Assembly (NCBI RefSeq): GCF_005145025.1
Contig: NZ_CP039699.1
Location: 124,001 to 188,000 of the forward strand
Origin: Novosphingobium sp. EMRT-2
GTDB lineage: Bacteria; Pseudomonadota; Alphaproteobacteria; Sphingomonadales; Sphingomonadaceae
DNA: 64,000 nucleotides
Reading direction: 5' to 3'
Below, piece by piece: positions 1 through 64,000 of this stretch. The notes beneath the pieces are model-generated. The model ran no database searches. It saw only the letters and a program-made list of their open reading frames with translations, and was not told the DNA's origin. Within the stretch, counting starts at the first letter, position 1, and the number at the start of each line of letters is the position of its first letter. The position numbers and the translations under genes are program-made.

Positions 1-90
1 CTTCACCCTTTCCGGCTCCATGGCTGAACATCGGTTATGTTCGCCCCGACGCTTACAGAACATCCGGGGCGATGCACAAGGGCAATTCCC

Positions 91-1071
91 ATGGCACGCT
101 TTGATACCTTCCGCGACTTCGCCACGCATTATGCAGACCTCACCAGCGCCGAAGCCTTCCCCGCCGCGTTCACCGCCGAAATCGCCAGCGCGCAGCTTTC
201 TATTGTAGAAGAACCGACCAGCGCCGACATGCCCGACGAGCAACAGGCCCGCGCCTGCGTCGAGCAGATGACCGGCGACCTGTTCACGCTCCTTGCCGAT
301 ACCCGTCTGGCCCCGCTTGCCCCCCGGATCGCATGGGGCATGGTCCATTCGTTCCACAAGGTTGCGCACTATCTGGCGGCGCAGGAGGATGACGCCGCGC
401 GCGAGTTGGGCGAGCTTGCCCGTATCAGCGACCCTTCGGAAATCCACGCCGCGCAGATCGAGGACAGGCAGCGCCTGTGTCAGTCGCTCCATGAAGCCAT
501 GGCCGCCATCGAATGCATGCGCGACCATGCCGCCGAGGTCTACCGCGTCGAAACCGGCAGGCCATGGAGCGCGACCGGGGGCAGCCGCACGAGCCGCGCG
601 TTGACCGCCTCGCAGATCGAGGCGAGAGACTTCCTTGCCGCACGCGCGCAGGAGCGGCGCGAAGCCCACGCGCCGAGCGGGCCGCTTGTCGTGGTCTCGG
701 GCGGCAGCAACTGGACCGAGATTGACGCAATCTGGAACCGGCTTGACCTGATCCATGCGCGCGTTCCGGCCATGGTGCTCGCCACCACCGCCCAGCAAAA
801 GGGCGCGGACCTGATCGCGGCGCGCTGGGCAGCGGCGCGGGGCGTGCCCTCGGTGCATTTCCGGCTTGAGCGCCGACACGGCAACCGTGCTGGGTTCAAG
901 CGCAACGAGCAGCTTGTGAACCTACGCCCCGTCGAGGCGATCATCTGCGAGGGCAGCGGCATTCAGGCGAACCTTGCCCAGCGGTGCCGCGCGGCGGGCG
1001 TTCCGCTTACCATCTACCGACACAGCGATTTCGCCGGCGACCGCGACGACGACGGAAAGGAGGTGGCCTGA
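91..1071 (+). CDS. DUF2493 domain protein (plasmid/island type)
   Basis: 326-residue protein. The last ~120 residues (from about residue 198) form the DUF2493 domain, a Rossmann-like fold related to YpsA/SMF-type nucleotide-binding proteins. Visible landmarks are a hydrophobic strand running into SGGSNW, the later ERRHG and FKRNEQL segments, and CEGSG. The N-terminal ~190 residues are charged and helical, without a recognised domain. I chose the ATG at 91 because the protein then begins MARFDTFRDF; an upstream in-frame ATG at 37 adds 18 residues of poor quality. Genes of this type are common on sphingomonad plasmids and integrative elements. The biochemical role is unknown, and ligand binding is inferred from the fold only. 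Confidence 0.85.
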   Translation: MARFDTFRDFATHYADLTSAEAFPAAFTAEIASAQLSIVEEPTSADMPDEQQARACVEQMTGDLFTLLADTRLAPLAPRIAWGMVHSFHKVAHYLAAQEDDAARELGELARISDPSEIHAAQIEDRQRLCQSLHEAMAAIECMRDHAAEVYRVETGRPWSATGGSRTSRALTASQIEARDFLAARAQERREAHAPSGPLVVVSGGSNWTEIDAIWNRLDLIHARVPAMVLATTAQQKGADLIAARWAAARGVPSVHFRLERRHGNRAGFKRNEQLVNLRPVEAIICEGSGIQANLAQRCRAAGVPLTIYRHSDFAGDRDDDGKEVA

Positions 1072-1091
1072 TCGCGCGAGGGCCAAAGGGC

Positions 1092-1114
1092 GGGGGATGG
1101 TGCCGGCATCCCCC
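1092..1114 (+). terminator. Hairpin downstream of the DUF2493 gene
   Basis: A perfect 8-bp stem, GGGGGATG/CATCCCCC, encloses a 7-base loop 20 bases after the DUF2493 stop codon. There is only a weak T-rich tail, so this is a terminator candidate, not a canonical intrinsic terminator. Confidence 0.45.
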
Positions 1115-1596
1115 TTGTCCGGGCAAGGGGCCGCCCTGGGCGCGCGGGTCCCCTCTGGCCCGCCTCGCGGCGGACCAGTCCCGCGCGCCGGCCCGCGCCA
1201 GGGGCGGGCCAGGTCCCGGCTCGCTCACGGCGGCACGGGGGCCGCCGGTTACGCCTCGCCGGGCCTGCATCATCAGCGACGCGCCATCCGGATAGCCTTC
1301 GCCTCGCTGACGGGCCGGCCCATGCCGGCCACGCCCACGCATCGGCGGGCGCGAGAGAGGCAGGGAAGGGGCCTGCTGCTGGTCGTCCCAGCATGGAGGC
1401 GAACCACGATCGCCCTCAAGGATCAGCGGCCCCTCCAATTTTCTGGCGAAAATTGGTTCCTCCGCTGCCCGCTCAGGCGCCGGCTGCGCCGTCCCTGACC
1501 GCGGTCGCGCTTCCCCTCCGCGCAAGGTCTTGCCGCTTGGCGGTACAGGGCGACGCGGTGTCGCTTCGTTCATCCAATCATGCTATGGAGATCATT
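1115..1596. other. GC-rich stretch without a convincing gene
   Basis: About 480 bases of very GC-rich sequence. It is open in several frames on both strands, but the translations are Arg/Pro/Gly/Ala-rich and low in complexity, as expected from base composition alone. I see no domain, ribosome binding site or conserved start. Confidence 0.5.
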
Positions 1597-1788
1597 ATGG
1601 CTACGCAGCACCCGAAAGAGCGTCTCGACCTCGACGAGCAGATCATCCGGATCGAGAAGCTTATCGTCGATGTTCAGAACACGCGACAGACGATGAGGCT
1701 GGAGCCTTGGAAACTGATGGCTACCGGAATTACGTCAGGTGCCGCGCTGTTTGCCGCTGCCGCGGCATTTACCAAGCTGCTCATGTAA
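1597..1788 (+). CDS. Small single-pass membrane protein, unknown function
   Basis: 63 residues. A charged amphipathic N-terminal half (KERLDLDEQIIRIEKLIVD) looks like a short coiled coil. The C-terminus holds one hydrophobic helix (about residues 42-62, Ala/Gly/Thr/Phe-rich) ending in KLLM. The architecture resembles small phage- or plasmid-encoded membrane proteins with a cytoplasmic coiled coil and a C-terminal anchor. The ATG at 1597 follows a GGAG motif by 6 bases; an in-frame ATG at 1585 would add MEII. An intrinsic terminator follows immediately, which supports a real, separately transcribed small gene. I do not recognise the family. Confidence 0.6.
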   Translation: MATQHPKERLDLDEQIIRIEKLIVDVQNTRQTMRLEPWKLMATGITSGAALFAAAAAFTKLLM

Positions 1789-1794
1789 TCCAAT

Positions 1795-1825
1795 CCGGCC
1801 GGGGCTTCGCGCTCCGGCCTTTTTC
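1795..1825 (+). terminator. Rho-independent terminator of the small membrane protein gene
   Basis: A GC-rich stem (GGCCGG at 1797-1802 with CCGGCC at 1814-1819) is followed directly by a run of five T. It starts a few bases after the stop codon at 1788, a classic intrinsic terminator. Confidence 0.8.
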
Positions 1826-1912
1826 CTTGCGCCGGTCGATCTGCGTGGCCTGGGTTGACGTCTCACCTCAATCCCGACCCCAAACCGAGAATGGCAACGT
1901 GTGGTGGATGCC

Positions 1913-3434
1913 GTTGAAAAAGTCGCTTCTTGGTCGAAGGGTAAGGTTCCGATCGCTGCGGACGAACTGAGATACCTGGCTTCAGGTCATCGCGGCTTGT
2001 CTGGCGATGCTGATCTTGGCGAGCTTGCGCAGGTTCTGGACGGCTGCGGCGAGGTGGAATTCGTCCCGGGCACCATTGGGTCCGCGCAATCGCAGCCGGT
2101 CGAGCCGCATGATCCGTTTCAGGTGAGCGAACAGCATCTCAACCTTCTTGCGCTCGCGGCGCGAGACGATCCATTCGTCTTCCTGTGACAAGGCCCGCGC
2201 CAGATCGCGTGCGCCTTCGTGGATCGAGCGGGTTACCTTGCGAGTTGGCAAGATCGGCGTGCATCGCGGCTTCAGGACGCAACTCGTGCAGTCCTGTTGC
2301 CGGGCTCTGTAGCGGATGAAGCCGTCCTGGTCAGCCTCCGGCCGCGGCGAGGTGAAGTTGCGGTTGCGCGGCCTCAGGCGCTTGCCGGCCGGGCAGATAT
2401 AGCTGTCATCCTCGTGATCGAAGGTGAAGTCGCTGCGTTCGAAAGCGCCATCGCTCCTGGCGGATTTGTCGAACACGGGCACGTGCGGCTCGATGCCGCG
2501 CTCGTGCACGAGCCAGGCGAGCATGCCGGCCGAACCATAGCCGGTGTCGCCGATCAGCTTGCGGGGCCATAGGTCATGGCGATCGGCTACCCGCTACCCG
2601 CTCGATCATCCGTTTGGCGGCGGTCACCTCGGCCTGGCGCACGGCCGTGCTCGCCTCGACATCCACAATCACCGCGTTTTCGACGTCGATGAGGTAATTG
2701 GTGGCGTAGCAGAAATCGGCGCGTCCACCATGCGCTTGGGTATAGCGGGCCGCTGGATCGACTGGCGAGACACGCTTGGGCTCGACCGGAGTTGCGCCAC
2801 CGAAGATGGCATCGTCGAGAACGGCGAGGTACTCCTCGACGGCGCGCCTTGGCAGATCGGTGGCAAGGCCCTGCGTGCCCTCGACATACGTCTGCCGGTT
2901 GGCTTCTGCGCGGATCAGGCTGGCATCGACAGCAAAGCCGTCGCCTCGGACCAACCCTTCGTCAATACAACGCCGCACAGTGGCTTCGAACAGCTGGCGA
3001 AACAGGTCGCTCTCGCGGAAACGACCATGGCGGTTCTTTGAAAAGGTCGAGTGATCGGGCACGTCGCCGTCGAGACCCAGGCGGCAGAACCAGCGGTACG
3101 CCAAATTGAGGTGCACCTCCTCGCACAGGCGGCGCTCCGACCTGATGCCGAAGCAGTACCCCACGATCAGCATCCGTAGCATCAGCTCGGGGTCGATCGA
3201 AGGGCGGCCGATCGCGCTGTAGAACCCTCGCAGGTGCTCGCGCATGCCAGACAGGTCCACGAACCGGTCGATTACCCGCAGCAAATGATCGGCCGGAACG
3301 TGCCGATCCAGGCTGAACTCGTAGAACAAGGCCTCCTGCGCCGCCCGGCGCTCGCCCATCATTGCTTGGCATCCTTCAGCATTCTGATGCTGAATCAGAC
3401 ACTCACACCGAGTTCAAGGCCAACTTTTTCAACA
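1913..3434 (-). mobile_element. IS1182-family-like insertion sequence, inactivated
   Basis: An element of ~1.52 kb with one transposase gene on the minus strand. Its ends are imperfect inverted repeats sharing GTTGAAAAAGT at the left (about 1913-1923) and the matching reverse complement at the right (about 3424-3434). No clear target duplication was seen (left flank ending TGCC, right flank starting ACTA). The size and the transposase type (an N-terminal DUF772-like region and a C-terminal DDE part with a Cys cluster) fit the IS1182 group. The right end abuts the stop codon of the neighbouring unknown gene. Confidence 0.8.
1982..3362 (-). pseudogene. IS1182-type transposase, frameshifted
   Basis: Two reading frames make up one transposase. 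The N-terminal part (3362 down to ~2574) carries the typical start (ALFYEFSLDRHVP), a PSIDPELMLRMLIVGY motif and DHSTFSKNRHGRF. The C-terminal part (2524 down to 1982) carries the Cys-rich YICPAGKRLRPR and CTSCVLKPRC segments and the RRERKKVEMLFAHLKRIMRLDRLRLRG signature with the last acidic residue. The frame break lies at 2586-2599, where GCTACCC is directly repeated. Removing one 7-base copy restores IERVADRHDLWPRKLIGDTGYG, the expected continuation. The gene is therefore a recent, otherwise intact pseudogene. Confidence 0.88.
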
Positions 3435-3860
3435 CTATCGGTGGTTAGCTGCCGTTGAGTTCGCGAGGTGCGAATTTACCTCTCGGCAAATCGCAAGAAG
3501 GTCTGCGCCATATGAAGGTACGATGATTATTGGGGAGGCATCACCGGTTGCGATCCGGGCTTTCTGCCTGCCTATAATCGCGGCATGCTCGTCATGGTAT
3601 TGCTTGGCTGCCGCTGGATGGGGAGGCGGCAATAATCGGTCCAAGCCAGAGTGCTCGTAAGGAAATTGGCCGCAGACCACCTCTACCATCGAAATGATGT
3701 TGCCTTGTCTGAAATCCTCCATCTGGAGAATTTCAAGACCGGAAAGCGTCAACGTGTATTCGTCGCCTATCGACTGGCGCAGAAAGACGGTCGCCTTGTT
3801 CTCTCCGAGAACAATTCCCGTGAGCAATCCATCGTGGAAGTGTGGTACTTTAGGCGCCAT
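3435..3860 (-). CDS. Conserved-looking hypothetical protein
   Basis: 141 residues starting MAPKVPHFHDGLL. The N-terminal ~75 residues look like a compact beta domain (GIVLGENKATVFLRQ, YTLTLSGLEILQMEDF, IISMVEVV), similar in feel to small cytosolic sphingomonad proteins of unknown function. The C-terminal half is helical (KQYHDEHAAIIGRQKARI), then IIIVPSYGADLLAI. I recognise no catalytic motif. The ATG at 3860 is preferred over an upstream TTG at 3878. The stop codon lies at the boundary with the IS1182 end, so the original C-terminus may have been altered by the insertion. Confidence 0.55.
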   Translation of the reverse strand: MAPKVPHFHDGLLTGIVLGENKATVFLRQSIGDEYTLTLSGLEILQMEDFRQGNIISMVEVVCGQFPYEHSGLDRLLPPPHPAAAKQYHDEHAAIIGRQKARIATGDASPIIIVPSYGADLLAICREVNSHLANSTAANHR

Positions 3861-4358
3861 ACAGCTTCGTATCGCCAATCACCTAAAGTCCGCAAGTGAG
3901 GCGCGAGCTGCCGTTCGAATTCGCCCACGCCGGCAACGTGATCGACTGTCCCGACAGCGACGGCGGAGCCACTGTCAGAGGGATCGCGCCCCTGGAGCCT
4001 GCGAGCCAGTCGCGAGTACCGTGATGGCAGCCCTTCATGGCCCCGAGATGCGGACGAGAAGCGCTCAGTCTACCGACAAACCCATCCATCTACCCCAGCG
4101 CCGGCGCAAGGCCGACGACATTCCGGCACCATCATTCGCATCCCCGCTCCTGTGCTGGCCCCGTTGCTGTCTGACGCACGTGGGCGGCTCGGCCGACTAA
4201 TGCGGAACGGACCGGCAAGCCGGCCCTCAAGCAGAAAGCCGGCCACGGTGGGGCCTGCGGTTTCCACTGCGTGGACCCTCCGCTTTTCAGCTTGTCCGCG
4301 TCGACCGGCCGCCCCCTCGATGTGCGTCAGCAACGACACCAGCACAGGAGCAGTCCCC
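3861..4358. other. Intergenic stretch, no supported gene
   Basis: About 500 bases between the divergent unknown gene and ssb. Open frames here are Arg/Pro/Ser-rich and lack start signals. The part just before 4359 holds the ssb ribosome binding site (AGGAG at 4346-4350). No other feature was seen. Confidence 0.45.
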
Positions 4359-4712
4359 ATGCAGAACATCGCGGAATTTCGCATCATCGGCCGCCTCGGC
4401 AAGATCAGCACGATGGAGAAGGTGACCTACCTCGACATCGCTTCCAACTACGCCCGCAAGGAGGGCGACGGATGGAAGGATGACACCCACTGGAACCGTG
4501 TCACGCTCTTCGGCCGCGCCAAGGAACGCGCCGACAAACTCTCGACTGGAGACCTCGTCCACATCACTGGCCGCATCCGCCAGAGCCGCTACGAACGCGA
4601 CGGCGAAACCCACTACGGCACCGACATCATCGCCGACCGCATGGGTGTCCTTCTCCGCAAGGGTGGCACCACCGAGCAGGACCCGATCGAGGACGATGAC
4701 ATCCCCTTCTGA
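4359..4712 (+). CDS. ssb: Single-stranded DNA-binding protein
   Basis: 117 residues with a full OB-fold. The start is MQNIAEFRIIGRLG, then VTYLDIASNYA, then a WNRVTLFGR motif typical of SSB (WHRITLFGR-like). The C-terminus is the short acidic tail EDDDIPF, the conserved partner-binding peptide. The linker is almost absent, as in plasmid- or phage-borne SSBs, which are shorter than the ~170-residue chromosomal form. AGGAG lies 8 bases before the ATG. It probably coats single-stranded DNA during replication or transfer of the host element. A second, different ssb lies at 47426-47833. Confidence 0.93.
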   Translation: MQNIAEFRIIGRLGKISTMEKVTYLDIASNYARKEGDGWKDDTHWNRVTLFGRAKERADKLSTGDLVHITGRIRQSRYERDGETHYGTDIIADRMGVLLRKGGTTEQDPIEDDDIPF

Positions 4713-4839
4713 GGGCGCCGGGAACCGGGGTGGATCGTCCGCCCCGAAGCCGGTCCCTCCAGCCACGGATCGCCACGACGCACCGGTGTCGGCGGGGCCG
4801 GCGTAGAGGCGCTGCGCCCCTCATGCCAGAGCGCGACAG

Positions 4840-4938
4840 TTTACCCTGCATTTTTAGGAATGGGAAATTTGAAGGGTAATTGTTGCATTTTGGCTATTTA
4901 CCCTGCATTTCCGCGAAATGATAATTTCGCAGGGTAAA
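4840..4938 (+). promoter_or_regulatory. Repeat-rich operator/promoter ahead of the nucleotidyltransferase gene
   Basis: An AT-rich island in GC-rich surroundings. TTTACCCTGCATTT occurs exactly twice (4840-4853 and 4897-4910, 57 bases apart). The inverted partner GCAGGGTAAA lies at 4929-4938, directly before the ATG at 4941. A partial inverted copy (GGGTAA, about 4874-4879) sits between them. The innermost pair forms a dyad around CCGCGAAATGATAATTTC. This is the usual layout of a cooperative operator. The natural candidate for its protein is the AbrB-like product of the same operon (inference). Confidence 0.6.
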
Positions 4939-4940
4939 GC

Positions 4941-5930
4941 ATGAACTTCCAGCCATTCTCAGACGAGCAGGCGAGGGTGATCGTCAACCTCGAACAGGCC
5001 TACCAGGTCTGGATGGAGGCTCTGCGCACTTTGAATGACATGCCCTACAACATGCGCATCAAGGAGGTGTCGGGTCGGGAGTATCTCTACGAAGTGACCG
5101 ACCGGCGCGGAAGCATGAAGAGCAAGGGGCCAGTCAATCCCGAAAGGCTAGCGGAGTTTGACCAGTACAAGACCGAAAAGGCGCAGCTGAAGGATCGTCT
5201 CACCCGGAGCAAAGAAACTCTCAAGGAGCAGGCCAGCCTTTACCGGGCTTTGCGCCTGCCGATGCTGCCGGCGGAAGCCGGCAAGATCCTGCGCGAAGCA
5301 GACCGCCTTCGTTTTCTGGGTGAGCAGGCGATGGTCGTCGGCACCAACGCGCTGATCGTCTACGCGCTGGAGGCCAACGGTTTCATTCGGGATGCTCCCG
5401 ATGAGACCCTCGATTTCGACATGGCTCTGACAGGACTTGAAGCCGACGAGGAGCGGCCAACCTTGTGGAAGGTCCTCAAGGAGGCCGACATGACATATTC
5501 GGTCAATACCGAGCGGCCCTTCCAGGCGCGAAATGCAAAAGCCTATGAGGTGGAAATCCTGTCGGCACCGAGCCGCATCGGCGGACAGATTGCGCAGGAT
5601 CGGCCTCGGCCGATCCCGCTTCCCGAGCAGGAATGGCTTCTGAACGGCCGGCGGGTTGACCGGGTGGTCGGTGTACGCGACGGCGAGGCGGCGCGCATGG
5701 TCGCACCAGACCCGCGATGGTTTGCACTACAAAAGCTCTGGATGGCGGCAAAGCCCGAGCGCGCCCCGCAGAAGCAACCCAAGGACCGCAAGCAGGGGAT
5801 TGCGCTGCTCGACGCCGTATGGGGCGCCATGCGGCACTACCCGCTGGACGAGGCTTTCTACGAAACACTGCCCGATGCCTTGAAGCCGCATTTCGAGCTT
5901 TGGGAAGCGAACAAGCCGCAACGCGGTTGA
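4941..5930 (+). CDS. Nucleotidyltransferase-fold protein of the GSU2403-like type
   Basis: 329 residues. The N-terminal ~120 residues are helical. A minimal nucleotidyltransferase core then follows with VGTNALIVYALEANGF (about 132-147) and the acidic pair LDFDMALTG, matching the GTNAL...T.DiD pattern of the GSU2403-like family. The C-terminal part is beta-rich and ends with helices. The classical GS-x(n)-DxD is modified to GTNAL/DFD, so catalytic activity is uncertain. It starts 3 bases after a dyad that probably controls it and is followed after 10 bases by an AbrB-type gene. The pair looks like an autoregulated two-gene unit. Substrate and target are unknown; a toxin-antitoxin-like role is speculation based on layout. 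Confidence 0.75.
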   Translation: MNFQPFSDEQARVIVNLEQAYQVWMEALRTLNDMPYNMRIKEVSGREYLYEVTDRRGSMKSKGPVNPERLAEFDQYKTEKAQLKDRLTRSKETLKEQASLYRALRLPMLPAEAGKILREADRLRFLGEQAMVVGTNALIVYALEANGFIRDAPDETLDFDMALTGLEADEERPTLWKVLKEADMTYSVNTERPFQARNAKAYEVEILSAPSRIGGQIAQDRPRPIPLPEQEWLLNGRRVDRVVGVRDGEAARMVAPDPRWFALQKLWMAAKPERAPQKQPKDRKQGIALLDAVWGAMRHYPLDEAFYETLPDALKPHFELWEANKPQRG

Positions 5931-5940
5931 GCGGGAAACC

Positions 5941-6126
5941 ATGAGCGACGCCATGATCATCCCAATAGACGCCACCGGCGAGTTCCGGCTTCCGGATGAA
6001 GTCATGGCCCGGCGCGGTTGGCGAGCTGGATCGCGTCTCGTTGTCGAATTGGTTCCTGGCGGATTGCTACTGAAGAGCGCTCCGCCCGATGGAGATCGGG
6101 AAGACCGAAGCACCGAGTGCGGATAG
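5941..6126 (+). CDS. AbrB/MazE-type swapped-hairpin DNA-binding protein
   Basis: 61 residues with the SpoVT-AbrB pattern: IPIDATGEFRLPDEVMARRGWRAGSRLVVELVPGG, split by the usual loop between strand pairs, then LLLKSAP and a short charged tail. Proteins of this size are antitoxins or autoregulators that bind palindromic AT-rich sites. It sits 10 bases behind the nucleotidyltransferase gene and is likely co-transcribed from the repeat-rich promoter at 4840-4938. No PIN/VapC gene follows, so if it is an antitoxin its partner would be the upstream gene. Confidence 0.75.
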   Translation: MSDAMIIPIDATGEFRLPDEVMARRGWRAGSRLVVELVPGGLLLKSAPPDGDREDRSTECG

Positions 6127-6311
6127 GCCCGGTAGAAGCCAGGCGACATCCCTGACTTGGAGAGATAGCTCAGATTGAGAATCAAAATTATGTTAAGCGC
6201 TGCTATAATAAGCATGGCAATCAATCCGAAACCCACGCCCATGTCCAGTCGATCGAGCGCGTGAATCTGTGACCGGACCTTGATTCAGAAAACCCATTGG
6301 ACCCGGTGCTG

Positions 6312-6608
6312 ATGCCGGCAGACACTCCCGATATGCCGGACGCCAGCATCATTACCATCGGTGAACCCATCTGCCTTCAGGCGACCGATCCCGCGCGCAA
6401 TATCGCACGGCGGTACACGATCCTCGTCCAGCGCGATTTCTTCGGCGCGATCACCGTCGATTACAGTTGGGGCCGGATCGGCTCCATGGGGCAATGTCGT
6501 CGGGTCGCCTTCACCGATACCGGCCAGGCCGAAGAGTTCGCGCGCAAGCTGCTGGTTCGGCGCGATAGCGCGAGAAAACGCATTGGCGTCCCCTATCGGA
6601 CCTGTTGA
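6312..6608 (+). CDS. WGR-domain protein
   Basis: 98 residues. The core (RRYTILVQRDFFGAITVDY, then SWGRIGSMGQ, then a helix with EEFARKLLVRRDSARKRIG) is a stand-alone WGR domain, a nucleic-acid-binding module best known from PARPs and bacterial MolR-type proteins. Small WGR proteins are frequent on sphingomonad and rhizobial plasmids. The ATG at 6312 was chosen over a TTG at 6297. The role is unknown; DNA or RNA binding is inferred from the domain. Confidence 0.8.
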   Translation: MPADTPDMPDASIITIGEPICLQATDPARNIARRYTILVQRDFFGAITVDYSWGRIGSMGQCRRVAFTDTGQAEEFARKLLVRRDSARKRIGVPYRTC

Positions 6609-6810
6609 AGGCGGCGCTTTATACCCGCGCTTTGCCGCAACCTCGACAGATCCGGGATGGCGTCGTCCACGCCAGCATACCCAATGCGGCTACCACGTAT
6701 CGTGAAAATGTCGCATTTTTACAATCACTCAACGGCAAGAATGGACCAATCTCTGCATTGTAAAAAAGCGTTGCTGATGGAAATCTGGCGATGCTGACAT
6801 ACGGGGGTGA

Positions 6811-7038
6811 ATATGCGAAGAGTCTCACGGCCTGGCGTTGATCCTGCTGCCGTTGCGCGCGGTGCAGGCGACAGACCCGATCACCTAAGACCTACGTGCG
6901 CGAGGCCGGCTGATCAAAGTGGTCCATACGGGCACGGTCAACAACAATGTCCAGACAACCTACTCGCATGACGCGGCCGACAATCGAACGAACGTCAAGA
7001 CTGATCTGATCCCGGAAAACTGGATCGCTTTGAGTTAG
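6811..7038 (+). pseudogene. Decayed YD/RHS-repeat secreted protein
   Basis: A remnant with a signal-peptide-like stretch (GLALILLPLRAVQA), then a broken YD repeat reading DPIT-stop-DLRARGRLIKVVHTG, followed by TTYSHDAADNRTNVKTD. Restoring TAA to a Tyr codon recreates ITYDLRARGRLIK, the YD-repeat signature (YDxxGRL). The probable ATG (about 6812) is one base out of frame with the signal peptide, so there is at least one frameshift plus one nonsense mutation. The next gene downstream starts with the same architecture, so the two are tandem paralogues. Confidence 0.55.
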
Positions 7039-7067
7039 AGCGCGGGCTCGTCAGCGGGAGGGATTTC

Positions 7068-7595
7068 ATGAAGCGGATGTGGTCGCGATTTGGTGCGTCT
7101 GTAGGTCTTTGCTCGATTGCGGCCGCAGCTCTGGCAAACGATACCGTGGTCTATACGTACGATGCGCTGGGGCGCCTGACGGCGAGTAGCGTGTCAGGAG
7201 GTCCCAACAACGGGCTACAGACCTCAACCGGCTTTGATCCCGCAGGAAATCGGTCGAGTTACGCAGTCGCCGGTGCGCCGGCCGCAATTCTTTCGGTCGC
7301 CGATGCCAGCCTCACAGAAGGCGGGATTGCTGTTGTAACAGTGACGCGGACCGGTTCCTTGGCGGGCGCCATTACCGTAAGCTACGCGACGTCGAACGGC
7401 TCGGCGGCGGCACCTGCCGACTACGCCGCGACAACCGGAGTGCTGACCTTTGCTCCCGGGGAAGCGTCCAAGACCATTTCCATCACAACGGTTGATGACA
7501 GCATCTATAAAGGCACCAGGACCTTCAACGTCACGCTGTCCAACCCGTCCTCGGGGGCGAGTCTCGTACGAGCGACCGGTGTCGTCAGCTGTTGA
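7068..7595 (+). pseudogene. Secreted YD-repeat plus Calx-beta protein, 3' end cut by IS21
   Basis: The start MKRMWSRFGASVGLCSIAAAALA is a signal peptide. It is followed by one YD repeat (VVYTYDALGRLTASS, STGFDPAGNRSSY) and one Calx-beta domain (ILSVADASLTEGG, VTRTG, SNGSAAAPADYAATTGVLTFAPGE, IYKGTRTFNVTLSNP). The stop arises only from the first bases of the IS21 end (TGT TGA), directly after GVVS, so the original protein continued beyond 7589. Calx-beta/YD proteins are usually large surface or secreted proteins, and only the first ~174 residues remain. GGAGGG lies ~10 bases before the ATG. Confidence 0.75.
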
Positions 7596-7702
7596 TTTCC
7601 GCTGAGAGTTGACCCGGGAGGGGCATAAATTTCCACTGAGAATTGACCCATGTTTTGATCGTTCCCCTGGCTGATTTGTCGGGGGATCCAGGAGTGATCG
7701 AC

Positions 7703-8372
7703 ATGGCGTTATTGAGCGTAATCCGGCGCTGGCATTTCCGGCAGCACATTCCGATCCGTGAGATTGAACGGCGCACGGGATTGTCGCGCAACACGATCCG
7801 CAAGTACCTGCGGGCGGATACGGTGGAGCCGAAGTTCAAGGTCCCCGAGAGGCCGAGCAAGCTGGACCCGTTTGCCGAGAAGCTCTCGGCCTGGTTGAGG
7901 ATCGAGGCTGGCAAGTCGCGCAAGCAGCGGCGCACAGCCAAGCAGATGTACGCCGATCTTGTGGTGTTGGGATATGACGGTTCCTACAACCGCGTCGCGG
8001 CCTTCGCGCGGGCCTGGAAGGCCGACCGCCAGCGGGACGCCCAGACCAGCGGGCGTGGTACATTCGTGCCGCTGATCTTCCAGCCTGGCGAGGCGTTCCA
8101 GTTCGACTGGAGCGAGGACTGGGCCCTGATCGCCGGCAAGCAGACCAAGCTGCAGGCGGCTCACACCAAACTGTCGCACAGCAAAGCGTTCATCGTCAGA
8201 GCCTATCCGCTTCAGACCCACGAGATGCTGTTCGACGCCATGACCCAGGCCTTCCGGGTGCTGGGCGGTGTGCCGCAGCGCGGGATCTTCGACAACATGA
8301 AGACCGCGGTCGACAAGATCGGCACCGGCAAGGCCCGGCAGGTCAACGCCCGCTTTGCGGCGATGGCCAGCC
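7703..8372 (+). pseudogene. istA: istA of element A, 5' part
   Basis: First ~223 codons of an IS21 transposase. An HTH region is visible at the N-terminus (IREIERRTGLSRNTIRKYLR). The DDE core begins with FQFDWSED (first Asp) and continues to GIFDNMKTAVD (second Asp). The reading frame is broken at ...RFAAMAS by the insertion of element B at 8373. It resumes in the correct frame at 11004 once one copy of the 8-base duplication is removed. Start at ATG 7703 (a GTG at 7694 is also possible after GGA). Confidence 0.88.
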
Positions 8373-8442
8373 TGTAGCGCGACAAACTGTATGAGGATTG
8401 CGCGTCAATCAGGATGAGAATGTGATTGTCACGGCGCGTCGA

Positions 8443-10817
<2,375 letters not shown>

Positions 10818-11003
10818 TCAGGTCCTCCTTCTCGGAAAACCTCATGCATAGCGGCCACCACGACCATCACAGGCACCCCGCAAAGAGCGCCTCCGGTGTG
10901 TCGGGACCGGCTACGGGCTACGCCCTCCGCCGATCCCGACACACCGGATTCCCATCTTGATTGTCGCGCTTTCTCAACCTGATCGTCGCGCAACAGGCCA
11001 GCC

Positions 11004-11857
11004 ACTATCTGTTCGAGCCCGAGTTCTGCAACCCAGCTTCGGGTTGGGAGAAGGGGCAGGTCGAGAAGAACGTTCAGGATGCGCGGCGGCGAATGTGGCA
11101 GGTGATGCCCGGCTTCCCGGATATCGATGCGCTCAACGCCTGGCTCGAAGAACAATGCATCGCACAATGGGGGCAGATCCAGCATGGAGTCCTGCCCGGC
11201 ACTGTCGCCGATGTGCACGCCGCCGAGGTCGCCAGCCTGATGCCGCTGGGCCGTCCCTTCGACGGCTTCGTCGAGCACACCAAGCGGGTATCGCCCACCT
11301 GCCTGATATCTTTCGAGCGCAACCGGTATAGCGTTCCGGCATCCTTCGCCAACCGGCCGGTGAGCCTGCGGGTTTATCCCGATCGGATCGTCATTGCCGC
11401 CGAAGGGCAGATCCTGTGCGAGCATGGGCGGGTTATCGAGCGATCCCATGATCAGCCAGGACGGACGATCTATGACTGGCGGCACTATCTGGCGGTGGTC
11501 CAGCGCAAGCCCGGCGCTTTGCGCAACGGGGCGCCCTTCACCGAGATGCCGTCAGCGTTCCGGCAACTGCAAGGTGCGCTTCTGCGGCGCTCCGGCGGCG
11601 ACAGGGAGATGGTGGAGATCCTCTCGCTGGTCCTGCATCATGACGAGCAGGCCGTGCTCTGTGCGGTGGAACTGGCGCTCGAGGCCGGGGTCCCCACCAA
11701 GACCCACATTCTCAATATCCTGCACCGCCTGATCGACGGTAAGGATGGCACTCCGCCCAGGATCGATGCCCCCCAGGCGCTGGTCCTGAGGCGTGAACCC
11801 AAGGCCAACGTCGCCCGCTATGATACCCTGCGGGACAAGGATCTGCGCGCATGTTGA
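11004..11857 (+). pseudogene. istA: istA of element A, 3' part
   Basis: Continuation of the transposase begun at 7703. HYLFEPEFCNPASGWEKGQVEKNVQDARR holds the catalytic Glu (GWEKGQVEKN). The C-terminal beta region (FERNRYSVPASFANRPVSLRVYPDRI) and the tail with KTHILNILHRL follow. The frame is open back into the end of element B from a TTG at 10961, which could yield an N-terminally truncated protein, but the first two catalytic residues are missing from it. The stop overlaps the istB start. Confidence 0.88.
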
Positions 11858-12642
11858 GATCTGGGCGTCATGATCCCGCCAGCGCCGCCGTCGTGGTCAT
11901 GCTGCGCGGCCTCAAGATGTATGGCATGGCCCAAGCGGTCAGCGATCTCATCGAACAGGGCGCGCCGGCGTTCGATGCGGCAGTTCCCATCATCTCCCAG
12001 TTGCTCAAGGCCGAGGTCGCCGAACGCGAGGTCAGGTCCATCGCCTACCAGATCAAGGCGGCCAGGTTCCCCGCCTACAAGGATCTGGCCGGCTTCGACT
12101 TTGCCTCCAGCGAAGTGAACGAAGCTATGGTCCGCCAGCTCCATCGCGGCGACTTCATCGACGGCGCCCATAATGTAGTGCTGATCGGTGGCCCGGGAAC
12201 CGGAAAGACGCACGTTGCCACCGCCCTCGGCGTTCAGGCCGTCGAGCATCACCGCAAGAAGGTCCGGTTCTTCGCCACGGTCGACCTGGTCAATGCGCTT
12301 GAACAGGAAAAGGCCATGAACAAGGCGGGCCAGCTTGCGGACCGGCTGCTGCGCCTCGATCTCCTCATCCTTGACGAGCTTGGCTATCTGCCGTTCAGCC
12401 CGTCAGGCGGTGCACTCCTCTTCCACCTGCTCAGCAAACTCTACGAGCGCACCAGCGTCATCATCACCACTAACCTGAGCTTCAGCGAGTGGGCCGGCGT
12501 GTTCGGCGACGCCAAGATGACTACTGCGCTACTCGACCGGCTCACGCATCACTGCCACATCCTCGAGACCGGAAACGACAGCTTCCGGTTCCGCGCCAGC
12601 TCGGCAGCACCCAAATCCAGAAAGGAAAAATCACCCGCTTGA
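11851..12642 (+). CDS. istB: IS21-family ATP-binding helper protein (element A)
   Basis: 263 residues. An N-terminal helical region ([20 protein letters not shown]) precedes Walker [17 protein letters not shown], Walker [14 protein letters not shown] and a sensor region [16 protein letters not shown]. The reading frame is intact although its transposase partner gene is split. The start ATG overlaps the istA stop by a few bases. It belongs to a different IS21 subgroup from the istB of element B. Confidence 0.92.
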
Positions 12643-12727
12643 CCCACCGCCCGTATCGCGGGACATATTACCCACCCGGGTCACTTCTCGATGGAAATCC
12701 CGGGTCAACTCTCAGCGGAAATCAACA

Positions 12728-12878
12728 TGATGCGCCCATTCTCACCACTGCCGTAGACAGCAAAGCCCGCGCTATCGGGACCGCGGCCGGTCATGACCAC
12801 GAGCATTTCAGCAAGCAGTTCCCCGAAACGGGGCTCAAGCGTGCTGTTCTTCAAAAACAACCCAACAATTCCACACAT
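12728..12878 (-). pseudogene. glxB: 5' fragment of a GlxB-type class II glutamine amidotransferase
   Basis: Fifty codons from an ATG at 12878. The translation begins MCGIVGLFLKNSTLEPRFGE and continues LLAEMLVVMTGRGPDSAGFAVYG before being cut by the IS21 end at 12727. Cys2 is the N-terminal nucleophile of Ntn-type amidotransferases, and the RGPDSAG motif is diagnostic. In rhizobia and related alphaproteobacteria a GlxB-type subunit is encoded with glxC and glxD (a glutamate-synthase-like set) next to sarcosine oxidase genes, which agrees with the sox cluster and the GlxA-type regulator here. The rest of the gene and any glxCD are missing. This fragment is missed by length-filtered gene calling. 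Confidence 0.8.
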
Positions 12879-12964
12879 GGTCGATTCCCTCGTCAGAGAA
12901 GGAAGTCGTACTGGAGTATGGAAAATTGGTCAACTCACAGGAAACAAATTTGCCTGTAAGGAAA

Positions 12965-13564
12965 TCAACTCTTCGGATATATGATTATCGACAAATACTT
13001 GGATGTCTCCGATAGCATCCGTTCCGGGCCATGCAGGGTCCCGCTGTCGAACAGCAGCGAATCTCCCGGCTGCATAGGGTAGCTCGCGTTGCCGTGGCGG
13101 TAGGTCAGTTCGCCTTCGAGCATGTAGATGAACTCGACGCCGCTATGCGCGAAGCCGGTGTAAGGGGCCGCATCTTCGCGAAGGGTGATAAGGTACGGCT
13201 CGACGTTGACATCGCCGCGCAACATATGGCCGAGCAGTTGATAGATATGGCCCACCTTGGTGCCGCGGCGCTCTATCGTAACGCCGGCGTTCGCCTTCAC
13301 GTGCGAGCAGTCCTGCCGGTCTTCGAACGACGCGAAGAGAAGAGACAGGGGAACCTGCAATACGCCTGAGATCGCCTGGAGTGTGCCAAGCGAAGCGGAA
13401 ATGCCCCCATTCTCGATTTTCGAGAGCATGCCGGTGGATATGCCCGCTGCCGAGGCAAGATCGGCGATAGAGAGATCGAGATCGCGCCGGACGGCACGAA
13501 TTTGGGTGCCCAGTGCTTTTTCCAGACTGCGATCGGGCTTGCCGGGTGCGGCCGAGCCCGTCAA
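12965..13564 (-). CDS. XRE-family regulator with C-terminal cupin domain
   Basis: 199 residues. An N-terminal HTH_XRE domain (about 15-75: LGTQIRAVRRDLDLSIADLA, SAAGISTGMLSKIENG) is followed by a single cupin domain (about 105-195: GVEFIYMLEGELTYRHG, MQPGDSLLFDSGTLHGPE). This two-domain layout is typical of PuuR/SutR-like regulators that sense small metabolites through the cupin. It starts with TTG at 13564. It lies downstream of folD and upstream of glxB in the same direction, so it probably controls the one-carbon or glx genes. The ligand is unknown. Confidence 0.85.
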   Translation of the reverse strand: MTGSAAPGKPDRSLEKALGTQIRAVRRDLDLSIADLASAAGISTGMLSKIENGGISASLGTLQAISGVLQVPLSLLFASFEDRQDCSHVKANAGVTIERRGTKVGHIYQLLGHMLRGDVNVEPYLITLREDAAPYTGFAHSGVEFIYMLEGELTYRHGNASYPMQPGDSLLFDSGTLHGPERMLSETSKYLSIIIYPKS

Positions 13565-13672
13565 GGTATCCTGATCTTCGGTATTGACGGTAGCAGTAAT
13601 GCCGACTCTCCGTTAAAAACCTGTTCGGGCACTGTTTCATAAAGAGGATGTTGCCCGATGTCATCATATCGA

Positions 13673-14560
13673 TCAGGCAACTGCCGCCTCGCGCACCGCG
13701 CCGGGCAGCCCGCGTCGGCGCCTCGCCGCCCGCAGGGTATTGCTCAGCAGGCAGGCAATCGTCATTGGCCCAACCCCACCGGGGACGGGCGTTACAGCGG
13801 CGGCGTGATCCATTTCCTCGCGCACGGCATCGCCGATGATCACCTTCCTGCCGTCGCGCTCGACGCGGTTGATGCCAACGTCGATGACCACAGCCCCCGG
13901 CTTAACCCAATCTCCGCGCACAAGGCCCGGACTGCCTGCGGCGACAACAACGATGTCGGCGCTGCGCACGGTGTCCGGCAGGTTGCGGGTGGCTATGTGA
14001 GTGACGGTGACGGTGCACTCGCGTTCAAGCAGCAGCATGGCGACCGGCTTGCCGACTATGTTGGACTTGCCGATCACGACTGCCTTCAGGCCCCGGTAGT
14101 GGTCGATCGCGGTGTCGAGCAGGATCATGCAACCCAGCGGTGTGCAGGGGATCAGTCCTCCGGTGCCGGTGGAAAGACGCCCGACATTGACCGGATGGAA
14201 GCCGTCGACATCCTTCAGCGGATCAATCGCGTCCAGCACCAGGTCTGAATCGATGTGTTGCGGCAAGGGAAGCTGCACGAGGATGCCGTCGACCGCATCG
14301 TCGTCATTGAGCGCGGCCACGAAGCCAAGAAGTTCCTCCTGGCTCGTGGAGGCGGGAAGGCGGTGCTCGAACGACCGCATTCCCGCTTCCAGCGTCTGCG
14401 TCACCTTGGAGCGGACATAGACCTGACTGGCAGGGTCGTCGCCGACGAGCACCACCGCCAGTCCCGGCACGATCCCTTCCGCGGCCAGACTGACGACTTC
14501 TTCCGCGACCCGGCCACGAAGCTTCGCGGCGATCGCCCGTCCGTCTATGATGGCTGCCAT
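13673..14560 (-). CDS. folD: Bifunctional methylene-THF dehydrogenase / methenyl-THF cyclohydrolase
   Basis: 295 residues. FolD oxidises 5,10-methylene-THF to 10-formyl-THF with NADP+. The N-terminal domain has [21 protein letters not shown] with the catalytic Lys, and the cyclohydrolase/dehydrogenase signature is [10 protein letters not shown]. The NADP domain has [17 protein letters not shown], and the C-terminal [10 protein letters not shown] closes the family pattern. The start is ATG 14560 ([14 protein letters not shown]), 4 bases after the purU stop, so the two are one operon. Together with PurU it releases methylene-THF carbon produced by sarcosine oxidase as formate. Confidence 0.96.
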
Positions 14561-14564
14561 CGGG

Positions 14565-15422
14565 TCAGTCGCGAAACACGACCGTTTTCGCGCCATTGGC
14601 GAGCGCGCGGCCGTCGAGATGGAAAGCTACCGCCCGCGCCAGCACCCGGCGCTCGATGTCGCGGCCCTTGCGCACGAGATCGTCGGGCGTGTCGTGGTGC
14701 GAGATGCGCTCCACGTCCTGCTCGATGATCGGTCCTTCGTCGAGGTCGGCGGTGACGTAGTGCGCGGTTGCGCCGATCAGCTTGACACCGCGCGCATGCG
14801 CCTGGTGATAGGGCTTGGCACCCTTGAAGCCTGGCAGAAACGAATGGTGGATGTTGATGCACCGGCCCGAGAGAAACGCGGCAAGGTCATCCGACAGGAT
14901 CTGCATGTAGCGCGCCAGCACGATCAGTTCCGCGCCCGTCTCATCGACAATCGCCTTGATCCGGGCTTCCTGCTGCGGCTTCGTTTCCTTGGTGATCGGC
15001 AGGTGGTGGAACGGAATGCCACCGAAATCGACACCTTGATAGGTGCCGAGGGGATGGTTGGAGATGATGCCCACGACGTCCATCGGCAGTTCGCCGATGC
15101 GGTTGCGGTAAAGCAGATCAACCAGGCAGTGATCGAACTTGGATACCAGGATCAGCACCTTGCGCAGTTCATCCTTGGGACGCAGCGTCCAGTCGAGCGC
15201 GAGCTCTTCTGCCAGCGGCGCGATGCCGGCACGCAGATCATCGGCAGCGGCCTCATCCGGCAGGCTGAGCACGATGCGGCCGAAGAAGCGGCCGGTTTCG
15301 GCGTCATCGTACTGGTGCGCTTCCTTGATGTCGCCGCCATGGCGATACATCACGTCGGTAACGCGCGTGACGATCCCTGGCCGGTTGGCGCAGGACAGGG
15401 TCAGGAGATAGGGTTTGGTCAT
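14565..15422 (-). CDS. purU: Formyltetrahydrofolate deformylase
   Basis: 285 residues. PurU hydrolyses 10-formyl-THF to THF and formate. The N-terminal ACT domain ([24 protein letters not shown]) precedes the formyltransferase-like domain, with [37 protein letters not shown] (catalytic His and Asn region) and [20 protein letters not shown]. The length is normal. It lies 12 bases after soxG and is followed by folD. Its place in the sox operon is the usual alphaproteobacterial arrangement for regenerating THF during sarcosine or glycine-betaine breakdown. Confidence 0.96.
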
Positions 15423-15434
15423 CGTGTCCTCGGA

Positions 15435-15944
15435 TTAGAAGGCCAGCGCGGCTGCGGCGTGGTCGATCCACTCGCGCAGGCTGCCGGCAAAGCTACGGAA
15501 AGTGGCAAGGTCGTAAGTGGGACCGTCGTCGACTTGCCGGATGACGACACCGATATGCGCGATCACCGTGGTTGCCACCGAACCGCTGGAAAAGGATGCG
15601 GAGTGGAAATCGATCGCCGCCCCGCGCTGTAACAGCTTGCGCGCGCCTTCGCCTGCAAGACGCAGGACAACGTAGCCGCTGGACTGGTCGGATACCGATG
15701 CGAGTCCCGCAAGCCGATGCGTGAGATCGGCAGCGAAATCGGGAGCGGTGCCATCGTGGAACGCGAGCCAGGTCCCCGGGCCCGTGCCGATGAAGGTCAC
15801 GGCTCCCGAGCCGCAGGCCGCCGGTCGGTCAAGCAGCGACATGCCCAGCGCAGTGCCGATCTTCGCGGCACTCATGCTCTTTCTCGCCATGACGGATGCC
15901 AGAGCGATATCATCGCGCTCCTGGATGGTGAGGTGTTCAGGCAC
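15435..15944 (-). CDS. soxG: Sarcosine oxidase gamma subunit
   Basis: 169 residues from a GTG at 15944 that overlaps the soxA stop codon by 8 bases. It holds the small gamma-subunit fold (SLLDRPAACGSGAVTFIGTGPGTWLAF, then LAGLASVSDQSSGYVVLRLAGEGARKLLQRG). It belongs to the heterotetrameric enzyme (alpha-beta-gamma-delta) that oxidatively demethylates sarcosine to glycine, H2O2 and methylene-THF. The gamma chain is catalytically silent and structural. Longer upstream frames lie inside soxA and are not used. Confidence 0.9.
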   Translation of the reverse strand: MPEHLTIQERDDIALASVMARKSMSAAKIGTALGMSLLDRPAACGSGAVTFIGTGPGTWLAFHDGTAPDFAADLTHRLAGLASVSDQSSGYVVLRLAGEGARKLLQRGAAIDFHSASFSSGSVATTVIAHIGVVIRQVDDGPTYDLATFRSFAGSLREWIDHAAAALAF

Positions 15945-18888
15945 GGACGCGGACTCCTTCGGGGTCGACAAAAATCGGGTTGCAGACTTCCGCCTGGATA
16001 TCGCCTCCGCGCACCGGATCGTGGATGACAATGCGCTCGCCGTGACGCTGTGCGCCGTTGACCAGCAGGCCAAGCGCGATCGAATGGTCCAGCGTTGGCG
16101 ACCAAGCGGCCGAGGTCACGAACCCTTCGTCGTTCTGCGGCAGCGGTGCTTCACCTGGGGCGAGCAGGTGTCCGCCACCACGCAGATGCCGGGTACGGTC
16201 GACCGGCCTGAGACCGACCAGCGCGGGGCGCGACGGATCCGCGAGCCCGCGCCTGGCAGCCATGGCGCGGCCGATGAAATCCTTCTTTTTCGACATCATC
16301 CGGCCCATGCCGAGGTCGGCTGCAGTGGTCTGGCCATTCAGTTCGTTGCCCGCGGCATGGCCCTTCTCGATGCGCATAACGCCGAGCGCCTCGGTGCCGT
16401 AGGGCACGGCGTCGTAGGAGCGGCCGGCAGCGAAGAGGTGGCGCACCAGTTTGTCGCCGAGCGTCGCAGGTACGCTTACTTCGTAGGCCAGCTCACCGGA
16501 GAACGACAGGCGGTAGATGCGCGCCTCGAAACCCTGCCAGCGGAACTTCGCAGCGCCCATGAACGGCAGGGCGTCGTTCGATACGTCAAGGTCCGGAAAT
16601 GCCGCCTGCAGCATCTCGCGCGAACGGGGACCGGCGACGGCGTAGGTGGCCCACTGTTCGGTCACCGAAGTGGCCTGAACGTCGAGCTCGGGCCAGAGCA
16701 CTTGCCGGGCATAGTCGATATGCTGCATAACCCGCGCGGCGTTGACCGTGGTGGTGGTGACGAAGAAGCTGTCCTCTGCGAAACGGGTGGTTGTGCCGTC
16801 ATCCATGACGATGCCGTCCTCGCGCAGCATCACGCCATAGCGCGCCTTGCCGACGGCAAGGGTCGAGAACATGTTGATGTAGAGCCGGTCGAGCAGCAGG
16901 GCGGCATCGGGGCCATGCACGTCGATCTTGCCGAGCGTTGACACGTCGCAGATGCCGACGCCGCGCCGGGTCATCGTAACCTCGCGGTTGACTGTCTCCA
17001 GCCAGGACGCCTCCCCCGGGCGGCTGAACCACTGCGCACGCTTCCACTGTCCGGCATCAACGAAGGTTGCACCTTGTTCGGCCGCCCAGTCATGGCTGGC
17101 CGTGCGGCGCACAGGGCGGAAGGATTCCTCGCGGTGATGGCCCGCCAGCACGCCGATCGCCACTGGCTGATAAGGCGCGCGCGACATGATCGTCCCTGCC
17201 GCACCAATCGTGCGGTCAGTTGCCGCCGCCAGCAGTGCGTGGCCATTGAGCTGACTGGTCTTGCCCTGGTCGGTCGCCATGCCAAGCGTCGTGTAGCGCT
17301 TCATGTGTTCGATGGACACGAAGCCTTCACGGGCAGCGAGCTGCACGTCGCTGGCTGTCACGTCGTTTTGGAAATCGACGAAGCACTTGGTTCGCGCGCC
17401 CGGTACATGCCACAAGGGCGCGGTCGACGCGGCTTCGTCCGCTGCCCGAAACGAGGGCGGGGGAACAGCGCGGCCGGTTGCGTCCGCCACGGCGTCGGTA
17501 CCCTTGGCAGCGCCGTCGACTAGGGCCTGCGCCAGCGAGAACCGGCCTGCCGCCGCACCGGCCGGAACGAGCCCGGGTGGGGTCTCGTCGAGCAGGAAAG
17601 TCTGTTGCGATTCCGACCACACAGGTTTTGCTCCCATGTTGCTGCCAAGGCCGATTGCCGGATTCCAGCCGCCACCCATCGCGACGAGATCCGCGCGGAG
17701 CGTGCGGCGCGAACCATCCGCGAGGCGCACGTCAACCTTCCTGACCGGAACACCGTGCACGTCAGTGACGATCGCGCCGCTCAGGATTTCGACACCACGC
17801 GTACGTAGTTCAGCGGCGAGGGCAGGCTCATCTTCGCGGTGGTCGACAAGCACGACGGAGGCGCCCGCTGCCGCCAGGTCCCGCGCAGTCGACCATCCGC
17901 TGTCGCTGGCGGTAAACACGACGGCGCGCTGTCCGGGAACCGCGGCGTAACGATTGACGTAAGTCGAGACAGCCGAGGCAGTCATGACACCAGGCCGGTC
18001 ATTGCCACCGAACACCAGCGGCCGCTCGATGGCGCCTGTCGCGAGGATGGCGCGGCGGGAGACGATCTTCCACAACCGCTGACGCGGCTGCCCCGGCAGC
18101 GGGGCGACAAGATGGTCGGAAACGCGTTCGACGGCCACATATTCGTCGTCATAGACCCCGAATACGCCGGTACGGCTGAGCACGCGCACGTTCGGAAGCG
18201 AGGCCAGCTCCGCCAGCACCTGTGCAACCCATTGCACTGCGGACATGCTGTCGATCTCCTGCCGCTCGCTCAGCAGGCGCCCGCCGGGACGGGCGTCCTC
18301 GTCCGCCAGCATGACGCGCAGCCCTGCACGTCCTGCGGTCAGGGCCGCCGCAAGACCGGCCGCACCACCACCGATGACGAGCAGATCGCAGAAGGCATGC
18401 TCGCGGTCATACTCGCTCGGATCGGGCAGCATGGAGAGCTTGCCCAGCCCCGCCGCCCGCCGGATAAGCGGCTCGTACACCTTCTCCCAGAATTTAGCGG
18501 GCCACATGAAGGTCTTGTAATAGAAGCCCGCCACAAAGATCGGCGAGGCAAGCTGATTCACGGCCAGCAGATCATAGCGCAGACTGGGCCAGCGGTTCTG
18601 ACTGCTCGCCTCCAGACCGTCGAACAGCGAGACGGTGGTCGCGCGCGTATTCGGCTCGGCGTGGGCGCCGGTACGCAGGGTGACGAGGGCGTTGGGCTCC
18701 TCGCTTCCCGCTGTGAGGATCCCGCGCGCCCGGTGGTACTTGAACGAGCGGCCGACGAGACGGACATCATTAGCTACGAGAGCGGAGGCGAGAGTGTCGC
18801 CCTCAAAGCCCGAATAGGCCTTCCCGTCGAAGGTGAAGGAAAGCGGGCGCTGCCTGTCGATCAGGCCACCGGCAGAAAGGCGGCTCAT
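15937..18888 (-). CDS. soxA: Sarcosine oxidase alpha subunit
   Basis: 983 residues, the usual size. An N-terminal 2Fe-2S-like/BFD region (SFTFDGKAYSGFEGDTLASALVANDVRLVGRSFKYHR) precedes a nucleotide-binding domain (DLLVIGGGAAGLAAALTAGRAGL, about 160-185) and a second dinucleotide fold. The C-terminal ~380 residues form the GcvT-like THF-binding domain (GVGICDVSTLGKIDVHGPDAA, GELAYEVSVP). It channels formaldehyde from the beta subunit to THF. The start ATG at 18888 overlaps the soxD stop (ATGA). It belongs to the tightly packed operon soxB-D-A-G-purU-folD. Confidence 0.95.
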   Translation of the reverse strand: MSRLSAGGLIDRQRPLSFTFDGKAYSGFEGDTLASALVANDVRLVGRSFKYHRARGILTAGSEEPNALVTLRTGAHAEPNTRATTVSLFDGLEASSQNRWPSLRYDLLAVNQLASPIFVAGFYYKTFMWPAKFWEKVYEPLIRRAAGLGKLSMLPDPSEYDREHAFCDLLVIGGGAAGLAAALTAGRAGLRVMLADEDARPGGRLLSERQEIDSMSAVQWVAQVLAELASLPNVRVLSRTGVFGVYDDEYVAVERVSDHLVAPLPGQPRQRLWKIVSRRAILATGAIERPLVFGGNDRPGVMTASAVSTYVNRYAAVPGQRAVVFTASDSGWSTARDLAAAGASVVLVDHREDEPALAAELRTRGVEILSGAIVTDVHGVPVRKVDVRLADGSRRTLRADLVAMGGGWNPAIGLGSNMGAKPVWSESQQTFLLDETPPGLVPAGAAAGRFSLAQALVDGAAKGTDAVADATGRAVPPPSFRAADEAASTAPLWHVPGARTKCFVDFQNDVTASDVQLAAREGFVSIEHMKRYTTLGMATDQGKTSQLNGHALLAAATDRTIGAAGTIMSRAPYQPVAIGVLAGHHREESFRPVRRTASHDWAAEQGATFVDAGQWKRAQWFSRPGEASWLETVNREVTMTRRGVGICDVSTLGKIDVHGPDAALLLDRLYINMFSTLAVGKARYGVMLREDGIVMDDGTTTRFAEDSFFVTTTTVNAARVMQHIDYARQVLWPELDVQATSVTEQWATYAVAGPRSREMLQAAFPDLDVSNDALPFMGAAKFRWQGFEARIYRLSFSGELAYEVSVPATLGDKLVRHLFAAGRSYDAVPYGTEALGVMRIEKGHAAGNELNGQTTAADLGMGRMMSKKKDFIGRAMAARRGLADPSRPALVGLRPVDRTRHLRGGGHLLAPGEAPLPQNDEGFVTSAAWSPTLDHSIALGLLVNGAQRHGERIVIHDPVRGGDIQAEVCNPIFVDPEGVRVRA

Positions 18889-19136
18889 GCGGGTGTCTCC
18901 CGGGACAGCGTGGCGGCGGCGATGCGGTGTGTGCGGGTGTGGCGCAGCACGGTGATCCAGTTGCGGCACCCTTGCGCATGGTACCAGTGCTCGGCCATCT
19001 CGCCGATCACGTTGTCGCGCAGGTACACATAGTCGTAGAAGCCGTCCTCGCCTTCAGGGCGGCGGGGCGAAGCATCGCCGCGATAGACGAATTCCTGGGA
19101 GTCACGTTCGCCGCAATAGGGACAGGGTATGCGCAT
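18885..19136 (-). CDS. soxD: Sarcosine oxidase delta subunit
   Basis: 83 residues. The family pattern is clear: N-terminal CPYCGERD zinc ligands, YRGDA, YDYVYLRDN and the second zinc pair in WYHAQGCRNW. The delta subunit binds one zinc and packs on the alpha chain. It is encoded 12 bases after soxB and overlaps soxA by 4 bases. Confidence 0.95.
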   Translation of the reverse strand: MRIPCPYCGERDSQEFVYRGDASPRRPEGEDGFYDYVYLRDNVIGEMAEHWYHAQGCRNWITVLRHTRTHRIAAATLSRETPA

Positions 19137-19148
19137 GGCCTCGTTCCC

Positions 19149-20405
19149 TCAGTGAAGATTGGGTTGGGCGCCGGCGCCCTTTTCGTCGATCAGATGACCG
19201 CGCTCGAAGCGGTCGAAGCGGTAGGCGGCAGCCGTATCGTGCGGGGCGCCCGTCGCGAGCAGATGGGCAAAGCAGCGCCCGGCGGCCGGCGTTGCCTTGA
19301 AACCGCCGTAGCACCAGCCCCCGTTAAGATAGAGGCCCTCGACCGGGGTGCGGTCAATGATCGGGGAGCCGTCCATCGACATGTCCACGACACCGCCCCA
19401 GGAACGCAGCAGGCGGGCGCGACCGATCATCGGCATGATCGCCATGCCACCCTCGCACACGTCCTCCACTACCGGCATGTTCCCCCGCTGGGCGTAAGTG
19501 TTGTATCCGTCGATGTCGCCGCCGAAGACGAGCCCCCCCTTGTCCGACTGGCTGATGTAGAAGTGTCCGGCCCCGAAAGTGATGACGCCGGGAATGACCG
19601 GCTTCAGCCCCTCGGTCACGAAGGCCTGGAGCACATGGCTCTCGATCGGCAGGCGCAGCCCGGCCATCGCTGCGACGGCAGAGGAATGTCCGGCCACCGA
19701 CAGGCCGACTTTGTTCGCGCGGATTGCACCGCGCGTTGTCTCCACGCCGGTGACGGCGCCGCTGGCGTCACGAAGGAAGCCCTTGACCTCGCAGTTCTGA
19801 ATGATGTCGACCCCAAAGTCGGAAGCGCCGCGGGCATAACCCCAGACGACCGCGTCGTGCCGGGCAGTACCTCCGCGACGATGCAGCAGGCCACCCATGA
19901 TCGGGAAGCGGGCCGAATCGAAATTCAGGAACGGTGCCATCTTGCGCACCGCGTCCCGGTCCAGCAATTCCGCTCCCGCGCCATGGAGCAGCATCGCGTT
20001 GCCGCGCCGGGCGAAAGCATCACGCTGGGCATCGCTGTGGTACAGGTTCAGGATGCCGCGCTGGCTGACCATCACATTGTAGTTCAGGTCCTGCTCCAGC
20101 CCTTCCCAAAGCTTCATCGAAAATTCGTAGAAGGGCTCGTTGCCGGGCAATCCGTAGTTGGAGCGGATGATCGTGGTGTTGCGTCCGGCGTTGCCGCCGC
20201 CGATCCACCCACGCTCGACCACTGCGACGCGGCGGATACCGTGGACCTTGGCGAGGTAGTAGGCAGTGGCCAGGCCGTGGCCGCCGCCACCGACGATGAC
20301 GATATCGTAACCCTCAGCAGGCGCGGAATCGCGCCAGGTCGGGCGCCAATCGCGATGCCCCTTGAGAGCGTGCGTGGCAAGATTGAAAATGGAAAAGCGC
20401 GTCAT
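19149..20405 (-). CDS. soxB: Sarcosine oxidase beta subunit (catalytic flavoprotein)
   Basis: 418 residues, matching the family. The DAO-type FAD domain starts at about residue 33 with DIVIVGGGGHGLATAYYLAKVHG, and RRVAVVERGWIGGGNAGRNTTIIRSNY follows. The C-terminal part ends with LNGGWCYGGFKATPAAGRCFAHLLATG, with the substrate-site and FAD-closing residues. The beta chain oxidises sarcosine at FAD and passes electrons to the covalent FMN at the alpha/beta interface. The start is ATG 20405 (MTRFSIFNLATHALKG); the longer upstream frame is not coding. It is first in the operon and is divergent from the GlxA-type regulator. Confidence 0.95.
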   Translation of the reverse strand: MTRFSIFNLATHALKGHRDWRPTWRDSAPAEGYDIVIVGGGGHGLATAYYLAKVHGIRRVAVVERGWIGGGNAGRNTTIIRSNYGLPGNEPFYEFSMKLWEGLEQDLNYNVMVSQRGILNLYHSDAQRDAFARRGNAMLLHGAGAELLDRDAVRKMAPFLNFDSARFPIMGGLLHRRGGTARHDAVVWGYARGASDFGVDIIQNCEVKGFLRDASGAVTGVETTRGAIRANKVGLSVAGHSSAVAAMAGLRLPIESHVLQAFVTEGLKPVIPGVITFGAGHFYISQSDKGGLVFGGDIDGYNTYAQRGNMPVVEDVCEGGMAIMPMIGRARLLRSWGGVVDMSMDGSPIIDRTPVEGLYLNGGWCYGGFKATPAAGRCFAHLLATGAPHDTAAAYRFDRFERGHLIDEKGAGAQPNLH

Positions 20406-20476
20406 GCGTGCGGCGCCTCGAAATTCGTGTGATGTGATGTCTTGTAAGTAGCCGTTCGGCACCATATCGCTTGTCC

Positions 20477-21475
20477 ATGAGCGACCCTTATATGACCAAA
20501 ACCGACAAGCTTCGCAGCGCTGAAGAAATTCGGACGCTAGGGCTGTTGCTGATCGACGGATTCTCGCTGATGTCCTATGCCTCAGTAATTGAGGTCTTCC
20601 GCGCAGCGAACGCGCTGGCGGGGCGCACGCTCTATCGCTGGTCCCACATTTCAGTTGATGGAAGGCCGATCCATGCGTCGAATGGCGCAACGATCCTAGC
20701 CGACTTCGCGGTGGGCCAGCCGTTTGACTGCGAAACGCTGTTCGTTTTCGCAGGCGGTGACCCCACGGGGTTTTCGGATGCACGCACATTTGCTTGGTTA
20801 CGGCGCATGGCGGCACAGGGCGCAGTCATCACAGGGGTATCTGCTGGCCCTTTCCTGCTGGCGCGGGCCGGGCTTCTCGATGGTTATCGCGCGACGATCC
20901 ATTGGGAGCATCGGCCCGTCTTCGTTGAAACTTTTCCGAATGTTTCGCCAGAAACCGTACTGTTTGTCATCGACCGCCGCCGCGTGACCTGCGCGGGCGG
21001 GATGGCGGGTTTGGACCTGGCGATCGAAATGATCGAGCGTGAGCAAGGTTACGGCCTTTCCTCGATTATTTCGGACTGGTTCATCCGTACCGATACCCGT
21101 AGGGCCGACCGCCCTCAGCGGTTGAGCCTGCGCGAAAGGCATCAGGTGTCCAATGACACGGTACTGAAGGTACTCGCTCATATGGAGGAAACGGTGGAGG
21201 AACCATCCCCGCGCGAAACCCTAGCTAAAATCGCAGAGGTCTCGGTCAGGCAATTGGAACGCCTGTTCCGCAACCATCTCAGTGCGACCATGCGGGAGAG
21301 CTATATGCGCATCCGGCTCGAGAAGTCGGAGCAACTCTTGCGCACGACGGCGCTGTCCGTCACACAAGTTGCATTAGCTTGCGGGTTTCAGAGTGCCAGC
21401 CATTTTAGCCGCAGTTTTCGTGATCGCTATGGGAAACCGCCCTCGGGGCGGGCGAGGAGAGATCGAGAATCCTAA
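20477..21475 (+). CDS. glxA: GlxA-family transcriptional regulator (DJ-1/PfpI plus AraC HTH)
   Basis: About 332 residues. The N-terminal DJ-1/PfpI-like sensor (LGLLLIDGFSLMSYASVIEVFRAAN, GVSAGPFLLARAGLLDGYRATIHWEH, RVTCAGGMAGLDLAIEMI) precedes a C-terminal AraC domain (about 240-325: LAKIAEVSVRQLERLFRNHL, SVTQVALACGFQSASHFSRSFRDRYG). This is the regulator family named from GlxA beside glxBCD and sox genes. It is divergent from soxB with ~71 bases between them, so it probably activates the sox operon in response to sarcosine or a methylated glycine (inference). Start ATG 20477; an ATG at 20492 is also possible. Confidence 0.88.
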   Translation: MSDPYMTKTDKLRSAEEIRTLGLLLIDGFSLMSYASVIEVFRAANALAGRTLYRWSHISVDGRPIHASNGATILADFAVGQPFDCETLFVFAGGDPTGFSDARTFAWLRRMAAQGAVITGVSAGPFLLARAGLLDGYRATIHWEHRPVFVETFPNVSPETVLFVIDRRRVTCAGGMAGLDLAIEMIEREQGYGLSSIISDWFIRTDTRRADRPQRLSLRERHQVSNDTVLKVLAHMEETVEEPSPRETLAKIAEVSVRQLERLFRNHLSATMRESYMRIRLEKSEQLLRTTALSVTQVALACGFQSASHFSRSFRDRYGKPPSGRARRDRES

Positions 21476-21840
21476 TCGGGGGCGTTCGCGGGCCGGTGTT
21501 CCCAGCACGAGGCCGGGAATTGGACTCAGCACCAGCATCGTCGCCACGGGAAGTTCGGATCGGGCCATCGATACGTGGTTCACGCGAGTCGAGGACGTCC
21601 ACGGTGCGCAGCCGGTCGAATGAATCGCGCGCCAGCCATGAAGCGATGGCAATCTTGGCATGATCGCGGGCCGTTGGGCAAAAGACCCGTCACCGCGTCG
21701 ACGGCGAATCGAACATCACGCCGCAAGTGGACGAGGCAGATGTCGGACGCCAAAATAGAGCGCAATGGCGTGCAATGCGCTGTTATTGAGCGCCACAATA
21801 GACTGCATTCAAAGGGCGCAGCAGCGGCAGGCAGATCCGG
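21476..21840. other. Stretch with no supported gene
   Basis: 365 bases between the GlxA-type gene and the tyrosine recombinase. The minus strand is open in short frames (for example 21580-21798 and 21405-21602) whose translations look like fragments of a decayed protein, but no domain could be named. It is probably a scar of mobile-element activity. Confidence 0.4.
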
Positions 21841-22857
21841 TTACTGATCGGCGAACCGCTTGGCCAATCTGGCGCTTGCCCCACTTTTAGCGGCAAGCTT
21901 TGAGCCATACCGCAAGACGGTACGCGCATCGCGCCACCGGTAGGCCTGCATGATAGCTGGCAGTCCTTCTCCTGCCGCAAAATTGTCCTGGGCCACCCCG
22001 ACCCGGATCGAATGTGACGAGACCGTGCTGAGCCAGCGGTCGCGTTCGGCTTCGCTCATTTCACCGAGCAGGCCCTTCTCCCAGGCGCGACGGATGAGCC
22101 GCCTGTAAATGAGTGTGATGCTGTTCGGGTGCAGGCGCTCGGTGCCGATGCTGTCGATCGAGCCGTCGAAGTGCGTCGTCACGCGGCGCAGCAGCGGACC
22201 CTTGTCCACCCTGCCCGCTTCACGCCAGCGGGCAATGGCCGCCATCGTCGCGGGAGAAAGATAAGCCTCGGCTCCGGCTTGCTTTCGGTCGGTCTTGCTT
22301 GAAGGGATGTGCAACAAACCGGCTCCGTCGCTGTCGGGCCCCTCGATATGCCCGACATCGATCGCGACCAGTTCCGAGCGCCGCGCGGCTGTATCGTAAG
22401 CGATGCGCAACATGGCCGCGTCGCGCATCCCCAATTCATCGCGGCGGCAGGCCTTGAGCACATGGGCCAGGCACACGCCAGAGGCGGGACTGTCGAGATC
22501 AGCGATGTCGCCCTTGAACCGGATGGCGCGCGCCTGCCTCTGGCGCACGCCGAGATGATTGCGCGCCGCCTTGCGCTCGAACTTGACCAGCGCTGCGGCG
22601 GTCGGATCCGTCAACCCTGCCATGCGGTAGGCCCACCCGACATGGACGAGGTAGCGCTCGATCGTGGCCATGGCGCGGGTCTTTACGGACGATGGATCGA
22701 TCCCGGCAAGCGCACGGATCCAGGCGGCGACGTCGGCGGGTTCGGCCGCACCCGGTACAATCCGGCGTGAGTGGCACCACTGTCCCCACAAAGTCAGGTC
22801 CGAGCGGAACGCGCGCCGGGTATTGATCGACCAGCCCCGCATCGCGGCGTCGAGCAA
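21841..22857 (-). CDS. Tyrosine recombinase/integrase, probably 5'-truncated
   Basis: 338 residues. An N-terminal SAM-like DNA-binding domain (SINTRRAFRSDLTLWGQWC) precedes the catalytic domain with the first Arg in AYDTAARRSELVAIDVG, HSIRVG (His-x-x-Arg) and a final Tyr in ARTVLRYGS. All catalytic residues are present. The first usable start is a TTG at 22857, and the frame stays open upstream to the end of the Tn3-family transposon at 22902. Usual relatives have a longer N-terminus, so the true start was probably removed. A function in integration or resolution of an earlier island is likely. Confidence 0.8.
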   Translation of the reverse strand: MLDAAMRGWSINTRRAFRSDLTLWGQWCHSRRIVPGAAEPADVAAWIRALAGIDPSSVKTRAMATIERYLVHVGWAYRMAGLTDPTAAALVKFERKAARNHLGVRQRQARAIRFKGDIADLDSPASGVCLAHVLKACRRDELGMRDAAMLRIAYDTAARRSELVAIDVGHIEGPDSDGAGLLHIPSSKTDRKQAGAEAYLSPATMAAIARWREAGRVDKGPLLRRVTTHFDGSIDSIGTERLHPNSITLIYRRLIRRAWEKGLLGEMSEAERDRWLSTVSSHSIRVGVAQDNFAAGEGLPAIMQAYRWRDARTVLRYGSKLAAKSGASARLAKRFADQ

Positions 22858-22934
22858 GGCCTCGTCGATACCGCCACCCGGACGGGTTCCCGTCCCAATC
22901 AGGGGGCGTCACATAAAACGGGCACAGATATACG

Positions 22935-25913
22935 CTAAGCCTTTTGGGGCACGGTAGCGCCGATCTTTTGGCGCAGCGGCCGTAGCGTGCCGGTCGTTAA
23001 GTCATGATCCGTCCAAAGGTAATCGCCGGTCAGATTGATGTGTTGCCAGCCCAGCGGTGACAGATGTTGGAGAAATTCGGCCGGGATTTCCTTTCCTTGC
23101 TGCTCCATATGGCGAAGCACCGCCTCGAGGTAGGTCGTGTTCCAGAGGACAATGGCTCCAGCCACCAGATTGAGCGCGGACGCTCGGTGTCCTTGAGCCT
23201 GTAGCCCATGGTCGCGTATCCGGCCGGTGCGGTGAAAGAAGATCGCGCGCTTGAGGGCGTTCTGCGCCTCGCCCTTGTTCAGTTCGCGCGTAGCACGGCG
23301 CCGTTCTTCCAGCTTTTCGATCCAGTCTAGGGTGAAAAGCGTCCGTTCAACCCGGCCTATCTCGCGTAGCGCCAGCGCCAGGCCGTTGGCGCGCGGATAT
23401 GAACCAAGGCGCTCGAGCATGGTGGAGGCACTCGTGACTCCGGTCCGGATAGATGTTGCGAGGCGGACGATGTCTTCCCAGTGGCTAGCGATGAGCTGTT
23501 CATCAATGGCTTGCGCGGCCATCGGGGCTATGGTCGGCCCTGGCCGCGCATCGCGGAACAAGTGGAGGCGCCGGGCGGCGATATTGGGAATTCGCGGTGC
23601 GAACTGGAACCCCAGCAAATGGCAGAGCGCGAAAACATGGTCGGAAATGCCGCCGCCATCGGTATGGTGGCGTTCAATCGCAAGTTCGGCACCATGATGC
23701 AGCAGGCCGTCAAGGACGTGGGCTGCCTCGCTCGCACCGGCGGAAATAACCTTGGCATGAAACGGCGCATAGCGATCCGAGACGTGAGTATAGAAGGATA
23801 CCGAAGGTTCACTGCCCTTGTGGGGATTGACAGAACCGGTCGCCTGCGCGCGGCGATCAAGTGGAAAGTTCTGGCCATCGGAACTCGACACATTTCCATC
23901 GCCGAACACATTTGACAGCGTCATGCGATGCTGAGCATCGGCCAACATCGCCAAGGCGGCGCCGTAGCTGTCTTCGCGTAAATGCCATGCCGCAAGCCAA
24001 CCGAGTTGGCGCTGGCTCACCAAATCGCAGGCCTCTGCCATGCGGGCGTGGCCGAGATTGGTGGCGTCGGCAAGAACCGCTGTCAGGACAGTGCGGGGAT
24101 CATCATGTACGCGGCCCGTGGTGAGATGGGTAAAGCATTTCGAGAAGCCGGTCCAACGATCAACCTCCGCCAGCAGGTCAGTAATGCGGATGGCCGGCAA
24201 ATGGCCATACAAGGGAGAGAGTGCCCTTTCGGCTTCCTCCGGTGTGATGGCTCGAAGTGGCGATATCCGCAGCTTGCCGCCTGAAAAGTGCACATCTTCG
24301 AGCCCGTCCGCTTCCACCTTTGCGTCCACCTCGGCCAGCCTTCGGGAAAGGAGCGCCTTGCGCTCCTCGAGCCAGACTGCGGCCGTATCGGCGACCGGGA
24401 CAGGCAATGGACCAGCGGCCCTCATAGCAGTGAACACCGGGGTGGAGATAAGTTGCTGCTCCACGGCTCTGTATCGCCGGCTGCCTTCGACCCACACGTC
24501 ACCCGCTCGCAAGCGGTCCCGCAACTCGGCGAGGACACAGAACTCGAAAATACGGCGATCAAGACCGGCTCGGCCAATCCGTCGCCGCCATGCCGGTCGG
24601 ACGAAACCAAGCGCGGCATCTGCTGGTAGCTTGCGCAGGCGGCCACTTCCGAGATCGCGCATTGTCGCGATGGCTCGAGCAAGACCCACACAGGCAGGCA
24701 CCGCACCGAAGGTGAAGCTTGCGACGAAGGCCGGGCCGATCTGTCGCAGGATCGGCAGGTTCGATCGCGCGAGTTCGACGGGATCGAGCGGATCGGGACG
24801 GACAAGTCGCTTGGCTTCCTCGATCTCGGAACCGAGATCGTCCCATCCGATAACCTCTTCAATGGCGCTGAGAGGATCTGCACCGCTGTCCCTTGCATCA
24901 ATGATCGCAGTTCCGAGACGGGCCAGCAGACGAATTTTGCCATTGATGGTGCGTTTGTCGCGCTTCAGCGCAGCCTCTTCCCGGCGCTCGGCACGCCGGA
25001 ACATCTGTCCGATCAAACGTTCGAACATCATCACGGCATCGTCAGTCAGGGCGATCTGCATTTCGGCAACGGTGGCAGCCAGAATGGCCCGGCGACGGAT
25101 CGGGTTCAGGACGGATAGATGTTGCGCAGTGAGCCGCACGCCCTCCTGATTAAGGCGCCGCAGTCGTTCTGGATGGACTGGGGCTACAACTTCAGGCTCC
25201 AAGCCGATTGCCCGCAATGTGGACAATCGCTCGAGAATTTCCGCGAAGGCACGTCGTCCCGGTCTACCGGGTGGTTGGCGGATCCAGGCAAGAATGCTGA
25301 TGCGGCCTGCATTGTGCTGCAGCAGCAGCGAGTCCAGCAGGCCGCATTGCACTGAAGTCAGACTTCCCGTCAGCAGGTTGCCCACGTTCCGCTCGGCATC
25401 TAACAGAGCTTTGCTCACCATGCGTTCCAGGGACGTGATACCGGGCACGATTATCTGCCGGCGGCGGAATTCTTCCATCAGGATCCGCGCGAGATCGATT
25501 CCACCGGTCATGGTCAGTGCGATCGGCAAGAGCCAAGCCTGCAGTTCTGCATGGATCGGACGGCTCAATTGCCGGAAACCGAATACCTCGCGCAGCGTAT
25601 CGAGTTGCTCATACCGGGTGGGACCACGCGTGGCATAATCGGCAAGCGCGTCCGGCTCGACGCCGAGCTGATCCCCGACGAACCTGAGAGGAGCATCAGG
25701 GATGAATTCGCCGGGTTTCAGCAATCGGCCAGGATATCGCAAGGCGCAGAGCTGCAGCGCAAAACCGAGGCGGTTGTGGGGACGCCTCCGGCTCGTGATG
25801 ACGCGCAGATCTGCGGAACTGAGCGTCCAGTATCGCACCAGATCTGGCTCGCTCTCCGGCAAGGCGAACAACTCGGCGTGTTGCGCCTCGATCAGAACAG
25901 AGCGGCGGGGCAT
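22935..25913 (-). CDS. tnpA: Tn3-family transposase
   Basis: 992 residues, normal for the family. The DDE motif is visible: VLADATNLGHARMAE (first Asp), HVSDRYAPFHAKVI (second Asp) and LVAGAIVLWNTTYLEAVL (Glu). The N-terminal DUF4158-like DNA-binding region begins MPRRSVLIEAQHAELFALPE and includes LGFALQLCALRYPGR. ATG 25913 was chosen; the longer frame runs into tnpR. It starts 4 bases after the tnpR stop, so tnpR-tnpA form one operon. It ends 33 bases inside the left inverted repeat. Confidence 0.95.
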   Translation of the reverse strand: MPRRSVLIEAQHAELFALPESEPDLVRYWTLSSADLRVITSRRRPHNRLGFALQLCALRYPGRLLKPGEFIPDAPLRFVGDQLGVEPDALADYATRGPTRYEQLDTLREVFGFRQLSRPIHAELQAWLLPIALTMTGGIDLARILMEEFRRRQIIVPGITSLERMVSKALLDAERNVGNLLTGSLTSVQCGLLDSLLLQHNAGRISILAWIRQPPGRPGRRAFAEILERLSTLRAIGLEPEVVAPVHPERLRRLNQEGVRLTAQHLSVLNPIRRRAILAATVAEMQIALTDDAVMMFERLIGQMFRRAERREEAALKRDKRTINGKIRLLARLGTAIIDARDSGADPLSAIEEVIGWDDLGSEIEEAKRLVRPDPLDPVELARSNLPILRQIGPAFVASFTFGAVPACVGLARAIATMRDLGSGRLRKLPADAALGFVRPAWRRRIGRAGLDRRIFEFCVLAELRDRLRAGDVWVEGSRRYRAVEQQLISTPVFTAMRAAGPLPVPVADTAAVWLEERKALLSRRLAEVDAKVEADGLEDVHFSGGKLRISPLRAITPEEAERALSPLYGHLPAIRITDLLAEVDRWTGFSKCFTHLTTGRVHDDPRTVLTAVLADATNLGHARMAEACDLVSQRQLGWLAAWHLREDSYGAALAMLADAQHRMTLSNVFGDGNVSSSDGQNFPLDRRAQATGSVNPHKGSEPSVSFYTHVSDRYAPFHAKVISAGASEAAHVLDGLLHHGAELAIERHHTDGGGISDHVFALCHLLGFQFAPRIPNIAARRLHLFRDARPGPTIAPMAAQAIDEQLIASHWEDIVRLATSIRTGVTSASTMLERLGSYPRANGLALALREIGRVERTLFTLDWIEKLEERRRATRELNKGEAQNALKRAIFFHRTGRIRDHGLQAQGHRASALNLVAGAIVLWNTTYLEAVLRHMEQQGKEIPAEFLQHLSPLGWQHINLTGDYLWTDHDLTTGTLRPLRQKIGATVPQKA

Positions 25914-25917
25914 CGGG

Positions 25918-26511
25918 TCAGGCCTTGACCGGTCCCGTCCAGCCAATGCGATCGAGCGTGCCGATGAGGGTCGATCGCGGCACCTTGAATGATCGGCACA
26001 CCGACGCCTTGCTTGCGCCGGCATCGAGGGCTGCCGTGATCTGCTCGATCGTTTCCGCGTCAATGCTGGGCGGCCGGCCCCCGCGCCGGCCCCGTCGTCG
26101 AGCTGCGACCAAGCCTGCCATCACCCGCTCACGCGTGAGCGCGCGTTCATATTGGGCGAGCGCGCCGAAGAGCGAAAACAGCAATTCACCATGGGGCGTG
26201 CTTGTGTCCATCTGCTCCGTTAGCGATCGGAAGGCCACACCTCGATTTTTCAGATCGGTTATGATCGCCAGAAGATTGGTCAATGATCGCCCGAGACGGT
26301 CGAGTTTCCAAACGACCAAGGTGTCGCCGGCCTTCAGGAATTCGAGGCAAGCCTTCAGGCCGGGACGATCATCCCGGGCGCCCGATGCCTTGTCGGAATA
26401 GAGATGGCGCTCATCGACACCTGCGGCGAGGAGGGCATCGCGTTGAAGGTCAACCGACTGACGGTCATCGACCGATGAGACACGCATGTACCCGATGAGC
26501 ATGTGCGACAA
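25918..26511 (-). CDS. tnpR: Serine resolvase of the Tn3-family transposon
   Basis: 197 residues. The catalytic serine lies in MRVSSVDDRQSVDLQRDAL. The resolvase core includes DKASGARDDRPGL, LVVWKLDRLGRSLTNLL and LLFSLFGALAQYERALTRERV, and the C-terminal HTH includes ASKASVCRSFKVPRSTL. It resolves cointegrates at the res site just upstream. It starts at ATG 26511. Confidence 0.95.
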   Translation of the reverse strand: MSHMLIGYMRVSSVDDRQSVDLQRDALLAAGVDERHLYSDKASGARDDRPGLKACLEFLKAGDTLVVWKLDRLGRSLTNLLAIITDLKNRGVAFRSLTEQMDTSTPHGELLFSLFGALAQYERALTRERVMAGLVAARRRGRRGGRPPSIDAETIEQITAALDAGASKASVCRSFKVPRSTLIGTLDRIGWTGPVKA

Positions 26512-26640
26512 ACCCTGAAATTGATGTTGTCGCGCACTAGATCAAAGCGACAGGGTTTGTCGTGCAAAATCAACCATGGTTGTCGAGGCGTAGCGTGGTT
26601 GCGATGCTACCCTGTCGGACAACATGCGTTTTCCGATCAG
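26512..26640. promoter_or_regulatory. res site of the Tn3-family transposon
   Basis: Directly upstream of tnpR. The inverted pairs GCGACAAACCCTG and CAGGGTTTGTCG, with a further CCCTGTCGGACAAC copy, are spaced as resolvase sub-sites. This is the expected position for res and for the tnpR-tnpA promoter. The exact sub-site borders are not resolved. Confidence 0.6.
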
Positions 26641-26705
26641 ATTAGATCCGACCAATGCGCGTCACCAAAAAATCCAGCATCTTTCATGGTGACGCGCAAT
26701 TTACT

Positions 26706-27089
26706 CTATCGCGTACTTTCGTTGAAATCGGACCTTAGATGAGCCGTGTCGTAGATGATCGTGATTTTCTGGAATTTTTGCGCATCGGCTGTCAATTCGA
26801 AGACGTCGACGCACTCGAACTTGACCAGCTTCCCATTCCCCAGCGTCCAGTCGTACTCGAAATGCAGAGCGATCGCTGAGCCAGTGTTGGATTGGTAAAA
26901 GACATTCAACAACCGGGTTTCAGACCGCGCGGTATCTGCGAACAGCGCCGTGTAGAAGGACTGCGCGTCACGTACACCGTAAAGAGGCGAGGAAACCTGA
27001 GCATCTTGCGAAAATAAAGCCAGTGTGGCGTCAAGATTCCCATCATTAAGCGCGGTCAGGTATCTTTGGCATAATTCTTTGGTAGTCAT
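26706..27089 (-). CDS. SnoaL/NTF2-like protein (transposon passenger)
   Basis: 127 residues with the cone-shaped NTF2 fold. The start MTTKELCQRYLTALNDGNLDATLALFSQDAQV is followed by the strand pair ALHFEYDWTLGNGKLVKFECVDVFEL and the ending KITIIYDTAHLR. Such proteins are small hydrolases/isomerases or ligand-binding proteins. No residue set here points to one reaction. It lies inside the Tn3-family element between res and the right inverted repeat, as its only cargo. Start ATG 27089. Confidence 0.75.
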   Translation of the reverse strand: MTTKELCQRYLTALNDGNLDATLALFSQDAQVSSPLYGVRDAQSFYTALFADTARSETRLLNVFYQSNTGSAIALHFEYDWTLGNGKLVKFECVDVFELTADAQKFQKITIIYDTAHLRSDFNESTR

Positions 27090-27551
27090 ACTTGGTTCCT
27101 TTAGAGCCAAGCCGACACGCCTCATCGAGTCTCGCCAGCTTGGCGGCCTCGATGAAAGATGGTCTATCCGAGCCGCAATCAGGTGCGGCGATAATAATCT
27201 CGATGGGAAAACGGACTGACCATTCGCCGATTATGCCCGACGGCATATAGCAACGTCAAGGACTGTCATCAGGAGCTCTCATGAGATTTTCTAGTTGAAC
27301 GACAATCAGGTGTTTTGCGACGCTCACCGGCCTTACCGTATATCTGTGCCCGTTTTATGTGACGTCCCCAGACGGAGGTGCCCGAACTCCAGTGGTAAGA
27401 GCCGCCGTATCGGGGCGATTTCGAGCACCTGCGCCGTTGGAACTGCTGCGGCAATATTTCGGCCTTGACCTTGGACCATGGTCCTGCCCGTAAGAGGCCT
27501 CCCCAATAGCGGTGCCTTTGCGGCGCGGCACTCCAGATCGATCCGAGGAGT

Positions 27552-28187
27552 ATGGGGAACAAGCGCGTCGTTCACATCGTCGATGACGAAGAGACAATCC
27601 GAAAGGCACTGCGATTCACGTTGCGTACCGCCGGCTTCGCCGTCGAGGCCTACGCTTCGGGGCCGGAGTTTCTGTCGGCCGCGGGTGACGCTAAGAAAGG
27701 CTGCGTGATCCTCGACATGCACATGCCGGATATGGACGGCCTTCAGGTCCAGGTGGAGCTGACGCGACGCGGGATTGATATGCCTGTCGTCATGCTCACC
27801 GGCAATGGCGATCCCACGCTCGCCGTGCAGGCAATGCAGGCGGGCGCTGCCGACTTTCTCGCCAAACCGGTCGAAAAGGCCGCATTGCTTGGCGCGATCG
27901 ACCGCGCCTTCAGCTCGCTGGAGAATATAACCGGGCGTGCCGCAGTACAGGCCGACGCGCTGTCGAAAGCCGCGAGACTGACGCAGCGCGAACGGGCCGT
28001 TCTTAGAGGGATTGCGCGAGGCTATCCCAATAGCTTTATCGCAGATGAACTCGGTACCACGCCGCGCACGGTCGAGCTGGATCGAGCCAGCCTGATGGTC
28101 AAACTGGGAGCCCAAAGTTTGCCCGACTTGCTACGGATCGCGTTTGCTGTGGACCTGAACGGATCGCCTGAGGACGATCGCCATTAG
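27552..28187 (+). CDS. FixJ/NarL-type response regulator
   Basis: 211 residues. The REC domain has HIVDDEETIRKAL (acid pocket), CVILDMHMPDMDGL (phospho-acceptor Asp ~55), MLTGNGD (Thr) and FLAKPVEKAAL (Lys). The LuxR-type HTH (about 140-200) has LTQRERAVLRGIARGYPNSFIADELGTTPRTVELDRASLM. It resembles the fixJ product disrupted at 39868. One oddity: the recognition helix reads VELDRASLM, where most FixJ-like proteins have a His. No sensor kinase is adjacent. The right end of the Tn3-family element lies ~180 bases upstream, so a kinase may have been lost. The AGGAG at 27546-27550 is only 1 base from the ATG. Confidence 0.85.
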   Translation: MGNKRVVHIVDDEETIRKALRFTLRTAGFAVEAYASGPEFLSAAGDAKKGCVILDMHMPDMDGLQVQVELTRRGIDMPVVMLTGNGDPTLAVQAMQAGAADFLAKPVEKAALLGAIDRAFSSLENITGRAAVQADALSKAARLTQRERAVLRGIARGYPNSFIADELGTTPRTVELDRASLMVKLGAQSLPDLLRIAFAVDLNGSPEDDRH

Positions 28188-28213
28188 GCTTCACCATCCT
28201 GCGACATCGGACG

Positions 28214-28612
28214 TTATGCGGATCGGCCCGTGGCGAGTTCGGCAATGATCGGACAATCCGGCCGCGCGTCGCCGTGGCAGCGTTCGGCGAGATCGACCAG
28301 CGTGTCGCGCAGCGCCGTCAGCGCTGCCGCCTTGCGCTCGAATTCCTCGGCACGGGCCAGCGCAAGCCGCTTCACCTCGCCACTCGCGCGACCCGTATCC
28401 GCCCAAAGGCCGAGCAAAGTGCGGATCTCCTCGATCGGAAACCCCAGATCGCGCGCATTGGCGATGAACCGCAGGCGATGAAGATCGCGCTCGTCATAGT
28501 CGCGATAGCCCGCACCCCGGCGCGGCGGCGCCGGGATGAGGCCTATCTTCTCATAATGGCGGATCATCCGCTCCGAGACGCCGCTCCGCCGAGACGTCTC
28601 GCCGATGTTCAC
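28214..28612 (-). CDS. cueR: Copper-responsive MerR-family regulator
   Basis: 132 residues. The MerR HTH ([25 protein letters not shown], then [15 protein letters not shown]) precedes a dimerisation helix and the metal loop CHGDARPDC, the two-Cys Cu(I) site of CueR. The start is a GTG at 28612 that overlaps the stop codon of the ATPase gene, so it is co-transcribed as the second gene. Expected action: activates its own operon through the dyad promoter at 30992-31022 when Cu(I) is bound. Confidence 0.93.
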
Positions 28613-30966
28613 AGCGCCTTCCGGTTGAGTCGCAGCGCGTTGGTGACCACGCTGACCGAGGAGAGCGCCATGGCGGCGGCCGCGATGATCGGCGAGAGCA
28701 GGATGCCGAACAGCGGATAGAGCGCGCCCGCCGCCACCGGCACGCCCGCGACATTGTAGATGAAGGCGAAGACGAGGTTCTGGCGGATGTTCGACATGGT
28801 CGCCTGGCTGAGCTTACGCGCCCGGACGATGCCGGTGAGGTCGCCCTTGAGCAGGGTCACGCCCGCGCTCTCGATGGCGACGTCGGTGCCCGAGCCCATG
28901 GCGATGCCGACATCGGCGGCGGCCAGCGCGGGGGCGTCGTTGACACCGTCGCCGGCCATGGCGACCACCCGCCCCTCGCGCTTGAACTTGGCGACCACGG
29001 CGCTTTTCTGATCGGGCAGCACCTCGGCTTCGACCTCGTCGATGCCCAGGCGCCGGGCGACCGCTTCCGCTGTCGTGCGGTTGTCGCCGGTCAGCATGAC
29101 CACGCGAATACCCTCCGCCTTGAGCGCGGCGAGCGCTTCGGGCGTCGTGGCCTTCACCGGATCGGCGATGGCGAAGGCACCGCCGACGGTGCCGTCGATT
29201 CCGATGAAGATTGCGGTGGCGCCATCGCGTCGCAGTGCGTCGGCCTGGCTGGCGAGCGCCTCAGTCGCAACCCCTTCGTCGGCAAGGAACCGCGCATTGC
29301 CGAGGACGATGCGCCGCCCTTCGACCGTGCCGAGCGCGCCGCGCCCAGTCGGCGAGTCGAAGTCGATGACGTCGCTCGTGGCGATGCCGCGATCCTTCGC
29401 GGCCTCGACGATTGCCAACGCGAGCGGATGCTCGGAGGCCCGCTCGACCGAGGCGGCAAGCCGCAGCAGTTCGGCTTCGTCGAAGCCGGGCGCCGGCACG
29501 ATCTGGGTGACGGCAGGCCGGCCTTCGGTGAGCGTGCCTGTCTTGTCGACGACGAGCGTGTCGACCTTTTCCATTTGCTCGAGCGCTTCGGCGTTCTTGA
29601 TAAGGACGCCGAGCCCGGCGCCGCGGCCGACGCCGACCATGATCGACATCGGCGTGGCGAGACCCAACGCGCAAGGACAAGCGATGATCAGCACGGCGAC
29701 CGCCGCCACCAGCCCGTAGGCGAAGCGCGGCTCTGGGCCCCAGATACCCCAGGCGATGAACGCGACCACCGCGACCGCGATGACCACCGGCACGAACCAG
29801 CCCGACACCTGATCGGCCATGCGCTGGATCGGCGCGCGCGAGCGCTGCGCCTCGGCGACCATCTGGACGATCCGCGCGAGCATGGTGTCGCGTCCGACCT
29901 TGTCGGCGACGATCACCAGCGCTCCGGTCTGGTTGAGCGTGCCGCCGATCACCGTGTCGGCCTTGGCCTTGGTGACGGGCATGGACTCACCGGTGACCAT
30001 CGACTCGTCGAGCGAGGAGCGGCCGTCCTCGACCACGCCGTCGACCGGCACCTTCTCGCCGGGCCGCACGCGCAGGCGGTCGCCGACCGCGACCAGATCG
30101 AGGCTGATTTCCTCTTCGTTGCCATCGGAACCGATGCGGCGCGCGGTCTTGGGCGCGAGATTGAGCAGCGCCTTGATCGCGCCCGAGGTTCGCTCACGCG
30201 CGCGCAGTTCGAGCACCTGGCCGAGCAGCACGAGGACAGTGATCACCGCGGCCGCCTCGAAATAGACGGCAACCATGCCGTCCTCTCCGCGGAAGGCGGG
30301 CGGGAACAGCTGGGGCGCGAGCGTCGCGACGACGCTGTAGATCCAGGCGACCCCGGTCCCCATCGCGATCAGGGTGAACATGTTGAGGTTGCGGGTCTTG
30401 AGCGAGGTCCAGCCACGCTCGAAGAAGGGCCAGCCCGCCCAGAGCACGACGGGTGTCGCCAGCACGAACTGGATCCATACCGAGATCGACATCGGCACGA
30501 GGCGATGGATCGCGGGAAAGAGATGCGCGCCCATCTCGAGGATCAGCACCGGGAGGGCCAGCATCAGGCCGACCCGGAAGCGCCGTGTGAAATCGACCAG
30601 CTCATGGCTGGGGCCGCTGTCGGCAGTCACGGTCGCGGGCTCGAGCGCCATGCCGCAGATCGGACAGGACCCGGGATGGTCCTGCCGAATCTCGGGATGC
30701 ATAGGGCAGGTCCAGATCGTGCCTTCTGGCACCGCGACTGGCGGTGCCGGCGGGCCGAGATAGCGCTCGGGATCGGCGATGAATTTTGCCCGGCAGCCCG
30801 CGCTGCAGAAATGATAGCTTTCACCGCCATGCTCGGCATGGTGCGCAGTGATCGCAGGATCGACGGTCATGCCGCAGACCGGGTCCTTGACGCCAGCCGC
30901 TGGTTTCGCAGCGCCGTGGCTGCCGCAGCAACCGCCGCCATGCGCCGCTCCATGTGTCTCGTTCAT
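28609..30966 (-). CDS. copA: Cu(I)-exporting P1B-type ATPase
   Basis: 785 residues. The N-terminus has no classic CxxC HMA domain. It carries a His/Cys-rich start ([11 protein letters not shown]), a YHS-type domain ([22 protein letters not shown]) and a heavy-metal-binding segment ([23 protein letters not shown]). After that come 8 membrane helices, the translocation motif IACPCALG, phosphorylation site [13 protein letters not shown] and [11 protein letters not shown] hinge, and SEHPLA. This is the sphingomonad/rhizobial copper efflux type. It starts at ATG 30966. A MerR-type promoter lies just upstream. Confidence 0.94.
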
Positions 30967-30991
30967 CGCCTTGCTCCTTTCGACGCCTGAC

Positions 30992-31022
30992 GATCTAGGG
31001 TCTGACACCGTGTCAGGGTCAA
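30992..31022 (-). promoter_or_regulatory. CueR-type promoter of the copper ATPase operon
   Basis: On the minus strand a -35 TTGACC (31022-31017) and a -10 TAGATC (30997-30992) are separated by exactly 19 bases. A perfect dyad CTGACAC-C-GTGTCAG (31002-31016) lies between them. The over-long spacer with a central dyad is the hallmark of MerR-family control. It lies 26 bases before the ATG. Confidence 0.8.
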
Positions 31023-31073
31023 TACGTAATCGCCTAAGCGGACAAATCGGCGGGCCCGTTCGCCTGGCCGCCA

Positions 31074-31748
31074 TCAGCCAAGGTCATTGGCAACCGTAAG
31101 GCCGTGGTCCTGCGCCGGTCGATGCGCCGTAAACAAGTCGATCGCGCCGGTGATGGTCAAAAGCCGAAACGTCTCGGCCACATGCCTGAAGCCGGCCGCC
31201 GCGATCAGGCCGGGGAGCACGCCGTCGGCATTGGGCCGGGTATCATCGATGCCATCGAGCCGCTGCACGGTCAGGCGGAAGGCAAGCCGCATGAAACCCT
31301 GCTGGCGGCCATAATCGGCGATCACCAGGCGCCCACCCGGGCGCAGCATGGCGAACATGGCGCGCAGGGTTGCCGCCTTCTCCCTGACCGGCATCTGATG
31401 CAGCACGAGACTCGACACGACAGCGTCGGCGGTACCCGGGGCCACGTCCCTGGCAAATCCCTGACGCCAGTCGATATCGGCCCGCCGCACAGCGGCCTTG
31501 TGCCGCGCGATGTCGAGCGCCTCGGCATCGGGATCGAGACCGATCACCTGCGTCCTGGGCTCGGCTTGCTTGAGCATCAGCGCGAAGCTGCCGGTGCCAC
31601 AGCCGACGTCGACGACCGTCTCACCGGCTTTGGGCGCCAGGGCGGCGAGCATGGCGGCACGCCACCGCTTCTCCCGCGTCCACAGGCGGATCGCGCGATC
31701 ATAGTCTTTCGTCGATCCGGTCCCGAGCGGCGGGGTGTAGGATTGCAT
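31074..31748 (-). CDS. Class I SAM-dependent methyltransferase
   Basis: 224 residues. Motif I is [15 protein letters not shown], the acidic motif [17 protein letters not shown], and the post-I region [27 protein letters not shown]. The pattern is that of small-molecule or quinone-type methyltransferases, with substrate unknown. It lies downstream of copD in the same direction with a 36-base gap, so it is probably the last gene of the copC-copD unit. A methyltransferase at this position recurs in sphingomonad copper islands, but its role in copper resistance is not established. Confidence 0.85.
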
Positions 31749-31784
31749 TGGCTTCTCCCAACGCGAGGCGTCCGAAACGATAAG

Positions 31785-32729
31785 CTACATCGACATGGGC
31801 GGCGATAGTGTCCCCAGCCAGGCGACGAGCCCGAGAATGACGATCGCAAGACCGCCTTCGACGACGAGGCTCGCGCGCAGCAGCGCCTGCGCCCGTGGCG
31901 CGTCCTCTTCCTCGATCGCCTGCGCAAGTGCCGGGGTCAGGCGATAACGGTTGAGCGCGGCCAGGCCCAGCATGCCGGCGAACAGCAGCAGCTTGGCGAT
32001 GAGCAGCAGGCCGTAGGTCGACTGCCCGAGCGAGGCGATGTTGCCCGGACCGACGAGGAACCAGCCGTTCACCGTCCCGGTCAGGATCAGCAGGGCGACG
32101 ATGATCGTGCCGACGAGGGAGAAGCCCCGCAACGCTTCCTCGGCGAGCGTGACCCGGTCCATGTCTTGAGCGGCGAGATCGTCGGTTGCGAGCCTGGGAA
32201 GTACCAGCGCGAGGAATGCGGCAAGCGCGCCGACCCAGGCGCCGGCGGCGAGCAGATGGATGAGATCGGCCCCCAGTTGCAGCCAGCCCGCCTCGCCTTC
32301 GCCAGCCGCGCCATGCCCACTCCAGGCGAGGGTCGCGAGTGCGACCGCGCCTGCCAGAGTGGAGGCGATGAAGGCAGGACGGGATTGCCGGCGATAGAAG
32401 GGGATGGAGAGCAGAAGAACGAGGAGCGCGACGAGGCGCGCCTTCAGCGCCGTTCCCATGGACGTGCCGTTGAACAGCTCTGCGACCATGGAAAGATCAG
32501 GCTGGGTGAGCGGCAGCCCGGTCATGGCCGCTGCCTGCAACGCGAACCCCAGCGCCGACAGCAGGAGGGCGAGACAGGCGAGACCGGCCACCATTGCTAC
32601 CATCGGCAGATGCCGCTGTACCATCCGGCCGCCGCCGGGCGCATAGAGCGCGAACAGCGGCAGGCCGAACAACAGGCCGAGATCGACGTAGAGCGCCCAG
32701 CGGACGGCGACGAGTGCCACGTCGTTCAT
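31785..32729 (-). CDS. copD: Copper resistance inner-membrane protein CopD
   Basis: 314 residues, eight or more hydrophobic helices. Key features are the start with ALVAVRWALYVDLGLLFGLPLF, the conserved LIHLLAAGAWVGALAAFLALVLP (His in the central helix) and RDxxx/PLLIAKLLLFAGMLGLAALNRYRL. CopD works with periplasmic CopC to move copper across the inner membrane. The start is ATG 32729, 4 bases from the copC stop. Confidence 0.92.
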   Translation of the reverse strand: MNDVALVAVRWALYVDLGLLFGLPLFALYAPGGGRMVQRHLPMVAMVAGLACLALLLSALGFALQAAAMTGLPLTQPDLSMVAELFNGTSMGTALKARLVALLVLLLSIPFYRRQSRPAFIASTLAGAVALATLAWSGHGAAGEGEAGWLQLGADLIHLLAAGAWVGALAAFLALVLPRLATDDLAAQDMDRVTLAEEALRGFSLVGTIIVALLILTGTVNGWFLVGPGNIASLGQSTYGLLLIAKLLLFAGMLGLAALNRYRLTPALAQAIEEEDAPRAQALLRASLVVEGGLAIVILGLVAWLGTLSPPMSM

Positions 32730-32733
32730 GGCG

Positions 32734-33111
32734 TCACTTGACGGTAAAGGCGAGATTGCCCTGGATGCGGTGCGTGTCGGTCGAGACGACGTGCCAGGCG
32801 ACCTGATAGCTGCCCGCCATGAGCGGCTTGGCGAGCGTCAGCACGAGCGTCTTGTCGCCTTCGACGGACGTCTTGAAGCCGGTTACCGCCATGCGGTGGT
32901 TGGGCATGCCGGGCATGCCGGTCATCACGATCTCGGCGCCCGACAGCTTCGGCATCAGACCTTCACTGAAGGTGAGCGTTATACGCGACGGCGCCGGGAC
33001 GCTGGCGTTGGCGGCGGGCGTCGAGGACACGAGCTTGGGATGGGCGTAGGCCGGAGCCGAAACACTCAGGCCGACGGCGGCGATGGCTGCGAGGGGCGAA
33101 AAGAAGCGCAT
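32734..33111 (-). CDS. copC: Periplasmic copper-binding protein CopC
   Basis: 125 residues. The signal peptide MRFFSPLAAIAAVGLSVSAPAYA ends before HPKLVSSTPAANASV; the mature N-terminal His is the first Cu(II) ligand (His brace). The Met-rich segment MTGMPGMPNHRM gives the Cu(I) site, and WHVVSTDTHRIQGNLAFTV the second His. It starts the unit copC-copD-methyltransferase, under the ECF-like promoter at 33142-33168. Confidence 0.94.
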   Translation of the reverse strand: MRFFSPLAAIAAVGLSVSAPAYAHPKLVSSTPAANASVPAPSRITLTFSEGLMPKLSGAEIVMTGMPGMPNHRMAVTGFKTSVEGDKTLVLTLAKPLMAGSYQVAWHVVSTDTHRIQGNLAFTVK

Positions 33112-33141
33112 TTGGACATTCTCCTGTCAGTGACATGAGAG

Positions 33142-33168
33142 AATACGCAGCCGCGACCTGCACCCCTC
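33142..33168 (-). promoter_or_regulatory. Putative ECF-sigma promoter of copCD
   Basis: On the minus strand GAGGGG (33168-33163), then 12 bases, then CTGCGTATT (33150-33142). The same elements with identical spacing occur before the cnrYXH-like operon and before copA (multicopper oxidase). It is located 31 bases before the copC ATG. Confidence 0.7.
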
Positions 33169-33192
33169 GCAATTTTCTTTTTGTTCCCGGAC

Positions 33193-33219
33193 AAGGGTTG
33201 CCGGACCATCCTGCGTATT
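33193..33219 (+). promoter_or_regulatory. Putative ECF-sigma promoter of the anti-sigma/sensor/sigma operon
   Basis: AAGGGT (33193-33198), 12 bases, CTGCGTATT (33211-33219). It matches the promoters of copC and copA except in the -35 (AAGGGT against GAGGGG). It lies 24 bases before the ATG of the first gene, so the sigma factor probably controls its own operon. Confidence 0.7.
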
Positions 33220-33243
33220 GAGAAGTGAAGACGGAGAAACATC

Positions 33244-33516
33244 ATGGACCACCTCGACGACATGCTCAGCCGGTTGCGGGAAGCGCCGCTCGATCCCCGG
33301 CTTGCCGGGCTGGACAGCCGCGTCATGGCCGAGATCGCCCGGCTCCAGGCCATGCCCCGCCTGAGCGCCACGACATTCGGTATCGCCGCGGCAGCAGCCT
33401 TGTTCCTGGGAATTGCCGGCTCGGCCGTGCCTGTGCGGTCGACCGAAGCCGGGCCGATATCGCCCTTTGACGCGCGGCTCGCGCTCGCTCCTTCGACGCT
33501 GCTGAGTTCACAATGA
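33244..33516 (+). CDS. CnrY-like short anti-sigma factor
   Basis: 90 residues with one membrane helix (about 42-60: TTFGIAAAAALFLGIAGSAV), a cytoplasmic helical N-terminus (MDHLDDMLSRLREAPLDPRLAGLDSR) and a periplasmic tail. The size, topology and position before an RseP-independent sensor and an ECF sigma match CnrY/NccY anti-sigma factors of heavy-metal systems, where a short N-terminal helix holds the sigma factor. Sequence similarity is low, so the call rests mainly on context. It ends 4 bases inside the next gene. Confidence 0.7.
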   Translation: MDHLDDMLSRLREAPLDPRLAGLDSRVMAEIARLQAMPRLSATTFGIAAAAALFLGIAGSAVPVRSTEAGPISPFDARLALAPSTLLSSQ

Positions 33517-33953
33517 TGCGCGACCGCCGGCTCCTGCTCCTCGTCCTGCTGACCTTTGCCGCGGCGATCGCCGGTGTGGTCATCGGCCGCGTCTATGTGG
33601 TTCCGGTGCGCCCGGTCGAAAATGAGCTGCACGAGCTGCTCCATCGCGATCTGAAGCTGGATTCCGCGCAACACAGCCGGCTCGAGACAATCGAGAAGAA
33701 CTACGCCTTACGGCGTCAAGCGCTGGAGGCCGAACTGCGCGCCGACAATGCGCGCCTCGCGGAGGCGATCGAAGCGGAGCATGGCTATGGCCCGCAAGTC
33801 GCAGCGGCGGTGGATCGCTCGCACCAGGCCATGGGGGCCCTGCAGAAGGAAACGCTCGAGCACATCTTCGCAATGCGGGCCGTGCTGCGTCCCGATCAGA
33901 CCGAGAAGTTCGACGACGCCGTAGTGAAAGCGCTGACGGCCAAGTCCAAATGA
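33513..33953 (+). CDS. CnrX-like periplasmic heavy-metal sensor
   Basis: 146 residues. An N-terminal membrane anchor (LLLLVLLTFAAAIAGVVIG) precedes a periplasmic four-helix-hairpin domain (HELLHRDLKLDSAQHSRLETIEKNYALRRQALEAELRADN). His- and Glu-rich positions (ELHELLHRDL, EAEHGYG) are candidate metal ligands, and the C-terminal LRPDQTEKFD is typical of the CpxP/CnrX-type 'heavy-metal sensor' family. It should release the anti-sigma when metal binds. It overlaps its neighbours by 4 bases each, so translation is coupled. Confidence 0.85.
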   Translation: MMRDRRLLLLVLLTFAAAIAGVVIGRVYVVPVRPVENELHELLHRDLKLDSAQHSRLETIEKNYALRRQALEAELRADNARLAEAIEAEHGYGPQVAAAVDRSHQAMGALQKETLEHIFAMRAVLRPDQTEKFDDAVVKALTAKSK

Positions 33954-34516
33954 CCGCGTGCCTCCCCGACTGCTCGGACGGGGAGCTCGCGGCTCTGGCG
34001 CTTGGAGGCCGGCAAGCGGCCTATGGCGAGCTGGTCCGCCGGCATCAGGGCTGGGTGCACCGCCTCGTGCGCAGCCATATAGGTGACGGAGAGGAGGCGC
34101 TGGACGTCACGCAGGCAAGCTTCGTCGCCGCCTTCGCCGCACTCAACCGCTATGACGCTGCGCGACCCTTCCAGGTCTGGATGTCCCGGATCGTCATCAA
34201 CAAATGCCATGACTGGCGGCGCCGGCGCGCGGTCCGGAACTTCTTCTCCATGGCCCTGCCGCTGGGCGAGGCGGATGACGTCGCCGATGAGGCGCCGCTA
34301 CCCGACCAGGCAATCGGCGCCGAGCAGCAACTGGCAGAGGCGATGAAAGCGATCGCCGCCCTGCCCGCCTCTCTCAAAGACACGCTCATCCTGCGGACGA
34401 TCGACGAGAAATCGGAAGCCGAAACCGCCGAGATTCTCGGCATCAGCCAGAAGGCAGTCGAGACCCGCCTCTACCGCGCCCGCGCACGCCTCGCGGAAAT
34501 GTTGAAGAAAGTTTGA
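33950..34516 (+). CDS. ECF RNA polymerase sigma factor, CnrH-like
   Basis: 188 residues. Sigma region 2 (YGELVRRHQGWVHRLVRSHIG, DVTQASFVAAFAALNRYDAARPFQVWMSRIVINKCHDWRRR) and sigma region 4 (LPASLKDTLILRTIDEKSEAETAEILGISQKAVETRLYRARARLAEML) are both present. It is the third gene of the operon anti-sigma, sensor, sigma. It is likely released by copper or another metal to transcribe the three promoters with AGGGG-N12-CTGCGTATT-type elements. Its stop overlaps the -35 of the downstream copA promoter. Confidence 0.92.
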   Translation: MTACLPDCSDGELAALALGGRQAAYGELVRRHQGWVHRLVRSHIGDGEEALDVTQASFVAAFAALNRYDAARPFQVWMSRIVINKCHDWRRRRAVRNFFSMALPLGEADDVADEAPLPDQAIGAEQQLAEAMKAIAALPASLKDTLILRTIDEKSEAETAEILGISQKAVETRLYRARARLAEMLKKV

Positions 34517-34541
34517 GGGGGATGAGGCCACGCTGCGTATT
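34515..34541 (+). promoter_or_regulatory. Putative ECF-sigma promoter of copAB
   Basis: GAGGGG (34515-34520), 12 bases, CTGCGTATT (34533-34541). The -35 hexamer and -10 nonamer are the same as in the copC promoter. It sits 41 bases before the copA ATG, and its -35 begins in the sigma-factor stop codon. Confidence 0.7.
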
Positions 34542-34582
34542 TCCAATAGGTCCGCCCTCTTTCTTAAAGCTGAGACAACCGA

Positions 34583-36535
34583 ATGATTTCTGCTCTCGAC
34601 CGCCGCCAGTTCCTCCGCGGCGCGGCCCTCGCCGGCGGCGGCGCAGCATTGTCAGCCTGGCTGCCGGCCTGGGCGCAGACGATCTCGCCGGGGATGCGAC
34701 CGACGCTGCCGACCGTGTCGGGCGAAGACATCACGCTCACCATCGCCCGGCAGTCGATGACCATCGACGGGCGCAAGTTCCGGGCAATCGGCCTCAACGG
34801 CACGGTCCCCGCCCCGCTGATCCGGCTGCGCGAGGGCCAGCGCGTGCGGCTCAACGTCATCAATCAGCTGGAGGAGGACAGCTCGATCCACTGGCACGGG
34901 CTGATCCTGCCGGCCAATATGGACGGTGTGCCGGGCGTGTCTTTTCCGGGCATCAAGCCGGGATCGAACTACCTCTACCAGTTCCCCGTCGTGCAAAGCG
35001 GCACCTACTGGTATCACAGCCATTCAGGCCTGCAGGAACAGGAAGGCCATTACGGCCCGATCATCATCGATCCCGCCGGTGCCGATCCGGTCGCCTATGA
35101 CCGCGAGCATGTCATCGTGCTCGCCGATCACAGCGCGCTCTCGCCGCAGGCGATCTTCCGGCGCCTCAAGGTCAACCCCGGCCATTTCAATTTCCAGCGC
35201 CAGACCCTGGCCGGGCTCCTGTCGGGCAAGGATCAGCCGCTCAAGGACCGGCTCGACTGGGGCCAGATGCGGATGGACCCGGCCGACATCTCCGATGTGA
35301 CCGGATCCACCTACACCTATCTCGTCAACGGCCATGGTCCGATGGACAACTGGACCGCGCTCTTCACCCCGGGCGAACGGGTGCGGCTGCGGGTCATCAA
35401 TGCGTCGGCGATGACCACCTTCAACGTCCGCATCCCCGGCCTGCCGCTGACCATCGTCCAGGCCGACGGGCAGAATGTGGTGCCGGTCACCGTCGACGAG
35501 TTCCAGATTGGTGTTGCCGAGACCTACGACGTCGTTGTCAGCCCAGGCGATGACAAGGCCTACACCCTTGTCGGCGAGGCGATCGACCGCTCGGGCATGG
35601 CGCGTGCCACGCTCGCGCCGCGCGCCGGCATGGCCGGCGAGGTTCCCCCCTTACGCAAACGGCCGCTCGCCGACATGAAGGACATGGGCATGGACATGTC
35701 CTCGATGCCGGGCATGGAAGGCATGGACATGTCGGGCGGCGCTATGCGGGGCGTCGATCCGACGGCCGAGAAGAACGCGTCCGCGCGCCTCGCGACCGGC
35801 GCGGCGGCAGCGATGGCGACCATGGACAACAGCGCCATGGCGGGCATGGACCATTCGGGGATGGATCATTCCGCGATGAGCGGGATGGATCATGGATCGA
35901 TGGCCGGCATGGACCACGGCGCGATGGGCGCCGATGGCCAGATGGCGGGCATGGATCATGGCGGGCACGCGATGGGTTCGATGAAGATGCGCGACTTCTC
36001 GAACGCGCCGCAGGTGAAGCGCGATCCGAGCGTCCAGACCATCTCGCCGATGCCCGTCGACCGCACCGGCGAGCCCGGCCAGGGCCTCACCGACGTCGGC
36101 CACAAGGTGCTCGTCTACAAGGATCTGATGGCGCTCGAGCGCAATCCAGACGTGCGCGCGCCGAGCCGCAGCATCGACATCCACCTCACCGGCAACATGG
36201 AGCGGTTCATGTGGTCGTTCGACGGCGAAAAAATGTCGGACCATCACGAGCCGATCCCGTTCATCGAAGGCGAGCGGGTGCGCGTCAATCTCATCAACGA
36301 CACGATGATGGGGCATCCGATCCACATCCACGGCCATTTCTTCGAGCTGGTGACCGGGCATGGCGACCATGCGCCGCGCAAGCACACCGTCATCGTCCAG
36401 CCCGGCGGCAAGGTGAGCTGGGACTTCACCGCCGACGCGGTCGGGGACTGGGCCTTCCACTGCCATCTCCTCTACCACATGCATGCAGGGATGATGCGGG
36501 TCGTGAGCGTGCGTCCGAAGGGAGACGCGCAATGA
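34583..36535 (+). CDS. copA: Periplasmic multicopper oxidase CopA (PcoA-type)
   Basis: 650 residues. A twin-arginine signal (LDRRQFLRGAALAGG) exports it folded. Three cupredoxin domains carry the copper sites: SSIHWHGLILP, GTYWYHSHSGLQEQEGHYG, HPIHIHGHFFEL and the type-1 motif WAFHCHLLYHMHAGMM. A Met/His-rich insert (about 370-460, repeats of MDHSxM/MAGMDHG) can bind many Cu(I) ions. It oxidises Cu(I) to Cu(II) in the periplasm. ATG 34583; copB follows with a 4-base overlap. Note that the ATPase at 28609-30966 is also commonly called CopA. Confidence 0.95.
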   Translation: MISALDRRQFLRGAALAGGGAALSAWLPAWAQTISPGMRPTLPTVSGEDITLTIARQSMTIDGRKFRAIGLNGTVPAPLIRLREGQRVRLNVINQLEEDSSIHWHGLILPANMDGVPGVSFPGIKPGSNYLYQFPVVQSGTYWYHSHSGLQEQEGHYGPIIIDPAGADPVAYDREHVIVLADHSALSPQAIFRRLKVNPGHFNFQRQTLAGLLSGKDQPLKDRLDWGQMRMDPADISDVTGSTYTYLVNGHGPMDNWTALFTPGERVRLRVINASAMTTFNVRIPGLPLTIVQADGQNVVPVTVDEFQIGVAETYDVVVSPGDDKAYTLVGEAIDRSGMARATLAPRAGMAGEVPPLRKRPLADMKDMGMDMSSMPGMEGMDMSGGAMRGVDPTAEKNASARLATGAAAAMATMDNSAMAGMDHSGMDHSAMSGMDHGSMAGMDHGAMGADGQMAGMDHGGHAMGSMKMRDFSNAPQVKRDPSVQTISPMPVDRTGEPGQGLTDVGHKVLVYKDLMALERNPDVRAPSRSIDIHLTGNMERFMWSFDGEKMSDHHEPIPFIEGERVRVNLINDTMMGHPIHIHGHFFELVTGHGDHAPRKHTVIVQPGGKVSWDFTADAVGDWAFHCHLLYHMHAGMMRVVSVRPKGDAQ

Positions 36536-37719
36536 CCCGCATCCTCACGCCGCTGGTGAGCGCGATCGCCCTTCTCGCCGCCGCACCCGCCTTTGCCCAG
36601 GATCATTCGATGCACGACATGCCCGGCATGGCGCCGCCGGGCGGGGCGCGGCCGGCGCAGGAGAAAAAGAAGGACAAGGCCGCCGCGCCGCGCCCCAAGC
36701 CCACTGCCAGGCCGCGCGCTCAGAAGCCAGCGCCGGACACCATGCCGGCAATGGACCATTCGCAGCACCAGACCACTCCCGCGGCGCAAGCAAATGCGGC
36801 CGGTCAGCCGCAATCCACGTCTCCCGCAATGCCGGAGATGCCGGGCATGGACCACTCCCAGCATCAGGACGGCGCGATGCCCGACATGCCCGGGATGGAC
36901 CATGCGCAGCATGGCCAGACAGCGACGCCGGGAACGCCCGCCATGCCCGGCATGCAAATGACCGGCACCGCACTTCCGGCCGGCAATGCGCCCCCGCCGC
37001 CGCCCCCAGGCGACCACTTCGCCGATCGGGATTTTCCCGGCGGCGAGATGGCGCGCTCGCGCGACATCATGATGAAGGACAGCGGCGGCAACAATTTCGG
37101 GCAGGTGCTGCTCAACCTGTTCGAGTATCAGGCGCATAGCGGCCGCGATGGCTATCGCTGGGATGGCGAAGGCTTTTACGGCGGCGACATCAACCGCCTC
37201 TGGCTCAAGAGCGAGGGCGAAGGCGAGTTCGGCCGCGGCATCGACAGCGCCGAGGTGCAGGTGCTCTACAGCCGGGCCATCGACCCCTATTTCAATCTTC
37301 AGGGCGGTATCCGCCAGGACTTCGGCCGCGGGCCCGACCGCACCTACGCGACGATCGGCGTCGAGGGCCTGGCTCCTGGCATGTTCGAGGTCGAAGGCGC
37401 GCTGTTCCTCTCGACCAAGGGCGACCTTCTGGGCCGGGTCGAGGGCTATTACGACCAGCGCATCACCCAGCGCCTGATCTTGCAGCCGCGCGCCGAGGTC
37501 AATTTCGCCGCGCAGGATATTCCGGAGAACGACATCGGTTCGGGGCTGGTCAACATAGAGCTCGGCGCGCGCCTGCGCTACGAATTCAGCCGCCAGTTCG
37601 CACCTTACATCGGCGTTTCCTATCTGCGCAAAGCCGGAGACACGGCGCGGCTGTCGAGGCTTGCGGGCGAGGACGTCCATGCCACCAGCTTCGTCGCCGG
37701 CATCCGCTTCTGGTTCTAG
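36532..37719 (+). CDS. copB: Outer-membrane copper resistance protein CopB
   Basis: 395 residues. The signal peptide (MTRILTPLVSAIALLAAAPAFA) is followed by a long Met/His/Pro-rich low-complexity region (about 24-165 with MDHSQH, MPGMDH repeats). The C-terminal ~230 residues form a CopB beta-barrel domain (FADRDFPGGEMARSRDIM, LFEYQAHSGRDGYRWDGEGFYGGDINRLWLKSEGEG, ending AGIRFWF with the outer-membrane Phe). It sequesters or exports copper at the outer membrane and is encoded with copA. Confidence 0.93.
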   Translation: MTRILTPLVSAIALLAAAPAFAQDHSMHDMPGMAPPGGARPAQEKKKDKAAAPRPKPTARPRAQKPAPDTMPAMDHSQHQTTPAAQANAAGQPQSTSPAMPEMPGMDHSQHQDGAMPDMPGMDHAQHGQTATPGTPAMPGMQMTGTALPAGNAPPPPPPGDHFADRDFPGGEMARSRDIMMKDSGGNNFGQVLLNLFEYQAHSGRDGYRWDGEGFYGGDINRLWLKSEGEGEFGRGIDSAEVQVLYSRAIDPYFNLQGGIRQDFGRGPDRTYATIGVEGLAPGMFEVEGALFLSTKGDLLGRVEGYYDQRITQRLILQPRAEVNFAAQDIPENDIGSGLVNIELGARLRYEFSRQFAPYIGVSYLRKAGDTARLSRLAGEDVHATSFVAGIRFWF

Positions 37720-37809
37720 GATCGGGACAGCTGATGGCGGGGGCGAACAAGAGAGCGGGGCGTTACACTCATACCCAGGTCGGCCGGCGCCGAGCGAAGG
37801 AGATACGCC

Positions 37810-38283
37810 ATGGACCATTCGTCCCACATGAACACCCGGAAGATGGGTGCCTATTGGAGCCTTGCCGTTCAGACCGTCATCAGCGGCGTCATCATGTATC
37901 TGGTGATGTTCGTCATGATCGACGGGCTCGACAGCTTCTACAACAACCTCAACATGCTCTACATGACGCTGATGATGGTCGCACCGATGGTGGTGCTGAT
38001 GATCCTCGCCATGCGACACATGTTCGTGTCGAAGGCCGCCAACATCGCGCTGATCGCCGCGTCGCTGGTCGCCTTCTTCGGCAGCTTTGCACTCATCCGC
38101 ACCCAGACCACGATCGGCGACACGGCCTTTCTGCGCTCGATGATCCCGCATCATTCCGGGGCGATCCTGATGTGCCAGGAAGCAAAGCTCAGCGATCCGG
38201 AAGTCATCCGGCTTTGCGAAGCGATCAAGCGCTCGCAGCGGCAGGAAATCGACGAGATGAAGGCCATACTCGCGCGGCGCTGA
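37810..38283 (+). CDS. Membrane-anchored DUF305 protein
   Basis: 157 residues. Three hydrophobic helices (GAYWSLAVQTVISGVIMYLVMFVM, MLYMTLMMVAPMVVLMILAM, NIALIAASLVAFFGSFAL) precede a short ferritin-like DUF305 segment: RSMIPHHSGAILMCQEAKL, then RQEIDEMKAILARR. The His pair in MIPHHSGAI is the family signature. Starts and loops carry Met/His (MDHSSHMNTR) as in copper proteins. DUF305 genes are frequent in copper islands, but the biochemical role is unproven. AGGAG lies 8 bases before the ATG. Confidence 0.85.
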   Translation: MDHSSHMNTRKMGAYWSLAVQTVISGVIMYLVMFVMIDGLDSFYNNLNMLYMTLMMVAPMVVLMILAMRHMFVSKAANIALIAASLVAFFGSFALIRTQTTIGDTAFLRSMIPHHSGAILMCQEAKLSDPEVIRLCEAIKRSQRQEIDEMKAILARR

Positions 38284-38342
38284 GTGGCACGGTCGGGCTA
38301 CGCCCGGATACGTGCGCCCGGCCAGGCATGTGAGCCGGGACG

Positions 38343-39878
38343 ATGGTCGACACGAGGCGCGGGCCGGACGAGATTGCCAGGGAGGTGGTGCGGCTTGCGC
38401 CGTTGTTCCTGCGACAGGCTGGCGGCCATGTCCTGACGCTGCTCGATCCTGCCGGGATCGTGCTGAGCTATAATGAAGAAGGCGAGCGTGCCGAATGCTG
38501 GCCGCTCGATCGCGTTCTGGGACAGCCCCACGACCTGTTCTACCCGCCTGACGAGATTGCGGCGCGTCGTCCAGGCGCAGACCTGGCGGCCGCCCTTCAC
38601 GAGGGCACGCTGGAGCGCGAAGCGTGGCGGGTCTGCGAGAACGGCGCGGAATATCTCGCGCGCCTGACGATCAGCGCCCTGTTCGAAGGCGACACACATC
38701 GAGGCTTCGCCTGCATCAGCCGCGATGTCACCGACGAGGCGGCGGTCCGCGCATCGATCGAGACCCGCGAGCAGCATCTGCAATCGATTCTGGCGACGGT
38801 GCCGGATGCGATGATCATCATCGACGAGACCGGCGCCATCACGTCGTTCAGCGCAGCGGCCCAACGCCTGTTCGGCTACAGCGAAGCCGAGCTCGTCGGC
38901 CGCAACGTCTCCTGCCTCATGCCCCAGCCCGATCGCGACCGGCATGACCAATATCTCGCGCATTATCTGCAGACCGGCGAGCGCCGGATCATTGGCCTCG
39001 GTCGCGTCGTGGTCGGCCAGCGCCGCGACGGCTCGACTTTCCCGATGCAGCTGTCGGTTGGCGAGGCCGGTGAAGACGGGCAGCGGTTGTTCACCGGCTT
39101 CATCCGGGATCTCACCGCCAAGGAGCAGGATGAGCTCAGGCTCAAGGAACTGCAGGCAGAGCTGGTCCATGTCTCCCGGCTGAGCGCGATGGGCACGATG
39201 GCCTCGACCCTCGCGCATGAGCTCAACCAGCCGCTTGCCGCGGTCGCGCTCTATCTCGAGACGATCCGCGACATGCTCGACGAGCGGGACGACGAACCCT
39301 TCGTGTCGCTACGGTCGGTGATGGATGATGCGGCACAGGAAACGCTGCGGGCCGGCCATATCGTCCGGCGCCTGCGCGATTTCGTCGCCCGCGGCGAGGT
39401 CGACAAGAGCCTCCACGATCTGCCGCAGGTTGTCGCCGAGGCGAGCGAGCTCGCGCTGGTCGGTACACGCGAGCGCGGCATCCGCAGCTTCTTCGCGGTC
39501 GATCCCGCCGCGACGCCGGTTCTCGTCGACAGGGTGCAGATCCAGCAGGTGCTGGTCAACCTGATGCGCAACGCCATCGAGGCGATGGCGGCGTGTCCTG
39601 TTCGCGACCTCAAGGTAGCGACCAGGTTGCGCCCTGACGGGCTGATCGAGGTGACCGTGGAGGATACCGGCCCCGGCATCGCCGACGAGGTCCGCGAGCA
39701 GCTCTTCACGGCGTTCAACTCGACAAAGGCCGACGGCATGGGCCTCGGCCTCTCGATCTGCCGGACCATCATCGAAGCGCATGGGGGCCGTATCTGGATG
39801 GAGCGCCCCGACCGCGGCGGCGCGCGCTTTCACTTCACGCTGATCCACGCGCGGGCGAAGGAGGAACATGGGGGATAG
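38343..39878 (+). CDS. fixL: FixL-type oxygen-sensing PAS histidine kinase
   Basis: 511 residues, soluble. A first PAS-like domain (about 15-130) is followed by a second PAS domain with the FixL haem pocket. The haem-proximal His sits in DRDRHDQYLAHYLQTGERRIIGLGR, and VGQRRDGSTFPMQLSVGE follows, matching rhizobial FixL closely. The HisKA segment has STLAHELNQPLAAVALYLE and the ATPase part has QVLVNLMRNAIEAM, DTGPGIADEV and GMGLGLSICRTIIEAHGG. It overlaps fixJ by 11 bases. In low oxygen it should phosphorylate FixJ, but fixJ is disrupted here. Confidence 0.93.
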   Translation: MVDTRRGPDEIAREVVRLAPLFLRQAGGHVLTLLDPAGIVLSYNEEGERAECWPLDRVLGQPHDLFYPPDEIAARRPGADLAAALHEGTLEREAWRVCENGAEYLARLTISALFEGDTHRGFACISRDVTDEAAVRASIETREQHLQSILATVPDAMIIIDETGAITSFSAAAQRLFGYSEAELVGRNVSCLMPQPDRDRHDQYLAHYLQTGERRIIGLGRVVVGQRRDGSTFPMQLSVGEAGEDGQRLFTGFIRDLTAKEQDELRLKELQAELVHVSRLSAMGTMASTLAHELNQPLAAVALYLETIRDMLDERDDEPFVSLRSVMDDAAQETLRAGHIVRRLRDFVARGEVDKSLHDLPQVVAEASELALVGTRERGIRSFFAVDPAATPVLVDRVQIQQVLVNLMRNAIEAMAACPVRDLKVATRLRPDGLIEVTVEDTGPGIADEVREQLFTAFNSTKADGMGLGLSICRTIIEAHGGRIWMERPDRGGARFHFTLIHARAKEEHGG

Positions 39879-40017
39879 ACGCATCATTCATCTGGTCGAC
39901 GACGAGGAGAGCATCCGCAAGGCGGCGAGCTTTGCGCTCAAGACCGCGGGCTACGACGTCGTGACCTATGCCTCGGGCGTGGAGTTTCTCAAGGAGGCGA
40001 AGTCGGCGGCCGTCGGC
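39868..40017 (+). pseudogene. fixJ: fixJ, 5' fragment cut by IS21 element B
   Basis: First 50 codons of a FixJ-type response regulator. MGDRRIIHLVDDEESIRKA contains the acidic pocket, followed by a helix and the start of the strand before the phospho-acceptor. The reading frame is broken by IS21 element B copy 2 at 40018. Joining it to 42648 after removal of one copy of the 7-base target duplication gives ...KSAAVGCVILDVRMPEMDG, a perfect REC domain. The neighbouring fixL is intact. Confidence 0.93.
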
Positions 40018-40087
40018 TGTAGCGCGACAAACTGTATGAGGATTGCGCGTCAATCAGGATGAGAATGTGATTGTCACGGCGCGTCGA

Positions 40088-42462
<2,375 letters not shown>

Positions 42463-42647
42463 TCAGGTCCTCCTTCTCGGAAAACCTCATGCATAGCGGC
42501 CACCACGACCATCACAGGCACCCCGCAAAGAGCGCCTCCGGTGTGTCGGGACCGGCTACGGGCTACGCCCTCCGCCGATCCCGACACACCGGATTCCCAT
42601 CTTGATTGTCGCGCTTTCTCAACCTGATCGTCGCGCAACACGTCGGC

Positions 42648-43121
42648 TGCGTCATCCTCGACGTGCGCATGCCCGAGATGGACGGTCTCGAGATTCAGGC
42701 CGCCATGGCAGCACGCGGGGTCAACATGCCGGTCATCGTCCTGACCGGCCATGGCGACGTGTCGGTTGCGGTGCAGGCCATGAAAGGCGGCGCGGTCGAC
42801 TTTCTCGAGAAACCCTTCGAGAAAGCCGCCCTGCTCGGCGCCGTCAGCCGCGCGTTCGCGCGTCTCGACGATGTCGACCTTCGTACCCTGGAAACGTCCG
42901 AAGCAGGGGTGCGGGTCGCTGCACTGACGCCCCGGGAGCGGGAAGTGCTCGAAAGGCTGGCCAACGGCCTGCCCAACAAGACGATCGCCTATGACCTGGG
43001 CTGTTCATCGCGAACGGTCGAGGTCCATCGCGCGAGCCTGATGGCCAAGCTCGAGGTCCGCAATCTGTCCGAAGCCCTGCGGATCGCCTTTGCCGCGGGC
43101 ATGGGCCGCAAGCCGAAGTGA
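42648..43121 (+). pseudogene. fixJ: fixJ, 3' fragment
   Basis: Encodes VILDVRMPEMDGLEIQAAMAARG (phospho-acceptor Asp), IVLTGHGDVSVAVQAM, FLEKPFEKAAL (REC Lys) and the LuxR-type HTH LTPREREVLERLANGLPNKTIAYDLGCSSRTVEVHRASLMAKL. The frame is open back into the IS21 end, where a TTG at 42606 would give a leader MSRFLNLIVAQHVGC fused to this part. Such a product would lack the acidic pocket at the N-terminus (VDDEE), so normal phosphorylation is unlikely, but the DNA-binding domain would be intact. Confidence 0.92.
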
Positions 43122-43157
43122 CTGCGACCTCTACGTAGCGACGGGACGAGGCGCGAT

Positions 43158-43610
43158 ATGCGATCGATGGTGCAATCGTCACACGGGTGTCCGCTTCTCG
43201 CAATGCCATCGGTCCGTTCCACCCAGCATGATGGCAGATACACCATCCTCGTCTCCGACGACGATCCCGGCGTGCGGCGTGGCCTCCAGCTGCTGCTGAG
43301 ATCGCGCGGCTATGCCGTGTGGGGATATACGACCGGCCGCGCGCTGTTGGCCGACCCCCGCGCGAAGGAGGCGGACTGCGTCATCCTCGACTATCGCATG
43401 CCCGACATCGACGGATTCGCGATGCTGCGTCACCTTCGCGAGATCGGATGGTCGGGACGGGCCATCATGATCTCAGGCTTTCACGACACGCTGCTGGCCT
43501 CGCGGGCCGCCGAGGCGGGCTTCGATCACGTTCTCGCAAAGCCGTTGATCGGCAGGGCTTTGCTCGATGCGTTGGACCGGCACCGCGCCGAGACGCTTCG
43601 AAAGCATTGA
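43158..43610 (+). CDS. Single-domain response regulator (REC only)
   Basis: 150 residues. After a ~25-residue leader, a full REC domain follows: ILVSDDDPGVRRGL, CVILDYRMPDIDGFAMLRHL (phospho-acceptor Asp), MISGFHD (Ser in place of Thr) and HVLAKPLIGRALLDAL (Lys). There is no output domain. In FixL systems such proteins (FixL-associated REC proteins) can act as phosphate sinks or feedback regulators. It lies 37 bases behind the fixJ fragment in the same direction. The start is uncertain: an in-frame ATG at 43203 would remove 15 residues. Confidence 0.85.
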   Translation: MRSMVQSSHGCPLLAMPSVRSTQHDGRYTILVSDDDPGVRRGLQLLLRSRGYAVWGYTTGRALLADPRAKEADCVILDYRMPDIDGFAMLRHLREIGWSGRAIMISGFHDTLLASRAAEAGFDHVLAKPLIGRALLDALDRHRAETLRKH

Positions 43611-43671
43611 ACTGTGGCAACCTGCCCCCGGCGGCCTCAGCCCTGCGCGATGTGGACAGCGGTCAGCGACG

Positions 43672-44640
43672 TCAAAGCCAGTGGTTGCGTTTGAACCGGA
43701 TGTAGAGTCCGATGCAGACCGCAGCGATGACGCCGAGGATGACGAAATATCCCCACTGCGTCTTCAGTTCGGGCATATTCTCGAAGTTCATCCCGTAGAT
43801 CCCGGCAATCGCGGTAGGCACCGCGAGGATCGCGGCCCAGGCGGCGAGCTGACGCGTGATCGCACCCTGGCGCTGCTGTTCGAGCAGGTGACTCGCCTCG
43901 AACACCGAGATCAGGATGTCGCGGATGCCGGTGATGGCGCTCTCAACCCGGAGCATGTGATCGAGCAAATCACGGAAATAGGGTTTGGAGGCCTCATCAA
44001 GCCGCGGAAGCTGCAGGTTCACCAGCTTGCGACCGACCTCGAGCATGGGTCCGAGCACGCGTTGGAAGCGGACGAGCTCACGCCGCAGCGTGAAAATCCG
44101 GGTCACCTCCTCGCGGGTGAGAAAGGCTGCAAGCATGCGCTGCTCCATCTTGAGGACGTCCTCCTCGATCGCCTCGACGATCGGGAAATAGCCATCGACG
44201 ATGAAGTCCAGAATGGCATGGAGCACATAGTCCGGGCCCTCGCGCAGCAGGTCCGGCGTGATTTCGAGATGCGCGCGAAGCTCGCTGTGCGAGCGTGCCG
44301 AACCCTGCCGAACGGTGATGAGGAAATTCTTGCCCAGGAAAATCGCGGTGGAGCCGTAGGCGATATGATCGCCTTCAAGATGTGCCGTCCTGGCGACGAT
44401 GAACAACTGGTCACCGTAGACGTCGAGCTTGGAAATCTGGTGGCCGTTGCCGGCATCTTCCACGGCAAGCGGGTGAAGGCCGTAATTTCCGGCGATGTCG
44501 GCAAGTTCTGTTTCGCTGGGCTGGGAGAGGCCGATCCACACAAAGTCATCCTTGGCGATATGCTCGCACGCCGGATCGATCAGGGTCACCGGCCGCAGCC
44601 GTTTGCCCTCGTGATAAAGAAAGGCGGCGACGACGCTCAT
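43672..44640 (-). CDS. corA: CorA-family divalent cation transporter
   Basis: 322 residues. A large cytoplasmic N-terminal funnel (FVWIGLSQPSETELADIAGNYGLHPLAVEDA), the long pore helix and two C-terminal membrane helices (AAWAAILAVPTAIAGIYGMNF and GYFVILGVIAAVCIGLYIRF) are visible. The selectivity motif GMN is present in YGMNFENMPEL. It transports Mg2+ (Co2+, Ni2+). The ATG at 44640 (MSVVAAFLYHEGKRL) was chosen over an upstream start at 44697. It is a single gene on the opposite strand to the fixLJ genes. Confidence 0.9.
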   Translation of the reverse strand: MSVVAAFLYHEGKRLRPVTLIDPACEHIAKDDFVWIGLSQPSETELADIAGNYGLHPLAVEDAGNGHQISKLDVYGDQLFIVARTAHLEGDHIAYGSTAIFLGKNFLITVRQGSARSHSELRAHLEITPDLLREGPDYVLHAILDFIVDGYFPIVEAIEEDVLKMEQRMLAAFLTREEVTRIFTLRRELVRFQRVLGPMLEVGRKLVNLQLPRLDEASKPYFRDLLDHMLRVESAITGIRDILISVFEASHLLEQQRQGAITRQLAAWAAILAVPTAIAGIYGMNFENMPELKTQWGYFVILGVIAAVCIGLYIRFKRNHWL

Positions 44641-45089
44641 GGCACTTTCCGGTGCCGCCACCTGCGGCGGCGACCGGAAGCCGTGTGCCTCGCCCATTGA
44701 GACGCGTGCACAAGCAGGCGCGCCTCGCCCTTTAACCCCAGTCGCAGGAAGACGAAGGCGGCGCGCAGCAATTCGAGCGAGAGCTTATAGAAGATGCGGC
44801 GGAGCGTTGGGTTTCGCAGAAGGCCGCTCCCGTTCATGACGCGCGTGGCTGGGCGGCGCGCTGCCACATCAAGGGCACGCAGACTGCGAAGGTCCGCGCA
44901 CCCTTGATTGGCGACCGCGAAGGTTTTCCTCTCTTGCGATGGTACCAAGCGATTGCCCGTTTGGCGCTTCGGCAATCGTGTCGGATGGCTATACCTAAGT
45001 ATCGGATAGCGGCGCTGACGACAGGGGTTGCCGGGCCCCGGTGAGGCGCATCGCACCGCGCGGAGACGAAAGCTGGAAGACGGAAAAGC
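44641..45089. other. Stretch without a confident gene
   Basis: About 450 bases between corA and the SDR gene. A minus-strand frame (about 44640-44837) reads GLLRNPTLRRIFYKLSLELLRAAFVFLRLGLKGEARLL, a hydrophobic-basic helix. It could encode a tiny membrane protein or be chance; no start signal or family is recognised. Confidence 0.35.
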
Positions 45090-45920
45090 TCAACTGTCGA
45101 AAGCGACCGAGCGCGCGAGCGCTTCCTGGGACTGCAGAAAGGCGAGCCGCGATTGCAGCGCCGCCTGGACAACGCCGAAAGCGTCACCCCCCAGAGTCAC
45201 GCGCAGCGGCGGATGGTCGCTGGTTGCGACATCGACGATCGCTTGCGCGATCTTTTGCGGGTCGAGCGTGTAGAGCTCGTTTCCGGCGGTCTCGAACATC
45301 TTGCGGATATCGCCGGCGGGCGTATCGCGATAGGCGGCGATCTCGCTGGCGAATTGCAGGTTGTGGCTGAAGCTGGTGCGCGCGCCACCCGGCTCGATCA
45401 GCGTCACGAACAGGTTGAAGGGTTCAAGCTCCTGGCGGAGGCATTCGCTGAAGCCCTCCAGGCCCCATTTGGCCGCATGATAGAGACTGCTCGTCGGAAG
45501 CGAGCCCTGACCGCTGGCGCTGGAGATCTGGATGATCCGGCCGCTCCCGCGCAGGCGCATCGCGGGGACAAAGGCGCGGGTGATGTGGATGGGCGCCATG
45601 AGATTGAGCGCGATCTGGCCTTCGACCTCGGCGTCCGACATCTCTTCGGTGGCGCCGATCACGCCGCCGCCGGCGTTGTTGACCAGAATATCGACGGGTC
45701 GACGCGCCTGCGCCCGGGCCACGACCGCAGCAATATCGTCCTTGACCGTGACGTCGAGCGCTTCGACGCGCAGCTGGCTCGGATATTTCGCCGCAAGGTC
45801 GTCGAGGCTTTCGGGCCTGCGAGCCGTCGCGGTAAGGTCGTCGCCCGCGGCCAGGATCAGTTCGGCCAGATGGCGGCCAATGCCGCTGGACGCGCCCGTG
45901 AGAAACCAGTGATTGGACAT
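45090..45920 (-). CDS. Short-chain dehydrogenase/reductase
   Basis: 276 residues with the classical SDR layout: coenzyme motif FLTGASSGIGRHLAE, NNAGGGVIG, catalytic Ser in IIQISSASGQGSL and Tyr-x-x-x-Lys in SLYHAAKWGLEGF. The following PGGARTSF suits the oxidoreductases that act on aldehydes or ketones. ATG 45920 was chosen; MEQH upstream is an alternative at 45932. It is divergent from the TetR gene with the operator between them, so it is the likely target of that repressor. Substrate unknown. Confidence 0.88.
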   Translation of the reverse strand: MSNHWFLTGASSGIGRHLAELILAAGDDLTATARRPESLDDLAAKYPSQLRVEALDVTVKDDIAAVVARAQARRPVDILVNNAGGGVIGATEEMSDAEVEGQIALNLMAPIHITRAFVPAMRLRGSGRIIQISSASGQGSLPTSSLYHAAKWGLEGFSECLRQELEPFNLFVTLIEPGGARTSFSHNLQFASEIAAYRDTPAGDIRKMFETAGNELYTLDPQKIAQAIVDVATSDHPPLRVTLGGDAFGVVQAALQSRLAFLQSQEALARSVAFDS

Positions 45921-45935
45921 ATGCTGCTCCATATA

Positions 45936-45953
45936 TTACCAACTGGTAGGTAA
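45936..45953. promoter_or_regulatory. TetR-type operator in the SDR/TetR divergent promoter
   Basis: An 18-base near-palindrome, TTACC-AACTGGTA-GGTAA, lies in the 69-base gap between the two divergent start codons. TTACCNNNNNNNNGGTAA-like dyads are typical operator sites of TetR family repressors. Confidence 0.6.
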
Positions 45954-45989
45954 CTTCATATGTGGAATGCGTCAATGCCGGGAGGTGTG

Positions 45990-46556
45990 ATGAAGGAACG
46001 AACCAGGCGGAATGCCGCACAGAGCCGCGAGACGCTCCTGGCTGCAGCGACCGAGGAGTTCGCGTCCCATGGGCTGGCGGGCGCGCGGATCGATCGCATT
46101 GCGCAGGCGGCGGGTATCAGCAAGCCGATGCTCTACACCTATTTCGGGGACAAGGAGGCGCTCTTCGATGCCGCGCTGACGCAGGAAGTGATGGACGCGG
46201 CGCAGGCCGATCGCTTCGATCCCAATGATCTTGAGGGTTATGCGGGGCGCACCTATGACTTGCTGGTCGAGCGCCCGCGCTTGTGGAGGCTGCTGACCTG
46301 GCATCATTTGGAGCGTGGCCAGGATGTTCTGATGCTCCCGGCCGGCGAGGTCCTTCTCGGGGAGAAGCTGGACGGGATCGCAGCGGCGCAGGCCGAGGGG
46401 CGGATCGTCGCCGACTTCACGCCCATGGACGTCGTCCGGCTTGTCGCCGCCCTCACCCAGCTCTGGTGCATGACCGGAGCCGCACGCGACGCTACCGAGC
46501 ATGCGGCGCGCAGGGCGACGATCATGCGAGCGGTGGGGCGACTGCTGCGCGTGTGA
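45990..46556 (+). CDS. TetR-family repressor
   Basis: 188 residues. The N-terminal TetR HTH is clear: RETLLAAATEEFASHGLAGARIDRIAQAAGISKPMLYTYFGDKEALFDAAL. The C-terminal ligand-binding half is helical (LLVERPRLWRLLTWHHLERG, TPMDVVRLVAALTQLWCM). The ATG at 45990 follows GGAGG by 4 bases. It lies divergent to the SDR gene and over the operator, suggesting control of that gene and itself. Confidence 0.9.
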   Translation: MKERTRRNAAQSRETLLAAATEEFASHGLAGARIDRIAQAAGISKPMLYTYFGDKEALFDAALTQEVMDAAQADRFDPNDLEGYAGRTYDLLVERPRLWRLLTWHHLERGQDVLMLPAGEVLLGEKLDGIAAAQAEGRIVADFTPMDVVRLVAALTQLWCMTGAARDATEHAARRATIMRAVGRLLRV

Positions 46557-46763
46557 TCGTGCGAGGCGCGCGTTGCCCGCCCGCGCGCCGATCAGGACAC
46601 AGCAAGCTCCATCGCACCCCGCGACAATACCCGACCGCGAAGATACGGCGGCTCATCTGCTCGCGCTGCCCGTGGGCACGGCGGGCCGAGCGACGATCAG
46701 AATTGCGCGGCCACAGCCGAACCGGAGTGGATCGGCAAGTGAGCCCGTCGCAGCGCGATGACC

Positions 46764-47348
46764 TCAGGTCGCAGGCCTTGATGCGCGACGTTTCGTCAGC
46801 AGTCGTTTGAGATCCTTCGCAAGGCGATAAAACAGAATGACGATCCCGGTGACCACGATGAGCAACGTCGCCGATGCAGCGACAACGATCAGTGGATGGT
46901 TGTAACTGCGCGAGGCGCCAAGGTTCATGATATGGATTTTGTAAAAGAAATCATAGAAGTCCCACAGGTCCGAACGGCGACTGAGCACCTCTCCGGTGAA
47001 CGGATCCAGATAGAGGCGACTATGCTCCTTGTCGGCGAAGCTGGCGCGCCACAGCGGCCCGCCGACCTGCGCTTCCTCGGGCGCCGTTTCCTGATAGTCG
47101 ACCGCCTGCAGCCTGCCGGATCCTTTGTAGGACATCAGAGCATAGCGCCGAGCGTCTGCCAGACTGATCTCATCGACATTTTCGCCAGTGTAGGCGTTCC
47201 ACCAGCTTTCGCTTCCGCCCCGCGCCTTGAGGACCCATATCGGACCGCGCGGCGTATTTTTGAGCGTGGCCTCGTTGAGGTCGGTGTGGCATGCGATCTT
47301 CGATCCCATGCGACGGAAAGCGGATAGTGCAGACGCCCCCGCCTGCAA
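46764..47348 (-). CDS. PepSY-associated membrane protein, probably N-terminally truncated
   Basis: About 180-194 residues. ARYALMSYKGSGRLQAVDYQE and LYLDPFTGEVLSRRSDLWDFYDFFYKIHIMNLG resemble the C-terminal half of PepSY-TM (iron-uptake reductase-type) proteins, and a single C-terminal membrane helix (PLIVVAASATLLIVVTGIVILFY) ends with a basic tail. Full-length family members begin with an additional membrane helix that is not visible here. Only 77 bases separate the start of this frame from the stop of ssb, which also suggests truncation. No frameshift could be identified. Confidence 0.55.
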   Translation of the reverse strand: MQAGASALSAFRRMGSKIACHTDLNEATLKNTPRGPIWVLKARGGSESWWNAYTGENVDEISLADARRYALMSYKGSGRLQAVDYQETAPEEAQVGGPLWRASFADKEHSRLYLDPFTGEVLSRRSDLWDFYDFFYKIHIMNLGASRSYNHPLIVVAASATLLIVVTGIVILFYRLAKDLKRLLTKRRASRPAT

Positions 47349-47391
47349 AATCCCTCGCGAGCTATGGCAAATCCGGCTCGCCGCTGGATGC

Positions 47392-47416
47392 CCCCGCGCG
47401 CCACAAGCGCGCGGGG
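47392..47416 (-). terminator. Strong hairpin downstream of the second ssb
   Basis: CCCCGCGCG (47392-47400) pairs perfectly with CGCGCGGGG (47408-47416) over a 7-base loop, 10 bases beyond the ssb stop codon. There is no T tract, so Rho-independent termination would be weak. It may stabilise the mRNA end. Confidence 0.45.
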
Positions 47417-47425
47417 ATCCGGGGG

Positions 47426-47833
47426 TCAGAAGGGCACGTCGTCGTCGAGCTCAGGATCAGGGTCGCCGGCCTCGTCGGACTTAGATTTCGCCCGGCTGAG
47501 GAAGTCGATCGTCTCGGCGATGATCTCGGTGCCGTAGCGCTCGACGCCGTCGCCATCGGTCCATTCGCTGTAATGGATGCGGCCGCGCACCAGCAGCTTC
47601 ATGCCCTTGGTGCAATGCTCCTGCACGGTCTTGCCGAGGCCATTGAACGCGGTGATCCGATGCCATTCGGTGTCCTGGACGCGGTAGCCTTTCTCATCGC
47701 GAACGACCTTGCCTTCCGAATAGCGGGGACGCGAGGTCGCCAGGGTGAAGTGGGTGATGCGGGTCCCGCCCTGGGTGGTGCGGCTCTCCGGATCCATGCC
47801 GATATTGCCGGCAAGAATGACGATGTTCTGCAT
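47426..47833 (-). CDS. ssb: Second single-stranded DNA-binding protein
   Basis: 135 residues: MQNIVILAGNIGMDPESRTTQGG (OB strand 1), HFTLATSRPR, EWHRITAFNGLGKTV (the WHR motif), GRIHYSEWTDGDG and the C-terminal DPDPELDDDVPF tail. It shares only the fold with the ssb at 4359. ATG 47833. Two SSBs in one 64-kb stretch suggest that pieces of more than one mobile replicon are combined. Confidence 0.93.
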   Translation of the reverse strand: MQNIVILAGNIGMDPESRTTQGGTRITHFTLATSRPRYSEGKVVRDEKGYRVQDTEWHRITAFNGLGKTVQEHCTKGMKLLVRGRIHYSEWTDGDGVERYGTEIIAETIDFLSRAKSKSDEAGDPDPELDDDVPF

Positions 47834-48148
47834 GATCAAATCTCTGTTGCTTCCGTCCGAGGGACCGTCCCTCCGACGAGACCCGGCCAAGACCGGCGGG
47901 AGACGAGGGCATCGACGCGCAAGCGGCGACCCGACCCACAAGGGCCGGAGTGGTGCGGGCAGGCGCGCGAGCGACAACCCGGTCCGGCACCGCGGGGGTT
48001 GCCCCACGGCAACCGTCCGGGCTTAGGGGATCAGTCAGGCGGAGGGCGCTTTCCCTCGGCGCCAGGCAACGGCAGAGCCATGTCGCAACATCGCGATGGG
48101 CCGAGCTCAGGACATGGACTGCCCGCAATGACTGGTCCGGTTGTGTAG

Positions 48149-48700
48149 TTAGTTGATCTGCGCCTCTGATACCAGCCTGGGCGGGAGGCGGAGCGTAGCG
48201 GAGCCGAGCGGCCAGGCTGGCATCTTGATCGTCTCCGGGGCCGGTGGTCGATATCCGAGACTGCTGTGGGGCCGTGCTCGGTTGTAATGATCGCGCCACC
48301 AGCCGGTGACGATCCGCACCTCCTCAAGGCTGTAGAAGATTTCGCCGTTGAGCAGTTCATCTCGCAGACGGGCATTGAAGCTTTCGATATAGCCGTTCTC
48401 CCATGGGCTGCCGGGCTCGATATAGAGGGTAATGACGCCAAGCCTGCCGAGTCACTCGCGCACCGCATTAGCGACGAACTCGGGGCCGTTATCGGATCTG
48501 ATATGCTCGGGCGGCCCATGCTCGATGAACAGATCGGTCAGCACGTCAATCACGTCGTTCGACCGGAAGCGCCGCAGCGGCACCATCGCCAGGCATTCCC
48601 GGCTGAACTCGTCGATAATGTTGAGCATTCGGAACTTGCGACCGTTGTGCGTCTGATCCTCGACGAAGTCGTAGGACCACACATGCCGCGATGCTCCGGG
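48149..48700 (-). pseudogene. orfB of the IS3-family element, C-terminal part, with internal stop
   Basis: It reads HVWSYDFVEDQTHNGRKFRML (first catalytic Asp), NIIDEFSRECLAM, HIRSDNGPEFVANAVRE (second Asp). A TGA stop (48452-48454) follows where LGRLGVITLYIEPGSPWENGYIESFNARLRDEL would continue in the same frame. The latter includes the catalytic Glu, so the stop lies between Asp-2 and Glu. The gene ends at 48149. TGG to TGA is the simplest origin of the stop. Confidence 0.85.
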
Positions 48701-48923
48701 CGCAGCCTGCGTGGCGACAACTACGATGGCCGGTTGAGCGGCAACTATGATGGCCGGTAGGATCGGTTGTCTGGGCTGATCGTAGGGAGGGGCGTAGCCC
48801 CGACCGGAGAGCGGACCAGACAACCGGTGGCGATCTTTTTCCCCTTCTTTCGGGGGGGCTGATCGGGGCTGTGGCGGGCGGTGGTATCGGAACACTCATC
48901 GAACAACGAGCGATGGGTTTGCG

Positions 48924-50429
48924 ATGCCGGGCCACCACATTTCCGATCAGCAGGTATTTCTCTTCATGACCCATCGTCGCCAACACACCCAGGCCGTCGC
49001 GGCTGCCAAGGCCGGTATCAGCGAGCGCAGCGCACGCCGGATCGAGAACGATCCGCAGCTTCCGTCCCAGAAGAAGAAGGAGCGCCACTGGCGCACCCGC
49101 GCCGATCCGCTCGAGCCATTCTGGCCACGCGTCGAGGAGTTGCTCCAGATCGACGGTATCATTGCCGTCACGGTCTTCGAGACGCTCCAGGACGAGTTCG
49201 GCGAGGATGCTGTTCCCGATGCGATACGACGAACACTTGAACGCCGGATCGCCCGCTGGCGGGCACTGCACGGCGGCGAGAAGGAGATCTTCTTCCCGCA
49301 GCATCATGAGCCCGGTCGGCAGGGCCTGTCGGATTTCACGGTATGCGACAGTCTCAAGGTCACCGTTGCCGGCGAGACCCTGGCCTATCGCCTTTACCAC
49401 TTCCGCTTGGCGGCGAGTGGCTGGGAGCATGCGGCTGTCGTGCTGGGCGGGGAGAGCTTTGCCGCCCTTTCGGAGCACCTGCAGGATGCCTTGTGGAAGC
49501 TGGGCGGCGCGCCGGCCGAACACCGCAGCGATTCCCTGTCAGCCGCCTACAAAAACCTCGACGCCGATGCGCAGCGGGATTTTACCCGAAGCTATGACGA
49601 GCTGTGCCGTCATTACGGCATGCTCGCTACCCGCAACAACCGCGGCGAGGCGCACGAGAACGGATCGATCGAAGGTCCCCATGCCCATCTCAAGCGACGG
49701 CTCGATCAGGCCTTACGCCGGCGGGGAAGCCGCGATTTCGTCAGCATCGAGGCCTGGCGCGAGTTCGTTGAGGCGCAGGTCGCCAGACAGAACCGGCGGC
49801 ATGCTGCGCACATCGATGCAGAACGCAGGGTACTCAAGGCGCTGCCCGCAAGGCGAACCACCGATTTCGCCATGGTCACCGTCGATGTCACCCGCAACGG
49901 CACCGTCGCCATCGATCGGGTTACCTATTCGGTGCCTTCCCGCCTCGTCGGACGGCGCCTCAACGCGCATCTCTTTGACGATCGCATTGAGCTCTTCCTC
50001 GGTCCGGACAGGGTAATGTCCACGCCGCGTGTGCGGATCAGCCATCCCCACCGGGGGCACAGCATCGATTTCCGGCACATGATCGGTAACCTGCGCCGCA
50101 AGCCTGGTGCGCTGCGCAACCTCGTCTACCGCGAAGCCCTGTTCCCCGATCACGCCTACCGGCGGGCCTGGCAAGCCTTCGATGCCCAACTCGATGGACG
50201 GCAGGCCTGCCGCGATGCCGTCGCGCTGCTCGATATCGCCGCCAGGGGCGACTGTGTCGACGTGCTGGCCCGGCGGATCGATGAGGCACTCGACAGAGGG
50301 CGCTTGCCCGATGTCGATGCGCTCAGGGACGAGTTCCTGCCAACCGCAAGATCGCAGCGCGATGTCACTATCCCGCCTCCCGATCTGCACAGCTACAACA
50401 GCTTGATCGCCAGCGGGGAGGTGTACTGA
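48924..50429 (+). CDS. istA: IS21-family transposase (element C)
   Basis: 501 residues. N-terminal HTH (VAAAKAGISERSARRIENDPQ), DDE residues in LSDFTVCDSLK (first Asp), HRSDSLSAAYKN (second Asp) and HENGSIEGPHAH (Glu), and a C-terminal beta domain (VTYSVPSRLVGRRLNAHLFDD). It is related to the istA of element B but clearly different in sequence. The stop overlaps the istB start by one base. Confidence 0.93.
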   Translation: MPGHHISDQQVFLFMTHRRQHTQAVAAAKAGISERSARRIENDPQLPSQKKKERHWRTRADPLEPFWPRVEELLQIDGIIAVTVFETLQDEFGEDAVPDAIRRTLERRIARWRALHGGEKEIFFPQHHEPGRQGLSDFTVCDSLKVTVAGETLAYRLYHFRLAASGWEHAAVVLGGESFAALSEHLQDALWKLGGAPAEHRSDSLSAAYKNLDADAQRDFTRSYDELCRHYGMLATRNNRGEAHENGSIEGPHAHLKRRLDQALRRRGSRDFVSIEAWREFVEAQVARQNRRHAAHIDAERRVLKALPARRTTDFAMVTVDVTRNGTVAIDRVTYSVPSRLVGRRLNAHLFDDRIELFLGPDRVMSTPRVRISHPHRGHSIDFRHMIGNLRRKPGALRNLVYREALFPDHAYRRAWQAFDAQLDGRQACRDAVALLDIAARGDCVDVLARRIDEALDRGRLPDVDALRDEFLPTARSQRDVTIPPPDLHSYNSLIASGEVY

Positions 50430-51238
50430 TGACCCGCACCAAGGACCAGGCCGCCGCCGTGCTGCCTACCCTGCTCAAGGCCTTGCGCCTGCCGAGTATC
50501 AACCGCAACTGGAAGCGCCTCACCGACACCGCCGATCGCGATGGCTGGCCGGCCGCCAACCTGCTGGCCTCGCTTCTCGAGATCGAGATGGCCGATCGCT
50601 CCTCCCGGCGCATCCAGCGCCATCGCGACCAGTCCGGCTTGCCCGCAGGCAAGACCTTCGCCACCTTCGATTTCGACGCAGCCCCCGGCATCCGCAAACC
50701 GCACCTCTTGTCCCTCGCCGCCGGTGACGACTGGATCGAGAGCGGCGGCAACCTGCTGCTGTTCGGCCAGAGCGGGACCGGCAAGACGCACGCAGTTGCT
50801 GCCATTGGTCATGCCCTCATCGACACGGGGCGGCGCGTCCTGTTCTGCTCCACCACCGACATGGTCCAGAAGCTCCAGTCCGCGCGCCGCGACCTCAGCC
50901 TACCCGCCATGCTCGACAAGCTCGACAAGTTCGATCTCATCGTGCTCGACGATCTGTCCTACGTCCGCAAGGACCAGGTCGAGACCAGCGCCTTGTTCGA
51001 GCTCATCGCCCACCGCTACGAACGCCACTCGCTCGCCATTACCGCCAACCAGCCATTTTCGGCATGGGACAACGTCTTCCCTGATCCCGCTATGACTGTC
51101 GCCGCGATCGACCGCCTCGTGCACCACTCGATCATCATCGAGATGAACGGCGAAAGCTACCGCAAACGTTCCGCCGTCGCCCGTATCAACGCCGGCGATT
51201 ACGACCCGCCGAATGGCGCCCCGGACCGGCCATCATAA
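50429..51238 (+). CDS. istB: IS21-family ATP-binding helper protein (element C)
   Basis: 269 residues. Walker A FGQSGTGKTHAVAAIG, Walker B LIVLDDLSYVRKDQ, and ITANQPFSAWDNVFPDPAM as sensor region. It is preceded by the helical DnaC-like N-terminal part (LLKALRLPSINRNWKRL). It partners the istA directly upstream. Confidence 0.93.
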   Translation: MTRTKDQAAAVLPTLLKALRLPSINRNWKRLTDTADRDGWPAANLLASLLEIEMADRSSRRIQRHRDQSGLPAGKTFATFDFDAAPGIRKPHLLSLAAGDDWIESGGNLLLFGQSGTGKTHAVAAIGHALIDTGRRVLFCSTTDMVQKLQSARRDLSLPAMLDKLDKFDLIVLDDLSYVRKDQVETSALFELIAHRYERHSLAITANQPFSAWDNVFPDPAMTVAAIDRLVHHSIIIEMNGESYRKRSAVARINAGDYDPPNGAPDRPS

Positions 51239-51504
51239 TTGTCGCTGGCTTCGCGCTCGGGAGCACCCTTGCTGAGGCAACGGGTAATTGTCGCCAGCGG
51301 CAATTACATGCCAACCATCCCATGCGCTTCAGACCCTCGCTTCCGGCCAGCGTCAGCGACAATTACCCAGCGTCGTAATTGTCGCTCGACGGTTGCTCCC
51401 CGCAACAGCAAATGGTAGCCAGAATTCACCAACCGGCGCGGCCACCTATCGGCCATCATAATTGACGCCGACCGGACTCCGTAATCGTCGCGCTACACGC
51501 AGCC

Positions 51505-51846
51505 GGATGCACGATCCGTCGCCGAGCCAGAGCCGCCGCCGTTTCGGTTGCCGCTTCGGCACTTTAAGACCCTCCCGCCGCCAGATACGCTCAACCACTG
51601 ACAGGCTGACCTGCCAGCCCGCCTGGCCCAGCAAGACATGGATGCGGCGATAGCCATACCGGCCATAGTCCTTGGCCAGCGCGATGATGTCGGCTGTTAG
51701 CCGCCGCTCGTCGGCATCATCCTTCGGTGGATGGCGCTGTGTCGAACGATGCTGGCCCAGAACACGGCAGGTCCGTCGCTCCGATACCGGCAACGCGCGA
51801 CGGATCTGCTCGATCGCCTCACGGCGACGGGAGGGACTCAAAAAGT
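51505..51846 (-). pseudogene. orfB of the IS3-family element, N-terminal part
   Basis: Starts at the slippery TTTTT site behind orfA and reads FLSPSRRREAIEQIRRALPVSERRTCRVLGQHRSTQRH, then RRIHVLLGQAGWQVSLSVVERIWRREGLKVPKRQ and GSCIRLR. The frame is interrupted by element C at 51497. If the insertion and its 7-base duplication are removed, the reading becomes GSCIRLRPEHRG, the usual IS407 sequence, but the HVWSYDF that follows is one base out of frame. A 1-base deletion therefore also exists near 48690. Confidence 0.82.
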
Positions 51847-52116
51847 CAGCTTCGACGCCTCTTGCAGGATCGCCTTGTCGAGCGCGAGGTCGGCCACCAG
51901 CTTCTTCAGCCGCGCATTCTGGCGCTCCAGATCCTTCATTCGCCGCGCCTGGTCGACCTTCAGCCCGCCATATTCCTTGCGCCACCGATATAGCGTCTGC
52001 TCCGCGATCCCGATCTGGCGGCAAGCCTCCACCGCTGTGCCGCCTCGCCCCACAATCACCTCTACTTCACGCAGCTTCGCTATGATCTGCTCCGGCGTAA
52101 ACCTCTGACGTCCCAT
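51838..52116 (-). CDS. orfA of the IS3-family element
   Basis: 92 residues with the HTH_Tnp_1 pattern (FTPEQIIAKLREVEVIVGRGGTAVEACRQIGIAEQTLYRWRKEYGG), then a leucine-zipper-like stretch (LERQNARLKKLVADLALDKAILQ) ending in KLTF. ATG 52116 (MGRQRFTPEQ). Its last codons overlap the slippery TTTTT used for -1 frameshifting into orfB. Intact on its own. Confidence 0.88.
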   Translation of the reverse strand: MGRQRFTPEQIIAKLREVEVIVGRGGTAVEACRQIGIAEQTLYRWRKEYGGLKVDQARRMKDLERQNARLKKLVADLALDKAILQEASKLTF

Positions 52117-52213
52117 ACATTTCTCCAATTCTCATGCCCAAATGGGCTCTCTTCAGAATTGGACCAGTTTTTCCAAGGTAGACCACTATCCCTCCGTCAG
52201 ACCGATGCCAGCC

Positions 52214-52339
52214 TCACAGGAGGTTTCGGGCAACAGCGGCAAGACTGAGTGCAAGCGCGACAAGGCTGGGAATGATGACCGCCGCCCCGCAGATGAAGGC
52301 AAGGACGCCCACCCAATTCCAACTCGGTGCCTGCATCAT
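52214..52339 (-). CDS. Possible 41-residue membrane protein after ccoS
   Basis: It begins with two ATG codons (52339-52334), and one hydrophobic helix fills most of it: WNWVGVLAFICGAAVIIPSLVALALSLAAVA, then RNLL and TGA. It lies 39 bases behind the ccoS stop in the same direction, so it may be the last gene of the cco operon. Against it: no strong ribosome binding site and no recognised family. Small membrane proteins are common at the end of cco operons. Confidence 0.5.
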   Translation of the reverse strand: MMQAPSWNWVGVLAFICGAAVIIPSLVALALSLAAVARNLL

Positions 52340-52378
52340 CACTTCGTCCTTTGCCCAATGGTGTCCACACCACCATCC

Positions 52379-52588
52379 TTATCGCAAACGATTTGCCTCG
52401 CCCTCGGTTTCGGGGCGCCAATCATCAGGTTCGACAAGAGGCTGGTCTGACTTGGCGTCGGTCACGACTCGCTCGGCCGCTCCATCCAGATCATCATACT
52501 GCCCGGTGCGCATCGACCAAAGAAAGGCGCCCAGCCCAGCAAGGCCCATCAGCAGCGCGACCGGCACCAGCCACAGGATCCCGCTCAT
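52379..52588 (-). CDS. ccoS: cbb3-type oxidase assembly protein CcoS
   Basis: 69 residues: one N-terminal membrane helix (ILWLVPVALLMGLAGLGAFLWSMRTGQYDDLDGAAERV), with the conserved WSMRTGQYDDLDG motif after the helix. CcoS is needed for cofactor insertion (haem b and CuB) in the cbb3 oxidase. The ATG overlaps the ccoI stop by 4 bases. Confidence 0.93.
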   Translation of the reverse strand: MSGILWLVPVALLMGLAGLGAFLWSMRTGQYDDLDGAAERVVTDAKSDQPLVEPDDWRPETEGEANRLR

Positions 52589-54846
52589 CGGGTAGCGGCC
52601 AGGGGAACGAGGGTCGGTGCCGGCGCTCGCCTGCTAAGCCGTGATCCGCGTGCTGCGGGAATTCGCAGAGAGTTCGCAACGACCGAAATCGACGAAAGCG
52701 ACATGGCGACGGCAGCAAGCAGTGGGGTGACATAGCCCGCCATGGCCACAGGAATCACCAAAAGGTTATAACCGACGGAAAGCGCCAGGTTCTGGCGGAC
52801 ACGTTGCCGGGCCGCGCGCGCGATCTGCACAGCGCGCGGAACCGCATCGAGATCCTGGCCGAGATAAACAATATCCGCGGCCGCCCGACCGATGTCGGCG
52901 GCATTGGAAGGAGCCATCGAAACGTGCGCCGCCGCCAGTGCCGGTCCATCGTTCAGCCCATCACCCACCATCAAGGTCAGGCGCTGACTGTCCGCCAGCG
53001 CCTGAAGCCGCTCCACCTTATGCTGCGGCAGCAATCCGGCACGCCAGTGGGCGATACCGATCGCGTTCGCGAACCCCGACACAGAAGCAATGTGATCGCC
53101 CGAAAGCAGTTCGATAGGCAGCCCAAGCGCGTCAAGCTTGGCCACCGCTTCCCGCGCACTCGTCTTTTCAACGTCCAAGAAGGCAAAATGGCCGGCAAGC
53201 TCACCATCGACCGAGAACACGGTCTGGAAACCGCCACTCTCGCCCGTGCCTGGATTCAAAGCCCAATCGGCACGCCCCAGGCGAAACAGATGGCCGTTCC
53301 GCTGGCCCTCCAAACCCCGGCCCGGCAGCTCGGAAAAACTGTCCAGATCGAGGCCGGACAAGGCGCCGCCGTTGGCGGCAATCGCGCGTGCGACGGGATG
53401 GTTGGAACGCGACGCCAGCGCCATCACGATTGCGCGATAGGGTTCATCGATGGCGATCTTGCTCACTCGCAAATCGCCATGAGTGAGCGTGCCGGTCTTG
53501 TCGAAAATCACGGTATCGACCTGTGCAAGCCGCTCGAGCGCGCTTCCATCCTTGAGCGCGATGCCGTGCTCGAACAAGCGCTTCGCCGCGGCGACCTGAA
53601 CCATGGGTATGGCGAGACCAAGCGCGCAGGGACAGGTCACAATGAGCACCGAAATGGCAATGGTCAGCGCCCGATGCCAATCGCCTGTGTCAAGGAACCA
53701 CCCGGCAAACACGGCCAAGGCCAGCGAATGGATGATCGGCGAGTAATAGGCCGCAACACGGTCGGCGAGACGGCGATAGCGTGCTCTGCCCTGCTCGGCC
53801 GCTTCCATCATTCGCACCATTTCGGATAGAAAGGACCGCGCGCGGCTGTTGGTCACACGCACCTTGAGCGAACCATTGAGATTCAGCATGCCCGAAACGA
53901 GCGTGCTTCCCGGTCGTACCGGCACCGGCATCGCCTCGCCCGTGACCGCGGCAGTGTCGAGATCGCCCTCGCCCGCAAGGACAAGACCATCCAGCGGAAC
54001 ACGCTCGCCTGGCGCGACGAGGATGACATCACCCACCGAGACATCCTCGAGCGGTCTAAAAGCGCGCGATCCATCCGTGCCGATTACATTCGCGCCCGCA
54101 GGCGTCATTCGCGTCAGCCCGAGCACGGCCGAACGGGCCTTGTCACGCATGGCATGGTCGAGCGTTCGTCCGACAAGCAGGAAAAAGATCAGCGTCACGA
54201 CCGCGTCGAAATAGGCATGGCGTCCGAAATGCAGCGTGTCGTAGATGCTGAGACCCAGTGTCAGGACGATGCCGATCGAGATGGGCACATCCATATTGGT
54301 GCGTCCCGCGCGCAATGCCGACCATGCCGACAAGAAGAAGATGCGCCCCGAAAAGAATACCGCGGGAAGCGCGAGCAGCGCCGAGATGAGATGGAACAGC
54401 TGCCGCGTAGCGGGGTCGGCGCCTGACCAGACCGACACCGAAAGCAGCATGATGTTCATCGCCGCGAAGCCGGCGACCGCTGTCGCGACGATCAGCCGGC
54501 GCTTTTCGGGATCGGCGCGTTCGTCCGGTTGGCTGAGAAGATTTGCCTCGAAGCCCGCCTCGTTCAGCGTTGCCAGCAAAGGCGGTGCACTCGCGGTTTG
54601 CGCTTGCCGCCATGTGACGGTCACACGCCGCGTCGATAGATTGACCCGAGCCGCTACGACGCCCTCGAGGTTACCAAGGATGCGCTCGATCTTCGCCATG
54701 CATCCGCCGCAATGCGCGGTCGGGACCGACAGTTGCGTCCTCATCGTTCCGTCATCCAGCGATTGGCTGGCGAAGATGAGTTCATCGACCGATTGCCCGG
54801 TCAATGATGTCGGCGCCTGGACGGCAGGCATGGCATGGCTGGCCAT
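52585..54846 (-). CDS. ccoI: CcoI/FixI copper P1B-ATPase for cbb3 oxidase
   Basis: 753 residues. An N-terminal HMA domain has a CGGCMAKIERIL copper site (TAHCGGCMAK). Then come membrane helices with [11 protein letters not shown], phosphorylation DKTGTLTHG, GDHIASVSGFA and GDGLNDGPALAAAHVSM. It delivers copper to the CuB site of CcoN from the periplasmic side. ATG 54846 (MASHAMPAVQ); the longer upstream frame overlaps the DUF2189 gene. It is different from the detoxification ATPase at 28609-30966. Confidence 0.94.
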   Translation of the reverse strand: MASHAMPAVQAPTSLTGQSVDELIFASQSLDDGTMRTQLSVPTAHCGGCMAKIERILGNLEGVVAARVNLSTRRVTVTWRQAQTASAPPLLATLNEAGFEANLLSQPDERADPEKRRLIVATAVAGFAAMNIMLLSVSVWSGADPATRQLFHLISALLALPAVFFSGRIFFLSAWSALRAGRTNMDVPISIGIVLTLGLSIYDTLHFGRHAYFDAVVTLIFFLLVGRTLDHAMRDKARSAVLGLTRMTPAGANVIGTDGSRAFRPLEDVSVGDVILVAPGERVPLDGLVLAGEGDLDTAAVTGEAMPVPVRPGSTLVSGMLNLNGSLKVRVTNSRARSFLSEMVRMMEAAEQGRARYRRLADRVAAYYSPIIHSLALAVFAGWFLDTGDWHRALTIAISVLIVTCPCALGLAIPMVQVAAAKRLFEHGIALKDGSALERLAQVDTVIFDKTGTLTHGDLRVSKIAIDEPYRAIVMALASRSNHPVARAIAANGGALSGLDLDSFSELPGRGLEGQRNGHLFRLGRADWALNPGTGESGGFQTVFSVDGELAGHFAFLDVEKTSAREAVAKLDALGLPIELLSGDHIASVSGFANAIGIAHWRAGLLPQHKVERLQALADSQRLTLMVGDGLNDGPALAAAHVSMAPSNAADIGRAAADIVYLGQDLDAVPRAVQIARAARQRVRQNLALSVGYNLLVIPVAMAGYVTPLLAAVAMSLSSISVVANSLRIPAARGSRLSRRAPAPTLVPLAATR

Positions 54847-54848
54847 GT

Positions 54849-55667
54849 CTAGGCCTGCGTGTCTGAGACCGCGCGATAGGCATGCCATGTGGCATGTCCA
54901 AGCCACGGGAAGATGACGATGAGGCCGATCAAGCCCGTAGCCGCGCAGAGTATGAAAAGCGCAAGGACGATGGCGCCCCAGACGATCATCGGCGCAAGGT
55001 TGTTCCAGACGAGCGCCGTGCTTGTTCCCATCGCCGTGAGCGCATCGACCTTGCGATCGAGGAGCATCGGAATGGCAAAAACACTGATCGCAAAAGCGAA
55101 TGAGGCGAACAGGCCGCCCACCGCCGTGCCGACGCCGAGAATAATCCATCCCACCGGCTCGGTCAGCAGGAAGGCGGTTATGTGAGGCAGGCCGGGAAAG
55201 GGGCGCACGCCGAAGAACAACGCATAGATGAGCACCGCGGATCGCATCCACAGTAGCATCAGCAGGCTGAGCAGGACCCCGGTGAAAAGCACCTGCGGGC
55301 CCGCCGCCGGTTTCACCAGGAGCATTTCGCGCAGCGACGTATCGCGTCCCGCTTCTCGGTTGCGGCTTTTCTCATAGAGTCCGATGGCCAGCAGCGGGGC
55401 AATGATCATGAAGCCGGCGAGCGCGGGAAAAAGAATATAGTCGCGGCCATACAGCGCGAGCATCGCGACAGCAGCGAGAGACAGAAGGAAAATGCCCAGA
55501 CCGTAGGCCAGGCTCGGCATCGGCCGATGGAAAAGATCCTGCCATCCGGCCTTGAGCCATTGGAAGCCGATGGAAGCGGGAAGATGGCGCTGAAACCGCG
55601 CGCTCTTCGTCTCCTCGATGCCCGAGGTCTGGCTCAGCAAGCCATAAGAGGGGCTTTTATCGCTCAT
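54849..55667 (-). CDS. DUF2189 multi-pass membrane protein
   Basis: 272 residues with about six hydrophobic helices. Features are the start LPASIGFQWLKAGWQDLFHRPMPSLAYGLGIFLLSL, GRDYILFPALAGFMIIAPLLAIGLYEKSR and the ending IFPWLGHATWHAYRAVSD. The DUF2189 family has no known function, and genes sit beside cco genes in several alphaproteobacteria, where an assembly role can be suspected. It lies 2 bases before ccoI and so is translated with it. Confidence 0.85.
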   Translation of the reverse strand: MSDKSPSYGLLSQTSGIEETKSARFQRHLPASIGFQWLKAGWQDLFHRPMPSLAYGLGIFLLSLAAVAMLALYGRDYILFPALAGFMIIAPLLAIGLYEKSRNREAGRDTSLREMLLVKPAAGPQVLFTGVLLSLLMLLWMRSAVLIYALFFGVRPFPGLPHITAFLLTEPVGWIILGVGTAVGGLFASFAFAISVFAIPMLLDRKVDALTAMGTSTALVWNNLAPMIVWGAIVLALFILCAATGLIGLIVIFPWLGHATWHAYRAVSDTQA

Positions 55668-55680
55668 GTCCCGCTACCTT

Positions 55681-55869
55681 TCAGCATGCCGATTTCGCCG
55701 CGCGATACTGCCCGCTCCCGTTCGCGCGTTCCTTCAAATGTCCCACGCATTCGGGCTGCGAGCGAAAGGCGACGTAGAAAAAATGCGCGTTCGCAAGAAC
55801 GAACAGCAAAAGGCCTGCTGCCACCAGCGTCCAGACCAGCCACCGGGATCGGGATCGCATGGCCGTCAT
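55681..55869 (-). CDS. Small membrane protein following ccoP
   Basis: 62 residues: basic start MRSRSR, one helix (WLVWTLVAAGLLLFVLANAHFFYVAF), then RSQPECVGHLKERA and a basic tail ending SAC. The start ATG (55869) overlaps the ccoP stop as ATGA, so translation is coupled. A CcoH-like role (single-helix assembly factor) is possible by position only: CcoH is ~150 residues, far longer. I do not recognise the family. Confidence 0.65.
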   Translation of the reverse strand: MTAMRSRSRWLVWTLVAAGLLLFVLANAHFFYVAFRSQPECVGHLKERANGSGQYRAAKSAC

Positions 55870-56744
55870 CGCTGAGGCGCGCTCAGCGAATGAACATAGA
55901 GCGCCAATATCTTGATATCCGAGTCCGTAAGCCGCTCGTCCCATGTCGGCATATGCCCCTGGCGTCCGCCATGGACGGTCTCCACGATCTGATCGATGTC
56001 TCCTCCATAGATCCAACGCGCGTCCGTCAGATTGGGAGCGCCGACATCGCGCTTCCCGCGCGCATCCTCGCCATGGCAAATCGCGCAATTGGCCATGAAG
56101 ACCTCGCGCCCCGATACAATCGACGTCCGATTGGCATTCGTCACGAACTTGGGATGCGACAAGGCGTAGACATAGTTGGCCGCCAGACTGACCTGATCGG
56201 CATCGAGTATCCCGTCGCGTCCGAACGAGGGCATCTGCGAGACGCGCCCCTGCGGATGCTCCACATTGACCCCAACGCGCATGGTCTGCGCGATCGTCTC
56301 AAGGTCGCCGCCCCAGATCCAGTCGTCATCGGTCAGATCGGGATAACCATAACCCCCCTTGGCATTAATGCCGTGGCAGGCGGCGCAGTTGTCGCCGAAC
56401 AACCGGTGGCCGGTGCTACGCACGATGGTCATGAGCCGGGGGTCGGCCGCGATCTGCTCGAGGTTCTCGCTTTCGATCCGCTTTATCCAGTCGGCCCGTC
56501 CCGCCTGCGAATCGACCAGGTGCTTTTCGACCGAGGTGCGCTGGTCGATGTTGAGAATTCCCTTGGTGTAGGTGTCGCCCAAGGGCCAAGTCGGCATGAG
56601 AATCCACCAGGCGAAAGCGAAGAGATGGGTGACGATCAGAAAAATCAGCACACCCTTGGGGACCGGCGTATCGAGCTCCTTGATGCCATTCCAGACATGG
56701 CCGGTCGTTTCATGACCGCTGACGGGATCGCGCTCTACGTCCAT
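55866..56744 (-). CDS. ccoP: cbb3 oxidase dihaem cytochrome c subunit CcoP
   Basis: 292 residues. One membrane helix (VPKGVLIFLIVTHLFAFAWWILMPTWP) anchors it. Two CxxCH haem c sites are visible: CAACHG (about 122) and CAICHG (about 219), each with a later Met ligand (QMPSF and HMPTWDERL). Electrons pass from cytochrome c through CcoP/CcoO to CcoN. It overlaps the end of ccoQ and the small gene after it. Confidence 0.95.
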   Translation of the reverse strand: MDVERDPVSGHETTGHVWNGIKELDTPVPKGVLIFLIVTHLFAFAWWILMPTWPLGDTYTKGILNIDQRTSVEKHLVDSQAGRADWIKRIESENLEQIAADPRLMTIVRSTGHRLFGDNCAACHGINAKGGYGYPDLTDDDWIWGGDLETIAQTMRVGVNVEHPQGRVSQMPSFGRDGILDADQVSLAANYVYALSHPKFVTNANRTSIVSGREVFMANCAICHGEDARGKRDVGAPNLTDARWIYGGDIDQIVETVHGGRQGHMPTWDERLTDSDIKILALYVHSLSAPQR

Positions 56745-56905
56745 GGCTTGTCGTCCTGATCGAGAACGCTTTGTTTGGCTCGGTTGAACTTGCCACGATT
56801 GGACGGCCGGAACGTATAAATGAGGACACCGATCATCAGACCGATGAGGTAGAACAGCCCCCAGCTTTTCGAGAATGCAACAAGAGCCTCGTGGCTTATG
56901 TCCAT
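56735..56905 (-). CDS. ccoQ: cbb3 oxidase subunit CcoQ
   Basis: 56 residues: MDISHEALVAFSKSWG, a single helix (LFYLIGLMIGVLIYTFRP), then a basic tail with RGKFNRAKQSVLD and the end DDKPWT. The stop lies inside the start region of ccoP. This matches the short CcoQ/FixQ stabilising subunit. It is too short for many ORF callers. Confidence 0.88.
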   Translation of the reverse strand: MDISHEALVAFSKSWGLFYLIGLMIGVLIYTFRPSNRGKFNRAKQSVLDQDDKPWT

Positions 56906-56920
56906 GCCTGCCTCCTCATG

Positions 56921-57673
56921 TCATTTCACCGGCTCTGGCGGCTTCTGCGGCGCGGCCGTATTCTTGTACGGCACGTCGGTCAGCCGGCCGAGAACCTGAA
57001 GATAGGCGACGAGCGCGTCCATCTCGGTGACCTCGGTCGCCACATCGTCGAACACGCGAACCTGCGTTTCTTCGCCATACCGCTCGGTGATACCGGACGA
57101 GGTCGAGCTTTCCGGTGTCGCCTGGTCGAAGGCATCGACGCTCGCATTCTCGATCATGGCATCGGTGTAGGGCACCCCCGCGGCCCGCAGCGCCTTGAGG
57201 TGCAAGGGCAGATCAGCGAGGCGCAAGGGCGTCCGCGCCAGCCAGGGATAGGCCGGCATATTGGAATCGGGCACCACATCGCGCGGATTGGTCAGATGGG
57301 CGACGTGCCAGAAATCGGAATATTTGCCGCCAACGCGGGCGAGGTCGGGTCCGGTGCGCTTCGAACCCCAGAGCATCGGATGGTCATATTTGGATTCGAC
57401 CGCGAGCGAATAGGGACCATAGCGCTCAACTTCGTCCTGCAGCGTCCGGATCATCTGGCTGTGACAGGCATAGCATCCTTCGCGCACATAGATGTTTCGC
57501 CCCGCCAGTTCGAGCGGCGTGTAGAGCCGCATGTCTGGCGCCTCCTCGACCGTCTCGTCGATCGTGAAAAGCGGAGCGATCTCGACGAGGCCGCCGACAC
57601 TGGCAGCCGCGATGATGGCGAGCACGAAGCCGATCGCCGAACGTTCGAGCTTGCGATGAAACAGTTCCGCCAC
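56921..57673 (-). CDS. ccoO: cbb3 oxidase mono-haem cytochrome c subunit CcoO
   Basis: 250 residues. N-terminal membrane helix (SAIGFVLAIIAAASVGGLVEIAPLF), the haem c site CYACHSQMIRTL, and the Met ligand region VPDSNMPAYPWL with WHVAHLTNPRDVVP. It is encoded between ccoN and ccoQ with 3- and 15-base gaps. It collects electrons with CcoP for CcoN. Confidence 0.96.
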   Translation of the reverse strand: MAELFHRKLERSAIGFVLAIIAAASVGGLVEIAPLFTIDETVEEAPDMRLYTPLELAGRNIYVREGCYACHSQMIRTLQDEVERYGPYSLAVESKYDHPMLWGSKRTGPDLARVGGKYSDFWHVAHLTNPRDVVPDSNMPAYPWLARTPLRLADLPLHLKALRAAGVPYTDAMIENASVDAFDQATPESSTSSGITERYGEETQVRVFDDVATEVTEMDALVAYLQVLGRLTDVPYKNTAAPQKPPEPVK

Positions 57674-57676
57674 GGC

Positions 57677-59320
57677 TCAGGCCCTCCCCGCCGCCGTCGC
57701 GGCCTGTAGCGGGACGTCGCCTTCGAACGGCGCCTGGGCCGAGGCGGCGCGAATGGTCCTCCACATATTGTAGGCGCCGATCACAGCACCGATCAGGAAC
57801 AGAAGGCCGCCGAGCGTACGCGCGATGTAATAGGGATACATGGCTCTGAGCGAATCCAGGAAGGAGTAGGCTAGCGTGCCTTCCTCCGTATAGGTCCGCC
57901 ACATCAGGCCCTGGATGATGCCCGAGTTCCACATGGCAAAAATGTAGACAAGAGTGCCGGCAAGCGAGAGCCAGAAGTGCCACTCGACCAAGGCGGGCGA
58001 ATACATCGCCTCGCGCTTCCACAAGGACGGCACCAGCGTGTAGAGCGAGCCGAAGGTGATGAGCGCCACCCAGCCGAGCGCGCCGGCGTGAACATGGCCA
58101 ACCGTCCAGTCGGTGTAATGCGAAAGCGAATTGACGGGCCGGATGGCGAGGAACGAACCTTCAAAGGTCGAGATGCCATAAAACACCGCCGCGACCATCA
58201 TGAAGCGGAGCGTCGCATCATCGCGCACGCGGTGCCAGGCGCCGTTCAATGTTAGCAAGGCGTTGCCAGCCGAAGCCCATGACGGCACGAGGAGCATCAC
58301 CGAGAAGGTCATGCCCAGCGTCTGAACCCAGTGCGGTAGGGCGGTATAATGAAGGTGGTGGGAACCCGCCCACATGTAGAAGAAGGTAATGCCCCAAAAG
58401 CTCAGGATCGAGAGACGGTAGGAGAAGATCGGCCGCTGGGCCCGGATGGGCAGGTAGTAATAGAGCATGCCCAGGAAGCCCGCCGTCAGGAAGAAGGCGA
58501 CGGCGTTATGACCATACCACCACTGCACCATAGCATCCTGGACGCCCGACCAGATGGTGTAGCTCTTCGCATGGCCCAGCGAGACCGGAATCGCGAGATT
58601 GTTGATGATATGGAGTATCGCGACGACGAGAATGAAGGCCATGAAGTACCAGTTGGCCACATAAATGTGTGGTTCCTTGCGGCGTGCGAGCGTCCGGATG
58701 TAGAGGATGAAGTAGGTCACCCAGACGATCACCAGCCAGATGTCGGCATACCATTCGGCCTCGGCATATTCCTTCGATTGGGTAACCCCGAGCAGATAAC
58801 CGCTGGCCGCGAGGATGCAGAACAGGTTGTAGCCCACCAGCACGAACCAGGCCGAAAGCTGATCGGGAAGACGCGCCCGCGAGGTCCGCTGCACGACATG
58901 CAGCGAGGTGGCGATGAGCGCGTTGCCGCCAAAGCCGAAGATCACGCCGCTGGTGTGCACCGGTCGCAAGCGGCCGAAGCTCGCCCAGGCACTGTCAAAC
59001 GTCAGGTCAGGGAATGCCAGCAGCGCGGCGACCCAGACCCCCACGAACATCGCCACCACCGCCCAAGCCATGCTGGCGATGATGCCGGCCTTGATGGGCT
59101 CGTCATAGTAGCTTTGCAAACGGGATTTTGGCGGTTCCGGTCCCCAGATGCCGCGGATTACGATGATGGCGCAAATGGCGGCAATGGCCAGGATCAGCCA
59201 GCCGTGGATTTCCATTGTGTCCTGATTGCCTGCCGCTGCGAGAACGAGGCCGCACAGACCGACGGCAACGGAAATGGCGAGCGCGATCTGGCGTTCGGTC
59301 TCGGTCAAGGTCAGTATCAT
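57677..59320 (-). CDS. ccoN: cbb3 oxidase catalytic subunit CcoN
   Basis: 547 residues, 12 membrane helices. Haem b and b3/CuB ligands are visible: VHTSGVIFGFGGNALIATS, QWWYGHNAVAFFLTAGFLGMLYYYLP (CuB His and the covalent Tyr-type motif), MWAGSHHLHYTALP (two CuB His) and TVGHVHAGALGWVA (haem b His pair). The ATG at 59320 (MILTLTETERQIALAISVAVG) was chosen. It is the first gene of the ccoNOQP-ccoIS set, the high-affinity oxygen reductase used in low oxygen. Confidence 0.97.
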   Translation of the reverse strand: MILTLTETERQIALAISVAVGLCGLVLAAAGNQDTMEIHGWLILAIAAICAIIVIRGIWGPEPPKSRLQSYYDEPIKAGIIASMAWAVVAMFVGVWVAALLAFPDLTFDSAWASFGRLRPVHTSGVIFGFGGNALIATSLHVVQRTSRARLPDQLSAWFVLVGYNLFCILAASGYLLGVTQSKEYAEAEWYADIWLVIVWVTYFILYIRTLARRKEPHIYVANWYFMAFILVVAILHIINNLAIPVSLGHAKSYTIWSGVQDAMVQWWYGHNAVAFFLTAGFLGMLYYYLPIRAQRPIFSYRLSILSFWGITFFYMWAGSHHLHYTALPHWVQTLGMTFSVMLLVPSWASAGNALLTLNGAWHRVRDDATLRFMMVAAVFYGISTFEGSFLAIRPVNSLSHYTDWTVGHVHAGALGWVALITFGSLYTLVPSLWKREAMYSPALVEWHFWLSLAGTLVYIFAMWNSGIIQGLMWRTYTEEGTLAYSFLDSLRAMYPYYIARTLGGLLFLIGAVIGAYNMWRTIRAASAQAPFEGDVPLQAATAAGRA

Positions 59321-59665
59321 GGCCGATCTATTTCCCCCCTCATCGGTCATCGCCACGGGCTGACAGCGCAGCAGCAGGTTCGCTCCCGATGGGAACACAG
59401 CTCGCGCCGAACCAGCAACACGCGGGTCGGACGGAAGTTCCCAACTATTGCCCTGCCGTCTCCCGCGGTAAACACCAAAAAATCAGTGGTCAGCGTCGCT
59501 CGCCACGCATCGCGGCCGAATTTGAACCTGTGTTTGGCGACGGCGCAATGGACTTTTGCCGATCAAGCTCTTGGACCGTTAAGCCTGTGTCCAAGACTGG
59601 CTCGACCTCCGTCTCCGATCGGTCAGGACTGAGCGGCAGCCGCTCTTCAGCATACTGCGGTCGAA
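59321..59665. other. Stretch upstream of ccoN with no gene
   Basis: 345 bases between ccoN (minus) and the META lipoprotein (minus). No supported gene was seen. A TTGAT half-site (about 59555-59568, minus strand) is not followed by a matching ATCAA, so I do not call an FNR/FixK box. Confidence 0.4.
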
Positions 59666-60454
59666 TCAGCGTATCGCCGCCAGGTATCGTCCGTCGTCGG
59701 CACGGAAGAGCACTGACCCATTGCTGTTGACGGACCATGAGGTCACATCCTGCAGAATGGCCAGGAACCTGGTTTCCTGGTTCCCGAGCGCCGGCACGCA
59801 AGCCCGGCGCGTCACGGCGAGCGGTCCGATCCGAAGCGACTGTTCCTCGATCGAATAGTCGCCGGTGAACCTGTTGCAGCCGGCCGATCCGCTCACTCGG
59901 CCGTCTTGCGAAAACTGCACCGTCACATTGGATTTGTCGATCAGACCGGTCTGATTGATGTCCTCCACCTTGAATTGCGGGCCGATCAAGCCTGAAGCCG
60001 CCGGGCGGTCACCAACGCGAACCATATTGAGCGTCCCCAGATCCTGCTCGAACCGCGTGGGATCGACCGAATGAACCGTATCCGTGGTCCATATCGGGTT
60101 GCCCTCGGGATCGGTAATCGTCGCACGGACTGCGTAACGCATGTTGGTCTTCAAGTCCTGTTCCTTCACCCTAATCGAAAATGGCAAAGGAACCTGCTGC
60201 CCTGCTGTCTCGCGCGTTTCCTTGGCAATGATCACCGATCTCGCATCGGCGCGCGAAACGTCCAGCAGTCTCACGTTGAATTTCGCGCGGGCGGGCAGAG
60301 CGATGCGCTGTCGATAGGATGCGTTGCCGGTTACGACCTTGTCTCTCAGCTCCGCAATGGGGGCTTGGGGATCGACGTATCGCGCGCCTGTCGCGCAGCC
60401 GCCGAGCGCGAGCATGGTCATCGCCAGTACGGCTGTGAATGGCTTGTTGAACAT
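59666..60454 (-). CDS. Lipoprotein with YscW-like and META/HslJ domains
   Basis: 262 residues. Lipobox LALGGC after the signal peptide (MFNKPFTAVLAMTMLALGGC). A first beta domain (RQRIALPARAKFNVRLLDVSRAD...PFSIRV) is of the YbaY/YscW lipoprotein-chaperone type. A C-terminal META domain carries SGSAGCNRFTGDYSI, with the GCNR signature, and two Cys. It is outer-membrane or periplasmic, with possible roles in envelope stress. It lies after a gap of ~250 bases from the CopD-like gene and on the same strand as ccoN. Confidence 0.85.
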   Translation of the reverse strand: MFNKPFTAVLAMTMLALGGCATGARYVDPQAPIAELRDKVVTGNASYRQRIALPARAKFNVRLLDVSRADARSVIIAKETRETAGQQVPLPFSIRVKEQDLKTNMRYAVRATITDPEGNPIWTTDTVHSVDPTRFEQDLGTLNMVRVGDRPAASGLIGPQFKVEDINQTGLIDKSNVTVQFSQDGRVSGSAGCNRFTGDYSIEEQSLRIGPLAVTRRACVPALGNQETRFLAILQDVTSWSVNSNGSVLFRADDGRYLAAIR

Positions 60455-60703
60455 GGCGTTTCACTTTGCTGTGCGATTGGAGCGGAAGAGAGCAGGTCAG
60501 GCGGAACCCATGGCATCGGCAATAATGGGAGGGCTTCGAGCGGCAGTCCTGTGGGAATCGACTTCGCATAGGATGGTTCCGAACCACGAACGTCCGATGG
60601 CGGGCGGAAGATTGGGCTGGATTGGCGCGGGCGGCCCCGGCGGATATCTGATCACCTCTTGGGAGACAGCCACTGAATTTTGGAACCACACGAAAAGCGC
60701 AGT

Positions 60704-61165
60704 CTAGAACCCGTGGCTTCCCGCCACTGCGCCGAGAACCGTGACAGCCGCGATACCCAGCAATATTCGGTGAAGTGTCTCCATTCGGGCAAAATCTGCG
60801 GCGGGCTTGACCGATGTCATCATTCGGCGGTGGAGAAACAGCGGCTCGATCACGAAAAGCATCGCGGCGAACACGGCCCACAGCCCTACCATCGCATGCA
60901 TCCACCAGAAGCGAAGATCGAAAAAGCGGTCCCACATCTGCGCGCGATAGATCATCCAGAAGCCGCTCAGTCCTGCCAATAGCACCCAGATGCGCGCCTG
61001 CGCCGCAAAGCGCCCCTCCAGTCGATGAAAGGCCGCCAGCCGCTCCGCCGGCGGATTGGCGGCGCGCACGGACGGCATCACCACAAGCGTCACGAACGCC
61101 ACGCCGCCGATCCAGACAAGGACCGCCAGGACATGAACGGCCCGGGCCAGGATGATGTCGTCCAT
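60704..61165 (-). CDS. CopD-like four-helix membrane protein
   Basis: 153 residues, four hydrophobic helices: ILARAVHVLAVLVWIGGVAFVTLVVM, IWVLLAGLSGFWMIY, RFWWMHAMVGLWAVFAAMLFVIEPLF and LLGIAAVTVLGAVAG. The HVLAVLVWIGG helix resembles CopD/DUF2269-type haem or copper membrane proteins, and His residues lie in helices 1 and 3 (HVLAVL, WWMHAMVG). It ends 12 bases from the hmp stop in the same direction and belongs to the NO-responsive group. Confidence 0.65.
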   Translation of the reverse strand: MDDIILARAVHVLAVLVWIGGVAFVTLVVMPSVRAANPPAERLAAFHRLEGRFAAQARIWVLLAGLSGFWMIYRAQMWDRFFDLRFWWMHAMVGLWAVFAAMLFVIEPLFLHRRMMTSVKPAADFARMETLHRILLGIAAVTVLGAVAGSHGF

Positions 61166-61177
61166 GCCTCCGCTCCC

Positions 61178-62389
61178 TCAGGCCGCGAGCAGTTCGTCGG
61201 CCGGGCCGAAGAACTCATAGTGGATCCTGTCCGACGGCACACCCGCCAGCGACAGGGTCGAGACCGCATGACGCAGGAACGGACGCGGCCCGCAGATGTA
61301 ATAGTCCGCTTGTGCGACCGGTGTGCTGGCGACCAACCATTCATCGGTAATTATGCCGGCCACATCGTAGTCGCTGCCCTCTGTTTCATCCTCGAGCGGG
61401 GTCTGGTGAAAATCGGTGATCGCGATCGATTGGCCATGGCTCGCCACAGCGCGGACATGGTCGCGCATCGCATGGGTGTCGCGGTCATGCGTGCCGTGGA
61501 TGTAATGAACCGGCACTTCGGCGCCGTTCTGAACGAGGGCTTCGAGCATCGCCACCATCGGCGTCAGGCCCACGCCGCCCGACAGCAGTACGACCGGCCG
61601 TTCGACATGATCGGCGAGGAAGAATTCGCCAGCAGGCGCGGCCACCTTCAGGATCGTCCCGGGTTTCGCCTCGTCGTGCAACCAGCCCGACGCGAGCCCT
61701 TGCGGCTCGCGCTTGACCGAAATGCGATAGGTTTCGCCATTGGCGGCGGCCGAAATCGAGTAGTTGCGCTTGACCGGCGGATGTCCGGGAATTTCGAGCC
61801 AGAAGGTAAGATACTGGCCCGGCTTGTGGCGCATGACGGGGCCGCCGTCGACGGGGCGAAGGACAAAGGAATTGATGACGCTGCTTTCGCGCACAACGTC
61901 TTCGACGCGGAAATCGCGCCAGCCGTTCCAGCCGCCGGCCGCGTCCTTCTGTTCGGTGTAGACGCGCTGTTCCCGCGCGATCAGGATATTGGCGAGAAAC
62001 CAGTAAGCTTCCCCCCAGGCCCCGAGGATTTCGTCGGTCGCCGCATCGCCCAGCACCGCCTTGATCGCACCGAGCAGTGCTTCGGCGACGTGCGGATAGT
62101 GCTCCGGCAGTATCTGGAGACCGACATGCTTTTGCGCGATGCGCTCGACCGCGGGAGCCAGCGCGCCGAGATTGTCGATATTGCTGGCATAGGCGAGAAT
62201 GGCGCCGGTGAGCGCGCGCGGCTGCGAACCGGCGTCACCATGATGCGACTGGTTGAAAAGATCGCGAATGTCCGGGTTCTGGAACATCCTGGAATACATT
62301 TCATGCACGATATCCAGACCATGCGCTTCGAGCGCGGGGACCGTCGCCTTGACGAGCGCGATGGTCTGATCGCTGAGGGGCTGCGACAT
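61178..62389 (-). CDS. hmp: Nitric-oxide dioxygenase (flavohemoglobin)
   Basis: 403 residues. The globin domain (LVKATVPALEAHGLDIVHEMYSRMFQNPDIRDLF, IAQKHVGLQILPEHYPHVAEALLGA) holds the proximal His in the KHVGL segment. The FAD-binding domain has KPGQYLTFWLEIPG, RNYSISAA and GLASGWLHDE, and the NAD domain ends with LLSGGVGLTPMVAML and YYICGPRPFLRHA. It oxidises NO to nitrate with O2 and NADH. ATG 62389. The operator for NsrR lies ~800 bases upstream, before the two genes transcribed first. Confidence 0.96.
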   Translation of the reverse strand: MSQPLSDQTIALVKATVPALEAHGLDIVHEMYSRMFQNPDIRDLFNQSHHGDAGSQPRALTGAILAYASNIDNLGALAPAVERIAQKHVGLQILPEHYPHVAEALLGAIKAVLGDAATDEILGAWGEAYWFLANILIAREQRVYTEQKDAAGGWNGWRDFRVEDVVRESSVINSFVLRPVDGGPVMRHKPGQYLTFWLEIPGHPPVKRNYSISAAANGETYRISVKREPQGLASGWLHDEAKPGTILKVAAPAGEFFLADHVERPVVLLSGGVGLTPMVAMLEALVQNGAEVPVHYIHGTHDRDTHAMRDHVRAVASHGQSIAITDFHQTPLEDETEGSDYDVAGIITDEWLVASTPVAQADYYICGPRPFLRHAVSTLSLAGVPSDRIHYEFFGPADELLAA

Positions 62390-62429
62390 AAACTTCTCCT
62401 TGTTGGAAGGGATTCGAGTTTCCCGGCGA

Positions 62430-62705
62430 TCAGGCGCCGGGCGGCTGATCATAGAAATCGACCCGCATTTTCATGGCGCCGATGGGCGTCACGAAGTGCG
62501 GCTGCTGCGGCAAGATCAATCCGGGCCGTTCGGGCGTCAGGACAACCTCCGACGGTGGATCGAGATAGGTCAGCCGAAGCTCACCCTCCAGAACGCGGAT
62601 CAAACCCCAGACACCCGCCTTGGTATCATGGCGTGCCCGCAGGGCGGCCGGGAGCGTGTCCTGATCGAACACCGGCGTCGAACGATAGGGTAGAATGTCA
62701 GGCAT
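62430..62705 (-). CDS. DUF1971 (TehB-N-like cupin) protein
   Basis: 91 residues: MPDILPYRSTPVFDQDTLPAALRARHDTKAGVWG, strands GLIRVLEGELRLTYLD and EVVLTPERPGLILPQQPHFVTPIG, then MRVDFYDQ. The DUF1971 family is a small beta-barrel fold also found at the N-terminus of TehB. Function is unknown, but genes are often near NsrR and NO-response genes. ATG 62705 overlaps the stop of the truncated haemoglobin gene. Confidence 0.85.
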   Translation of the reverse strand: MPDILPYRSTPVFDQDTLPAALRARHDTKAGVWGLIRVLEGELRLTYLDPPSEVVLTPERPGLILPQQPHFVTPIGAMKMRVDFYDQPPGA

Positions 62706-63135
62706 GGGTGGGTACTCGCCGTTCGCAATGAATGGACCCGGCCTCGCCGTCAGCGACGCTTGGCCGATCGAGCCGAAAAAACATGGCAAGCTGCAGGCTC
62801 TCGGCAATCCGCTTCGCTTTCGCCTGCAGAGCCGCAGCTGCGTCGGGCGCCATCATCTCGTTTGTCGTACAGTCCCACAGCGCGAGCCAGCGGTCGAAAA
62901 GCGCTGGCGTTATCCTCGACCTGTGCTTCAGGTGCGCTGGCACGGGCTGGCCCTTGTATCGGCCACTGGCGAGCATGACGGATGACCAGAACGCCGCCAG
63001 CTTTTCGAGATGTTCCGGCCAGTCATCGATCGCGTCGTTGAAAATCGGCCCCAGGTCGGCATCTGCGCGAACGCGCGCGTAGAAGGCGTCGACAAGCTGC
63101 TTGAGCGCCTCATCCTTCAGTTCCAGCTCGGTCAT
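62698..63135 (-). CDS. Group III truncated haemoglobin
   Basis: 145 residues. The 2-on-2 globin core (ALKQLVDAFYARVRADADLGPIFNDAI, HLEKLAAFWSSVMLASGRYKGQPVPAHLKH, LFDRWLALWDCTTNEM) has the proximal His in PAHLKH and a bulky WLALW E/F region as in the trHbP group. It probably binds O2 or NO. ATG 63135; it is the first gene of the NO-response operon and lies beside the NsrR box. Confidence 0.88.
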   Translation of the reverse strand: MTELELKDEALKQLVDAFYARVRADADLGPIFNDAIDDWPEHLEKLAAFWSSVMLASGRYKGQPVPAHLKHRSRITPALFDRWLALWDCTTNEMMAPDAAAALQAKAKRIAESLQLAMFFRLDRPSVADGEAGSIHCERRVPTHA

Positions 63136-63192
63136 TCGCCCGACTCCAATCATGTATCCCGAATGCATCTATACTTTTCCCTGAAAACATGC

Positions 63193-63208
63193 AAGATGAA
63201 TACATCTT
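63193..63208. promoter_or_regulatory. NsrR-like operator
   Basis: A 16-base dyad, AAGATG-AATA-CATCTT, lies in the divergent region between the truncated haemoglobin gene and the Rrf2-type regulator. AAGATG...CATCTT arms are those of the NsrR consensus. A partial AATGCATCTA copy occurs ~25 bases away. Confidence 0.7.
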
Positions 63209-63244
63209 AATGCGACGAGCTGAGGAAGAGAGTGGGAACGCCCC

Positions 63245-63703
63245 ATGAAACTGACCCTGTTCACCGACTATTCGATGCGCGTGCTGCTCTATCTGGGCGC
63301 GCGGCCTGACCGCCTGTGCTCGATCGGTGAGGTCGCGCAGGCCTACGGAATCTCGCAGAATCACTTGATGAAGGTGGTGAACCAACTCGCACGCAGTGGT
63401 GATGTGGAGAGTGTGCGTGGACGGTCGGGCGGCATCCGCCTGGGGCGGCCGCCCGAAGAGATCAACATCGGCGCACTCATACGCCAGACCGAGGACGGCT
63501 TCGATCTCGTTGACTGCGGCGGATGCGTGGTCGCGCCTGCATGTGGGCTGACGGGCGTGCTGAAGGAGGCGCTCGGCGCGTTCCTGGCGGTACTTGACCG
63601 CTATACGCTTGCCGACCTGCTGACGAAGCGGCGAGATCTCGCGTCGCTCTTCGAGCGTAACGCGGCCGATCGGTTCGAAACCCCTGCGGCGCGAGATGGA
63701 TGA
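63245..63703 (+). CDS. nsrR: Rrf2-family NO-sensing repressor NsrR
   Basis: 152 residues. The HTH_Rrf2 domain (MKLTLFTDYSMRVLLYLGARP, IGEVAQAYGISQNHLMKVVNQLARSGDVESVRGRSGG) and the Fe-S Cys triad C-GGC-VVAPAC (DCGGCVVAPACGL) are visible. It represses the divergent operon with truncated haemoglobin, DUF1971, hmp and CopD-like genes until NO disrupts the cluster. ATG 63245. Confidence 0.93.
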   Translation: MKLTLFTDYSMRVLLYLGARPDRLCSIGEVAQAYGISQNHLMKVVNQLARSGDVESVRGRSGGIRLGRPPEEINIGALIRQTEDGFDLVDCGGCVVAPACGLTGVLKEALGAFLAVLDRYTLADLLTKRRDLASLFERNAADRFETPAARDG

Positions 63704-63745
63704 TTGACGTCTTGGCGCATCGAAGCCGAAAAGGAGGAACGTGAC

Positions 63746-63955
63746 ATGTTCTGTCCAGAATGTGGTGAACCGGTCGATCCCGCTCCCTTTGACGGTCGTC
63801 GCCGCGCGTCGCGGTCATGGATCGCCGCAGGACTCCAAATCGGCGCGCGATGGGTAAAGGTATTGCGCGCTGGACGCTCCAAGCCGGACCGCACGCGGCA
63901 GTCCGCTTGCCCGTCTTGCTCCAATCATAAAACCACGAACACGGAAAGGAATTGA
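63746..63955 (+). CDS. Small zinc-ribbon protein
   Basis: 69 residues: MFCPECGEPVDPAPFDG, a basic/hydrophobic centre (ASRSWIAAGLQIGARWVKVL) and a second pair CPSCSNH near the end, giving four Cys for one zinc. AGGAGG lies 9 bases before the ATG at 63746. It stands between nsrR and the next gene in the same direction. Function unknown. Confidence 0.6.
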   Translation: MFCPECGEPVDPAPFDGRRRASRSWIAAGLQIGARWVKVLRAGRSKPDRTRQSACPSCSNHKTTNTERN

Positions 63956-63960
63956 ACGAT

Positions 63961-64000
63961 ATGGCCCTTCACCACGCAGCGCCCGGAGAAGTCGTCGATC
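63961..64000 (+). CDS. Start of the next gene (cut by the window end)
   Basis: An ATG at 63961 opens MALHHAAPGEVVD, 5 bases after the stop of the zinc-ribbon gene, with AAAGGA 11 bases before it. Only 13 codons are visible, so no product can be named. Confidence 0.5.
   Translation, partial: MALHHAAPGEVVD

Follow-up and report, generated by a model that had tools for sequence, protein, structure and literature searches.

Copper genes and a CnrYXH-like unit

The window, that is the whole 64,000-nucleotide stretch of DNA that was analysed, carries a copper island in which genes for an anti-sigma factor, a sensor and a sigma factor lie beside copper-resistance genes on both strands. The genes and predicted promoters are as follows.

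28214..28612 (-), CueR-type MerR regulator (TIGR02044, over the cut-off)
28609..30966 (-), copper P-type ATPase, start read from the sequence (reading of the frame alone)
30992..31022 (-), predicted MerR-type promoter before the ATPase, TTGACC-N19-TAGATC with a perfect 7-1-7 dyad, CTGACAC-G-GTGTCAG
31785..32729 (-), CopD (NF033808)
32734..33111 (-), CopC (NF033814)
33142..33168 (-), predicted copCD promoter, -35 GAGGGG at 33163-33168 and -10 CGTATT at 33142-33147
33193..33219 (+), predicted promoter of the anti-sigma/sensor/sigma operon, -35 AAGGGT at 33193-33198 and -10 CGTATT at 33214-33219
33244..33516 (+), CnrY-like anti-sigma factor, 90 aa (by position and size; one apparent membrane helix, read by eye)
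33513..33953 (+), CnrX/NccX-like periplasmic metal sensor, 146 aa (PF13801)
33950..34516 (+), CnrH-like ECF sigma factor, 188 aa (match to CnrH, 4cxf)
34515..34541 (+), predicted copAB promoter, -35 GAGGGG at 34515-34520 and -10 CGTATT at 34536-34541
34583..36535 (+), CopA, multicopper oxidase of copper resistance (TIGR01480, E 4.4e-245)
36526..37719 (+), CopB, start approximate (PF05275)

CopA, CopC, CopD and CueR scored above the NCBIfam cut-offs and CopB above that of Pfam. The sigma factor finds its best solved match in CnrH 4cxf (E 6.2e-30), followed by SigW (1.6e-15), while the best solved relatives of the sensor are NccX (E 8.8e-20) and CnrX (E 1.8e-19). The 90-aa anti-sigma candidate is the first gene of the operon and resembles CnrY in place and size; it shows 22% identity to CnrY in alignment and no significant match to a Pfam or NCBIfam profile. 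A sequence-only reading of this DNA had proposed a CnrYXH-like signalling unit in the 1.4-kb region, and this is borne out by the sigma factor being nearest to CnrH, by the PF13801 sensor and by the gene order. The neighbours of the unit are copA, copB, copC and copD, not an RND efflux pump. Between copD and the copper ATPase lies a further frame (31074-31748, minus strand) which, by reading alone, resembles a SAM-dependent methyltransferase.

The pattern RAGGGK-N12-CTGCGTATT matches exactly three times in the window, at the predicted promoters of copCD, the sigma operon and copAB, and never in 100 dinucleotide shuffles. In the whole 4.77-Mb genome AGGG-N13-CTGCGTATT has three matches, all in this island, and the reversed control has none. 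The sites of copC and copAB share both GAGGGG and CTGCGTATT, whereas the sigma operon site reads AAGGGT; the gaps from motif to start codon are 30 bases for copC, 24 for the anti-sigma gene and 41 for copA. These results agree with the sequence-only reading on the three shared sites, on the likeness of the copC and copAB sites in both elements and their 12-base gap, and on a distance of 24-41 bases from the start codons. The relaxed pattern RAGGG-N15-17-CGTA gave one extra match in the window, at 20131, which we take for chance. A scan of 30900-34700 for sigma70-type promoters returned one weak match against 0.4 expected. The copAB -35 element overlaps the stop codon of the sigma gene (TGA, 34514-34516) to give TGAGGG, an overlap kept in 21 of 48 entries (47 loci, with the Cupriavidus locus entered twice). 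The interval between the back-to-back -35 elements of the divergent promoters (33169-33192) contains A/T-rich tracts that recur in several relatives and could serve as an UP-like element.

The promoter and dyad before the ATPase fit MerR-type control of that gene, apart from the sigma promoters. Among 13 relatives scanned, the same sequence was present in four, a variant in two, the dyad alone in one and neither in six. The CueR box is ACCTTSC-N7-9-GSAAGGT; no such box occurs in the window, and the ATPase dyad differs from it. Because the genes share a strand, copCD transcripts could also read on into the ATPase gene, so that control of the ATPase alone by CueR, as put forward in the sequence-only reading, is no more than a proposal.

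Conservation of the sites and their link to the sigma gene

Loci were gathered mainly by sigma homology and supplemented with annotated plasmid stretches, some of them from a DNA search; plasmid loci L068-L073 were found by DNA search with a query that included the promoters. Clustering of the sigma proteins at 90% reduced 105 loci to 51 clusters, 47 of which have a sensor, and after leaving out three clusters whose representative had been found by motif, together with the Cupriavidus locus, 43 remained for counting. The sequence-only reading had suggested a motif scan of relatives near cnrYXH-like operons, and such a scan is positive: in the proper orientation, RAGGG-N15-17-CGTA occurs ahead of the divergent operon in 36 of the 43 non-redundant loci, ahead of the sigma operon in 37 and ahead of the downstream gene in 31, leaving 7, 6 and 12 without a site. 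The reversed pattern gave no match in these loci and dinucleotide shuffles gave 0.05-0.13 loci per slot. In L141 and L105 all three sites are absent although sigma and sensor are present, and among sigma relatives without a sensor no site was seen in four of four clusters.

Several features that the pattern left free are nearly constant. The spacer before CGTA is 16 in 103 of 104 sites, though 15-17 was permitted, the base before CGTA is G in 102 of 104, and a T directly precedes RAGGG in 84 of 104. The conserved core among relatives is accordingly GAGGG-N15-GCGTA, while the motif as first read in the window is variable at its 'CT' and its final 'TT'. Exact-spacing sites number 40 and occur in 11 of 12 annotated loci, L105 being the one with none. 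Measured against a gene table that holds a hand-copied part of the annotation, 34 of the 40 lie 9-70 bases ahead of the next gene on the same strand and the remaining six at 92, 166, 180, 280, 311 and 315 bases; in L071 just 9 bases separate the end of the site from the annotated start of copA, too few for an ordinary leader.

The site accompanies the sigma gene. Among the 30 copA loci listed, which come from matches in 109 of 196 genomes, a site beginning at most 100 bases before copA is present in 12/12 loci with the sigma gene and in 1/18 without it (Fisher p = 1.5e-7 for 12/0 vs 1/17), where L150, scored as lacking a site, stops short of the region upstream of copA, L164, L167 and L168 appear to be near-duplicates, and a sigma gene lies elsewhere in the genomes of some of the 18. 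The sole exception, L174, belongs to a genome whose sigma gene lies ~2 kb further up, and in L157 another stretch of ~1.3 kb separates the sigma gene from copA. No site precedes the copA genes in four other stretches of the window's own genome, two of which are near-identical. In L177, a copA locus in which no sigma gene was detected, a back-to-back pair of sites lies 340-375 bases upstream of copA.

The genes behind the site differ among relatives. It precedes DUF305 in four plasmid loci (L068, L069, L070 and L072), a gene for a four-helix copper-binding protein in L072, DUF411 in L107 (followed by a hypothetical gene and one for a copper ATPase), DUF2231 in L108, a cytochrome c gene in L109, and a copper-binding protein and copA in L106. 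The same site before such varied genes implies that it goes with the sigma factor and not with one gene family. The window's own DUF305 gene (37810-38283) has no site before it.

Of the five matches of GAGGG-N15-GCGTA in the host genome, two lie in this island, two stand ahead of DUF411 in a second island of copper genes, and the fifth falls within long open frames. As a whole-genome detector the pattern was rejected as too short, given six matches of the reversed control and matches in 170 of 196 genomes of the host's order; it is informative beside sigma loci only. The second island was seen in two copies, with gene order read from the frames and CopA, MFS and DUF411 checked by Pfam.

C5:2000-14000 (L179), second copper island: aldehyde and alcohol dehydrogenase-like frames, copA, copB, MFS, DUF411
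C5:190000-206000 (L180), the other copy of the same island

The copies are 99.86% identical over 12 kb, with 15 gap openings and no mismatches, and the two DUF411 sites are probably one place seen twice. Their offset of ~191,875 bases in a contig of 210,225 bases is compatible with a circular end left untrimmed or with a genuine repeat. Judged by these matches, the sigma factor may reach DUF411 of the second island as a further gene; no such site stands before the island's first gene. The order copA-copB-MFS-DUF411 equals that of a nickel-raised operon of Sphingobium ba1, as given in an excerpt of PMC5557971.

A predicted metal-responsive switch

According to excerpts of PMC9045368, transcription start sites on pMOL28 lie at 53286 and 54660, 23-25 bases before cnrY and cnrC, where earlier primer extension had located cnrYp and cnrCp, and the nickel-induced transcription from them is attributed to CnrH. 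The sequence at the mapped cnrY start reads AAGGGGG...CCGTATAAGAGGC-A and that at the cnrC start GAGGGG...CCGTATAGAGAGG-G. Both promoters carry CGTATA, in each of them CGTA begins 12 bases upstream of the start site, and their spacer is one base longer than in the window (17 vs 16 before CGTA). Because the elements are the same at the mapped cnr start sites, the promoter class is not new, its type being already present at known CnrH targets. The sequence-only reading knew of no description of this promoter in sphingomonads; this stands to the extent that none was found, for sphingomonads or for cop genes, among the literature matches listed (most subscription journals being outside the scope), but the class itself is that of CnrH. 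Since the first base of CGTA lies 12 before the mapped cnr starts, start sites in the island are predicted near 33135 (-) for copCD, 33226 (+) for the sigma operon and 34548 (+) for copAB.

The helix KAVETR of region 4 has Lys168 and Glu171 in 47 of 47 loci, CnrH included, where SigW has TVKTR. The usual ECF -35 element is of the AAC type, and we infer that Glu171 helps to read GAGGG instead.

We consider it highly probable that the 1.4-kb region is a CnrYXH-type switch running the copper island, in which a sigma factor freed by metal transcribes its own operon as well as copCD and copAB. The metal, most likely copper, would bind the membrane-anchored sensor in the periplasm; the metal-bound sensor would make the one-helix anti-sigma factor release the ECF sigma factor; and the sigma factor with RNA polymerase would begin transcription at the GAGGG-N15-GCGTA promoters of copCD and copAB and also transcribe its own operon, giving positive feedback. 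The island thereby probably turns itself on once metal appears outside the inner membrane. The assignment of all three operons to this sigma factor, already made in the sequence-only reading, is well supported in silico by the conserved sites, their link to the sigma gene and the match to the mapped cnr elements.

The inducing metal is suggested solely by the neighbouring genes, and copper is the most likely. The sensor has H40, H44, E61, H117 and M121 in common with CnrX, and also H104 and M107. All five CnrX ligand positions (His/His/Glu/His/Met) are kept in 71 of 73 non-redundant sensor clusters. Met123 is a ligand according to an excerpt of PMC7689651. These shared positions do not point to copper, because they belong to a nickel/cobalt sensor, and their retention speaks for a switch that senses nickel or cobalt like CnrX, with cop induction either a side effect or one element of a wider response to metals; so does the finding that Sphingobium ba1 exposed to 10 mM nickel had raised transcripts of copA, copB and copC (excerpted from PMC5557971). 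We judge this unlikely, though it keeps some weight, since units of the window's kind lie beside cop genes and those of the other kind beside RND efflux genes, and positions 104/107 differ between them without exception. All 59 cop-linked clusters have His/Met at these positions and all 5 RND-linked clusters have Glu/Ala; His/Met also occurs in all 9 of the 73 clusters for which tblastn matches near the sensor, from which context was taken, identified no neighbour. The spacer follows the same division, being 16 in 142 of 150 sites near cop-linked units (17 in the other 8) and 17 in 7 of 7 sites near RND-linked units. The two kinds occur together in one genome of the alphaproteobacteria, G529, where L185 is Glu/Ala with a TolC-type neighbour, and L203 and L204 are His/Met with copA. 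No site lies near the L185 unit, a 16-spaced match occurring 1.3 kb upstream. In the tree the Glu/Ala sensors form one clade with support 100/100, so that the division arose once in evolution and does not prove a function independently.

That the motif is the operator of another regulator, of two-component or MerR type, and not a sigma promoter would be conceivable in a copper island, which could hold other regulators and has CueR encoded nearby. We nevertheless reject it as very improbable on orientation, spacing and the sigma-gene link: the motif is neither a palindrome nor a direct repeat, it faces its gene (no wrong-strand match in the downstream slot among 43 clusters), it keeps one spacing in all but one of 104 sites, it equals the elements at the mapped cnr start sites, and it tracks the sigma gene and not copA as such. 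Mere common descent from a plasmid island that spread recently, suggested by close copies on many sphingomonad plasmids, is scarcely credible as the source of the likeness, since the spacers differ among the three sites and vary widely among loci while the -35 and -10 elements are kept, since these elements persist at sigma identities of ~34-60% with an unrelated spacer, and since in distant loci they are better conserved than their spacers.

Relation to known systems and a putative copper branch

CnrYXH of Cupriavidus metallidurans, which serves cobalt/nickel resistance, has the same order of anti-sigma, sensor and sigma genes, a homologous sensor and sigma factor, and, like the window, promoters with AGGGG and CGTA upstream of both the unit and the resistance operon that follows. 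It differs in driving the CnrCBA RND pump where the window unit adjoins copper genes, in its spacer of 17 where the window has 16, and in Glu/Ala at positions 104/107 of CnrX where the window sensor has His/Met; a divergent third site was not found in the Cupriavidus cnr locus. NccYXH-type units, which supply the nearest solved relative of the window sensor in NccX and among which L207 has a unit with an anti-sigma factor of the CnrY/NccY family before RND genes, likewise differ in their RND efflux target and Glu/Ala sensor.

Other copper-responsive ECF sigma factors are built differently. CorE of Myxococcus xanthus activates a multicopper oxidase gene (excerpt of PMC10141476) and is regulated by its own cysteine-rich C-terminal extension, not by an anti-sigma factor, whereas the 188-aa sigma factor of the window ends with region 4 (130-181), lacks a CorE-type extension and has an anti-sigma-like gene and a sensor alongside. 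The alphaproteobacterial SigF of Caulobacter crescentus is induced by copper (excerpt of PMC8224329) but differs in its promoter, GTAACC-N16-CGAA (excerpt of PMC3511200), in its anti-sigma factor NrsF and in its regulon. The copper-stimulated SigAb of Acinetobacter, whose anti-sigma factor is modelled to bind like CnrY (excerpt of PMC12153292), differs in having its anti-sigma genes downstream and a small direct regulon, with copper genes affected indirectly.

The split between His104/Met107 in cop-linked and Glu/Ala in RND-linked sensors is new here. It may mark a copper branch of CnrX, widespread in Sphingomonadales and another alphaproteobacterial family, that has added His104/Met107 (Glu/Ala being the nickel/cobalt branch) and is usually spaced at 16 and not 17 before CGTA. 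The sigma factor of this branch, of CnrH type and with GAGGG as its -35 in place of the usual AAC, would command copAB and copCD, joined according to lineage by DUF305, DUF411, DUF2231, cytochrome c or a four-helix copper protein, and the His/Met pair would set or tune copper sensing; to this reading as a whole we give an even chance. The -35 and -10 elements have been kept between beta- and alphaproteobacteria despite different target genes. For the sphingomonads, the analysis offers a predicted regulon for copper resistance tied to a structurally solved signalling family, and in His104/Met107 two residues that may account for the tuning of a single sensor fold to either copper or nickel/cobalt.
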